A stretch of DNA of 51,299 nt from Scytonema tolypothrichoides VB-61278 (GTDB lineage: Bacteria; Cyanobacteriota; Cyanobacteriia; Cyanobacteriales; Nostocaceae). The number at the start of each line of letters is the position of its first letter. Position 1 is the stretch's first letter. A program made the position numbers and the translations under genes. Shown one piece after another: positions 1-51,299 of the stretch. Location: NCBI RefSeq assembly GCF_000828085.3, contig NZ_JXCA02000019.1, forward strand, positions 586,785 through 638,083, read 5' to 3'. The notes beneath the pieces are model-generated. The model did no database searches and was not told where the DNA came from. It was given only the letters and a program-made list of their open reading frames with translations.

Positions 1-1556
1 CTATGCCCACTCAGGGTTTTGAGTAGCTGCCCCTTGAAACCCCACAACTGTACCGTCTTGTCAACACTGCCAGAAGCAATTGTTTTACCATCGGGACTGA
101 ATGCCACACTCCTGACAACACTGCGATGCCCTTCCAGTCGGTTGTGTTCCCTTATCCCATAAACAACCTGTTGGAGAGTGGTAACTGCCTTCATGCGGTT
201 ACCTGGTTCTACATCCTTATCATATAGCCGTTTTCCTAGCTTCAATACTTCTAGTAAAGCCTCAAAATTTAAATTTGAGGTAAACAGGTTTTCGGAAGTT
301 AAACTTTGCATGAGAATTTCTACGTTTTTGCGGCCATTTTCTTCAGCACGCAGACGTTGACTTTCAGCGTACAGTGTCATCGTGCCCATTGCCACAGAAA
401 ATATTAACCCTCCCGCGAGATATGGTAATAATGGCTTATAACGCTCCCACCAATCCCGCAAATTCAACGGCAAATGTTGATTCAGCCACTTGAAATCAAA
501 CACTTGCTGATAAATTCGATTCCGCACCAGCAAAACATTTTGCTCGCGCCGCACCACGCCTGAAAGCTTGAGGTGCGATTTCACTATCGACTGTTCCTCA
601 TCTAAAACCGACTTACCCCGGCGAATTTCTCGATAAACACTCAAAACACCTTCTTTATCTGGTGCGCGTTTTGTCAGCATATCGCGGACAAACTGCAAGT
701 TGTTGTCTTGTTCACTCATTGCACCCAAGAAAGTACTACTCACTAAGCCGTCAACATCAGCTTGTGACAAACTTTTCTGCGATTGCTGGCTAATAATAGA
801 ACAAAGGCGCTGCGATAAATATGGATGTCCTCCTGTCCACTCCAGCATCCATTTCAACACCTGTTGGGCTTCTTGAGTTGACAGTCCTAGTCCTTGTGCC
901 AGTGGTTTTGCCTCCTCAAAAGTGAAATCAGTCACATCCAGACGCTGACCGATATTAAACGGTGTACGCTTGGAGTCACGTATCAAATCACCTGGAGTTG
1001 CGACACCAATCAGGACAAAAGAAAGACGCTGAAACTCTGGTTCTGAAGCGCGAACAACATAGAGATAGCGAATAGCCGCAAAAAAATCATCAGTAAAATC
1101 TAAGCTGAGAGTCGTATCAATTTCATCGACAAAAATCACTATCGGTGAAGCAACTTCTTGCAGCAAAACCTCTTGAAAAAATGAAGTCAGCCGTTGCGTA
1201 AAACCCAGATGTGAGCGTTCTTGCCACCACTGCACCACATCTGTATCCAGCATCAGAGTTCCTTCAACAATGGTGAGTAACCCCAGATACCACTGTTCAG
1301 CACTCACCTGCACGCCTACCTGAGTCAAATCAATCACAACCGTCTGAATTTCTTCTTCTGCCAGTTGTTCAGCAGTCCGCACCATCAGGCTAGATTTGCC
1401 CATCTGGCGTGAAGTGAGGATATACACAAACTTATTTTCCCGACACAGCGCCAGCAATTCCTCATCAGCTTTGCGGGGAATGTAAATGCCATTTTGGTTG
1501 GCTTGCACAGTACCGCCAACGGTGTAAATGCTTGGGTTGTGTCGAGTTTCATTCAT
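1..1556 (-). CDS. AAA-like ATPase with transmembrane segment and WD40 repeats, 3' part outside window
   Basis: The gene starts at ATG 1554-1556 and runs off the left edge, so about 518 residues are visible. Residues 1-350 form an AAA-like (AAA_35 type) ATPase: Walker A SRQMGKSS near residues 49-56, Walker B IVIFVDEID near 139-147, and GGHPYLSQRLC near 242-252, typical of this family. One hydrophobic segment near 377-396 is probably a membrane anchor. A WD40 repeat begins near 474 (LEGHRSVVRSVAFSPDGKT), and the visible part ends at the start of a second repeat. Family members are thought to act as sensor or signalling ATPases in multicellular bacteria; the ligand is unknown. It lies just downstream of, and parallel to, the CHAT-TIR-AAA gene, whose ATPase domain resembles this one. 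The number of WD40 repeats cannot be seen. Confidence 0.85.
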   Translation of the reverse strand, partial: MNETRHNPSIYTVGGTVQANQNGIYIPRKADEELLALCRENKFVYILTSRQMGKSSLMVRTAEQLAEEEIQTVVIDLTQVGVQVSAEQWYLGLLTIVEGTLMLDTDVVQWWQERSHLGFTQRLTSFFQEVLLQEVASPIVIFVDEIDTTLSLDFTDDFFAAIRYLYVVRASEPEFQRLSFVLIGVATPGDLIRDSKRTPFNIGQRLDVTDFTFEEAKPLAQGLGLSTQEAQQVLKWMLEWTGGHPYLSQRLCSIISQQSQKSLSQADVDGLVSSTFLGAMSEQDNNLQFVRDMLTKRAPDKEGVLSVYREIRRGKSVLDEEQSIVKSHLKLSGVVRREQNVLLVRNRIYQQVFDFKWLNQHLPLNLRDWWERYKPLLPYLAGGLIFSVAMGTMTLYAESQRLRAEENGRKNVEILMQSLTSENLFTSNLNFEALLEVLKLGKRLYDKDVEPGNRMKAVTTLQQVVYGIREHNRLEGHRSVVRSVAFSPDGKTIASGSVDKTVQLWGFKGQLLKTLSGH

Positions 1557-1634
1557 AGATAGAATTTATAGAACGAACCGCAGAGGGCGCAGAGGGCGCA
1601 GAGAGAGGAAAAGAGAGAGAAAAGACTTACTATA

Positions 1635-1744
1635 TGTCATTGCGTTCGCGTAGCGTGCGCTTTGCGCTTACGCAACGAAGTGGAGTGAAGCAATCGCAGG
1701 ATTTGAGATTGCCACGCTACGCTACCGCTCCGCTCGCAATGACA
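1635..1744. repeat. 110-bp palindromic dispersed repeat
   Basis: The segment begins TGTCATTGCG (1635-1644) and ends CGCAATGACA (1735-1744), perfect inverted ends. Inside are several short GC-rich palindromes of the GCGTAGCG / CGCTACGC kind. This is the style of repeat scattered through filamentous cyanobacterial genomes. A related motif is inserted in recJ in this window (near 32905-32930). It lies 10 bp past the stop codon of the CHAT-TIR-AAA gene. Just before it, 1571-1610 carries copies of a CGCAGAGGG motif, also a common cyanobacterial spacer repeat. Confidence 0.7.
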
Positions 1745-1754
1745 AGTATTAGTA

Positions 1755-3878
1755 TTACTCACGCAAGTTCTCCCGGAAATACTCGGCGTAAAGCTGACAG
1801 CGTGGCAAAACTGCTCGTCCTTGTTCGCGCACTAAACCCGCACCCCGCAGCCGCCAGAAGACGCGCTTATCATCACAGATGTTCTGGCGAATGACTTGCA
1901 GCAGCCCTTGAATCAATTCTGTTTTTTTGTGCAGTAGTGAAATGTGGTGACGCAAATGATCTCCAAAAGGACCAGTGTCAGCAGTTGCATTGGCAAACAA
2001 TTTAGTTGTGGAAATTTGCTGACTCGCGACTAGGTAAAGCGCCCGCCGCACCAAGTAAGGATGTCCGCCCAACAAAACTATTAATTGTCTTTCCTCATTG
2101 GAGTTGAAAGGTGAACCGTGACGGCGGTTGAGGTCAATGACTTGTTCTAGTGTAAAATCTTGTAATTCAATCACCAGCCCAACATTAAAAGGTGATTGGT
2201 TAAGGTCGTCAATCAGTTGATAAGGTTCGGTGGAAGTTACCAGCGTCAAATCCAGTTGCTTCCAAATGGGCGTCGTGGCACGGCTATTGTGCCAACTGCG
2301 CAACATCCCAAAGAAACCATTGCGAAAGTCGGCGTCAAAAACCTTATCCACTTCATCCATAGCCAAAACCAGGGGCGTCTTGCCCAACTCTTTTAAAATA
2401 TGGCGTTGAACGTAACGCGTACAACGTTGACTGTTTCCTAGTGGAGTCTTCCAAAACTCCTCGACTCGATCTTCCATTTCCAACTCATCAGTCAGCCAGC
2501 TGCAAAACCCCTTAAAGAAAAGTTCAGCATTTGTGAGGGCAGCTTTGTCAAAAAGTTGAAAATCCAAAAAAGCAACTCGCTTACCTGCATTCACTGCAGC
2601 TTCAATTGCGCGAATCAACAGCGAACTCTTACCAACTTGTCTTGGTCCTTTGATAACGATGGTGACTCCTCGTTGGGTGATTGTCGTGAGGGCAATGCCA
2701 TCCAATGAACGTTCCACATAAAATGCAGATTCGCTGTCCATCGTCCCTTCTGGCATTTCCAACCTGACTGGCTGGGCTGAAGCAAAAGGTCGAGGTAACG
2801 GTGAAGGTTCGCTTGTTTCAAGTAAAATAGCTTTGGCTTGCACCTTATCAATCGGTAACTCACCGCCGCAGACAGCTTGTGTCAACTCTGCTATCAGCCG
2901 TGGTGTATCCTCTTCACCTTGCCAGAAAGCCCAGTTGATATTATTCAGGTAAGCACTCAAAGGATACTGAAACGGTTCGCGATATCCCAAACGCACCGGC
3001 AAAATAGCCGGACGCCCTCCCTGCAATTGCGCCATCTCGTGCGCCATCTTGATTTCTTGTTCCACCATCTCGCTGTAAACTGAACGAAACGAAAGAAAAA
3101 CGATGAGAAAATCTGCTTGACGAATTTCCCCTTCAATGCGTTCAGCCCAGCGCGTCCCAACCAACATTCTTTGATCAATAAAAACCTCATGCTGCTGCGA
3201 CAGCGCTTGAAAAACCTCTAAAGCCACTGGTTCATCCGGCTCAACATCGCGCTTATAACTAATAAAGATACGCTGGCGCGTCGTCTTTTCCGCAAGGGGA
3301 TGATTCAGCGATTTTCTTTTAAACACAGGAGTTTGGTTTTCCTTCAAACCAACAAGCTGAGAACAACCCAACTCATAAGCAAACTCCACCTCTTCCCCAG
3401 CCGCCAAAGCATCGTAAAACGCCACAGCAAAATCAACAGCAGCTTCATCTCCTATCTCCCGATTCATCCCAATCACATACTCAATGTGTTGGCTAATCGC
3501 CTCTGCTTGCACCTGTGAGTAACAAGCGTTCATGAGAACACACTCAACTCCCTTTCTGGCAAATAGCTTAAACATACTCGCTAGCGCGTCTGCTTGCACA
3601 AGCGCTATTTGTCCAGTTTCATCCTCTAGAACAATTCCATCTTCCCCAGCACCGTGTCCACAAAAGTGTACAATTTGGGGTTGAGTGTCGAGAATTGCTC
3701 GATAAAAGTCACGAGAACGAACCGCCCATTTTTGCTCTAGCTTAAACAGTTCTCGCTTATTACCCCGTCGCAATCCCTCATCAATTTCCCGTACCTCTTC
3801 ATCCAGCCGCAACGCAGAAGTGTTTCTTGGATTCGCCGCCAAGAGCAAAATTGTTTTGACACGGGTGTTTTCACTCAT
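1755..3878 (-). CDS. CHAT protease-TIR-AAA ATPase fusion, 707 aa
   Basis: Three domains are readable. Residues 1-190 resemble a CHAT (caspase-like) domain: LLLAANPRNT at the start, HFCGHG at 71-76 giving the likely catalytic His75, and MNACYS giving Cys119. Residues 201-340 are a TIR domain (RQRIFISYKRD at the start; the LSFRS..SEMVEQEI helix places Glu275 where NAD-cleaving TIRs carry their catalytic glutamate). Residues 385-707 are an AAA-like ATPase with Walker A GPRQVGKSSLL (411-421) and Walker B LVLAMDEVD (503-511). Known CHAT, TIR and STAND-like NTPase combinations act in bacterial conflict or cell-death pathways; that role here is inference. All key residues of both effector domains look intact, which is notable for one polypeptide. 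The next gene on the same strand carries a similar ATPase domain fused to WD40 repeats. Confidence 0.85.
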   Translation of the reverse strand: MSENTRVKTILLLAANPRNTSALRLDEEVREIDEGLRRGNKRELFKLEQKWAVRSRDFYRAILDTQPQIVHFCGHGAGEDGIVLEDETGQIALVQADALASMFKLFARKGVECVLMNACYSQVQAEAISQHIEYVIGMNREIGDEAAVDFAVAFYDALAAGEEVEFAYELGCSQLVGLKENQTPVFKRKSLNHPLAEKTTRQRIFISYKRDVEPDEPVALEVFQALSQQHEVFIDQRMLVGTRWAERIEGEIRQADFLIVFLSFRSVYSEMVEQEIKMAHEMAQLQGGRPAILPVRLGYREPFQYPLSAYLNNINWAFWQGEEDTPRLIAELTQAVCGGELPIDKVQAKAILLETSEPSPLPRPFASAQPVRLEMPEGTMDSESAFYVERSLDGIALTTITQRGVTIVIKGPRQVGKSSLLIRAIEAAVNAGKRVAFLDFQLFDKAALTNAELFFKGFCSWLTDELEMEDRVEEFWKTPLGNSQRCTRYVQRHILKELGKTPLVLAMDEVDKVFDADFRNGFFGMLRSWHNSRATTPIWKQLDLTLVTSTEPYQLIDDLNQSPFNVGLVIELQDFTLEQVIDLNRRHGSPFNSNEERQLIVLLGGHPYLVRRALYLVASQQISTTKLFANATADTGPFGDHLRHHISLLHKKTELIQGLLQVIRQNICDDKRVFWRLRGAGLVREQGRAVLPRCQLYAEYFRENLRE

Positions 3879-3992
3879 AGCGGGAGTATGGAGGAAGTAT
3901 GAGAACTTAACTTATTGACAAAAAGAAAAATATGTAGTTAGAGCACAAAGTCAGCATCATAAAATTTTTTGCTGATACTTACACATCATTTT

Positions 3993-4051
3993 ATAGATGA
4001 AACCAAAATTAACTTATGCACAAGTCAGGTGACCTTATTTCTTTTGGAATA
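3993..4051 (-). repeat. Duplicate of the ftsW 3' end (copy A)
   Basis: This stretch matches 4457-4515 closely, with one indel and about a dozen substitutions. The matching block includes GAAACCAAAAT and AACTTATGCACAA. On the minus strand both copies encode the same last codons, LFQKK-stop, of ftsW. Copy A is therefore a detached, untranslated duplicate of the end of the gene, about 460 bp beyond the real end. Confidence 0.75.
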
Positions 4052-4136
4052 GAACATATAGGTAGGGTGTGTTATGCGGTAGGCTAACGCACCATCCCAA
4101 GATCTTGATGCGTTAGACGTTCCGTCTAATACGAAC

Positions 4137-4227
4137 AGGACTTACGCAAAATAATGAAAAAATAAACCGCAAAGGACGCAAAGAACACGAAGTTAAGAGG
4201 GTTTAAAAGAGTTTTTGCGTAAGTCCT
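4137..4227. mobile_element. 91-bp MITE-like element
   Basis: Perfect 15-bp terminal inverted repeats AGGACTTACGCAAAA (4137-4151) and its complement (4213-4227) enclose about 60 bp with no coding capacity. A 5-bp direct repeat ACGAA sits at 4131-4135 and 4229-4233, one base outside each end, and may be a target-site duplication. The interior carries the AACCGCAAAGGACGC motif common in cyanobacterial spacers. No transposase is present, so movement would need one in trans. Confidence 0.7.
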
Positions 4228-4261
4228 AACGAATTTGAAAAAAGAATGCAACACATAGAAA

Positions 4262-4440
4262 ACACCCCTCCCTAACCCTCCCCTTTGTAAGGGGAGCCAG
4301 TGCGTTGCGGAGCCAGTACTGCAGGAGGGTTTCCCTCCGTAGGTATCTGGCGTTGGGGTTCCCAAGGACGGTGCACCTGGCGTGAGGGTGCCCGATAGGG
4401 CGGGTGGGGTATCGCAAACATTTTTTGAATCGGTATAACA
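4262..4440. repeat. GC-rich mosaic dispersed repeat
   Basis: Shares ordered blocks with 8930-9130 in the apcE-apcA spacer: GGAGCCAGTAC, GAGGGTTTCCCTC, GGTTCCC or GGTTTCCC, GCACCTGGCGT and GAGGGTG. The order is the same but block spacing differs, as expected for a repeat family that gains and loses internal units. Reading frames through it look like repeat translation, not a gene. Confidence 0.6.
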
Positions 4441-4499
4441 CACCCTACAATGACTGATACATGAAACCAAAATGAACTTATGCACAACCGAGGTTCGCC

Positions 4500-5693
4500 T
4501 TACTTCTTCTGAAATAACTTTCGTTTCCGCCTCTTCTCGCCCTCCTCTCGCAACGGTACCACTTCCGCTTCACTACTCTGTCGTGCAACCCGAATAATCA
4601 AACCTGATGCCATCAAACTGGCAACCATCGAATTTCCACCATAACTAAACATGGGCAAGGGCAAACCTGTTGTTGGCAAGGCACCAGTGGTGACACCAAT
4701 GTGGAGTAAAGATTGTCCCACCATTAAAATTGTGACACCGATCGCCACCAATCGATACACTGGATGCTTTGCCTTAAGAGCGACAATTAATCCTAAAGTG
4801 GCGTATAAAGCAATCAGTAACAACAACACAACACTACCAACAAAGCCAAACTCCTCAGCAAACACTGCAAAAATAAAATCAGTATCCTGAATTGGCAAAT
4901 AAAACTGCTTTTGTTGAGAAAGCCCAAACCCGGCACCCCATTGTCTACCAGAACCTACAGCTAGCAAACTTTGCACCAGTTGATAGCCATCCCCAGTTGC
5001 ATCAGCCCAAGGATTAAGGAATGACAACACCCGCTTACGCTGATATTCCTTGATACTGATACTCATGACTGCCAACAACACCCCTCCCAATGCTGTTCCT
5101 CCTAAGTACTTGTAAGGTAATCCAGCAGCAAGGGCAATAAACCAAATCGTCATACCACACAGTGCGGTTGTGCTTAAGTTAGGCTGCCCTAAAATACCTA
5201 AAAGAACAAGACCAAAAATACCCAGCCAAAAGAAGCGAACACGCGAACTTAGGTTTTCCCATTGACCAAAAAGTCGCGCACTTTGTAAGACCAAAAAAGG
5301 TTTAATTAATTCAGAAGGTTGAATTGGAAACGGTCCTAAAGCTATCCACCGGGATGCGTCAAAAGCCTTTTTTCCTACTCCTGGTACTAAGGTGGCAAAA
5401 ATCAACATCAAAAGCGCTATCACAAACCAATGAGATATGCTCAAAACTTTATTCAAAGGCGAATGAACAACAATATTGAATACTATGAAACCTACTAGTA
5501 CCCACAAGAGTTGACGCTTAAAGTAGTACAGTCCGTCATGATGACGAACATCAGCTACGGGATAAGATGCCGAAAATAGCATGACTAATCCCACAAACAG
5601 CCAAACCAGTGTTAACCAACGCAATAAACGCGCTTCTAATGCCCAGCTGGACACGGAGTCATCAAAGAATAAAGTCAGGCGGCGTAGATTCAC
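4500..5693 (-). CDS. ftsW: FtsW, SEDS-family peptidoglycan glycosyltransferase
   Basis: The 397-residue protein is polytopic, with roughly ten membrane segments and a basic C-terminal tail rich in K and R. SEDS-family signatures are clear: LFSASYPVA near the N terminus, RWIALGPFPIQPSELIKP in the central region, NPW before the loop, AEEFGFVG, and PLPMFSYGGNS near the end. SEDS proteins polymerise lipid II into glycan strands with a partner class B PBP; FtsW works at the division septum. RodA is the alternative, but length and sequence fit cyanobacterial FtsW better. It is a lone minus-strand gene. Its last codons lie inside the direct repeat at 4457-4515. Confidence 0.88.
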   Translation of the reverse strand: MNLRRLTLFFDDSVSSWALEARLLRWLTLVWLFVGLVMLFSASYPVADVRHHDGLYYFKRQLLWVLVGFIVFNIVVHSPLNKVLSISHWFVIALLMLIFATLVPGVGKKAFDASRWIALGPFPIQPSELIKPFLVLQSARLFGQWENLSSRVRFFWLGIFGLVLLGILGQPNLSTTALCGMTIWFIALAAGLPYKYLGGTALGGVLLAVMSISIKEYQRKRVLSFLNPWADATGDGYQLVQSLLAVGSGRQWGAGFGLSQQKQFYLPIQDTDFIFAVFAEEFGFVGSVVLLLLIALYATLGLIVALKAKHPVYRLVAIGVTILMVGQSLLHIGVTTGALPTTGLPLPMFSYGGNSMVASLMASGLIIRVARQSSEAEVVPLREEGEKRRKRKLFQKK

Positions 5694-6128
5694 GATGAAT
5701 AAAATTTAAATTGTAAGGTGCGATCGTTTAGAGTTGACGTTAATGATACCAAGTTGCTTTCAAAAGGGATTAAATTGTTGATTCCTGTTTCAGGATAAAA
5801 CTTGAGCAAATTGAGAACTCCCACCAAGCAGCAGCGATCATTACAGTACTCAAACCCTGCGACAGGGATGAGAAGAATATTACCCTGTCAACCCAGATTT
5901 TACCCATCGAAATAAAATACCGCCAGATTTTCCCTACACCCTTACACCCTTACACCCTCACACCCTCACACCCTTATCCCCATCAAGTAGGAGAAAAGTC
6001 CTGTTTGAATTTAGGACTTTTTCTCTACGACAACAAAGTGAGATTTGGGACTTTTCCCCCATCTCAAAGAATCATACAAATTCTTATGATTTGAATGTCG
6101 AACTCGATAAATTGGCAACGAGGTCATA
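5694..6128. other. Spacer upstream of ftsW and the Spy-like gene
   Basis: No gene is supported in this divergent spacer. At about 5934-5978 there is a degenerate tandem run of CCCTTACAC / CCCTCACAC units, a low-complexity repeat also hinted at near 9252-9270. The two divergent promoters must lie here, but no clear -35/-10 pair stands out. Confidence 0.6.
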
Positions 6129-6641
6129 ATGAAACTCAAACTTGTGATGATGTTCTCTCTAGTGATTGGGCTTGCTTTGGTAGCTGTTCCCTTAAGCGTA
6201 AAAGCTTTACCCATCGGACATGGTCCAGTTTTTCACGCGCAAAACTTTCCACAATCAGGACCTCCAGGTCAACCTCCAAATATAAACCTAACTGATGCTC
6301 AAAAACAGCGTTTGGACGAGATTGACAAACAAACCAAAGAAAAATTTGATGCCGTTCTCACATCGGAACAACGGCAGAAATTAGAAGAAAAGGTAGCCCA
6401 AATGAGAGACCGTAGAGGTGGGATGCACGGTGGCTTTGGTGGTCCTGGTATTCCTATGCCTCCCCCAGAAGGAGACAAAGGTCCTTTTGCTGATCTGAAT
6501 CTCAGTAATGATCAAAAAGCAAAAATTGAGGAGATTATGCAATCATCTCATGAAGAAGTAAAATCAGTTTTCACTGATGAACAACGCCAACAACTAGACA
6601 AATTTCACCAAAATATGCCAAAGCGACCTCCATTAAGGTAG
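6129..6641 (+). CDS. Spy/CpxP-like periplasmic protein
   Basis: A 170-residue protein with a signal peptide (basic MKLK start, hydrophobic core to about residue 26, ALP cleavage region). The mature part holds two related helical repeats: LTDAQKQRLDEIDKQ with TSEQRQKLEE (about 54-90), and LSNDQKAKIEEIMQ with TDEQRQQLDK (about 123-160). They are separated by a Gly/Met/Pro-rich linker. This two-repeat LTxxQ pattern is that of the Spy/CpxP family of ATP-independent envelope chaperones and metal-responsive proteins. A GAGG ribosome site at about 6119-6122 supports the start. A perfect hairpin follows at 6684-6713. Function beyond the family name is inference. Confidence 0.7.
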   Translation: MKLKLVMMFSLVIGLALVAVPLSVKALPIGHGPVFHAQNFPQSGPPGQPPNINLTDAQKQRLDEIDKQTKEKFDAVLTSEQRQKLEEKVAQMRDRRGGMHGGFGGPGIPMPPPEGDKGPFADLNLSNDQKAKIEEIMQSSHEEVKSVFTDEQRQQLDKFHQNMPKRPPLR

Positions 6642-6683
6642 GAGTCATTTTGCATTTCGCTACAATACACCTTTGAATTAAGT

Positions 6684-6713
6684 AAGCTGGGCATTGCATA
6701 CAATGCCCAGCTT
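6684..6713 (+). terminator. Hairpin between convergent Spy-like gene and apcC
   Basis: Perfect 13-bp stem AAGCTGGGCATTG / CAATGCCCAGCTT with a 4-base loop CATA, 43 bases past the Spy-like stop codon. No T run follows on the plus strand, so it may be a processing or barrier hairpin and not a full intrinsic terminator. Confidence 0.6.
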
Positions 6714-6720
6714 CGTAAAC

Positions 6721-6745
6721 AAAAAAGAGGTCTACGTGACCTCTT
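6721..6745 (-). terminator. Intrinsic terminator of the apc locus
   Basis: Read on the minus strand, AAGAGGTC-ACGTA-GACCTCTT forms an 8-bp stem followed at once by further T residues (the A run at 6721-6726 on the plus strand). It lies 41 bases past the apcC stop. This is a textbook rho-independent terminator shape. Confidence 0.85.
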
Positions 6746-6786
6746 GACAACTCCCTACAAGTCGTATTCAGCTATACTAAGTGAGA

Positions 6787-6993
6787 TTAACTCAAACCAG
6801 TATTAGTTTGCCGCTTACCAGTAGCCAACTCTACCTTGACAATTTTGCCACCTGCTTTTTGAATCCGTTGTTGTTCACTGAACCAGTTTTCGTAGGGAAC
6901 AAGCTTGGTGAAGTAAGTGTTTTGCAGTTCACGCTGAGTACGAATTCGAGTTTGGCTAGGAACACAAGCAGTAATTTTAAACAACCTTGCCAT
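6787..6993 (-). CDS. apcC: Phycobilisome core linker ApcC (LC7.8)
   Basis: The 68-residue protein begins MARLFKITACVPSQTRIRTQRELQ and carries the CpcD-like linker fold (FTKLVPYENWFSEQQRI, then GGKIVKVEL). Length and sequence match ApcC, the small linker that caps allophycocyanin trimers in the phycobilisome core. It is the last gene of apcE-apcA-apcB-apcC, but here a 563-base spacer separates it from apcB. It could come from read-through of the apcAB message or from its own promoter. The terminator at 6721-6745 follows it. Confidence 0.95.
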   Translation of the reverse strand: MARLFKITACVPSQTRIRTQRELQNTYFTKLVPYENWFSEQQRIQKAGGKIVKVELATGKRQTNTGLS

Positions 6994-7556
6994 GTTTTGA
7001 TATCTCCCTATATTGATGTGGAAACTTTTTTATTTGAAGGTACCGCAACTAAATCGAAGATTATAGTTGAGGATTTTTACGCTTAGAACTAGTCCTAACG
7101 TCGCCGGAAAAACTGGTGTCCTCCGTGAGTCGTGGAAACTTTTGTCCTAGAACACTCCAGCGCGATAAGGCTTAATGAAAATCTGCGCATTACCATCAGG
7201 TCTATGTCTTCAGCCTGTGTGCTTTTACAGTACCTTTTGGTAAATTACTATTGGTCTATTATACTACAATGTTGCTTCGCTTTTTATATTGGCTTTGCTT
7301 ACCCCACCTAAAATGTAGGTTGCTTTTTAGTCTTTTTAGGTGAGGACTACGCTCAGTATTTTCTGTTCAAAATTGTCAGTGCAAACTTTTCTCTAATCAC
7401 TCAAAGGCTGGAAATCAAGCATCAATACTAAACTTCTAACACTCATCATACATACGTATTTAGCAAGATAAGCGATTAAAAGTTCTAGCACTCACGATCG
7501 ATTTCCAGACCTTACTTAATAAAGCCGCACTTAAGTTCTCAAGTGCAACCTAGCTT
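6994..7556. other. Long apcB-apcC spacer with two hairpins
   Basis: No gene seen. On the minus strand just past apcB, GCACTT / AAGTGC (7527-7546) makes a weak stem followed by a short T-rich stretch. This could stop or process the apcAB message. Further on, CACCTAAAA (7305-7313) pairs with TTTTAGGTG (7334-7342). Segmented apc transcripts are known in cyanobacteria; linking these hairpins to that is inference. Confidence 0.5.
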
Positions 7557-8045
7557 TTAGCTTAAGCCAGAGGAAATGTAATCTAAGTAAACACCCATTT
7601 CCTTACCAGCATCAGGGCCTACCAAGCTAGCAGTCACTTCTTTGATAGCTTGAATAGCTTGCACGGTAGCACCAACAGGTACACCTAAGGAGTTGTAGGT
7701 TTCTTTCAAACCATTGAGTACACGCTCATCCAAAATGGATGGGTCGCCAGCCAACATAGCGTAGGTAGCATAACGGAGGTAGTAATCCAAGTCGCGGATG
7801 CAAGCAGCATAGCGACGAGTGGTGTACATGTTACCGCCGGGACGGGTAATGTCAGAGTATAGCAGGGACTTAGCCACAGCTTCTTTAACAATTGCAGACG
7901 CGTTAGCAGCAATGGTGGTAGCTGCACGTACGCGCAATTCGCCAGTTGAGAAGTAGCTCTTAAGCTTTTCGAGAGCAGAAGTATCCAAGTACTTACCTTG
8001 AACGTCTGCAGAGTTAATAACAGAGGTAATTGCGTCTTGAGCCAT
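7557..8045 (-). CDS. apcB: Allophycocyanin beta subunit
   Basis: The 162-residue phycobiliprotein begins [20 protein letters not shown]. Cys82 (in [15 protein letters not shown]) is the phycocyanobilin attachment site, and Asn72 (PGGNMY) is the residue that is gamma-N-methylated in beta subunits. Full length for the family. It pairs with ApcA to make the allophycocyanin trimers of the phycobilisome core, which pass light energy to the photosystems. It follows apcA by 65 bases, so the two are surely co-transcribed. Confidence 0.97.
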
Positions 8046-8110
8046 GTTGTTGATTCCTTATTTCCAACTTTATTGGATTACTTCAGTTTCAGCAGGGAAA
8101 TAACTTCACC

Positions 8111-8596
8111 TTATTGCAAGCCACCGATTACGTAGTCAAAGTAAGAGCCAGCTTCAGCAGCGTCTTCACCAGACAACAGTGACGCAGCAGCGTTCTTCAA
8201 ACCACGAACACCTTCAGCAACACCTTCAATTGGAGTACCAAGGGACTTGTACATTTCGCGAACACCCACAAGACCAATTTCTTCAATGGGGGTGACATCA
8301 CCAGCTACAACGCCGTAGGTGACCAGACGGAGGTAGTAATCTAGGTCGCGCAAACAAGTAGCGGTCATTTCTTGACCGTAAGCATTACCGCCAGGAGAAA
8401 CAACATCAGGACGTCTTTGGAATAGTTGATCACCAGCTTGCTTCACAATACGCTCGCGGTTTTCGGTGATAACTTGAGCAATGCGCAGACGCTTTTCACC
8501 AGTAGTCACAAATCCCTTAATCCGGTCTAATTCGCCAGGACTGAGGTAGCGCGCTTCTGCATCAGCATTCACGATGGACTTCGTGACGATACTCAT
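8111..8596 (-). CDS. apcA: Allophycocyanin alpha subunit
   Basis: The 161-residue protein begins [20 protein letters not shown] and carries the bilin cysteine Cys81 (in [15 protein letters not shown]). Length and sequence are those of canonical ApcA; it is not the truncated ApcD or ApcF type. It forms the alpha-beta monomer with ApcB. A GGAG ribosome site lies a few bases before the start (minus strand). The 733-base gap to apcE upstream should hold the strong apcA promoter. Confidence 0.97.
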
Positions 8597-9329
8597 TAAT
8601 GGATTCCTCCAGTACTAAATAAAACCAGAATCTTAAACTGGTGCGGCTTTGATTGGTTAACTGAGGTTATTTTCTCATTTTTTAGATACAACAGCCAAAA
8701 AACTGCTGCAACTAGTATTTAAACGAGTGGGCTTGCGTAATGGCTAGTACATCAGCTCATAAACTCAGCTACCTTCCGGAATTATTTTCGGGCATTCTGT
8801 TGAGCAATTATGACTGCTCTTAACACTTTGTAACATTGTTTTTCATGTTGACTGCTCTACCGACAATCTGAAAGCTAATGTAGGGAAAGGTTAGAACGCC
8901 TTTTGCGAGTCAATATCCTACGCACAGGGTGTAAGGGTATAAGGGGAGGCAGTGCTGTGGGGAGCCAGTACTTGATGAGGGTTTCCCTCACGCTTGTTCT
9001 GGCGTCCGGGTTTCCCGACTTGTAGACGCCGGAGGCGGTGAGACAGCGCGAATGACGGCTTTCTCGACAGAGGCGACTGCGAACCCGAAGGGCTTCCCGC
9101 CTTTTTCGCACCTGGCGTTGTGAGGGTGTAGGGGGAAAAGAAGAATGGGAGAGGGGGCAGGCTGAAGACCACAACAGGAGAAACCAATTCACGTGAACTA
9201 ATATTTCTCCGCACTACAACTGCTCCCTACTCGTGGGCTTCTTAGTTTTTTCTCCTACACCCTTACACCCCTTCTTAGTCAAGAATCAAGTATCCAGGAG
9301 TTTACGCTCTTGAACATTAACTATTGCAC
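8597..9329. other. apcE-apcA spacer with inserted repeat
   Basis: No gene is supported. The part nearest apcA (8597-8880) is AT-rich and probably holds the apcA promoter and leader. The middle (about 8930-9130) is the GC-rich mosaic repeat shared with 4262-4440, but with extra internal units (for example around CGCCGGAGGCGGTGAGAC). A CCTACACCCTTACACCCC stretch at 9253-9271 resembles 5934-5978. Confidence 0.6.
8930..9130. repeat. GC-rich mosaic dispersed repeat (second copy)
   Basis: Same ordered blocks as 4262-4440 (GGAGCCAGTAC, GAGGGTTTCCCTC, GCACCTGGCGT, GAGGGTG). It is longer because about 60-70 bases of additional GC-rich sequence lie between the GGGTTTCCCGAC block and the GCACCTGGCG block. 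Confidence 0.6.
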
Positions 9330-13276
<3,947 letters not shown>

Positions 13277-15814
13277 ATGAAACATGGTTTGCATTTGCTC
13301 TTCTCATTCACCTTACCCCTATGTATCATAGGCACTCTTGCGCCACTCACCACCACAGTTGCCCAACAAGTGACTCCTGATGGAACTGTATCCACCACTG
13401 TTACAACTCCTGATGGCAAAAACTTCAACATCAATGACGGAACAACAAGAGGAGGAAACCTGTTTCACAGCTTCAAAGAATTTTCTGTACCCACAGGTGG
13501 TTCAGCAATTTTCAACAATGCAGCGAATATACAAAATATTATCAACCGGGTGACGGGTGGTTCTGTTTCTACTATTGATGGTTTGATTAAAGCCAATGGC
13601 GCAGCAAACTTATTTTTACTGAATCCAGCAGGGATTATTTTTGGACCAAATGCCAGATTGAATATTGGTGGTTCATTTTTGGGGAGTACGGCGAACAGTT
13701 TCCTATTTGACAATGGATTTGAGTTTAGCGCCACTGACCCACAAGCACCACCACTGTTAACTATAAATGTTCCGATTGGGTTGAGGTATCGGGATAATCC
13801 GGGAGTGATTCAGGTAAAAGGACCGGGACACGACATTAATTTTCAGGCTATCAAAAATCCACCTCGTGATCCTGTTAACAGTAGCGTCTCAGGATTAGAG
13901 CTTGAGTCCCGGAAAACCTTAGCACTAGTCGGAGGTAAAGTATCTGTTGAGGGTGGTATTCTCAAGTCATCAGCAGGACGTATTGAAATCGGTAGTGTTG
14001 CAAGCAATGGAGTTGTGAGTCTCGCCCCGATACAAGAAGGTTGGAAGCTGGGTTATGAAGGCATTACCAGTTTTGGAGACATCAATTTTTCTGGTAAAAC
14101 ATTTCTGGATACCACAGAAGTTGGTGGTGGTTCCATTGCAGTTGCTGGTAAAAATATCAATTTCGCTGGAGAGTCGATTCTACTGGCTGATACCTTAGGC
14201 GATAGAAATGCAGGAGGAATCAGCATTATCGGGGACAAGATATCTGTAGTTGAGTCTGAAATCGGCAGTTTTACCTTCGGTTCAGGAAATGCTGGACAAG
14301 TTAAGCTTTTTGCCGACAAATCTATCCTGCTTGAAAATAACGGTGGCGCGAGTACAGACACACAAGGATTGGGGAAAGGTGGAGAAATTACCGTCAAAGC
14401 TGATTCTATTGAAATCAGAAATCGGAGTGGGCTAGGCAGCAATACCTTTGGTAAAGGGGATGCTGGGCGCATAGAAGTTGAAGCTAATTCTTTGCTGATT
14501 GAAGAGTACTCTGGTTTTGGTACTTATTCTAAAGGTGAAGGCGATGCCGGAGAAATCATCGTTAATATCAAAGGACCTTTGGAAGTACGAAACAATGCAG
14601 GTATGAATAACAACACCTTTGCTACGGGTAACGCTGGAAAAATCAGCATTACGGCAAATTCTTTGCTGATTGAAGACAACTCGGGGTTTGGTACTACTAC
14701 GCAGCCAGACAGTACAGGTAAAGCTGGAGAAATCATCTTTAATGTTGCAGGACCTTTGGTAGTACGAAACAATGCAGGTATTGAGAGCAACAATGAAGGT
14801 CGTGGTGATGCAGGAGAAATTACTGTCAGTGCTCAATCTTTGGAAATCAGTAATAGAGCTAAAATTAGTACACAAGCCACCGGCAGTGGCAATGCAGGAA
14901 ACCTGAATGTACGAGCAAAAACCGTAATTCTTGACAGTAATGGAATATTGCAGGTTTCAAGTACAGGTAGTGGGAATGCTGGTATTTTGAATGTTGTGGC
15001 AGACACCATTAAGCTGAAGAATCAGAGTTCGATAGATGCAACTACTAACTCTGGCAATGGTGGTAATCTCACACTAGATGTTGCTAACTTTCTGCTGCTA
15101 CGTAACAGTAGCCAGATTTCTGCCAGTGCAGGTACTACTGGCAATCCTGGAGATGGCGGTAACATTACCATTAATTCTCCATTAATCGTCGCTTTCCCTA
15201 ATGAAAATAGCGACATCACTGCCAATGCTTTCAGCGGTAGCGGAGGAAACATCAAAATCATAACTCAAGGTCTTTTTGGAATCGCCCCACTTAGTCGGCA
15301 AGAACTACAGCGACGTTTAAATACTACAGAGTTCACTCAACTAGACCCAAAAAACTTAATTACCAGTGACATCACTGCTATTTCCCAAAACAATCCAAAC
15401 TTGAGTGGTAGTGTCAACATTAATATACTCAATACTGACCCCACCCGTGGGTTGTTTGAATTACTAGAAACAATTCCCGACCCTGCACAACAGATTGCCC
15501 AAAATCCCTGTATAAAAGGTTTTGGTAGTACCTTTACCATCGTCGGACGTGGCGGAATTCCAACGGATCCAACGAAAATCCTCAGCAGTGACAATATGCG
15601 GGTTGATTTGGTTAAGCCTGTTCCCAGTACAGTAAGTTCAACAAGTGCAACACAAAAGCAGCCATCTCAAAAGCCACCTGTCAAAGAGATAATACCAGCC
15701 CGAGGTTGGATATTTAATGAAAAAGGTGAGGTGCTGCTGGTCGGTTATGATCCTACTAAGACTGGTCCACACCGGGAGCCGCAAACACCTGCTAGTAGTT
15801 GTGCTGCGCGTTGA
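13277..15814 (+). CDS. Filamentous haemagglutinin-type secreted beta-helix protein
   Basis: I place the start at ATG 13277 because GGAG at 13267-13270 is a good ribosome site; a TTG four codons earlier would overlap it. The 845-residue protein has a signal peptide (MKHGLHLLFSFTLPLC..., cleavage near TTTVAQQ) and the N-terminal haemagglutination/TPS domain, with NLFLLNPAGIIFGPNARL near residues 113-130. The middle (about 270-640) has degenerate beta-helix repeats with GNAG or GKAGEI turns and SLLIED strands. The C-terminal part ends with a PARGWIFNEKGEVLLVG stretch seen in cyanobacterial members. Such proteins are exported by a TpsB/Omp85 partner, which is not visible nearby. Likely a surface or released adhesin; its target is unknown. 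Confidence 0.82.
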   Translation: MKHGLHLLFSFTLPLCIIGTLAPLTTTVAQQVTPDGTVSTTVTTPDGKNFNINDGTTRGGNLFHSFKEFSVPTGGSAIFNNAANIQNIINRVTGGSVSTIDGLIKANGAANLFLLNPAGIIFGPNARLNIGGSFLGSTANSFLFDNGFEFSATDPQAPPLLTINVPIGLRYRDNPGVIQVKGPGHDINFQAIKNPPRDPVNSSVSGLELESRKTLALVGGKVSVEGGILKSSAGRIEIGSVASNGVVSLAPIQEGWKLGYEGITSFGDINFSGKTFLDTTEVGGGSIAVAGKNINFAGESILLADTLGDRNAGGISIIGDKISVVESEIGSFTFGSGNAGQVKLFADKSILLENNGGASTDTQGLGKGGEITVKADSIEIRNRSGLGSNTFGKGDAGRIEVEANSLLIEEYSGFGTYSKGEGDAGEIIVNIKGPLEVRNNAGMNNNTFATGNAGKISITANSLLIEDNSGFGTTTQPDSTGKAGEIIFNVAGPLVVRNNAGIESNNEGRGDAGEITVSAQSLEISNRAKISTQATGSGNAGNLNVRAKTVILDSNGILQVSSTGSGNAGILNVVADTIKLKNQSSIDATTNSGNGGNLTLDVANFLLLRNSSQISASAGTTGNPGDGGNITINSPLIVAFPNENSDITANAFSGSGGNIKIITQGLFGIAPLSRQELQRRLNTTEFTQLDPKNLITSDITAISQNNPNLSGSVNINILNTDPTRGLFELLETIPDPAQQIAQNPCIKGFGSTFTIVGRGGIPTDPTKILSSDNMRVDLVKPVPSTVSSTSATQKQPSQKPPVKEIIPARGWIFNEKGEVLLVGYDPTKTGPHREPQTPASSCAAR

Positions 15815-15825
15815 TATTGAATTCA

Positions 15826-15949
15826 CGTTTTTACCTCACCCTGCCCTATCGGGCATCCCTCTTTGCGAGTTCACCAGAGGGAAAGTGGACGCATGACAGT
15901 GGTTTTGGATGCGTCCAGAAACCTGGTTTCTGTTAGGAACCGGGTTTCT
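15826..15949. repeat. Dispersed repeats downstream of the haemagglutinin gene
   Basis: 15827-15895 is a degenerate copy of the compound repeat at 12951-13020. Next, AGAAACCTGGTTTCT (15917-15931) and AGGAACCGGGTTTCT (15935-15949) form a short GAAACC/GGTTTC hairpin of a type common in cyanobacterial spacers. It may also end transcription, but no T run of note follows. Confidence 0.55.
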
Positions 15950-16068
15950 AATTTTTCACAAATGATTTAAGACTGCTATGTTAGCATTATATAAATTGTA
16001 CAATTTTTAGAATTTTAAAGATTCGTACAATATTTACCATTGACTTCAATCAACATAAGCGAGGCGGT

Positions 16069-16320
16069 ATGGCTGCTGTAAGTGCAACTGAAGCTCGTGC
16101 TAATTTCCAAGAACTCATTAATCGTGCTGAATATAAGGGTGAGCGCATTCTCATTCAGCGTCGTGGCAAGGCTGTTGGGGCGATTATTGGTCTAGAAGAC
16201 TTAAGATTGCTGGAAGCTATAGAAGATGCTATTAACTCTGCTGAACTGCGTCGTGCTGTTGAGCAAAATGAGGGCTTTACCACACTAGAAGCGATTATTG
16301 CTAGTCGTGGGGATGAGTGA
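16069..16320 (+). CDS. Phd/YefM-family antitoxin
   Basis: The 83-residue protein begins with the Phd/YefM DNA-binding pattern (VSATEARANFQELINRAEYKGERILIQRRGKAVGAII read as start, helix and strand) and ends with an acidic, toxin-binding tail. A GAGG site lies just before the ATG. The next gene overlaps it by 8 bases and encodes a RelE/ParE toxin, the standard type II arrangement. The antitoxin is expected to neutralise the toxin and repress the shared promoter. Confidence 0.9.
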   Translation: MAAVSATEARANFQELINRAEYKGERILIQRRGKAVGAIIGLEDLRLLEAIEDAINSAELRRAVEQNEGFTTLEAIIASRGDE

Positions 16321-16588
16321 GCGTTACGATTTGAGAATTGCCAAGACTGCTGAGAAAGACTTGATTAATTTACCAGCGAAACAGTTTAAACAGCTCGTAT
16401 CGAAGATTTTCTCGCTCCAGAGCAATCCTCGACCTCAAGACTACAAAGCACTTAAAGGTTACGAAGGTGGTTACCGCGTAGATCAAGGAGAGTATAGAAT
16501 TCTGTATACGATTGATGACGAAAACTTGCTTGTTGATATCTTCAGAGTTGGCAAGAGAAATGATCATCAGGTGTATACAAATCTGTAG
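16313..16588 (+). CDS. RelE/ParE-family toxin
   Basis: Start taken at ATG 16313, which overlaps the antitoxin stop (ATGAGTGA). The 91-residue product reads YDLRIAKTAEKDLINLP at its start, then LKGYEGGYRVDQGEYRILY, the core of the RelE/ParE fold. The GYR...YRILYTI strand and a basic C-terminal segment (FRVGKRNDHQVY) match RelE-type mRNA interferases, in which a C-terminal Tyr and basic residues serve catalysis. Members cleave mRNA in the ribosome or, for ParE types, poison gyrase; which applies is not decided. The coupling suggests tight translational linkage to the antitoxin. Confidence 0.88.
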   Translation: MSERYDLRIAKTAEKDLINLPAKQFKQLVSKIFSLQSNPRPQDYKALKGYEGGYRVDQGEYRILYTIDDENLLVDIFRVGKRNDHQVYTNL

Positions 16589-16615
16589 ACTCTGATTATA
16601 CCTGAGAACTGCCAT

Positions 16616-17797
16616 ATGTCCGATTCTCAAACGATTAGCGCTGCTGTTGCCAAACTCTACAACACCTACCCCTTCCCGCCAGAACCTTTACTAGATGAGC
16701 CGCCTCCTGGTTACAACTGGCGCTGGAATTGGTTAGCTGCCTATAATTTTTGTACTGGTCAAAAACCCCAAAAGCAAGATATCCGCATTTTAGATGCTGG
16801 TTGCGGTACGGGAGTGGGGACTGAATACCTGGTTCATCTTAATCCTACGGCTTCTGTTGTGGGCATTGACCTTAGTGCTGGGGCGCTGGAAGTTGCCCAA
16901 GAACGCTGTAAACGTTCCGGTGCAAACCGTGTTGAGTTCCATCACCTGAGCTTATATGATGTGGAACAGTTGTCAGGTGAGTTTGATTTTATCAACTGCG
17001 TTGGTGTGTTGCACCATTTACCTGACCCGATTCGCGGTATTCAAGCTTTGGCGAAAAAGTTAGCCCCAGGCGGCTTGATGCACATTTTTGTGTATGGGGA
17101 GTTGGGGCGCAGGGAAATTCAACTTATGCAAAGGGCGATCGCACTCCTCCAAGGTGACAAGCGCGGTGATTACCGTGATGGTGTTCAAGTTGGTCGGCAA
17201 ATATTCGCCTCATTACCAGAAAATAACCGTATTGTCAAGCGAGAACGAGAACGTTGGTCTTTAGAAAATCAACGGGATGAGTGCTTTGCTGATATGTACG
17301 TGCATCCGCAGGAGATAGATTATAACATTGAGACGTTGTTTGAACTAATTTCTGCTTCCGGATTAGATTTTGTTGATTTTTCAAATCCGGGTTTTTGGCA
17401 GATAGACAGACTTTTGGGCAAAGCGCCAGAGTTAATGGAACGAGTCGCTAAGTTAAGTGAGATTGAGCGTTATCGTTTGATAGAGTTATTAGATCCAGAA
17501 GTGACTCACTACGAGTTTTTTCTGAGTCGCCCACCTTTACCAAAAGCTGATTGGTCAGCGGATAATGATTTATTAACGGCAATTGCTGAGCGAAATCCTT
17601 GTATGGATGGTTTTCCCAGTCAATGTATCTTCAACTACGATTACCAGATTGTGAATTTATCATCAGAAGAGTTGAAGTTTTTACAAAGCTGCGATGGTCT
17701 CTCAACAGTAGGAGAGATTTTAGCCGGCTCATCATTGGGATTAGATGGAGTGAGAATGCTATTGAAGCAACAACTGATTTTGTTGACACCAGGTTGA
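16616..17797 (+). CDS. Class I SAM-dependent methyltransferase
   Basis: The 393-residue protein has a Rossmann methyltransferase core: motif I ILDAGCGTGVGTEYL at about 58-72, acidic VVGIDLS after it, and INCVGVLHHLPDP as motif IV region, near 126-138. The C-terminal 150 residues are extra and unlike the core; a short LSSEELKFLQSCDGLSTVGEI part resembles winged-helix-like or PqqD-like tails seen in some cyanobacterial methyltransferases. The substrate is unknown. It begins 27 bases after the toxin gene, so read-through from the TA pair is possible, but no functional link is implied. Confidence 0.8.
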   Translation: MSDSQTISAAVAKLYNTYPFPPEPLLDEPPPGYNWRWNWLAAYNFCTGQKPQKQDIRILDAGCGTGVGTEYLVHLNPTASVVGIDLSAGALEVAQERCKRSGANRVEFHHLSLYDVEQLSGEFDFINCVGVLHHLPDPIRGIQALAKKLAPGGLMHIFVYGELGRREIQLMQRAIALLQGDKRGDYRDGVQVGRQIFASLPENNRIVKRERERWSLENQRDECFADMYVHPQEIDYNIETLFELISASGLDFVDFSNPGFWQIDRLLGKAPELMERVAKLSEIERYRLIELLDPEVTHYEFFLSRPPLPKADWSADNDLLTAIAERNPCMDGFPSQCIFNYDYQIVNLSSEELKFLQSCDGLSTVGEILAGSSLGLDGVRMLLKQQLILLTPG

Positions 17798-18096
17798 CAA
17801 AACAAACTGCCAAAATCCAAACAAAGCAGGCGACGAGGGAGAAGGTAGAATAGAAGTTAAGAGGAGATCTACCTTTCAAGTTGATTGCGACTCCTCGTCT
17901 CGCCACAGCTGTCAACACGGAATTTCAGGATAGAGGGATTGGGTAAAGATTTGTCCTGTTCATCCATATTTTCCGTGTCAATTATCCTTTTTGTGCTTGG
18001 TGCGTCTACCTGATGTCTTTTGTTTGGTGACAATAAGTTAATTGTTTTTTTCTAAAGTATTGTTACCCAATCGTGATATGATTCAGCTGGCTGAAG
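17798..18096. other. Spacer upstream of the ATP synthase operon
   Basis: Contains a long imperfect hairpin at 17829-17904: outer arms GGCGACGAGG and CCTCGTCTCGCC, inner arms AGGTAGA (17843-17849) and TCTACCT (17868-17874). It lies 31 bases past the methyltransferase stop and about 190 bases before atp1, so it could end the first transcript or lie in the leader of the second. No T run follows. The operon promoter should lie in 17940-18090. Confidence 0.5.
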
Positions 18097-18588
18097 ATGC
18101 AGTCAACACAATTAGCTGTACTGGTTTCAAGTCCCGTGAGCTTGTCAAACGAATCAACTGATCCCACACCAACAACACGACAAGATTCAAGACCTGGTTT
18201 TGAGGACACAGAACCAGACAACTCAATGCGCGAGTTCTATGAACTCTACCAAGAGTTGTTGCTAATCACTCTTGTCTTGACAGGGATTATATTTTTCTCT
18301 GTTTGGATATTTTATTCCCTGAACATTGCCCTAAATTATTTGCTAGGAGCATGTACAGGTGTGGTTTACTTGAGGATGTTGGCAAAAGATGTTGAGCGTT
18401 TGAGTGGAGAAAAAAAACAGTTGAGTAAAACTCGATTTGCGTTACTAGTAGGGGTCATTCTACTAGCATCGCGATGGAATCAACTGGAAATATTGCCCAT
18501 ATTTTTGGGATTTCTTACTTATAAAGCAACGCTTCTCATTTACGTAGTTAGAGGGGCATTTGCCTCTGACTTGTCAAAGTTCCGGTAA
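18097..18588 (+). CDS. atp1: ATP synthase protein I
   Basis: The 163-residue protein has a soluble, Ser/Thr/Pro-rich N-terminal part (1-45) and four membrane segments. Its [24 protein letters not shown] stretch is typical of cyanobacterial Atp1/AtpI (shortened here: [13 protein letters not shown]). It is the first gene of the operon, 120 bases before subunit a. AtpI-type proteins help c-ring assembly in other bacteria; they are not part of the final enzyme. Confidence 0.85.
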
Positions 18589-18708
18589 CCATACAGCAAC
18601 GCTCAAACTGTGCGGGAGGACGGAACTTTTCCAAGAGGAAAATCCACCCCGCGAACCCGCTCCACTTCTCCAGGTAAGATTGGAGAAATGATAGATTAGG
18701 TTAGGAAA

Positions 18709-19467
18709 ATGGTGAATTTTCTGAATGCCCTAACTTCTGTTCCCCTTGGAGAACTAGAGGTAGGTCATCATTTCTACTGGCAGTTAGGCAATCTAAAACT
18801 GCATGGACAGGTCTTTCTCACGTCTTGGTTTGTGATTGGTCTTCTGGTCGTAGCTTCACTAGCAGCTACTAAAAACATCCAAAAAATTCCCAGTGGCATC
18901 CAAAACCTAATGGAATATGCTCTGGAATTTATTCGGGACCTCACAAAAAACCAGATTGGAGAGAAAGAGTACCGTCCTTGGGTGCCGTTTATTGGCACAC
19001 TATTTTTGTTTATCTTCATATCGAACTGGTCGGGTGCTTTAATTCCCTGGAAGCTCATCAAACTTCCATCGGGAGAGTTGGCTGCTCCAACCAATGATAT
19101 TAATACGACAGTAGCACTGGCGTTGTTGACTTCTTTAGCTTACTTTTACGCAGGTTTTAGCAAGCGTGGTTTGGGGTACTTCAAAAAGTATATAGAGCCA
19201 ACGCCGGTTCTATTACCGATCGCGATTCTAGAAGATTTCACCAAGCCCCTCTCCCTAAGCTTCCGTCTATTTGGTAACATTTTGGCGGATGAATTAGTCG
19301 TAGGAGTGCTGGTTCTGTTGGTTCCTCTGTTTGTACCTCTGCCAGTGATGGCTTTGGGTTTGTTTACCAGTGCCATTCAAGCCTTGGTTTTTGCCACCTT
19401 AGCAGCGGCATACATTCATGAGGCGATGGAGGGACATGGTGGCGAAGAGCATGAGGAAGCACATTAA
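18709..19467 (+). CDS. atpB: ATP synthase F0 subunit a
   Basis: The 252-residue membrane protein contains the functional helix [19 protein letters not shown], in which Arg (of SFRLFGN) is the essential proton-channel arginine. [11 protein letters not shown] and the end [14 protein letters not shown] fit the cyanobacterial and chloroplast form (named atpI there). It forms the two proton half-channels against the c-ring in the thylakoid membrane. Start ATG 18709 follows an AGG-type ribosome site. A perfect fit in the conserved gene order. Confidence 0.96.
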
Positions 19468-19540
19468 AATCAGTGAACAGTGAACAGTGATCAATAAAGA
19501 GTTATAACTGATAACTGGTAACTGATAACTGATAACTGCT
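19467..19540 (+). repeat. STRR heptamer repeats in atpB-atpE spacer
   Basis: Short tandem units CAGTGAA (three in a row near 19471-19490) followed by ATAACTG/GTAACTG units (19505-19537). The two unit types are near complements, so the transcript can fold into a hairpin. The same pair of unit types recurs at 19974-20022 and 21825-21880. Confidence 0.85.
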
Positions 19541-19567
19541 CAGAACCCTCAGTTGATGTCAAGTTAG

Positions 19568-19912
<345 letters not shown>

Positions 19913-19937
19913 GACCTAAAACTTTTCCTTAATTTTG

Positions 19938-19959
19938 GAGACGTGAATGTTCACGTCTC
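19938..19959 (+). promoter_or_regulatory. Hairpin after atpE
   Basis: GAGACGTGAA / TTCACGTCTC, a perfect 10-bp inverted repeat with a 2-base centre, 26 bases past the atpE stop. No T run follows, so it looks more like an RNA stabiliser or processing element than a terminator. The c subunit is needed in large excess, which would fit; that role is inference. Confidence 0.5.
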
Positions 19960-19973
19960 TATAGCTGAGTTAA

Positions 19974-20022
19974 TCAGTGAACAGTGAACAGTGAACAGTG
20001 AAGACTGATAACTGGTAACTGT
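19974..20022 (+). repeat. STRR heptamer repeats in atpE-atpF2 spacer
   Basis: CAGTGAA units in a row (19976-20000) followed by CTGATAACTGGTAACTG. Same unit types as in the spacers before atpE and before atpA. Confidence 0.85.
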
Positions 20023-20124
20023 GAAAAAATGTTGACCCTTGATGGCTATGGGGTCTCGACGATGATGAAAAGTAAGATGATTTTTCGCCCGTGAAAACTG
20101 CTGTTGTAGCCAAAGAGGAGAGAA

Positions 20125-20556
20125 ATGTTTGATTTCGATGCAACCTTGCCTTTGATGGCAGTGCAGTTCCTGCTATTGGCAGCTCTATTGAATGTTATTT
20201 TCTATAAGCCACTGACCAAGGCATTAGACGATCGCGATAACTATATCCGAACGAATAACCTTGAAGCTCGTGAACGCTTGGCTAAAGCTGAGCGATTAAC
20301 TAAAGAATATGAGCAACAATTAGCAGAAGCTCGTAGACAGTCACAAGCGACTGTCGCTGCAGCTCAAGCAGAAGCTCAAAAAACGACTGCTCAGAAAATC
20401 GCTGAGGCGCAAAAGGAAGCTCAAGCTCAACGAGAACAAGCGGCACTTGAAATAGAACAGCAAAAGCAGGAAGCTTTACGTTCCTTAGATCAACAGGTAG
20501 ATGCTCTCAGCAGGCAGATACTAGAAAAACTATTGGGACCTGTTTTGGCTAAATAG
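20125..20556 (+). CDS. atpF2: ATP synthase F0 subunit b'
   Basis: The 143-residue protein has one N-terminal membrane helix ([19 protein letters not shown]) and a long charged coiled coil rich in Ala, Glu, Gln and Lys. Cyanobacteria and chloroplasts use two different b-type subunits; this shorter one is b' (named atpG or atpF2). With b it forms the peripheral stalk that holds the F1 head. Its GAGGAG ribosome site is 4-5 bases before the ATG. An internal terminator-like hairpin lies between it and the b gene. Confidence 0.95.
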
Positions 20557-20645
20557 TTTGGCTAAATAGAGCAGCTCAATGCGCGATCTCACAACAAGAT
20601 AAACATATACGTAGCGGGGCGCATGTCGTCCCACAACGGTTAAAT

Positions 20646-20669
20646 AAGTGTCAAAAGTGGCACTTTTTT
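20646..20669 (+). terminator. Terminator-like hairpin inside the atp operon
   Basis: AAGTGTC (20646-20652), 6-base loop, GGCACTT (20659-20665), then further T residues to 20669. The 7-bp stem includes one G-T pair. It lies between the b' and b genes, where full termination would starve the rest of the operon, so partial attenuation or a processing site is more likely. Confidence 0.5.
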
Positions 20670-20718
20670 CCCTTAGGGAATTTTCAACCTACTAAGCAAG
20701 GGAGCAGCGCAGTTGTAG

Positions 20719-21267
20719 ATGGGTATCATTGGTAGCAGTTTTTTACTTGCCACAGAAGCGGTGGCGAATGGTCATTCAGAAGGCGGTTTCGGTCTAAACA
20801 TAGACATTTTAGAAACTAATCTGATTAACCTGGCTATTCTAGTTGGCATATTATTCTACTTTGGGCGCAAAGTTCTTAGCAATATCCTCAGCGAACGGCG
20901 CTCAAATATTGAAACGGCAATCAAAGAAGCAGAAGCACAGGCAAAAGAGGCAGCTGTTGCTTTGTCTAGAGCACAGGAACAGTTGACGCAGGCTCAAGCA
21001 GAAGCGCAGCGCATCCGTAAAGCAGCCGAAGAAAACGCACAAGCAACTCGTGAAGCAATTTTGGCACGAGCAGCAGAAGATGTGGAACGTTTGAAAGAAA
21101 CAGCGGCTAAGGATTTAGACACACAAAGAGACAGGGCGATTGGCGAACTACAACAATATCTAGTGTCTAAAGCATTGCAAAAAGTTGAGTCAGAACTGCA
21201 GACAGGAATTGCCGACGATGCTCAACAGCAATTAATTGACCGCAGCATAGCGCTATTGGGAGGTTAG
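20719..21267 (+). CDS. atpF: ATP synthase F0 subunit b
   Basis: The 182-residue protein has an N-terminal membrane helix ([16 protein letters not shown], about 34-49) after a short leader, then a coiled coil ([20 protein letters not shown] and on) and ends with [10 protein letters not shown]. It is the longer of the two stalk subunits, and partners b'. Two bases separate its stop from the delta gene, so the two are translationally coupled. Confidence 0.95.
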
Positions 21268-21269
21268 GG

Positions 21270-21824
21270 ATGAAAAGTAATATCGCAATGGCGGAAATAT
21301 CCCAGCCTTACGCAGAGGCGTTGATGTCAATCGCACAATCTAAAAATTTAACAGATCAGTTAGGCGAAGATGTGCGTTCTTTGCTAAGCTTGCTTTCTGA
21401 AAGCGAGCAACTGAGAAGTTTTCTTGAAAACCCATTTGTAGGGCTAGATGACAAAAAGGCAGTCATCAACCGTATCCTTGGTGAGGGCGCTAATGCATAC
21501 TTCCGCAATTTTTTATTGCTGCTGGTAGATAGACGGCGCATTTCATTGCTGGAACCAGTTTTACAGCAATATTTGACGCTGTTGCGGCAATTGAAACAAA
21601 TTGCTCTGGCGGAAGTGATTTCTGCAGTTCCCCTGACAGAGGAGCAGCAACAAGCAGTCAGAAATAAAGTCATCGCACTGACTAAGGCTCGCGAGGTAGA
21701 ATTAGATACAAAAATTGACCCCGAGTTAATTGGTGGTGTGATTATTAAGGTAGGCTCTCAAGTCATTGACGCCAGCTTACGGGGTCAGCTGCGCCGTATC
21801 TCCTTGCGTTTAAGTGGCTCTTAA
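21270..21824 (+). CDS. atpH: ATP synthase F1 subunit delta
   Basis: The 184-residue protein starts MKSNIAMAEISQPYAEALMS, with the family N-terminal helical domain, and ends with the C-terminal motif DPELIGGVIIKVGSQVIDAS followed by LRGQLRRISLRL. Delta (OSCP type) joins the peripheral stalk to the top of the alpha3-beta3 head. An internal ATG (MAEIS) six codons in is the other possible start. It follows atpF by 2 bases. Confidence 0.95.
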   Translation: MKSNIAMAEISQPYAEALMSIAQSKNLTDQLGEDVRSLLSLLSESEQLRSFLENPFVGLDDKKAVINRILGEGANAYFRNFLLLLVDRRRISLLEPVLQQYLTLLRQLKQIALAEVISAVPLTEEQQQAVRNKVIALTKAREVELDTKIDPELIGGVIIKVGSQVIDASLRGQLRRISLRLSGS

Positions 21825-21880
21825 ATCAGTGAACAGTGAACAGTAAACAGTGAACAGTGATAACTGATAACTGATAACTG
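21825..21880 (+). repeat. STRR heptamer repeats in atpH-atpA spacer
   Basis: CAGTGAA / CAGTAAA units (21826-21858) followed by GATAACT units to 21880. Third occurrence of the same pair of unit types in this operon. Confidence 0.85.
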
Positions 21881-21903
21881 TAAAAGGTACCGTCTCACAA
21901 TAA

Positions 21904-23612
<1,709 letters not shown>

Positions 23613-23622
23613 GTAAAAGATT

Positions 23623-24570
23623 ATGCCAAATCTCAAAGCAATACGCGATCGCATTCAATCAGTAAAAAATACCAAAAAAATTACAGAAGCCATGCGGCTG
23701 GTAGCTGCAGCGCGGGTGCGTCGCGCCCAAGAACAAGTGCTATCCACCCGTCCCTTCGCCGACCGCTTGGCGCAAGTTCTGTACGGTTTACAAAGCCGTC
23801 TGCGTTTTGAAGAAGCAAACTTACCACTGCTGAAAAAACGGGAAGTTAAGTCAGTGGGGCTGTTGGTGATTTCAGGCGATCGCGGTTTGTGCGGCGGCTA
23901 CAACACCAACGTCATCAAACGTGCTGAAAATCGCGCCAAAGAACTCAAGGCAGAAGGTGTAGACTACAAATTTGTCACCGTAGGACGCAAAGCAACCCAG
24001 TATTTCCAACGTCGCGAACAGCCAATAGACGCTACCTATACTGGTTTAGAGCAAATCCCTACCGCTGCTGAAGCCAACAAGATTGCTGACGAATTGCTTT
24101 CTCTGTTCTTGTCAGAAAGCGTAGATCGTATTGAGCTTGTCTACACCAAGTTCGTCTCCTTGGTGAGTTCTCGTCCTGTGGTGCAAACCCTGCTTCCTCT
24201 TGACGCTCAAGGTTTGGAAGCACAGGATGACGAAATCTTCCGCTTAACAACCCGTGGTGGTGAATTTGAAGTCACACGAGAGAAAGTGACAGCTCAAACT
24301 CGTACTTTCTCCCGTGACATGATTTTTGAGCAAGATCCACTACAGATTCTCGATTCCCTACTACCTCTGTATCTGAGTAACCAGCTTTTGCGGGCGCTGC
24401 AAGAATCAGCTGCCAGCGAACTTGCGGCGCGGATGACAGCAATGAGTAATGCTAGCGACAACGCCAAAGAACTCATTGGTACCCTGACTTTGTCTTACAA
24501 CAAAGCGCGGCAAGCCGCAATTACCCAGCAAATCCTAGAGGTTGTTGGCGGTGCTGAGGCACTAGGTTAG
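23623..24570 (+). CDS. atpG: ATP synthase F1 subunit gamma
   Basis: The 315-residue protein starts [20 protein letters not shown] and ends with the conserved helix [20 protein letters not shown] before [13 protein letters not shown]. It is longer than the E. coli form by an insert in the middle (about 195-225), as in photosynthetic gamma; the plant redox CxxxxxC pair is absent here. Gamma is the rotor shaft that drives alpha3-beta3. Cyanobacterial literature calls the gene atpC. It is the last gene of this operon. Confidence 0.97.
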
Positions 24571-24593
24571 GAAATTGCTCATAACAAATGAAT

Positions 24594-24640
24594 AATAGCT
24601 AATTGCTAGTTGTGTTGAAATTAGCAATTAGCTATTTTTA
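24594..24640 (+). terminator. Intrinsic terminator of the atp operon
   Basis: Perfect 15-bp stem AATAGCTAATTGCTA / TAGCAATTAGCTATT (24594-24608, 24622-24636) with a 13-base loop, running straight into a T run. It lies 24 bases past the gamma stop. A related palindrome at 50413-50459 cuts the IsiA-like gene, so the stem may also be a dispersed repeat. Confidence 0.85.
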
Positions 24641-24674
24641 ATTGTTGGGGCTTTTTCACCAATGGAGGCTAATG

Positions 24675-25439
24675 ATGGCACTGACAGCATATGGACCGAT
24701 CTGTAGCGAGGTTTATGATATCACCAAGCCCATTGATGGAAAGTACCCTGACGTTCCATACTACATCAAACATCTTTCTAAAATTGGTGGCAGAATTCTT
24801 GAGGCGATGGTTGGCACGGGACGGCTACTCATCCCGCTGCTAGAAGCTGATTTGAATGTTGAGGGCATCGACTCCTCAGAAGATATGCTTGCTTGTTGCC
24901 ATCAGCACTGTACGCAAAGGGGATTGAAACCAGTTCTCCATCATGGTTCTGTAGAAAACCTTGACCTCCCTGGGAAATTCAAGGCGATCATTGTGTCCTT
25001 CGGTTCTTTTATGTTGCTAGAGAAGCGAAATGCTGCTGTCGCCGCCTTGCAAGCTTTTGCACGACACCTTGAACCCCAAGGTCGAATCTTCATCGATTTG
25101 GAATTACCCATCGAAGATTTTAAGACTGAGAATATTGTAAGGCAGCGATCGCCTATTGAGTGTCCTGATGGTTCAACAATTCTTTTGCAAATCACTTCTG
25201 AAATCGACTGGCTGAATCAACTCAACATGAGTGTGATTCGCTACGAAAAGTGGAAGGACGGAGAACTCATTGCCACAGAGTTACAGCGCTTACCCCTGCA
25301 CTGGTTTGGGCGAGATGAATTTATCATGTGTTTGCAGGAAAACGGTTACAAAGACATTACCCTATGCGCCAACTATACTGACGGTCTACAACCAAGTTCT
25401 CACAAAGACACCTTGTGTTTCTGTGCAGCACTGGCATGA
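24675..25439 (+). CDS. Class I SAM-dependent methyltransferase
   Basis: Start chosen at the second ATG of a pair (24675) because GGAGG at 24664-24668 then has 6-base spacing; 24672 is possible. The 254-residue protein has motif I ILEAMVGTGRLLIPLLE (41-57), an acidic end to the next strand (VEGIDSS) and FKAIIVSFGSFMLL as the motif IV region. Motif I has Met-Val where the usual form has a small residue and Cys or Ser-Gly, but the GTG turn is kept. Substrate unknown. It sits alone between the atp terminator and the tmRNA gene. Confidence 0.75.
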   Translation: MALTAYGPICSEVYDITKPIDGKYPDVPYYIKHLSKIGGRILEAMVGTGRLLIPLLEADLNVEGIDSSEDMLACCHQHCTQRGLKPVLHHGSVENLDLPGKFKAIIVSFGSFMLLEKRNAAVAALQAFARHLEPQGRIFIDLELPIEDFKTENIVRQRSPIECPDGSTILLQITSEIDWLNQLNMSVIRYEKWKDGELIATELQRLPLHWFGRDEFIMCLQENGYKDITLCANYTDGLQPSSHKDTLCFCAALA

Positions 25440-25508
25440 ACTACAAGACCAAATCCCAACAAAATCTCAAATTTCGGCTTTTGAGTGGCACATTTTAAAA
25501 TAGCGTAC

Positions 25509-25514
25509 TATAAT
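25509..25514 (+). promoter_or_regulatory. Candidate -10 box of ssrA
   Basis: A perfect TATAAT lies 22 bases before the mature tmRNA 5' end. It is set in a small palindrome TACTA-TAATCG-TAGTA. RNase P would remove the short leader. No good -35 is seen 17 bases upstream (AT-rich). Confidence 0.4.
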
Positions 25515-25535
25515 CGTAGTATAGGTAAAACACAT

Positions 25536-25921
25536 GGGTCCGTAACGGTTTCGACAGGTTGGCGAAAGCTACTCTGTGAAACAGGTCGAGAGTGAGTCGT
25601 CTCTCGAAAATCCAAGGCTCAACATAAAGTAAATGCAAACAACATTGTACCTTTTGCTCGTAAGCAAGCTGTAGTAGCTGCCTAATAACCTCTTTTCGGT
25701 TCGAGCGTCTCTAGTTTGACTCCGTTAAGGACTAGAGACCAACCCCCAACGGATGCTCTAGCAAGTGTCTCTGGTTCGCTTGTTAGCTAAGACTTAACCA
25801 GAGCATCCTAGCGTTCGGGATAATGAACGTTCCCCGCCTTGAGGGTAAAAAAGGCTAAGCCTGTGAACGAGCGGGGGGTCAATACCCAGTCTGGACAGCA
25901 GTTCGACTCTGCTCGGATCCA
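25536..25921 (+). ncRNA. ssrA: tmRNA, one-piece
   Basis: The 5' end GGGTCCGTAACGGTTTCGACAG and 3' end GTTCGACTCTGCTCGGATCC-A are tmRNA hallmarks (5' part quoted in shortened form GGGTCCG). GGGTCCG pairs with CGGATCC to make the 7-bp acceptor stem with one G-T pair; the T-arm GGACAGCAGTTCGACTCTGCTC is nearby. The tag frame starts with GCA at 25635 and reads ANNIVPFARKQAVVAA, then TAA TAA (25683-25688). The ANNIV start and VAA end are typical of cyanobacterial tags for ClpXP-type proteolysis. CCA is not encoded (genomic CTA). tmRNA rescues stalled ribosomes with SmpB. Length about 386 nt. Confidence 0.97.
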
Positions 25922-25935
25922 CTAAAAAATATCTG

Positions 25936-25979
25936 CGAATCCGCCTGACAATTTTATGTGACGGCGGATTTCGTTTTTT
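25936..25979 (+). terminator. Intrinsic terminator of ssrA
   Basis: AATCCGCC (25938-25945) pairs with GGCGGATT (25963-25970), followed by TCG and a run of six T (25974-25979), just 15 bases past the tmRNA 3' end. Confidence 0.85.
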
Positions 25980-26173
25980 ATGGGGGCTTTACAGCAGTTT
26001 TCATATGAATAGACCACAAACCGCTGTAAAAGTAGTTTGGCAGCATTCGTGATATCAAATCCGGTAGCATCGGAGTGATAGAATTGCAACTAAGTAACGA
26101 AGGTCGATTGTCTTTGCTTAATTCTCCCTGTAGTAGAGGCGAAGATGTTTTTAAAAACTTATTTAACAACCAT

Positions 26174-27256
26174 ATGGCTCGTACAGGTTACACCCTGCCA
26201 GTGTTTGCAGTCGCTGCTGCTAAGGCAGGTCTTATGCATCTGCGTGAAAAAATAGATTCTCAACTCTCGGTTAAGATTGATCTGCTTTCTGAAACAGCAG
26301 AAATTTTGATTTCTCAAGTTGCAGCTTTAGACTCCCAGAGTGCCTTGGCTGTGACACTCAGCGATCCAGGTGATAACTTAGATTTAACAAAAAACACGCC
26401 CATTTGGGCTTGGGTAAGGTTGTCACAAAGGCAATCCCAAGCCTTGATTTTAGAAGCGGGAGAGGGTTTAGGAAAAACAGCCTCTGGAGAACCAGCGATT
26501 TACAGCTATGCCCGTCGCCTGTTTGATGCCAATTTACTACCTCTAATTCCCCCAGACCAAACCGCAACGGTATCAATTATTCTTCCTGAAGGTCGTCAAT
26601 TAGCGCAACGTACCTCCAATGAAGCCTTTGGGATTTTAGAAGGATTAGCTTTGTTGGGAACCAGTGGAATTTCTCAACCTTTGTCGGCGGGTGACTATTT
26701 AGAAGAATTTCGTTTGTCGTTGCAGGCTAAAGTCAAAGTTTGTCCTGCTTTGGTGTTTTGTATTGGTAGCAATGGTATGCAAGTTGCACAACGTTTAGGC
26801 ATACCAGAGTCAGCAGTTGTGCAAACCGGGAATTGGATTGGTGCAATGCTTGTAGAAGCTGGACTATACCAAGCAACTTCTGTTTTGCTGCTGGGATATC
26901 ACGGCAAACTGATTAAGCTGGCTGGTGGCATTTTCAATACGTCTAGTCATTTAGCAGATGCCAAATTAGAAATTATAAGTGCAGCAGTTGTTGCTGTTGG
27001 TGGTGATGTACAAACAGCACGGGCAATTTTAGATGCTAAGACTGCAGATGCAGCACACAAAAAATTAATCGAACTGGGACTAGCAGAATCAGTATTTGGG
27101 ATACTCGCTGAAAAAATTAGTCAGAAGGCTACTGCTTACGTGCAAAAATATGCTAACGCTGCCCTGAAAGTTGGCACTGTATTGTTTGACCGCAAGGGCG
27201 AAATCATCAGCCAAGACTTGCACGCAAAAGAACTCTTAACCGTTCCCAACCCTTGA
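26174..27256 (+). CDS. cbiD: Cobalt-precorrin-5B (C1)-methyltransferase CbiD
   Basis: I start at ATG 26174 (MARTGYTLPVFAVAAAKAGL) because GYTLPVFA is where the family homology begins; a GTG at 26075 would add 33 residues with no family likeness, but neither start has a clear ribosome site. The 360-residue protein carries typical CbiD blocks: VTLSDPGDN near residue 64, GEGLGKTASGEPAI near 96, and GNWIGAMLVEAGLYQATSVLLLGYHGKLIKLAGG near 250-283 (only part quoted by family: LLGYHGKLIKLAGG). CbiD methylates C1 of the corrin ring in the anaerobic cobalamin (pseudocobalamin in cyanobacteria) pathway. No other cob/cbi gene is adjacent. Confidence 0.88.
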   Translation: MARTGYTLPVFAVAAAKAGLMHLREKIDSQLSVKIDLLSETAEILISQVAALDSQSALAVTLSDPGDNLDLTKNTPIWAWVRLSQRQSQALILEAGEGLGKTASGEPAIYSYARRLFDANLLPLIPPDQTATVSIILPEGRQLAQRTSNEAFGILEGLALLGTSGISQPLSAGDYLEEFRLSLQAKVKVCPALVFCIGSNGMQVAQRLGIPESAVVQTGNWIGAMLVEAGLYQATSVLLLGYHGKLIKLAGGIFNTSSHLADAKLEIISAAVVAVGGDVQTARAILDAKTADAAHKKLIELGLAESVFGILAEKISQKATAYVQKYANAALKVGTVLFDRKGEIISQDLHAKELLTVPNP

Positions 27257-27294
27257 GTGTTGACTCCCCGGCGGTTTAAAGGGTTTTCTGCTTT

Positions 27295-27356
27295 GGTGGG
27301 CATTACCACAAATATCTCAAATGTCCATTAAATAGCTTTTATGGACAATGCCCACC
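27295..27356. terminator. Nested palindrome between convergent cbiD and DUF2808 gene
   Basis: Outer arms GGTGGGCATT (27295-27304) and AATGCCCACC (27347-27356), inner arms TGTCCAT (27322-27328) and ATGGACA (27341-27347). The position between two gene ends suggests a two-way terminator; no strong T run is seen. The GGTGGGCATT motif is also a common cyanobacterial repeat. Confidence 0.5.
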
Positions 27357-27397
27357 CTACGGTTTGTGGTCTCATCATAAGAATAAGCGGTTTAAAG

Positions 27398-27955
27398 TTA
27401 AAACCGAAAACCAAAATTGTAAAATTGCAACCTTCCATAACCGAGAAATTGACCATGAGGTTGCTCTCCCGGCGGAAACGCCGTGACTCCAAATAAGTAG
27501 ACACCAGCAACCGTCGGGTTCTGCACTGGCTTGAGAGCTAATGTGATAGTTTTACCTGGAGATACTGGTGGATCAAATGTGAGCGATAGTGTTTTGGTTT
27601 TGTTGTCTCTTGTCACATCTTTCAAAGCAAGCTTTTGACGTTCCTTGGAAGGCGTTCCTTCAAAAGCAGAAGTGTCTTTTAAGTCAAAACGCACACGATC
27701 TACTCCTTCACGCTGGTTAATTGTAATTCTTTGCAGCGGTTCTCCAGCATTTTCTGGCAGGCTAATGATAAAATAGTATGTTGCGCCCCATACATAAGTA
27801 TCCTTGTAGGTTGTCACTGCACTCACCAAGCTCGGCGGTTGGACAAAATAAACTTTACCATCTCGTAACTGAACCGCTTCACTCAAGTCAGCAGTGTATC
27901 CGCCTATGACTGCTGTACAAGCAATTGCTGTACTGAATAAAAATGCTATACGCAT
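27398..27955 (-). CDS. DUF2808-type secreted protein
   Basis: The 185-residue protein has a signal peptide (MRIAFLFSTAIACTAVIGGY). The mature part reads VQLRDGKVYFVQPPSLVSA and later YYFIISLPENAGEPLQRITINQ, DPPVSPGKTITLAL and GVYLFGVTAFPPGEQPHGQFLGYGRLQFY (pieces), a pattern of the cyanobacterial DUF2808 family. Predicted beta-rich extracytoplasmic fold. Family function is not known to me. It converges on cbiD with a palindrome between. Confidence 0.75.
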   Translation of the reverse strand: MRIAFLFSTAIACTAVIGGYTADLSEAVQLRDGKVYFVQPPSLVSAVTTYKDTYVWGATYYFIISLPENAGEPLQRITINQREGVDRVRFDLKDTSAFEGTPSKERQKLALKDVTRDNKTKTLSLTFDPPVSPGKTITLALKPVQNPTVAGVYLFGVTAFPPGEQPHGQFLGYGRLQFYNFGFRF

Positions 27956-28365
27956 TGTTTTGCATCCGATGCATCTATAACGGGTGACAAACTTGCCCCA
28001 TAACTTGATTTTACGATTTACTTTTCTGTGCTCTACGTTTTCCTCAAAATCTTTCTTTACTTATCTTCAAACTACTTCATAAGTTTTAATAATTAACAAC
28101 AATTAAGTAGGTAGACATAATTAAACATAAAACTTAAATATAAATTGGATTGAGGGACGAAACCCAACATTTACATTCGTTTTGATGGATAATGCTTACG
28201 CTCTTCCCATCCTAAAAATCATTGTGAAGACCTACCTTTGGTCAAAAATACTTAAATCACTTTGCAAAGTTATAACAAATTTGTAAAAGAAAATTGACAT
28301 CTTTTGTCAGAGTCATTTGTTAAGTTAGAAACTAGAGATATAAACACACGCAATTATTCACAATT
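27956..28365. other. Divergent AT-rich spacer
   Basis: No gene seen in 410 bases. Near its right end, TTGACA at 28294-28299 is a good -35 box with TTGTTA 17 bases on (28317-28322) as a weak -10; TGACA-TCTTT-TGTCA (28295-28309) is also a perfect 5-bp palindrome and could be an operator for the membrane-protein gene that starts at 28366. Confidence 0.45.
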
Positions 28366-28851
28366 ATGAATGCAGTTTCTAGCGTCGAACTTAAGCGACC
28401 GATATGGCAAAGTCTTGCCATATTAACTTTAGGCTTTTGGCTGAGTGCCAGCATGTTTTTGGATTGGGTAATTATGCCTAGCCTTTACGTTTCTGGCATG
28501 ATGACTCAAGCTAATTTTGCTTCAGCGGGCTATGTGCTTTTCTGGAATTTTAATCGTATCGAATTACTGTCTGCTGGTTTAGTGTTAACCAGCGTGTTAG
28601 CTTTGTGCAACAGCCAATCTCAGTGGCGTCGCGGTGCAATTATTTTATCCGTGGTATTGCTCGCCATAGCTTTGGCTGACACCTACTTGTTAACTCCACA
28701 AATGTCTGCCATCGGAATCGAACTGAACCTATTTAAAACAACTGCTGAAATTCCAGCAAGTATGAATATACTGCATGGTGGTTACTGGATTTTGGAAGCA
28801 GTAAAACTATTAATAGGTGGCACACTTTTGAGTTGGTGTTGGCGACGATAA
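28366..28851 (+). CDS. Small four-helix membrane protein, DUF4149-like
   Basis: The 161-residue protein has four hydrophobic segments (about 15-38, 60-80, 88-108, 138-158). Features seen: LGFWLSASMFLDWVIMPSLY at the start, FWNFNRIELLSAG in the middle, and HGGYWILEAVKLL at the end. The pattern of a pore-like first helix followed by an N/R/E stretch recalls DUF4149 membrane proteins, but I am not certain. No partner gene is adjacent on the same strand. Function unknown. Confidence 0.55.
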   Translation: MNAVSSVELKRPIWQSLAILTLGFWLSASMFLDWVIMPSLYVSGMMTQANFASAGYVLFWNFNRIELLSAGLVLTSVLALCNSQSQWRRGAIILSVVLLAIALADTYLLTPQMSAIGIELNLFKTTAEIPASMNILHGGYWILEAVKLLIGGTLLSWCWRR

Positions 28852-28889
28852 CAGGATGAGGAATGATGAGTTATTAATGAGAAAATACT

Positions 28890-29168
28890 TCATTCCTCGT
28901 TGTTAAAAAATAATAGGCGTATTGCGAGTATGGCAAATCCTACGGCGGCGATCGCTTTCAACAACCTTGTGGGTAATAACTCTGACACCGCTCCCCCCGC
29001 TAACGCTCCCAAAAAGCTAGTCAAAAGCAGTGCTCCAGCTGTACCAAAAAACACCGCACGTGGAGATTGACTACGACCTGAAAGCGCAATTGCCGCTAAC
29101 TGGCTTTTGTCACCCAATTCTGACAAAAAAACCGTAATAAAGCTTAATCCTAAAAGATGCCAATCCAT
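28890..29168 (-). CDS. Half-size TMEM165/GDT1 (UPF0016) protein, hemi manganese exchanger type
   Basis: The 92-residue protein has three hydrophobic segments and one copy of the family motif ELGDKSQ (in VFLSELGDKSQLAAIALSG, residues 14-32). Full-length UPF0016 proteins have two such motifs in six or seven helices; this one has a single half. The next gene upstream on the same strand encodes the other half, so the two likely form a heterodimer. The family exports Mn2+ or Ca2+; half-size pairs giving manganese tolerance are known in cyanobacteria. Spacing to the partner is 50 bases with an AAGAGTC-type short repeat. Confidence 0.85.
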   Translation of the reverse strand: MDWHLLGLSFITVFLSELGDKSQLAAIALSGRSQSPRAVFFGTAGALLLTSFLGALAGGAVSELLPTRLLKAIAAVGFAILAIRLLFFNNEE

Positions 29169-29218
29169 AGTTAGTCAAGAGTCAAGAGTTAAGAGTGCTT
29201 ATTAGTGACTGAGAATTA

Positions 29219-29647
29219 TTAATTACCAAATCCCAAATCCCAAAATAACATTAGGGAAATTAGCAGCAGCGTTATACCTGCTGCTTTTTCTATAGTTTTT
29301 GGGGAGAGTCTGCTAGCCATCCAACTGCCTAACACGACACCCAATAGACTCGTCATGACTAGCGCTGTCCCAGATCCCAAAAACACAACCCACGGAGATT
29401 GTGATTGCGCACTCATTAATAGAGTAGATAGCTGTGTCTTGTCACCAATTTCCGCCAGAAAGATGGTCACAAATGTAGTGGCGAAGATGATGACTGGGGT
29501 TTGCGGCTTAGTCGGTTTATCACAAACCAAAGGTGACGACACCTCAACTAACGTAGTTGCACAATTGCAGTCTAGTTCTTCTTTTTGCTCTGGCTGGCTT
29601 ATAGTCTCAGATGTAGTAAGGTTCAAGGGCTTGGAGTCAAGTTTCAC
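29219..29647 (-). CDS. Half-size TMEM165/GDT1 (UPF0016) protein with N-terminal extension
   Basis: The 142-residue protein carries one family motif, EIGDKTQ (in IFLAEIGDKTQLSTLLMSA, about 63-81), and three hydrophobic segments. A hydrophilic extension of about 45 residues precedes the first helix, with CDCNCAT-like Cys-rich part (LDCNCATTLVEV at 25-36) that might bind metal; that is only a suggestion. It lies first in the two-gene unit, upstream of the other half. Together they would provide the two motifs needed for transport across the thylakoid or plasma membrane. Confidence 0.85.
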   Translation of the reverse strand: MKLDSKPLNLTTSETISQPEQKEELDCNCATTLVEVSSPLVCDKPTKPQTPVIIFATTFVTIFLAEIGDKTQLSTLLMSAQSQSPWVVFLGSGTALVMTSLLGVVLGSWMASRLSPKTIEKAAGITLLLISLMLFWDLGFGN

Positions 29648-29841
29648 AGGCAGTATTTTTTTGCTCGTCAGTTGTTTTCATTTTCTTATCATTTTCTCAA
29701 GATTTTTTACAAATAGCAACCCAGGATTGGATGTTTTTGATCAAAACTAGGGAGTAGGGTGTAGAGTGTGAGGAAGTTCGTAGATTAGTAAGTAAAAATT
29801 TTCACAGAATGCAAAGTTAGCAATAGAAGAGATCTGACACG

Positions 29842-30921
29842 ATGAATTTTCTATCCTCAAAGAAGCAATCATCGGTGGTTATGGTCGGAGCAGTAATGAT
29901 AACTTTGGGATTAGAGCTATCTACTGTAGCCGCTGAGTTCAACCCCGATCCTCTTTTCAATAGTGCGACCAGCTACTCTACCATAATTCCTAGAAGTCAG
30001 GGTGGAGCAGATCCAGCAGATATTTACTACCCAGTTTTGTCTGATACAAATAAGAATGAGAATTCCCTGCCTATTGCATTGTTCTTGCAAGGCGCACTCG
30101 TTGACAAATCCGATTACTCAAATTTCGCAAGCTATGTGGCACGTTACGGATTTGTCGTGGTAGTGCCCAATCACGTCAGAACTGCAGTCAGCCCAATGGG
30201 GTCGGTAACGGGATTCATTGCTGAACAACAGCAAGTGAATGATGTGCTCACCTACATGGCAGTTCTTGATTCCAACCCTTCGTCACCTGTTGCGAATTTG
30301 CTTGACTCTAGTAAGTTAGTCTTGTTAGGACACTCGTTTGGAGGGGCAGTAGGATTGGCTGCGATTCAAGATACCTGTATTCCTGTCTTTTGTACTGGAC
30401 AGTTTAATCGACCTAAGGAACTCAAAGGAGGGGCGTTTTATGGTACCAACTTCCTAATTGGTCAGGGTGGAGTAGTCCCTCCTATCAACAACGATGGTAT
30501 CCCTATTGCTCTAGTGGAGGGCAGTCAAGACAGTGTTGCAACACCAGATGAGGCTTTTGCAACGTACGCTCAAATTCAAGACCCTCCCAAGGCACTTGTC
30601 ACTGTTGTTGGTGCTAACCACTACGGTATTACCAATGAAGATAATCCCATTCGTGAGCCTGTAAGGCCAACGCTAGAGCAAGATGTGGCGACTGAAACTA
30701 TTGCCCGTTGGAGTGCGCTCTTGTTACGAGGAACTGTACTTAATGACACAGGGGCGTTTAACTATGTGTTCAATACAGGTGATGTGCTGGATAAAAATGT
30801 AAGCATTGTCAGGGTTGCAAAATCTGTTCCTGAACCTACTTCTATAATGGGTTTTCTTGGATTAGGGGTGATTGGTATAAATTCAGTGCTTTGGCGCAAG
30901 CAGAAATTAGTTAGGAAATAA
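29842..30921 (+). CDS. Secreted alpha/beta hydrolase with PEP-CTERM anchor
   Basis: The 359-residue protein has a signal peptide (hydrophobic 11-30, AAEF) and a chlorophyllase/dienelactone-hydrolase-like alpha/beta fold. The nucleophile is Ser165 (LLGHSFGG), with Asp230 (EGSQD) and His260 (VGANHYG) as likely triad partners. The C terminus is a PEP-CTERM sorting signal: VPEPTS, a hydrophobic helix (IMGFLGLGVIGINSVL), then a basic tail (WRKQKLVRK). Such signals are recognised by exosortase, which is not in the window. The substrate is unknown. Confidence 0.85.
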   Translation: MNFLSSKKQSSVVMVGAVMITLGLELSTVAAEFNPDPLFNSATSYSTIIPRSQGGADPADIYYPVLSDTNKNENSLPIALFLQGALVDKSDYSNFASYVARYGFVVVVPNHVRTAVSPMGSVTGFIAEQQQVNDVLTYMAVLDSNPSSPVANLLDSSKLVLLGHSFGGAVGLAAIQDTCIPVFCTGQFNRPKELKGGAFYGTNFLIGQGGVVPPINNDGIPIALVEGSQDSVATPDEAFATYAQIQDPPKALVTVVGANHYGITNEDNPIREPVRPTLEQDVATETIARWSALLLRGTVLNDTGAFNYVFNTGDVLDKNVSIVRVAKSVPEPTSIMGFLGLGVIGINSVLWRKQKLVRK

Positions 30922-31021
30922 AGAAAAACTTTTTCTAAAGAAAAAAAGTAATATTCCCGGTGTCTACCTAACCCACCAGAGGTGATCCAAAAAAGTGAGA
31001 GAAAGATTTTTTCCAATTTCC

Positions 31022-31372
31022 TCAAATACCTACTGCTTGATCAAAACGCAACATCTCCAAGCTTCTGTCCCCATATACCCCCTCTATCTGCTGACGACAA
31101 CAGTCAATGGCAAAATCGTTTAACTCCTGGGGCTCAATACCGTACATATCCAGAAAGATTTCTGATTCTACACGACAAAATCGCGGACGATCTGGGTAGA
31201 TGCGACATTCTCGCGAGTCTTTGTCGAAATTTATGCACCATCCTCCTTCACCAACCATGCTCAGATACAGTTCCAGTTCTTCTGGTAATAAATACTCATG
31301 CAAGTCAGGACGATCTGCTGGGTCAAGATGACAGCAGGCTCCACATTGCTTAACACATTGCCAAGTTGCCAT
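31022..31372 (-). CDS. YkgJ-family cysteine cluster protein
   Basis: The 116-residue protein begins MATWQCVKQCGACCHLDPADRPD and carries further cysteines in GGWCINF, RECRIYPDRPRFCR and DCCRQQ. This CxxxCGxCC...C...C...C pattern is the YkgJ (UPF0153) family, thought to bind zinc or an iron-sulfur cluster. It sits divergent from psb30, 150 bases away. Function in cyanobacteria is not established; the link to photosystem II is only by position. Confidence 0.85.
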   Translation of the reverse strand: MATWQCVKQCGACCHLDPADRPDLHEYLLPEELELYLSMVGEGGWCINFDKDSRECRIYPDRPRFCRVESEIFLDMYGIEPQELNDFAIDCCRQQIEGVYGDRSLEMLRFDQAVGI

Positions 31373-31521
31373 AACGAAAAACCTATTGTGAACGTGCTAT
31401 TGTTTTCAGTCTTTATAGTTTTTTTTATACTTTTGTTAAGTAAATTAAAGGCGATGGGCGATCGCCGGATATGATCTATTGCGGGTTTGATAATTACATA
31501 GCTATTTTTAAAGGAGGACAA

Positions 31522-31662
31522 ATGGACGCTATATTCAATATATTCAGTGGTTTAGGCAGTATTCATTGGGAAGTCATTTTTCAACTACTTTTTGTTGCAC
31601 TCATTATGTTAGCTGGTCCTGCAGTCATTTTTGTACTGGCATTTCGCAACGGTGACCTATAA
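31522..31662 (+). CDS. psb30: Photosystem II protein Psb30 (Ycf12)
   Basis: The 46-residue single-helix protein reads [26 protein letters not shown] and ends RNGDL (parts: [15 protein letters not shown]), matching Psb30/Ycf12, a small subunit at the edge of photosystem II near PsbJ and PsbK. AAGGAGG at 31511-31517 is a strong ribosome site 4 bases before ATG 31522, which decides this start over an in-frame ATG at 31471. Photosystem II lacking it is less stable under strong light. Confidence 0.92.
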
Positions 31663-31688
31663 TCTGAGTGCTGAGAACAGAGTACCAG

Positions 31689-31713
31689 GTACTGAGTGGA
31701 AATGCCTCAGTAC
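31689..31713. terminator. Hairpin between convergent psb30 and recJ
   Basis: GTACTGAG (31689-31696) pairs with CTCAGTAC (31706-31713). It lies 26 bases past psb30 and just past the recJ stop on the other strand, so it may serve both. No clear T run. Short GTACTGAGT-type units around it look STRR-like. Confidence 0.45.
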
Positions 31714-33864
31714 TTAGTACTCATTGTTTAACTCTGATAAAGCTTGAAGAGCAGTTTGAAAAATCTGGTTGTATTGAGGTTGAGAGACATCAACTTGTAT
31801 AGCCTCTTGACGACTGCTTCCCAGTAAACCGATGCTGTGTCCTAGCGGAACGGCTAAAATTTTGCCTTCAAGATTTCCGATTCTTAATTCTGCTACAGAA
31901 CCGTTTTTATAGATCCCACACGTGTAGTGCCGTTGATTGTACTCAAAAGTGGTTCTTAAGGGCGCTGACTGTGCAGCGAAAAAAATGTGAGACTGGGTTG
32001 GAAGCCTAACACCAAGTAACTCCAACTCGATACTCGTATTGCCATTAAAGTGATTTTCTCGTAGTTTGTAAGCGATATCCAGTCGCGGCGGTAGAGGAAA
32101 GTACTCACGCCAGCGCCAGGCGATCGCTTTAATTTTGTATTCCGCATCATCAATAGTTTGTGTTATGGTCAGCTTGATATGACCCTTGCCCACTATTTGT
32201 TGCTCAATGACTCGAACATTAGATGTCCAAAATACGGGATCTGGGTTGTCGATTCCGCACGGTTCTAATACATTAAGCTGTTGATAAAACTGATGATGAA
32301 TTTGATTGAGTAAAGCCGATGTGTCAATCTTCAAAAGTGGTTTCAGGTGCTGAGGTTCCAGACACTGATTTGCAAACTCACTCAGACGCGATCGCAATCC
32401 CTCTAAATTCTCTGATGGTAAAGAAAATCCCCCAGCGGCTTTGTGTCCGCCAAATTTCCCAAGTAAATCCCGAGAATATTCTAAAGCATCAAACACATGG
32501 AACTCTGGAATTCCACGCGCTGAACCGCGAATCTGTCCCTCATCCTCATATGTCCCAATAAATACCGGGACACCGTAGCGTTCCACCAAGCGAGAAGCAA
32601 CAATACCAATCACACCGTGGTGCCAGTCAGGTTGTACAATAACCAACACGCGGTCTTGTTGTAGAGAGGGGAGATATTCTATTTCTACAATTTCTCTTGC
32701 TTGTTTCTCAATTTCCTCGCACATTTCCTGACGCTGGCGGTTAATTGCTTCGCACTGCATCGCTTTTTCCAGCGCTATCCCCATATCATCAGTCGTCAGC
32801 AATTCGATTATAATTTGCGGATCAGCAATCCGACCAATTGCATTAATTCGCGGACCCAAGCGAAAGCCAATATCTTCCGGCTTTAGCGATTTGGAATTTT
32901 GAGATTGCTTCGCTTCACTCGCAAGGCTACGCGATTTGGAATTTTGAATTGACTCGTCTGCTTGTCCTCCACTGAAGTGCACTCCAGACATCTGAATAAG
33001 CGCCCGCACTCCAGGTAGCTTGGATTTGGGTAAGTGCTGCAAACCGCTTTTTACCCAGTGGCGGTTTACGCCAGTCAAGGGGGCTAAATCTGCAATCGTT
33101 CCCAGTGTAAAAAGTTCCAGCATCGAAGTTAAGATGTCATCATTGGCTTGTCCCAATTTTTGAGCGAGGGACACAGCCAAAATGTAAGCGACACCAACAC
33201 CAGCAATACCTCGGTAAGGAGAAGATTCTCGTATCAGTTTGGGATTGAGAATAGCGTGGGCTCTTGGTAAGTGTTGAGGGATATCATGATGGTCGGTGAT
33301 AATAACTTTTAGACCAAGTTCTCTGGCTCGCTCAATTGGTTCAAAAGCTGAGATGCCATTGTCTACAGTCAGAATTAATCCTACACCTTCGCTGTGGAAT
33401 TCTTCAACAATGCGTTTATTGATACCGTAGCCTTCATGCATTCGACTGGGGATAGCATAATCAACTTGAGCACCCAGCCAGCGGAGACTACGCAAAAGTA
33501 AAGCAGTGCTAGTCATTCCGTCAGCATCGTAGTCACCGCAGATGGCGATTTTTTCTTGAGAGGCGATCGCCTTTGGCGTTGCGCTTGGCGCAATCGCATT
33601 GTGCAATAACTCCAGACTCATTTCCAAATCAGGAAAGTCTTCCAAAGGCGAAGGTAATATCAGGTTTCCTGAATTTAAAAAAACTTGTGCTTGTTCTGGT
33701 GTTTCAATACCCCGATTTATCAACAATTGGTTGATTAAAGGCGATAAACTTGTTGTTTGCGCCATCTCTTGCGCTAATTCTGTTTTTTGAGGATAAATTT
33801 GCCACCTTTGGTTAGGTAGTCGCTGATGAGAATGGGAAAATTCAGGTGTGAATTGGTCTAACAC
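31714..33864 (-). CDS. recJ: Single-stranded-DNA-specific exonuclease RecJ
   Basis: The 716-residue protein has the DHH phosphoesterase core: ICGDYDADGMTST (108-120), LTVDNGIS (165-172), TDHHDIP (190-196), and GPRINAIGRI (337-346) of the DHHA1 part, where GGHKAAGG appears later. RecJ degrades 5'-ended single strands in recombination and mismatch repair. Two regions are odd. Residues about 300-330 (SIQNSKSRSLASEAKQSQNS) are translated from a dispersed repeat, and residues about 90-104 (NAIAPSATPKAIASQ) come from HIP1-like repeat DNA. Both are in frame and fall between conserved motifs, so the enzyme may still work. Confidence 0.93.
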   Translation of the reverse strand: MLDQFTPEFSHSHQRLPNQRWQIYPQKTELAQEMAQTTSLSPLINQLLINRGIETPEQAQVFLNSGNLILPSPLEDFPDLEMSLELLHNAIAPSATPKAIASQEKIAICGDYDADGMTSTALLLRSLRWLGAQVDYAIPSRMHEGYGINKRIVEEFHSEGVGLILTVDNGISAFEPIERARELGLKVIITDHHDIPQHLPRAHAILNPKLIRESSPYRGIAGVGVAYILAVSLAQKLGQANDDILTSMLELFTLGTIADLAPLTGVNRHWVKSGLQHLPKSKLPGVRALIQMSGVHFSGGQADESIQNSKSRSLASEAKQSQNSKSLKPEDIGFRLGPRINAIGRIADPQIIIELLTTDDMGIALEKAMQCEAINRQRQEMCEEIEKQAREIVEIEYLPSLQQDRVLVIVQPDWHHGVIGIVASRLVERYGVPVFIGTYEDEGQIRGSARGIPEFHVFDALEYSRDLLGKFGGHKAAGGFSLPSENLEGLRSRLSEFANQCLEPQHLKPLLKIDTSALLNQIHHQFYQQLNVLEPCGIDNPDPVFWTSNVRVIEQQIVGKGHIKLTITQTIDDAEYKIKAIAWRWREYFPLPPRLDIAYKLRENHFNGNTSIELELLGVRLPTQSHIFFAAQSAPLRTTFEYNQRHYTCGIYKNGSVAELRIGNLEGKILAVPLGHSIGLLGSSRQEAIQVDVSQPQYNQIFQTALQALSELNNEY
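32886..32947. repeat. Dispersed repeat inserted in frame in recJ
   Basis: Two perfect 17-bp direct copies of GCGATTTGGAATTTTGA (32886-32902, 32931-32947) flank a 28-base palindromic core (GATTGCTTCGC...GCAAGGCTACGC style). The copies are offset by 45 bp, exactly 15 codons, so the repeat keeps the reading frame. The core resembles parts of the repeat at 1635-1744. Confidence 0.75.
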
Positions 33865-34256
33865 TATGGAGATGAGGAATTTGAACTACCTACACTTTAC
33901 ATGTAGTCAGGTAGGTATGGAGTACTGTTTGCGTGTTCCTCCAGAGTTTTGAGCCAGGCATCCAAAACTTGTCTCAACTGTCCTTGCAAACTTAACTATG
34001 GTTGTATTAATATACTAAGGACCGCAGAAAACAGGATTATTTGCTACAAAAAAGAGTATTATGAGTCAATTAGCGTGTAAAAAAATGTTTGAAAAGGCTC
34101 TAAATTCAGTCTGATTTCAATGCATCTTTAACGCACTGTTCATACTTTATCATCTGGCATTCACTCAATCGAGAACAGCTAGAAAGAATTAAGTATAAAA
34201 AGACTGTATAATACAATAATATAAATCGTTATAGCCGTCATTTTCTAGCAGTTAAT
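33865..34256. other. Spacer between recJ and the NRPS locus
   Basis: Mostly AT-rich. On the minus strand about 33898-34003 reads as a short coding-like stretch (LQGQLRQVLDAWLKTLEEHA...TPYLPDYM-stop, shown in pieces) with a stop just upstream and no ribosome site, so it may be a gene remnant. The right part (34100-34250) should hold any promoter for the first NRPS fragment; none is clear. Confidence 0.4.
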
Positions 34257-34904
34257 ATGAACAAATCACCCTTAGATTTAGGCTATCAGACGACTGTCTT
34301 TAATAAAGATTCCGATATAACAACAGAAATGAAATATTATCAAAACAAGTGTATTCATCAGGTGTTTGCAGAGCAGGTAGAAAAAACATCTGATGCAGTA
34401 GCAGTCGTATTTGAAAACCAGCAATTGACCTACAGAGAATTGAATGCAAAAGCTAATCAACTGGGACATCACTTGCAAGCAATGGGGGTAGGCTCAGAGG
34501 TATTGGTGGGTCTATGCGTAGAGCGCTCTATTGAAGTCATAATAGGAATTCTCGGTATCCTTAAAGCCGGTGGAGCTTACGTTCCCTTAGATCCTACTTA
34601 TCCTTAAGAACGTCTGGCATTTATGTTAGAGGATACTAACTTAAAAGTGGTTTTAACTAAGACACAGTGGATAGAGATACTACCTGTTATTACCGCTTCA
34701 GTGATTCTTCTTGATGCAGACTGGCAAAAAATTGAGCAACAAAGCCAAGAGAATCCAGTGTGTGATGTGACGCCGGAAAACCTCGCTTACTTAATATATA
34801 CTTCTGGCTCTACTGGCAAGCCAAAAGGAGTACAAATGCCCCACGCCAGTGTTGGATATTATTTGCAAGCGATCGCTAAAATATTACCTGTTAATGGGAC
34901 TTAG
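34257..34904 (+). pseudogene. NRPS adenylation-domain fragment, nonsense codon and truncation
   Basis: Reads as the N-terminal half of an adenylation domain in one frame: FAEQVEKTSDAVAVVFENQQ, LTYRELNAKANQLG, GILKAGGAYVPLDPTYP, then TAA at 34605-34607, then ERLAFMLEDT and the P-loop YTSGSTGKPKGVQMPH. The stop replaces one codon in the conserved PTYPxERLAFM block; CAA to TAA would explain it. The frame then ends at 34904 where unrelated MITE-like DNA begins (34896), so the rest of the A domain, including the substrate pocket, is missing. Upstream there is no condensation domain. This is a dead relic of an NRPS or acyl-activating gene. Confidence 0.85.
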
Positions 34905-35196
34905 ACAAAAAGTAGCCAGAAAATAACCTCAAATCTATATATAGAGGGAGTTTAACATCGTTTTGCCTAGTTTCTTGATATAAGTAAGTCGGTGCAAAAA
35001 AATCAAACTGTGTAAAGAAAAGTAAATAAGGCTCAAACTCTTTCTCTCCCTGCTCCCTGCTCCCTGCTTTATTCCAACAAGAATTATTTACGCCGACCTA
35101 CTTATCTGGGTTTCAGACATTTTTGAGTCTTTGGTGTATTTTCCATGTCCTGCATAGGTTTGGGGCTTATTTCTGCCTCAAAAATGTTTAAGTCCC
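34896..35196. mobile_element. Outer MITE-like insertion, about 300 bp
   Basis: Starts GGGACTTAGACA (34896) and ends with TTTAAGTCCC (35187-35196); the extended arms match imperfectly (GGGACTTA...TAAGTCCC perfect over 8 bp). It interrupts the adenylation fragment. No transposase is encoded. A second, inner element is nested in it at 34980-35105, and the remainder contains a CTCCCTG tandem triplet (35048-35067). Confidence 0.55.
34980..35105. mobile_element. Inner MITE-like element, 126 bp
   Basis: Arms ATAAGTAAGTCGGTGC (34980-34995) and, inverted, ATAAGTAGGTCGGCGT (from 35105). Length, arms and the following A/T-rich block match a second copy at 50864-50983 near the IS630-like transposase. 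It is nested in the 34896-35196 insertion. Confidence 0.6.
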
Positions 35197-35397
35197 GTTA
35201 GATGCAAAGTGCTGTAAGTACGAGAACATAACAGGGATAAAACCACGTTCACATAAATACGTCGTCCCATGAAGAACACAGGAGTCACTGCGATGATTTA
35301 AGTATATTTAAGGAGTTTTTAAGTGTTTGACAATATGAATGAGTCGTTTTAATATGTAAATCAGCTTAGAATGCTAACAATTATTTCACCTTAATTT

Positions 35398-36149
35398 ATG
35401 ACGAGATCAAAAATTAAAATCATCAACACGATCAGCAACGTTATCAGCATGGTTTATGACGAAAAGATGCAACAGGCTTTGAATGATAGTTTTGCAGAAG
35501 CAAGCGAGTCACTGCAACATTGTGAAAACTTTTTTGCTCTGCTACCTACTCATTGCTGATCAGACAAAATGTTAGCCACATTCTTCAATTCTTGAAAAGC
35601 TACACACTTGAAAATGTTACCTACATACGGGCTATCTTGCCGTTTACAACGTCTTGCTTTTATCAAAGACGCTCAAGAACGGGAACAATTATTGTTAGCC
35701 AGTGCCTTCAATGCTGAAACTAGTCATGAAGATTTGGGGTTAGAGTATGAGGGTGTAACCCACACTGCACTCTATAGAAGATTTGGCAAGCAGCTTTTTA
35801 GGAAATTATCCATGGCGATTAGATGAATATTGTTTACCACAAGCGTGTGATTTTAAGAAATGGATATATCACAACATGGTGGTAAATGATATTTACAAGG
35901 GGCTACTCACAAACATGTTCTGAGAAATTTATAACCACGGTGAGTATACTCGAACTTTCTTTGCTTTTTCAGAATTATATTGACAAACATTACCACTTCT
36001 CTCTTGAATAAAAAAAGAAAGTTCTGTTCTATATTGGTGTTCATGTTGCAGACGAAACGGAAGTGGCTCACTTTCAAGTAGTTGTCAAAGCTTTGAATGA
36101 GTACAGCAAAGCTACTAACTTTGCTGCACACGTTGTTTTATTAGACTAA
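35398..36149 (+). pseudogene. Decayed paralogue of the HDO-like enzyme gene
   Basis: Pieces in different frames line up in order with the intact gene at 36215-37066. HEDLGLEYEGVTHTALYRRFG (split) matches IDEDLGVKGQTLHFELYYRM; after a frameshift near 35790, WRLDEYCLPQACDFKKWIYH matches WQSREFCLPSASDFKSWLD; and in a third frame IGVHVADETEVAHFQVV ending in TAA 36147-36149 matches IAVHNGGTEKHHFAHAC. The E-x-x-H metal motif survives (TEVAH). Several stops (near 35557, 35920, 35980) and at least two frame changes show it is dead. The N-terminal part (from ATG 35398) is too diverged to align well. Confidence 0.75.
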
Positions 36150-36214
36150 CGATGAAAAGCCTTACAGCCTCTTCTTAGATTTCAAATGGATCCCCATATA
36201 TCAATAGTAAAATA

Positions 36215-37066
36215 ATGCTTACTCAAGTACAGGCACATCGTAAAAAAGATTTTTTCACTGAAATGCAAGATGCTTTCAGTCAACTTGAACATCAACCACT
36301 ACGAAAAGTGTTGTTGGATAGCCTTCAAGCTGAACAAGACTCAGTTCGTGCTATAGATGTGAGCTTCCAGAACTTTACAAGCAAAAAGCACTCACCCCAA
36401 GTCTGTCGTTTATTCTTTGCATCATGGCAAAGAACAAATAACACGGCAATGTCCGTCGCGGGACTCGCAAACCGCATCACTCACGAAGCAGAACTTGCGC
36501 TCTTAATCGGCGAGAATCTATCTGTTGCACTAGAACTTTTCCGTAGTGCAGGGCGACTCAACCGAGTGATTGACGAAGACTTAGGAGTAAAAGGACAGAC
36601 TTTGCACTTTGAACTTTACTACCGTATGGCGACTAAGTTTAGCGGCAATGACGACGCATGGCAAAGTCGTGAATTTTGCTTGCCATCAGCCTCGGACTTC
36701 AAGTCTTGGCTAGACTCTGCGCGTCTAGTGGAACCGATGATGAATGGTCTGTTCTCGATGTTGATTCACGAGGGGTACACTCATGCAGAACTCGAGAACA
36801 TTGCACCAATGTTCGAGAAGTGGGCAATTGAAATCATGGGACTCCAGAAGAGCGATGCACGCCGATATCTTGCCTGGATCGCAGTTCACAATGGGGGTAC
36901 TGAAAAGCATCATTTTGCCCATGCTTGTGCCGCATTTGAACACTATTATCGTGCGACGTTAGCTGACATTAACCTTGAAGTTGCAAGTCAAATCTTCCAA
37001 AATTATTTACGTCGCAAAGGTGAAGTTATGAAGCAGATCAATGAGAAGATATATGGAGTGGCTTAA
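36215..37066 (+). CDS. Haem-oxygenase-like diiron (HDO) / iron-containing redox enzyme family protein
   Basis: The 283-residue all-helical protein shows the metal-ligand pattern of haem-oxygenase-like diiron enzymes: DEDLG (120-124) followed by LHFELYYRM with His131, a central Glu in HEGYTHAELE (185-194), and E230-x-x-H233 in GTEKHHF. Known HDO members oxidise or desaturate or N-oxygenate small amines, amino acids and fatty acids in natural-product pathways (SznF and UndA are examples). A role in tailoring an NRPS building block is inference from position, 116 bases before the A-PCP gene. A decayed second copy lies directly upstream. A TenA/PqqC-like relative is the main alternative. Confidence 0.6.
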   Translation: MLTQVQAHRKKDFFTEMQDAFSQLEHQPLRKVLLDSLQAEQDSVRAIDVSFQNFTSKKHSPQVCRLFFASWQRTNNTAMSVAGLANRITHEAELALLIGENLSVALELFRSAGRLNRVIDEDLGVKGQTLHFELYYRMATKFSGNDDAWQSREFCLPSASDFKSWLDSARLVEPMMNGLFSMLIHEGYTHAELENIAPMFEKWAIEIMGLQKSDARRYLAWIAVHNGGTEKHHFAHACAAFEHYYRATLADINLEVASQIFQNYLRRKGEVMKQINEKIYGVA

Positions 37067-37182
37067 GGCGCAAGTGCAGATTGAAATTACATTAACTTAA
37101 TGCGTGCCTAAAATCTCAGGATCAATATCCTCTATACAGATATCCTCATCCAAATCTTTACTACTCCTTTTTGCGAACTGCG

Positions 37183-39102
37183 ATGAATAACTCGTTCCAA
37201 CAGTTGATGCAGAGGTGTCACGTCAGTCCAACTAACCTATTTATAAAGTTCAACAAGGAAGATGTAGAACAATCCATTTGCGATCGCTTCCAAAAACAAG
37301 TACATATGTATCCCGAACGTATTGCGATCAAAACCAGGGAGCATACGTTCACCTATAATGCCCTGAATCAGTTCGCCAATCGCATAGCCAGGGCTATCTT
37401 AACTCAGCGCGGTCGTGGAGCAGAACCAATTCCACTGTTATTTGGAAGTGGTGCTTTGATAATTGCTGCAATGCTGGGTGTGTTGAAAACTGGAAAGTTT
37501 TATGTACCGCTAGACACTTCACTACCACAGGCAAGAAATAGCTATATCTTAGAAGATTTGCAAGCGAATTTACTTATAACTGATAGCAAGCATATCTCGC
37601 AAGCCTTGGAGTTGAATTACGGTGGGCTGCAAATCCTCAATATTGACGAACTTGATACAACGCTCTCCACGGAAAACCTAAATTTACCCATCCAACCCGA
37701 TAATTTTGCTTATATAATTTATACTTCCGGCTCAACCGGGCAGCCCAAAGGTGTCATCCAAAATCATCGTTACGTCCTGCATTTGACGATGAACTACACC
37801 AACACCGGTCACATTTGTGCTAGCGATCGTTTAGCGCTTTTGCAGTCCCCAACGTTTACTGGTGCTGTTCGCGATATCTACTGCGCCTTGCTCAACGGTG
37901 GAACGGTTTTGCCATTTGATGTTAAACGTGAGGGACTGACAAATTTAAGTAACTTTTTGCAGCAGGAAGAAATAACCGTATTTTTCGCAGTTGCGACCTT
38001 GTTTCGCCATTTTGCCAACACTCTAACCGGACAAGAGAAGTTTCCCAAACTTCGGCTGATTCAGTTGGGAAGTGAGACAATCTACAAGAAAGATGCAGAA
38101 CTTTACAAGCAGCATTTCTCCGATGATTGTGTCTTGGTTGCCAATTTAGGAAGCACGGAAATCAGCCCAATTCGGCAGTATTTTATTGACAAGAATACCG
38201 AAATTATTGGCAGTACTGTACCAGCTGGCTACCCCGTTGAAGATACTGAGGTTTTGCTAATTGATGAGCAAGGTAAACCAGTTGATTTTAACCAGATTGG
38301 TGAAATCGTGGTTAAAAGTAGTTATCTGTCTGTGGGTTACTGGCGAAAACCAGAGATAACCCAAGCAGTCTTCTTACCAGATTCAGACGGTGGGGATAAA
38401 CGGCTTTATAAAACAGGTGACTTGGGATGTATGACACCAGATGGCTGTCTTTTACACTTAGGTAGAAAAGACTTCCAGGTGAAAGTCAGGGGTTACCGAA
38501 TTGAAGTTGCAGAAGTTGAGATGGCGTTGCTCAACACTAACCTGATTCGAGAGGCTGCTGTCTTAGCATTACCAGATCATTTGGGTGAAGAACGTCTAGT
38601 AGCTTATATTGTGCCGAGCGCACTAAAACAGCTACCCTCTATCCGCGAGATCCGACGCTTGCTCTGTGAAAGCTTACCCAGCTACATGGTTCCCTCGACT
38701 TATATAACGTTAGAGGCTCTACCCTTAACGCCCACTGGCAAAGTTGATCGCCGTGCTTTACCCGCCCCAGATCAGGTTCAACTTGAGCCGTTAGCAAATT
38801 TCGTTGCGCCGCGCACCCCAATTGAACAGCAACTCGCTGAAATTTGGTCTCAAGTTCTCAAACAAGAACCGATTGGCATTGATGACAACTTCTTTGAACT
38901 TGGAGGCGATTCTTTACTCATAACTCAAGTAATTGCCCGCCTCCCTCATGCTTTCTCTGTGAAGTTGCCTCTACAAACTCTATTTACATTGCCAACCATC
39001 GCCGAACTTGCGGAGCGAATTGAGACCGTTCGTTGGACGACTCCAGCAACACAGGTTTCTGTTGAGGACAACACAGATGAATACGAGGAGGGAGCGCTGT
39101 GA
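37183..39102 (+). CDS. NRPS-type adenylation-PCP didomain protein
   Basis: Start at ATG 37183 (MNNSFQQLMQ); a TTG four codons earlier is possible and no strong ribosome site is seen. Residues about 30-530 form an adenylation domain: P-loop YTSGSTGQPKG (180-190), YKTGDLG (409-415), GRKDFQVKVRGYRIE (427-441), and catalytic Lys520 (PTGKVDRR). Residues 545-615 are a PCP with Ser577 (FELGGDSLL) for the phosphopantetheine arm. At the site equal to Asp235 of GrsA it has Thr226 (PTFTGAVRD), so a normal alpha-amino acid is unlikely. The C-terminal tail is acidic (DNTDEYEEGAL), fit to dock with the TubC domain of the next protein. Stop overlaps the next start (GTGA). Confidence 0.9.
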   Translation: MNNSFQQLMQRCHVSPTNLFIKFNKEDVEQSICDRFQKQVHMYPERIAIKTREHTFTYNALNQFANRIARAILTQRGRGAEPIPLLFGSGALIIAAMLGVLKTGKFYVPLDTSLPQARNSYILEDLQANLLITDSKHISQALELNYGGLQILNIDELDTTLSTENLNLPIQPDNFAYIIYTSGSTGQPKGVIQNHRYVLHLTMNYTNTGHICASDRLALLQSPTFTGAVRDIYCALLNGGTVLPFDVKREGLTNLSNFLQQEEITVFFAVATLFRHFANTLTGQEKFPKLRLIQLGSETIYKKDAELYKQHFSDDCVLVANLGSTEISPIRQYFIDKNTEIIGSTVPAGYPVEDTEVLLIDEQGKPVDFNQIGEIVVKSSYLSVGYWRKPEITQAVFLPDSDGGDKRLYKTGDLGCMTPDGCLLHLGRKDFQVKVRGYRIEVAEVEMALLNTNLIREAAVLALPDHLGEERLVAYIVPSALKQLPSIREIRRLLCESLPSYMVPSTYITLEALPLTPTGKVDRRALPAPDQVQLEPLANFVAPRTPIEQQLAEIWSQVLKQEPIGIDDNFFELGGDSLLITQVIARLPHAFSVKLPLQTLFTLPTIAELAERIETVRWTTPATQVSVEDNTDEYEEGAL

Positions 39103-42100
39103 AAACAGTAGAGAGTTTGTTATCAGAATTGCGGCAGCTTAATGTAAAGGTTTGGGCTGAGGGTGATAGCTTGCGTTATCGAGCCGCTAAGGGAATTTTA
39201 ACTGCAGACCTGTTGACACAACTGCGGGAGCGGAAAGCGGAAATTCTGTCTTTCCTTAGCCAGACTGAGGGTACCTTCGACTCTTGTGCAGAGAAGATTC
39301 AACCAGTTCAGAGAACTAGTTATCTTCCCTTGTCTTGCGGACAGGAGCGATTTTGGTTTCTTCAACAGTTGGAAGGAGCTAACGCTGCCTACAACCTAGC
39401 CAGAGTATTCTGTTTAGAGGGACGGCTCGACGCTACAGTGTTGGAGCAAGCCATCTCCTCTATTATTGAACGTCATGAGATTTTACGCACTAGGTTCAAG
39501 GTGATTGATGGCACACCAGTGCAAGTAATTGCTCCCAATACTCCCTTTACCATTCCCGTCTTCGATATACATGACCTGCCGGAAACCGTTCGCGCTACAG
39601 AAGCGCAACGAATGATTACTGAAGCCCAAACCCGCCCTTTCGATCTCACAGGAGAGTCACTGCTGCGGGTGCTACTCATCCGCCTGGAGCAGGAAACTCA
39701 TCTTCTGCAGGTCGTGATGCACCACATCATCAGCGATGACTGGTCTGTGCAGGTTTTCTTCAAGGAATTGTCTGTGTTTTACCAGGGGTTCCTCACGGGA
39801 ACTCATGCACCCTTACCAAACTTGGCGATTCAGTATGCTGATTACGCCCACTGGCAGCGTCAACAGCTCAATGAGGACACCATAGCCAAGCAGCTTAACT
39901 ACTGGCAGCAACACCTGACAGGTGCTCCAAGCATTCTAGAACTTCCCACTGACCGTCGCCGCACTTCAACTCAAACTTTTCAGGCAGGTATTGTGCCGTT
40001 TCGCCTCAGTGCTGACTTAACTCAGAAACTGAAGAGGCTGACCGGAAAGACAACCTTGTACATCACACTGCTGGCGGCTTTTGCAACCTTAATCTCCCGC
40101 TACAGTTGTGTTGAGGATATTGTTGTTGGTACTGCCGTTGCCAATCGCCACCCTGTCGAGACAGAACCATTGATTGGTTTATTTGTCAATACCTTGGCGT
40201 TACGCATCCAATTACAGGGCAATCCAACCTTTGCAGAACTCCTAGCCCATGTGCGCCAAGTCGCTCTCGATGCCTATGCTCACCCCGATGTTCCCTTTGA
40301 TCATATGGTCAAAACACTTCAACCCGAGCGACACGCCAGCTACAGTCCTCTGTTCCAAGTGATGTTCATTCTGCAAAATGTTCCCAAGGAGGAATTGGAA
40401 CTGCTGGGGTTGACAACCACTGTGATGGAACTCAATAAACCAACAGCTGGTGCCACGTTTGATTTAACCCTATCGTTACAAGAAGCAGAATCGCAACTTC
40501 AGGGGACGTTTGAGTATAATGCCAACCTGTTTGATGCTACTACTATTCAAAGGATGGCAGGGCATTTTCAAATCTTAGTTGAAGCGATCGCTACCAATCC
40601 AAACGAGCGTGTAGGGCAATTACCATTACTAACAGCAGCAGAACAGCATCAATTACTCATTGAATGGAATCATACCCAAACTAATTATCCTCACAAATGT
40701 ATCCATCAATTATTTGAGGAGCAAGTAGAAAAAACGCCTAATGCGGTAGCGGTAGGATTCAAAAATCAACAACTCACCTATCGGGAGTTAAACACCCGTG
40801 CCAACAAAATAGCACATTATTTGCGCTCATTGGGTGTGAGTAAAGAAACTTTGGTGGGAATTTGTTTAGAGCGAACCCCTAACATAATCGTAGCCATGCT
40901 AGGCATTCTCAAAGCTGGTGGTGCTTATTTACCTCTAGATCCCACCTATCCCAGCGATCGCTTGGCGTTTATGGTCCAAGACGCACAAGCCTTTTTACTG
41001 TTGACAGAACAGCAGCTATGTGGACAATTCACCACTGTTGAGCAGATTTGTTTAGATAGTGACTGGTCTGTCATTTGCCAAGAGAGCCAGGATAACTTAA
41101 ATTGTGAGACTACCGCCGATAATTTGGCTCACGTCATATACACATCAGGGTCAACAGGTCAACCTAAAGGTGTGATGATTCTCCATCGCGGGGTGGTACG
41201 ATTAGTACGAAATACGGATTATATAGATTTTCAATCAAAAGATATCATCGCACAAGTTTCTAATATCTCCTTTGACGCTGCTACCTTTGAAATTTGGGGA
41301 GCATTACTCAATGGTGCTAAGTTAGTCATTCTGGAAAGAGAAATAGTCCTCTCACCGCAAGATTTTGCTAGTAGCTTACAAACTGAGGGAATTACAATCC
41401 TGTTGCTTACTACAGCACTATTTAACCAAATGATTCAAGAAGTACCGTTAGCATTTCGAGCTTTACGCTACTTCTTTTTTGGAGGTGAAGCTGTTGACAC
41501 CAAGCGGGTGCGACAATTGTTAGAGGCAGGAGGAGCACCTCAACAGGTATTACACCTTTACGGTCCCAGCGAAAACACAACCTTGGCAACTTGGTATCAT
41601 GTCCAGCAAATAGAACCAAAAGCGGAAACAGTTCCTATTGGTAAGGCGATCGCTAACACACAAATCTACATTTTAGACAAGTATTTGCAACCTGTTCCTA
41701 TTGGTATCCCTGGAGAATTACATATTGGTGGTGTAGGTTTAGCTATAGGCTATCTCAACCGTCCAGAATTAACAGACCAAAAATTTATTCCTCATCCTTT
41801 TCAAGCTAATTCTAAATTGTATAAGACAGGTGATCTAGCGCGTTATTTACCAGATAGAAATGTTGAATTTCTAGGACGCATTGATAACCAAGTTAAAATT
41901 CGTGGTTTTCGCATTGAGCCGGGAGAAATTGAAACCCTCCTGAGTCAACATCCTCAAGTTCAGCAAACGGTGGTGACTGTACGAGAAGACGATCCAGGGA
42001 ATAAATATTTAACAGCTTATGTTGTTGGCGAAACAGAAACATTGACGAGTAGTGAATTGCGTCAGTTTCTCAAACAACAGTTGCCTGAATATATGATGCC

Positions 42101-43832
42101 AACAGCGTTTGTATTTCTCAACGCCTTTCCTCTGACCCCTAACGGAAAAATTGACCGTCGCGCCTTAAAAGCACCAAATTTACAGGAAAGTCGAGAAACT
42201 GCTTTTGTTCCTCCACGAAATCCGACAGAAGAAATCATCGCCAGCATTATGGCTACTGTCTTGGGTTTAGAACGAGTGGGTATTCATGATAACTTTTTCG
42301 AGTTGGGTGGACATTCTTTATTAGCAACTCAAGTTATTTCGAGACTGCGCGAGACTTTTGCTGTCGAAATATCTTTACGCTGTCTATTTGCATCACCTAC
42401 CATTGCTTCTCTGTGCGAGGTGATAGAAACTATAGCCAAAGCAGGGTTGAAAGATGAATCTTTCAGCAGTATTGCTTTTGATACCCTACCACCACTTGTG
42501 CCCGCAGATCAGGAAATACAGTTACCGCTGTCTATTGCACAACAGTTTATCTGGCATTATCAGCAGACTAATCCTAATAGTTACGCCTATAACAGCCGCG
42601 TTGTTTTACGTGTCACCCCAGCAGTTTCGCCCAAGGTATTAGAAAAAAGCATCAATGAGATAATTCGCCGTCACTCCATTCTGCGTACTTCCTTTATTAT
42701 CAAGGATGGTCAACCAGTACAAGTCATTAGTAAGTCTCTGACTATACCACTTGTGATATTGGACTTACAACACTTGCCTCCAGAAAAACGAGAACTTGCA
42801 GCCCGCAAACTGGCTCTAAAAGAAGCCAAGCACCGCTTCGACTTAGGATCTTGCCCTCTAGTGCGAACAACATTACTACAGTTGGCGCAAGAGGAATATT
42901 GGCTATTAATAACCATGCACCATATCATCACAGATGGTTGGTCTTATGGTATCTTTCTCCAAGAATTAAAAATGCTTTATCATGCATTTTTAAATGGCTT
43001 ACATTCACCTCTGCCCGAAGTTTCTCGTCAGTATGCAGATTTTGCTCTTTGGCAGCAAAAGTGCTGGCAGGAAGGGCTATTTCAAAAACAGCTTTCTTAT
43101 TGGCAGAACAGGTTAGCTAATATTTCAACATCACCCAGTCTCTTACCTACTGATTTTCCACAATTAACCACCAAAAGTACAAGAGCAACTTATCATTCTG
43201 TAGTTCTACCTGAGACTTTGGTTACCAATATAAAAACTCTCGCTCGTTCCCAAGGAGTTAGTATCTTCACCATCATTTTGACTGCTTTTAAAATACTCTT
43301 ATTCAAATGGAGTGGACAATCCGACATTCTAGTTTTGACCACAACTGCTAACAGAAATACACCGACAATTGAAAAAATGCTCGGATGCTTTATTAATGAC
43401 GTATTGTTACGAACTCAACTTGATAGTCATCACACAGGAATTACCCTTTTAAAACAAGTCAATCAAACAGTTAGTGAAGCCAACAATAATCAGCAACTGC
43501 CGCTGGCGGAATTCAATAAAATACTCCAGGGTAGACCTACTGCCTCTATTACGATGGATCCTTCCATAATTAGGCATACAAGACCTTGTTCTAGTCAGTC
43601 CCTCAACTATGAAATTTTATCAGTGCCGTGTGAAAATGAACTATGGAATGAGGATGTTATTCTAGAATTTTATGTTTATTCATATGGTGCAGATTCTAAA
43701 TTAATCCAAATCGCAGGGTATTGTAGTACCGATTCGTTCAAAACAGAAACTATCGATGATTTATTTCGCTACTTCCAGGAAATCATTGAGAAGTTTGTTG
43801 ACTATCCAGAAACTGAGATATTTAACTTCTAA
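39099..43832 (+). CDS. NRPS: TubC docking-C-A-PCP-C (terminal condensation domain)
   Basis: The 1577-residue protein starts with GTG 39099, which overlaps the previous stop by 4 bases. Domains: TubC-type docking (1-55), C1 (about 75-500, HHIISDD at 208-214), A (about 535-1025; YTSGSTGQPKG 681-691, Asp726 in ISFDAATF, Lys1017), PCP (about 1040-1110, Ser1073 in GGHS), and C2 (about 1140-1577, HHIITDG at 1274-1280). Read against GrsA, the A pocket begins Asp-Ala-Phe with later Phe/Gly and Leu-Thr-Leu; I do not assign an amino acid. No epimerase, thioesterase or reductase follows. A C domain with an intact HHxxxDG as last domain suggests release by condensation with a free amine. Polyamine genes follow. 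Confidence 0.93.
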   Translation: MKTVESLLSELRQLNVKVWAEGDSLRYRAAKGILTADLLTQLRERKAEILSFLSQTEGTFDSCAEKIQPVQRTSYLPLSCGQERFWFLQQLEGANAAYNLARVFCLEGRLDATVLEQAISSIIERHEILRTRFKVIDGTPVQVIAPNTPFTIPVFDIHDLPETVRATEAQRMITEAQTRPFDLTGESLLRVLLIRLEQETHLLQVVMHHIISDDWSVQVFFKELSVFYQGFLTGTHAPLPNLAIQYADYAHWQRQQLNEDTIAKQLNYWQQHLTGAPSILELPTDRRRTSTQTFQAGIVPFRLSADLTQKLKRLTGKTTLYITLLAAFATLISRYSCVEDIVVGTAVANRHPVETEPLIGLFVNTLALRIQLQGNPTFAELLAHVRQVALDAYAHPDVPFDHMVKTLQPERHASYSPLFQVMFILQNVPKEELELLGLTTTVMELNKPTAGATFDLTLSLQEAESQLQGTFEYNANLFDATTIQRMAGHFQILVEAIATNPNERVGQLPLLTAAEQHQLLIEWNHTQTNYPHKCIHQLFEEQVEKTPNAVAVGFKNQQLTYRELNTRANKIAHYLRSLGVSKETLVGICLERTPNIIVAMLGILKAGGAYLPLDPTYPSDRLAFMVQDAQAFLLLTEQQLCGQFTTVEQICLDSDWSVICQESQDNLNCETTADNLAHVIYTSGSTGQPKGVMILHRGVVRLVRNTDYIDFQSKDIIAQVSNISFDAATFEIWGALLNGAKLVILEREIVLSPQDFASSLQTEGITILLLTTALFNQMIQEVPLAFRALRYFFFGGEAVDTKRVRQLLEAGGAPQQVLHLYGPSENTTLATWYHVQQIEPKAETVPIGKAIANTQIYILDKYLQPVPIGIPGELHIGGVGLAIGYLNRPELTDQKFIPHPFQANSKLYKTGDLARYLPDRNVEFLGRIDNQVKIRGFRIEPGEIETLLSQHPQVQQTVVTVREDDPGNKYLTAYVVGETETLTSSELRQFLKQQLPEYMMPTAFVFLNAFPLTPNGKIDRRALKAPNLQESRETAFVPPRNPTEEIIASIMATVLGLERVGIHDNFFELGGHSLLATQVISRLRETFAVEISLRCLFASPTIASLCEVIETIAKAGLKDESFSSIAFDTLPPLVPADQEIQLPLSIAQQFIWHYQQTNPNSYAYNSRVVLRVTPAVSPKVLEKSINEIIRRHSILRTSFIIKDGQPVQVISKSLTIPLVILDLQHLPPEKRELAARKLALKEAKHRFDLGSCPLVRTTLLQLAQEEYWLLITMHHIITDGWSYGIFLQELKMLYHAFLNGLHSPLPEVSRQYADFALWQQKCWQEGLFQKQLSYWQNRLANISTSPSLLPTDFPQLTTKSTRATYHSVVLPETLVTNIKTLARSQGVSIFTIILTAFKILLFKWSGQSDILVLTTTANRNTPTIEKMLGCFINDVLLRTQLDSHHTGITLLKQVNQTVSEANNNQQLPLAEFNKILQGRPTASITMDPSIIRHTRPCSSQSLNYEILSVPCENELWNEDVILEFYVYSYGADSKLIQIAGYCSTDSFKTETIDDLFRYFQEIIEKFVDYPETEIFNF

Positions 43833-43971
43833 AAGGCTCATGTATTAATTTTTGTCAAACAGAAACCATCGAAGATCTATTTCGCTACTTGCAGGAAATC
43901 ATTAAGAAGCTTGTTGACTATCCAGAAACTGAGCTCTTTAACTTCTAAAAAGCTCATGTATTGATTTTTTC
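43740..43971 (+). repeat. 116-bp tandem duplication across the NRPS 3' end
   Basis: The last codons of the NRPS gene plus about 24 downstream bases (43740-43855) are followed at an exact offset of 116 bp by a near copy (43856-43971). The copy would encode IEDLFRYLQEIIKKLVDYPE and ELFNF-stop, against IDDLFRYFQEIIEKFVDYPE and EIFNF-stop in the real end. It lies after the stop codon and is not translated. Confidence 0.85.
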
Positions 43972-44146
43972 CAACTTGATTATTACTCCATAGAGCAGCT
44001 AAAATCATTACCTAGCCAAAATTATTGAGGAAATATCATCAGATATGAAAAGAAAATAGGTAATCCAATTAGATTAAAAAAATTTAGGAGTCAGAAGTTT
44101 TAGTAAAATATAAAGCAAGAGACATACTTAGACAAGGAGCTGCAGT
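43972..44146 (+). other. Spacer before the polyamine genes
   Basis: Together with the tandem copy this makes a 314-base gap after the NRPS gene. It is AT-rich. TAGACAAGGAGCTGCAGT at 44128-44145 holds the AAGGAG ribosome site of the next gene. No terminator is seen, so co-transcription with the NRPS genes is possible. Confidence 0.5.
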
Positions 44147-45346
44147 ATGGCACGAGTGATGATAGTTGGAGCTGGTGGGGTAGGGAATGTTGTTGTACAC
44201 AAATGTGCTGCACGACAAGAGTTTTCACACATTCTTCTAGCAAGTCGGACACTTGATAAGTGCCATCGTATTGCTGAAAGTGTCTCGTCACCAAAAGTCA
44301 AGATAGCTGAGCTTAATGCAGATAATGTTAATGATACAGTCAAGCTTCTTAAAGAGTTTCGTCCTGATATTCTCATTAATGTGGCACTTCCTTATCAGGA
44401 TTTAGCACTCATGGATGCGTGTCTTGAGGTAGGAGTTCACTATCTCGATACCGCAAACTACGAACCTCCTGACGAAGCAAAATTTGAATACAGTTGGCAG
44501 TGGAAATATCACGAACGTTACAAAAACGCAGGAATAACCGCTATTCTCGGATGTGGGTTTGATCCTGGAGTAACGGGAATTTTTACAGCCTATGCGCTCA
44601 AACATTATTTTGATGAAATTCACTATCTGGATATTGTTGATTGCAACGCCGGAAATCATGGACAGGCATTTGCTACAAACTTTAACCCAGAGATAAACAT
44701 CCGTGAAATAACACAACCTGGCAAGTATTATGAGAGTGGTAAATGGATAGAAGTCCCTGCTCTTTCGATTCATCGTCCAATCTCTTATCCAGAAATTGGT
44801 ATAAAAGAGTCATATCTTCTTTATCACGAAGAGCTTGAATCTCTGGTCAAGCATATTCCAACTATTAAGAGAGCACGTTTTTGGATGACGTTTTCAGAAA
44901 GCTACATAAACAATCTTCAAGTACTTCAGAATCTTGGGTTAACACGTATTGATCCAATTGATTATGAGGGAACTAAGATTGTGCCGTTGAAGTTTCTCAA
45001 AGCTCTCCTTCCGGAGCCTTCATCCTTAGCAGAGAATTATACAGGACAGACATCTATTGGTTGTCATATTCGTGGGGTTAAAAATGGAAAAGAGCGCAGC
45101 TACTATATATACAATAACTGTGAGCACACTAAGGCATATCAAGAGGTTAATGCACAAGCAATTTCTTACACCACAGGTGTTCCAGCGGTGATCGGTTCAT
45201 TGATGGTGGTTAATGGACTCTGGAAACAGCCGGGAGTGTTTAATGTCGAGCAGTATGATCCTAACCCTTTTATGGAACTGTTAGGACCTCTTGGTCTTCC
45301 CTGGCATGAAGTGATTGATCAGCCATCTCCATTTGAGGATAACTGA
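44147..45346 (+). CDS. Carboxynorspermidine dehydrogenase (saccharopine dehydrogenase family)
   Basis: The 399-residue protein has an N-terminal Rossmann motif MIVGAGGVGNVV (5-16) and runs closely like carboxynorspermidine/carboxyspermidine dehydrogenase: LINVALPYQDLALMDACLE, HYLDTANYEPP, ILGCGFDPGVTGIFTAYA, DCNAGNHGQAFATNFNPE (pieces). The enzyme condenses aspartate semialdehyde with 1,3-diaminopropane or putrescine, using NADPH. It is followed after 2 bases by the matching decarboxylase, so the pair makes norspermidine or spermidine. AAGGAG lies just before the start. Placed between an NRPS that ends with a C domain and an exporter, its polyamine may be the release nucleophile. Confidence 0.88.
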   Translation: MARVMIVGAGGVGNVVVHKCAARQEFSHILLASRTLDKCHRIAESVSSPKVKIAELNADNVNDTVKLLKEFRPDILINVALPYQDLALMDACLEVGVHYLDTANYEPPDEAKFEYSWQWKYHERYKNAGITAILGCGFDPGVTGIFTAYALKHYFDEIHYLDIVDCNAGNHGQAFATNFNPEINIREITQPGKYYESGKWIEVPALSIHRPISYPEIGIKESYLLYHEELESLVKHIPTIKRARFWMTFSESYINNLQVLQNLGLTRIDPIDYEGTKIVPLKFLKALLPEPSSLAENYTGQTSIGCHIRGVKNGKERSYYIYNNCEHTKAYQEVNAQAISYTTGVPAVIGSLMVVNGLWKQPGVFNVEQYDPNPFMELLGPLGLPWHEVIDQPSPFEDN

Positions 45347-45348
45347 GG

Positions 45349-46503
45349 ATGACGGACACTAGAAACTCAGTTTTGGCAACTATCCCATCACCTTGTTTTG
45401 TACTGGAAGAAGCACGTCTTGAGCAAAACCTCGCAGTTTTTGAACGAGTGCAACAAGAAACACCTGTACGAGTCCTTCTTGCTCTCAAAGCTTTCTCCCT
45501 ATTTCATAGCTTTCCACTGATACGAAAGACACTTCAGGGGGCGTCTGCAAGCTCGCTTTGGGAAGCGCAACTAGCTGCGGAAGAATTTGGAGGGGACCTT
45601 CATGTATATTCTCCTGCCTATCGTGATGAGGATATGTCTGCAATTATGACATATGCTTCTCACATAACATTTAACTCTCTGAGTCAATGGGAACGATTTA
45701 GACTACTCATTGAACGATCGCCTTCTCCACCATCAATAGGGCTTCGGATTAACCCCCAGTACTCACCTGTTAAGACTGCGCTTTATAATCCTTGTCAACC
45801 ATTTACACGTCTTGGTGTTTCTCCAGAACATCTTGGTACTTTGTTACCGCAGGGAATAGACGGTTTTTTATCTCACAACTTATGTGAGAGCGATTCCCAT
45901 GAGTTGGAAAAAACCCTCATACACATAGAACAATTTTTCGGGCATTTTCTACCGCAGCTAAAATGGCTTAATCTTGGGGGTGGTCACTTGATGACGAGTC
46001 TTGGGTATGATATGGCACATGCGATTAAAGTTCTCAAGGCGTTTCACAATCGTTACCCTCATATTGAACTGATTGTGGAACCAGGTTCTGCAGTTGCTTG
46101 GGAAACAGGGTTTTTGCTAAGTACTGTACGAGATATAATTCCCACCACTGATATCACAAATGTCATTTTGGATATATCGTTTACCGCTCATATGCCTGAT
46201 TGTTTAGAAATGCCTTATAAGCCTGTTATTTCGGGAACCCATGAACCACAGAAGGGAGAGAAAGCTTACCGCATGGGTGGCTCAAGTTGTTTAGCAGGAG
46301 ATTTTCTTGGTGATTATGCGTTCGATTACGACTTGTCAGTTGGCGATCGCATCATTTTTGAGGATATGATGCACTATACGATGGTAAAAACGACAATGTT
46401 CAACGGAGTAATTCATCCATCAATCGGTATACTTAAGAAAAACGGCACATTCGAGATCTTGCGGCAGTTTTCTTATGAAGACTATCGAGTAAGGCTTGGT
46501 TAA
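45349..46503 (+). CDS. nspC: Carboxynorspermidine decarboxylase
   Basis: The 384-residue PLP enzyme is of the fold III (alanine racemase/ornithine decarboxylase) type. Lys47 (LLALKAFS) would bind PLP; LNLGGGHL and VEPGSAVAW follow, and GGSSCLAGD holds the active-site Cys of the second subunit. The sequence start IPSPCFVLEEARLEQNL is typical of NspC. It removes CO2 from carboxynorspermidine or carboxyspermidine to give the triamine. Start is 2 bases past the dehydrogenase stop (TGAGGATG), so the two are coupled. Confidence 0.9.
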   Translation: MTDTRNSVLATIPSPCFVLEEARLEQNLAVFERVQQETPVRVLLALKAFSLFHSFPLIRKTLQGASASSLWEAQLAAEEFGGDLHVYSPAYRDEDMSAIMTYASHITFNSLSQWERFRLLIERSPSPPSIGLRINPQYSPVKTALYNPCQPFTRLGVSPEHLGTLLPQGIDGFLSHNLCESDSHELEKTLIHIEQFFGHFLPQLKWLNLGGGHLMTSLGYDMAHAIKVLKAFHNRYPHIELIVEPGSAVAWETGFLLSTVRDIIPTTDITNVILDISFTAHMPDCLEMPYKPVISGTHEPQKGEKAYRMGGSSCLAGDFLGDYAFDYDLSVGDRIIFEDMMHYTMVKTTMFNGVIHPSIGILKKNGTFEILRQFSYEDYRVRLG

Positions 46504-46521
46504 CAGCACATTTGTCGAGTC

Positions 46522-46640
46522 AGGGACTTGCGTGAAAATAAAGTACCAGTTAGCAAGTAACTACAGTGACATCCTATCCCCACGTTTTAAGTCGCTAAAC
46601 TTCTAGATTATCTGGTATGTTATTTCTTTGCAAGTCCTTT
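46522..46640. mobile_element. 119-bp MITE-like element
   Basis: Left arm AGGGACTTGCGTGAAAATAA (46522-46541) and right arm, inverted, AAGGACTTGCAAAGAAATAA (46640-46621) match in 15 of 20 positions. The arms resemble AGGACTTACGCAAAA of the 4137-4227 element. It lies between nspC and the MFS gene. Confidence 0.6.
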
Positions 46641-46749
46641 ATTACCCTGCCAACTACTATACTTACTGCCGTGTAGCAGGGAAATGAAAAAGAAATGCTA
46701 CATTTAACGATGAGGCTTTGTTACAAATTAACCAATAGTCAATGTTGCT

Positions 46750-48237
46750 ATGTTAGAAAATAACCCACCAGAGTTGAAAGAACAGTCCAGATTTGGATTG
46801 TCTTTATTTAGGTGGACTGAGTATTTCTCCAGTAAGGAAGGAGAGATAACTCAAAGCATGAGCGTTTTTATATTGATCTGGATTGGTCAGGTGTTATCTC
46901 TGGTTGGCTCTCGCATGACCAGTTTTGCTCTGAGTATTTGGATTTATCAGCATACTAACTCAAATACCCAATTCACTCTCCTGATTCTATCAACAACCTT
47001 ACCTGGGATTATTATCTCCCCGATTGCTGGAGTGTTTGTTGATCGCTGGAGTCGGCGCTGGATCATGATGATTAGTGACTTCTGCGCTGGTCTATGTACC
47101 TTAACCATTGCCTGGTTATTTATGAATGGCAACCTAGAAGTCTGGAGTTTGTGCCTAATTAGTGCTATCAGTTCTGGCTTCAGTGCCTTTCAGTCCCTCG
47201 CCTATTCTTCAGCCACTACATTACTAGTACCTCAAGAACAACTTGGTCGTGCTAGTTCGATGACGCAGATTAGGTTGGCTATTGCGGAAATCCTCTCACC
47301 AGTGCTGGCAACTGCACTGCTGGCAACTGTTCAAATTCCGGGAGTTATTCTCATTGATTTGACAACTGTGTGCTTTGCCCTGGTTTGTTTGCTAGTGGTT
47401 AAGTTCCCTGAAGTTCAGACCAAAGAAGCTAATGAAGAAGTAGGGTTCTTCTTTTCATTCTGGAAAGAAGTGTCTTTTGGATGGAATTATTTAATTGAGC
47501 GACCTGGACTGATTGGGTTAGTCATATTTATTGCTATCAGTAACTTCCTCATCGGTTTCGATGAAGCTCTAACTACACCTCTGGTACTTTCGTTCACTTC
47601 GGTTCAAATTCTGGGGACAATCTCTTCTATTGCTAGCTCTGGGATGTTAGTCAGTAGTTTTATTATGAGCTTCTGGGGAGGACTACAGCGCCAGATCAAT
47701 ATTATATTGATCTCAATGTTTTTTTTGGGTTTATTCTATGTGTTAGCTGGCTTGCATCCTAGCCCGATTCTGTTTACTATCTCTAATTTCTTTATATTTT
47801 TCATAGTTCCAATCGTTAATGGTGCAATCCAAGTCATTTTCCAAAAGAAAGTTGCTCCAGAGGTACAGGGAAGGGTCTTTGCATTCCGTACTGCGATTAG
47901 TCAGGGTTTTCTGCCGCTTTCTTATCTGATAGCAGGACCATTAGCTGACCAAGTTTTTGAACCGTTGATGGCTGCTGATGGGTTGGGAGCAGCTAGCATT
48001 GGGCAAATTATTGGTGTTGGGCATGGTCGCGGTATTGGTTTGATGTTTGTCATCATGGGTATATTTAGCATCTTTGTCACCTTCATCGCCTACTTGTATC
48101 CCCCTCTGCGTCTACTGGAAGATGAGTTACCGGATACAATTCCTTTTTTGGATCAACTCGACTTATCACAAGATATAGATGAATGCCTAAGCCAGAAAGT
48201 TACCTCTTTCAATAAACACGAGCCGAAACCCTTATAA
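46750..48237 (+). CDS. MFS exporter (MFS_3/macrolide-efflux type)
   Basis: The 495-residue protein has about 12 membrane segments. It shows the MFS loop motif DRWSRRW near residue 98 (FVDRWSRRWIMM) and the MFS_3 pattern QEQLGRASSM near 162. A long soluble N-terminal part (1-40) and an acidic C-terminal tail are present. This group includes EntS-like siderophore exporters and macrolide-type efflux pumps. Its place right after the NRPS and polyamine genes suggests it exports the product. Start ATG 46750 has no strong ribosome site. Confidence 0.85.
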   Translation: MLENNPPELKEQSRFGLSLFRWTEYFSSKEGEITQSMSVFILIWIGQVLSLVGSRMTSFALSIWIYQHTNSNTQFTLLILSTTLPGIIISPIAGVFVDRWSRRWIMMISDFCAGLCTLTIAWLFMNGNLEVWSLCLISAISSGFSAFQSLAYSSATTLLVPQEQLGRASSMTQIRLAIAEILSPVLATALLATVQIPGVILIDLTTVCFALVCLLVVKFPEVQTKEANEEVGFFFSFWKEVSFGWNYLIERPGLIGLVIFIAISNFLIGFDEALTTPLVLSFTSVQILGTISSIASSGMLVSSFIMSFWGGLQRQINIILISMFFLGLFYVLAGLHPSPILFTISNFFIFFIVPIVNGAIQVIFQKKVAPEVQGRVFAFRTAISQGFLPLSYLIAGPLADQVFEPLMAADGLGAASIGQIIGVGHGRGIGLMFVIMGIFSIFVTFIAYLYPPLRLLEDELPDTIPFLDQLDLSQDIDECLSQKVTSFNKHEPKPL

Positions 48238-48534
48238 ATTAGAGATTTTTGGAGTGAAGTGTTTCTTCCATTCATGCATGCGTGGTGGCGTTAATTTTAG
48301 ATTCAATGTGAACCCAAAAATAAGGGCGAATGCCGCCAATGGGTGTTTTGTCAATGCTTAAGTCCTATAGCAATCCTATTTGATTTGTGTTGGCATAGCC
48401 TGCGCGTAGCGCATAAGTCGCGCATGCTCAGATTCCCGACTTCTTTTAGAAATCGGGAATCTTGTTGTTCACAAATTTAGGACTGCTATAGTACCACAAA
48501 TATCTTTTTGAAGAAAAATAAGATTGAAATTAGA
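48238..48534. other. Spacer between convergent MFS and SDR genes
   Basis: Holds the MITE-like element at 48365-48491 and nothing else recognisable. The element's inner hairpin GATTCCCGA / TCGGGAATC (48431-48439, 48453-48461) may also stop transcription from both sides. Confidence 0.5.
48365..48491. mobile_element. 127-bp MITE-like element
   Basis: Left arm CTATAGCAATCCTATTTGATTTGTG (positions 48365-48389) and right arm, read inverted from 48491, CTATAGCAGTCCTAAATTTGTG; identical over most positions with a short gap. Both ends carry TA steps, as expected for elements that use TA targets. No coding capacity. Confidence 0.65.
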
Positions 48535-49344
48535 TCACTTAATTTTACCCTCATGCATACTTCTTACTACTTTTGTCACTAGCTTTCTGGGAGCAAATCT
48601 TACTAATTCAGCCAGTATCTTATTTTTCACACCCGGAATCACAACAGTTGCCTTCGCCAATAAACCACTATAGCCAATTTTGGCTACAGTTTCTGCACTC
48701 ATCATCTTCTTGTTTTTGAGCAGTTCAGAGTCAGCCATCCCGGTTATTTTATGAAAAGCAGATTCTGTCGGTCCTGGACAAAGAACAGTCACAGTGACAC
48801 CTGTATCCTTTAACTCATTAGCTAGGGCTTCTGAAAAGAATAAAATATAACTTTTAGTAGCGGAATAAACCGCCATTAAAGGTCCTGGTTGAAATGCAGC
48901 TGTTGAGGCAACATTTAAGATTGTTCCGTTGCCTTGATTGACCATATCTTTTAGGAATAGTTTCGTTAAATGGGTCAGAGATACCAAATTGACCTGTAGC
49001 ATTTCCAGTTCAGCAGTGAGGTTGGTTTCGTGAAATAACCCATAGTTCCCAAATCCAGCATTGTTCACCAGTACATCAACCTTTATACGTGCTTGTTGCA
49101 AGTCTGTGAAAATTTCTTCTGGAGCGGTTGGAATAGATAAATCCTTAACAATTTTTTGCACAGAAATGCCGAACTTTTGTGGAAATGTCTCCGCTATTTC
49201 GGAGAGTTTTTGTCCATTTTTATCTACTAAGACAAGATTGTAACAATCACGGGCAAAAAGGTGTGCTAATTCGTAACCAATACCACTAGCTGCGCCTGTA
49301 ATTAGAGCAGTTTGTTTTTGCTGATCTTGGTATGTGACTCTCAT
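48535..49344 (-). CDS. Short-chain dehydrogenase/reductase
   Basis: Start chosen at ATG 49342-49344 (MRVTYQDQQKQTALITGAAS), since GGTGG lies just upstream; a TTG at 49401 would add 19 residues without a ribosome site. The 269-residue protein has the classical SDR signatures: TGAASGIG (16-23), NNAGFGNYG (near 93), catalytic Ser in NVASTAAF, and YSATK (near 159). The C terminus (GVKNKILAELVRFAPRKLV) resembles DltE-like and SDR-family fatty-acyl or steroid oxidoreductases. It converges on the MFS gene, so it is probably outside the NRPS operon, though it could act on a related substrate. Confidence 0.85.
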   Translation of the reverse strand: MRVTYQDQQKQTALITGAASGIGYELAHLFARDCYNLVLVDKNGQKLSEIAETFPQKFGISVQKIVKDLSIPTAPEEIFTDLQQARIKVDVLVNNAGFGNYGLFHETNLTAELEMLQVNLVSLTHLTKLFLKDMVNQGNGTILNVASTAAFQPGPLMAVYSATKSYILFFSEALANELKDTGVTVTVLCPGPTESAFHKITGMADSELLKNKKMMSAETVAKIGYSGLLAKATVVIPGVKNKILAELVRFAPRKLVTKVVRSMHEGKIK

Positions 49345-49517
49345 ACACGATGTCCACCTGAAATTCTCTGAACTATCAATCTTTCCTACCTTAGATGACA
49401 AGCTTTACAGAAACTGCTCATTGTAATAGATATGAAATATTGATCAAGCTCTATGCCAACATCTGAAAAGAGTGTAACTTATCAATATTATAGACAGAGA
49501 CAATTCTTAATAAACTA

Positions 49518-49547
49518 CCCTAAGTTGCCTTGCGGCTGAACTTAGGG
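49518..49547. terminator. Hairpin between the SDR start and the hydrolase end
   Basis: CCCTAAGTT (49518-49526) pairs with AACTTAGGG (49539-49547), with GCC/GGC pairing in the loop. On the minus strand it lies 84 bases past the hydrolase stop, a fair place to end that transcript; the minus-strand T content after it is modest. Confidence 0.55.
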
Positions 49548-49630
49548 TTTTGCCCAATCGCGCAAACTGCGGATCGCTTGGCTACAGGATAACTTTGGTG
49601 CTTCAGGCGTCTTTATGGACACTCCTAGAG

Positions 49631-50362
49631 TTATTTTCTGATCTGTAGTGGTTTTTTAGAGATTTTGTATAGAGATTGCCAGAAGTCGAGAATCTGTTCT
49701 GCTACGAGAGTCGGCTGGAAGAAGTGAAAGAAATGCCGTCCTTTTTGACATTCCCAGTAGCGATCGCCCTCCATCAAAAACGGTCGCCATCCTTCCAAAG
49801 CCTCAGGTTCTACAATGATATCGTTAGTGCTACCACAAACCATTAAAGGCGCAGGGACTGGACTGGGAACCATGCTTAGTTGTTTAAACAGGGAGTGAGG
49901 TGAAAGCGAGCAATCTAAATCTCGTTCTAAAATCTTCTCTAGACGCTTGAGTGCGTGTTCATTTTGATAGCCAAATAAGTTATACACCATTGCATTAAGA
50001 ATTTTTTCCCGAGTTAAGGATGGGCGATGGCTATAGTAATGAGCTTGCCAGTCAAGGGCTGCATCAGCACCCACAGCTAAAAGGGTTAAAGATTTAACTT
50101 TTTCAGGATATCGACGTGTATATAGTAGTCCTAGTAATCCTCCCGTGCTATGACCAATCAAATGCACAGGTTGATTGATTGATTGAAGATAATCATCCAC
50201 CAGCAGTGTTGCAACATCTAAGGAACTAGGTTCATCCTGAGTTTGAGTATATTCCCACTGGGCAATAGTTACAGAACGTGACAGTTCACGCAACAATGGT
50301 TGAGCAAAGCATAACAAACTAGGGCTTGTGTTCAACCAAATGGCTTCTGGTTGTTTAGACAT
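49631..50362 (-). CDS. Alpha/beta hydrolase, IsiC-like
   Basis: The 243-residue protein has the alpha/beta fold: nucleophile elbow LIGHSTGGLLG with Ser72, likely Asp in VCGSTNDIIVEP (near 194) and His in KGRHFFHFF (near 221). It resembles thioesterase-like hydrolases such as IsiC that follow isiA in cyanobacterial iron-stress operons. The gene upstream on the same strand is a cut-off IsiA/CP43-type antenna gene, which supports this link. A role as a stand-alone thioesterase for the NRPS is possible but it lies on the other strand, 1.4 kb beyond the exporter. Confidence 0.75.
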   Translation of the reverse strand: MSKQPEAIWLNTSPSLLCFAQPLLRELSRSVTIAQWEYTQTQDEPSSLDVATLLVDDYLQSINQPVHLIGHSTGGLLGLLYTRRYPEKVKSLTLLAVGADAALDWQAHYYSHRPSLTREKILNAMVYNLFGYQNEHALKRLEKILERDLDCSLSPHSLFKQLSMVPSPVPAPLMVCGSTNDIIVEPEALEGWRPFLMEGDRYWECQKGRHFFHFFQPTLVAEQILDFWQSLYKISKKPLQIRK

Positions 50363-50412
50363 TTATTTATCCTGTAAGTAATTAGAGTTCTCAATTTCTC
50401 GTGAAGCTTGTG

Positions 50413-50459
50413 AATAGCTAACAGTAATAAAAGAAGTTAGCAATTAACTGTTCGCTATT
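50413..50459. repeat. Palindrome that cuts the IsiA-like gene
   Basis: AATAGCTAACAGT (50413-50425) pairs with ACTGTTCGCTATT (50447-50459) with one internal mismatch of two bases. It covers the stop codon of the IsiA-like fragment. The AATAGCTAA / TTAGCAATT words also occur in the atp terminator at 24594-24636. Confidence 0.65.
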
Positions 50460-50661
50460 GTTCATACATTGGCTGATGAGGATTGAAGCGAGACACCTCA
50501 AACAGCGTCATTTCCTTAGCCCATAACAAAATCGATCCAGGATGGGCAACATGAGCGTCCAGTAATTTACCTGATAGATTGGTGAGACGAAAGTTACCAG
50601 CCCACCAAGGTGAGTTGGTCAAGTCTTGCTGCACCGACAACGGAGGTGTAGAAGTTGTCAT
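50455..50661 (-). pseudogene. Truncated IsiA/CP43-type chlorophyll antenna gene (N-terminal 68 residues)
   Basis: The frame reads [39 protein letters not shown] and [11 protein letters not shown]-stop. This is the N-terminal part of the CP43/IsiA/Pcb family, whose members have WWAGNAR..LSGK, AHVAH...FWAGAMTLFE and P.PMYEQ in this order, and go on for about 340 residues with six helices. Here only the first helix is left. The stop falls where a dispersed palindrome begins (50413-50459), so the rest seems to have been lost by insertion and deletion. WAKEM in place of WAGAM hints at relaxed constraint. Confidence 0.8.
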
Positions 50662-51007
50662 TTTACGCCTGTCTGAAGTTTGTTGAGAATTTTATTTAAC
50701 AACTGTAGAAAAGAGCTTACACTAAAATCAGAATTAATGAAAGAAAGTCTCATTAAAACTTTAAATTTAAGGATCAGTTTAAGGAAGATGGCGAGGATTG
50801 CGCCGATGCGGGGTGCGGTAGGCATACCCTCTGGGCTTACCTCAAGGGTAGAGAGTTCTTGCGTAAGTAGGTCGTTAAAATAAAGTTAACGATGTTTTGG
50901 CAGTCATTAGTCATTAGTAAGGGTTTGAGGCGTTTTTACATTTTTTAACATAGCTGGTGTTTATTTCCACCTATCTACTTATATCAAGTTCGGATGAACA
51001 CTTATAA
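50662..51007. other. Spacer between the IsiA-like fragment and the transposase
   Basis: No gene seen. The first part (50662-50780) is AT-rich and could hold the old antenna-gene promoter. 50864-50983 is a MITE-like element of the same family as 34980-35105. The last 25 bases lead into the transposase 3' end. Confidence 0.5.
50864..50983. mobile_element. 120-bp MITE-like element or IS end
   Basis: Left arm TAAGTAGGTCGTTAAAATAA and right arm, read inverted, TATAAGTAGATAGGTGGAAA. These match the arms of the 34980-35105 element (TAAGTAGGTCGGCGTAAATAA). It lies 25 bases past the IS630-like transposase, so the right arm might instead be the terminal repeat of that IS. Confidence 0.5.
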
Positions 51008-51299
51008 TTAAATTGCCCTGGTCATCGGCCACCAATGGTAGCAAGTCAACCCGCGAATAAAATCACGTTGTTCAAGTAATTGTTGGCAACGATAAACTAA
51101 CAATTTTTCTAACTCCTCTAAGGTGTGGGGAGAGTGATTGGCAACAATTTCATTTGTGAGCGGCCACAGTCGTTCTGCTGGTTGTAATTCAGGGGAATAG
51201 GCAGGCATGGGGAAAAAGTGAATTCCATCTGGAAGGATGAGATCATTGCTTGTATGCCAACCTGCTTGGTCAACAGTTAGGAGAATTTGTTTGTTAGCA
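51008..51299 (-). CDS. IS630-like DDE transposase, C-terminal part
   Basis: The frame is open from the right window edge and ends at 51008, giving 96 residues. It reads TVDQAGWHTS with the second catalytic Asp, then HFFPMPAYSPELQPAERLWP with the catalytic Glu, the signature of IS630/Tc1-like transposases, and ends GLTCYHWWPMTRAI. The N-terminal part and the other end of the element lie outside the window, so intactness cannot be judged. Its 3' inverted repeat should lie in 50950-51007. Confidence 0.85.
   Translation of the reverse strand, partial: ANKQILLTVDQAGWHTSNDLILPDGIHFFPMPAYSPELQPAERLWPLTNEIVANHSPHTLEELEKLLVYRCQQLLEQRDFIRGLTCYHWWPMTRAI

Follow-up and report, generated by a model that had tools for sequence, protein, structure and literature searches.

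The window analysed here (the whole stretch of 51,299 nt) spans positions 586,785 to 638,083 of contig NZ_JXCA02000019.1 in the 7.9-Mb genome of Scytonema tolypothrichoides VB-61278 (G000). Between recJ and a gene for an SDR protein, it carries a genomic island (33964-48366) that is absent from this site in five congeners (G001, G003, G004, G005 and G006). The island begins with debris on the plus strand: a decayed adenylation-domain fragment (34338-34853; 57% to the A2 domain described below), where an ORF at 34257-34607 matches AMP-binding and in-frame stops are present, and a decayed, frameshifted relative of an orphan gene (35398-36119), lying in three pieces and three frames and 75-87% to the orphan of a related locus, L096. 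Next come an intact 283-aa orphan (36215-37066), two NRPS genes whose ORFs overlap by 4 bases (NRPS1, 37171-39102; NRPS2, 39099-43832), a relative of carboxy(nor)spermidine dehydrogenase (CANSDH, 44147-45346), a carboxynorspermidine decarboxylase of the NspC family (45349-46503) separated from it by 2 bases, and a segment (46591-48366) that holds an MFS exporter (46750-48237). The polyamine pair thus lies directly 3' of the NRPS, between it and the MFS gene. An earlier note on this DNA had placed A-PCP, TubC-C-A-PCP-C, dehydrogenase, NspC and MFS on one strand, and the coordinates bear this out, all being plus; it had also begun the A-PCP-led set at base 36215, which is in fact the start of the orphan ORF, A-PCP beginning at 37171. 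The five genes from 36215 to 46503 and the MFS gene are open frames, and their A, PCP and C domains are recognised at full length.

By domain search, NRPS1 is an A-PCP protein (A1-PCP) and NRPS2 reads TubC-C1-A2-PCP-C2. The latter comprises an N-terminal TubC docking domain (39108-39263; PF18563, residues 4-55), a first condensation domain with the motif HHIISDD, the A2 domain (40713-42149) and a last condensation domain, C2 (42519-43817), whose HHIITDG motif is intact in the alignment, as previously noted. Directly 3' of the C2 stop, sequence comparison reveals a duplicate of the last 30 C2 codons (43856-43945, plus strand), 80% identical to the original. The domain search found neither a TE nor a reductase domain in NRPS1 or NRPS2, in agreement with the earlier reading. 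We considered an alpha/beta hydrolase gene downstream (49631-50362) as a dedicated TE and rejected it, since it falls beyond the island's limits and occurs in three congeners that lack the cluster (G001, G003 and G004).

C2 occupies the very end of its protein, with HHxxxDG intact and no A-PCP-TE behind it in the cluster. We searched for it in 388 genomes, a sample of the order, where its closest relatives among the matches listed are 42-53% identical, and fetched 20 regions around matches to C2 relatives and to the orphan. Condensation domains were chosen by likeness to C2, terminality not being a selection criterion, and the extent of the clade is that of the sample. In a quick tree of 69 domains (from 98, after removal of rows shorter than 380 residues and of contained duplicates), C2 falls within a group of 23 rows, all 23 terminal (support 100), with three other terminal rows outside. 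In a larger tree of 148 rows, 79 of them added from named genomes (FastTree, midpoint root), the C2 clade holds at least 31 rows (at least 30 distinct), 31 of 31 terminal, with support 1.0. It takes in 31 of the 37 terminal rows of this set, among the matches listed; six terminal rows lie elsewhere, so terminality arose more than once. Among the matches listed, the clade is seen in cyanobacteria only, and its named members include Iningainema tapete BLCC-T55, Rhizonema sp. PD38, Cylindrospermum sp. NIES-4074, Nostoc sp. CHAB 5715, Calothrix sp. NIES-4105 and Anabaena catenula FACHB-362.

In both trees, which contain no VibH or rhabdopeptide rows, C2 falls apart from the internal condensation domains that are followed by an A domain, and we rejected its assignment as an ordinary LCL domain. 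All 15 clade members that were aligned share the catalytic HHxxTD residues (H164, H165, T168 and D169); the predicted structure of C2 has a mean pLDDT of 57.0. In relatives that include L100, L101, L104 and L112, A-PCP-C-A-PCP-C is fused into a single protein with nothing after the C2 counterpart, which gives the order A1-PCP, C1, A2-PCP, C2. The proposal that C2 is a chain-terminating domain is therefore supported by its grouping with terminal domains only and by fused relatives that end at the same point. Searches of the open-licence PMC literature found no product for assembly lines of this clade.

The specificity codes of the two A domains, at positions that we take from GrsA numbering, suggest what this assembly line may join. 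A1 (code TGRFILNPI) lacks Asp235 and has Arg239, which argues against an ordinary alpha-amino acid; we infer that its substrate is an acid without an alpha-amine, possibly with a second carboxylate. The code of A2, DAFLFFLTL, is close to DAFFLFVTF of relatives and is, to our reading, Ile/Leu-like. Clusters of a second and closer type, in genus g7 (L093, L094, L096 and L097), combine an orphan relative, 25-27% identical, with A-PCP and TubC-C-A-PCP-C, the latter split across two ORFs in L097; their A1 is 72-73% identical to that of the window, and none of the four has CANSDH or NspC. Asp235 is likewise missing and Arg239 present in the loading domains of the g7 clusters (AGRFIVNPI), in that of L095 (GGRFIINPV) and in those typed from clusters with a gene of the fatty-acid-hydroxylase (FAH) family (TARDIFIGH or TARDIFIGN). 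The second g7 code, DFWNVFMVH, indicates that the second residue differs from the window type. Four members of the clade (L099, L102, L107 and L108) have Asp235 in every A domain typed, so that the starter chemistry is not common to the whole clade.

The 283-aa orphan has no Pfam or NCBIfam match and a single PDB match (E 0.83). Its predicted structure is all helix, at low confidence (mean pLDDT 48.5), and E121, H131, E186, H190, H225, E230 and H233 are conserved in six of six sequences; we presume it to be a candidate heme-oxygenase-like diiron oxygenase. Of 386 genomes sampled across the phylum, four gave a match to it, the own genome being one of them, and among 59 near relatives it was matched in the own genome only. 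Three g7 loci (L094, L096 and L097) also carry an ORF of a 327-aa class whose match to Asp/Glu racemase is weak and falls under the Pfam cut-off; L093 retains a 68-residue piece of this ORF only. The broken orphan copy at 35398-36119 is of the g7 type (88% nucleotide identity to L093 over 679 columns) and stands upstream of the intact, divergent one, which indicates that the locus is a mosaic.

We surveyed the neighbours of 26 clade loci outside the window using tblastn matches of at least 60 bits. One locus on the same contig as another (L118 and L098) was counted once, and three clade rows with 4.4-kb loci only (L068, L074 and L081) were left out; flanks vary in length, L116 being 5.2 kb in all. 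Among the matches listed, a homologue of the window's MFS occurs in 15 of the 26, behind C2 in the clade loci read; 71 other NRPS loci, taken from the scan of named genomes, gave no match to it. The exporter is not confined to the clade, since L095, a cluster of the orphan type that lacks C2, matches it in part. An FAH-family match appears in nine of the 26 (one a fragment), again among the matches listed. CANSDH or NspC was found in 0 of 26 other terminal-C loci among the matches listed. More broadly, four decarboxylase/CANSDH queries gave no match in 24 of these loci, among the matches listed. L101 has an ornithine-decarboxylase-like gene of the Orn/DAP/Arg type between its terminal-C NRPS and MFS, and L107, also a clade member, has two decarboxylase genes of the Orn/Lys/Arg type. 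Passages of PMC8503589 hold cyanobacterial AAT-fold decarboxylase homologues to be probably unrelated to polyamines, and the L107 genes are perhaps of this kind. The decarboxylase queries, CANSDH and NspC matched none of the 71 other NRPS loci, among the matches listed, a contrast that is post hoc, as two decarboxylase query types were drawn from clade loci.

Six other genomes of the genus (G001-G006) were compared at the island site. RecJ and SDR are neighbours in G001, G003 and G004, with one 204-aa ORF between them in G001 and G004; in G003, only 34 bases separate the match that stops at window position 33963 from the one that starts at 48366. A single, unrelated large ORF occupies the site in G005 (853 aa) and G006 (835 aa). 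None of these five genomes has the cluster between RecJ and SDR. The closest congener, G002 (genome 89% complete), shows 96.2% nucleotide identity over the stretch from SDR to the alpha/beta hydrolase (ABH), versus 91.5-92.5% in G001, G003 and G004. Here the pair sits intact at the same place, beside a C2 remnant (92% nucleotide identity) that frameshifts and stops have disrupted and that is fused to an A fragment, about 8.9 kb being missing between the two. We therefore rejected an ancestral empty site in G002: the NRPS was lost there, and the truly empty sites are those of the five other congeners. Between G002 and G000, dN and dS are 0.011 and 0.093 for CANSDH and 0.017 and 0.053 for NspC; the flanking genes give 0.021/0.075 (SDR) and 0.023/0.126 (ABH).

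It was in the G000/G002 lineage that NRPS and pair were brought together, and this permits a working link between them. As read from these genomes, however, the pair has survived the NRPS in G002, and the wider cluster family does not include it. The MFS segment has a separate history. G002 does not have it, and on the right it ends where the island ends, so that it was either lost in G002 or added in G000; its 93% nucleotide identity over 1574 columns to L101, from another genus, favours recent transfer.

The polyamine pair had been described as carboxynorspermidine dehydrogenase and decarboxylase, coupled by 2 bases. Spacing and decarboxylase stand, NspC scoring 525.4 bits against TIGR01047 (cut-off 409.05), but the dehydrogenase reaches only 414.5 bits against the carboxynorspermidine synthase model NF043000 (cut-off 800) and is thus a relative only, which could equally be of the carboxyspermidine type. 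Of 386 genomes sampled across the phylum, 11 have CANSDH at E<=1e-80, and of 59 near relatives, six have it at 75% identity or more; each count takes in the own genome. Among 14 CANSDH loci of other genomes, whose flanks vary in length (6.5 kb for L056), NspC is adjacent in eight and absent beside the gene in six. No A or C domain is found in 12 of the 14, or in six of the eight with adjacent NspC; the loci with NRPS domains are L054, a remnant, and L057, where an A-PCP gene faces the pair. In L235 and L237, the pair is accompanied by a spermidine synthase above cut-off and an Orn/Lys/Arg-type decarboxylase, with an agmatinase above cut-off also beside it in L235; in L055 it lies beside an agmatinase-like gene under cut-off. 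The pair thus mostly occurs without NRPS domains, and in the three loci just named it stands near other polyamine genes, which marks it as a general polyamine module. Its occurrence in relatives without an NRPS nearby is what the earlier note had said would count against its proposal.

CANSDH acting with putrescine provides a route to spermidine. A route to spermidine via CANSDH is also named in passages of PMC8503589. In the own genome there is no match to AdoMet decarboxylase and one PF01916 protein, and the sole strong PF00282 protein is a PanP rather than a diaminobutyrate decarboxylase. There is therefore no support for norspermidine; spermidine made from putrescine is likelier, and is most likely what the pair would make.

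From these elements we infer substrates, acceptor and enzyme roles as follows. A1-PCP would load a carboxylic acid that has no alpha-amine and is perhaps a diacid, formed or oxidised by the orphan with its helical, oxygenase-like character. C1 would join this acid to an Ile/Leu-like residue on A2-PCP, and C2 would free the acyl-aminoacyl chain by forming an amide with a small soluble amine, the product, probably an amine-capped acyl-amino acid, being exported by the MFS protein. CANSDH and NspC would convert putrescine and aspartate semialdehyde to spermidine. The pair could raise the supply of acceptor, but it is a general polyamine module that is not obligatory for the assembly line. We hold the core of this scheme, an acid on A1, an Ile/Leu-like residue on A2 and amide release by C2 onto a small soluble amine, to have about an even chance of being right. 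Among the matches listed, the all-terminal clade, its invariant HHxxTD and the fused relatives that end at C2 support amine release. We also count in favour of the scheme the MFS behind C2 in 15 of 26 clade loci versus 0 of 71 others, among the matches listed; the A1 code, shared in its lack of Asp235 and its Arg239 with orphan-type and FAH-type loaders; the presence of NRPS and pair on one island that five congeners lack; the other decarboxylase genes beside clade members L101 and L107; and the published C domain that makes an amide with putrescine (PMC10587159). Against it we count the 24 of 26 clade loci without a decarboxylase/CANSDH match, among the matches listed, and the retention of the pair in G002. 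The ordinary Asp235 of L099, L102, L107 and L108, the partial MFS match in L095, the six terminal rows outside the clade, the doubtful polyamine role of AAT-fold homologues and the lack of VibH among the listed PDB matches of C2 weigh on the same side.

The acceptor of C2 would be a soluble nucleophile, most likely an amine, although water or an alcohol could take its place, as could an internal nucleophile or another PCP. Use of spermidine from the neighbouring pair is plausible. Thus, of the original proposal that C2 transfers the chain onto norspermidine or spermidine made on site, amine release is well motivated, norspermidine is unsupported and an acceptor made on site is a possibility only. 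A serious competitor, to which we give somewhat less than an even chance, is mere co-location: C2 would use an amine of the general pool (putrescine, agmatine or homospermidine) or another nucleophile, and the pair would be a stand-alone spermidine pathway that happens to sit on the island. This would fit a pair that occurs in few genomes of the phylum, mostly away from A or C domains, that keeps company with spermidine synthase (L235 and L237) or an agmatinase-like gene (L055), that is missing from all 26 other terminal-C loci, among the matches listed, and that survives intact beside a broken C2 in G002. However, NRPS and pair adjoin each other on one strand of one island in the G000/G002 lineage, and the ornithine-decarboxylase-like gene of L101 likewise lies between a terminal-C NRPS and an MFS gene.

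It is also conceivable, though unlikely, that C2 passes the chain to a residue bound to the PCP of a separate A-PCP protein, or that the chain leaves by cyclisation or hydrolysis. There are 22 C-domain matches in the own genome, spread over several clusters, and in L114 the terminal C is followed by a methyltransferase and then by an NRPS ORF with an A domain at its start. Elsewhere among the clade loci read, however, MFS or non-NRPS genes come after C2, and A1, the sole free-standing A-PCP of the cluster, lacks Asp235, which would make it a starter rather than an acceptor. That the cluster is decaying and no longer makes a product is improbable. The debris at 33.96-36.2 kb, the duplicated C2 tail and the large NRPS deletion in G002 speak for it; five open genes (36215-46503) with full A, PCP and C domains, an open MFS gene and an MFS segment that looks newly acquired (93% nucleotide identity to L101) speak against it.

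Amide release by C2 onto a soluble amine, our preferred reading, has parallels in known systems. VibH of vibriobactin synthesis is a free-standing condensation domain that acylates norspermidine. Unlike VibH, C2 is borne by NRPS2, and VibH, whose structure is presumably present in the PDB, is not listed among the 60 PDB sequences that match C2 at E<=1e-5. The rhabdopeptide/xenortide enzymes are small and iterative and come from Xenorhabdus/Photorhabdus. Their terminal C domains, named in parts of PMC10587159 as releasing onto amines, resemble C2 in this respect, the two being set side by side by description; assembly lines that end in a bare C domain are also named there. In the termination module of glidonin, which has a C-terminal putrescine, the C domain itself forms an amide with a free diamine at the chain end, according to passages of the same paper; but there the C domain is followed by a partial A domain, a T domain and TE domains, and the product is a dodecapeptide, whereas the present case is a bare terminal C of a cyanobacterial clade. 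This clade comprises terminal condensation domains of small assembly lines, often with an exporter, and if its members form amides with free amines, they would be compact release modules for amine-capped peptides. The island provides a natural experiment on whether such a peptide is served by polyamine genes: G000 has both, and its closest congener kept the polyamine genes only.

A further comparison is with E-64, whose composition (diacid warhead, Leu/Ile, amine) is the one to which the A1 and A2 codes and the terminal C would point. Passages of PMC12568646 describe the E-64 route as NRPS-independent, using an ATP-grasp enzyme and an amide bond synthetase, call the cyanobacterial mfa cluster homologous to it, and call circinamide an Anabaena analogue of E-64 whose producer's genome is unavailable. 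We may speculate, as a rather remote prospect, that the cluster represents an NRPS route, apart from the ATP-grasp/amide-synthetase one, to an E-64-like cysteine protease inhibitor. A1 would load a diacid, either fumarate or trans-epoxysuccinate, which Arg239 would bind in a pocket that lacks the usual Asp235; the orphan, or the FAH-family protein in related clusters, would act as a diiron epoxidase; A2 would add Ile/Leu; and the terminal C clade would add a polyamine, here spermidine from the island genes. Related systems are clusters of the form FAH - A-PCP-C-A-PCP-C - MFS (Cylindrospermum NIES-4074, Anabaena catenula FACHB-362 and others). They have a fatty-acid-hydroxylase-family gene where the window has the orphan, and no polyamine pair, but share its C2 clade, module order and MFS, the exporters of the two named clusters being 85% identical in protein sequence to that of the window. 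If the E-64-like reading is true, FAH-type clusters of Anabaena-like genomes would be candidates for the synthesis of circinamide.

Directly upstream of the intact orphan gene, the 283-aa ORF without a family match, lies a frameshifted copy of the orphan type found in the clusters of genus g7 (window 35398-36119). The two adjoining sequences share a similarity of only about 26%, and one enzyme appears to have been swapped at this site for a distant relative. Further along, the last 30 codons of C2, the terminal condensation domain, are duplicated immediately 3' of its stop codon (window 43856-43945).

In Anabaena-like genomes (L115, L121 and the g27 genomes), clusters are ordered fatty-acid-hydroxylase-family gene, A-PCP-C-A-PCP-C, MFS exporter; no product for them was found in the open-licence PMC literature.

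PF01916 protein types vary within the genus. Only the shorter type occurs in G000, the strain's own genome (a frame of 352 aa at G000:C1:1293143), and G003 (363 aa); G001, G002, G005 and G006 carry a type of about 404-416 aa, and G004 has both.

A PanP aspartate decarboxylase gene (L228 1276-2916; G000:C4:478636) lies within a large NRPS/PKS region of G000, which suggests a beta-alanine unit in that region's product. In G023 (L057 1649-10158), the group opposite the polyamine pair includes an A-PCP protein bearing a C-terminal extension and a PanD, together with a PLP decarboxylase and a MATE exporter; it may represent a further amine-using cluster.
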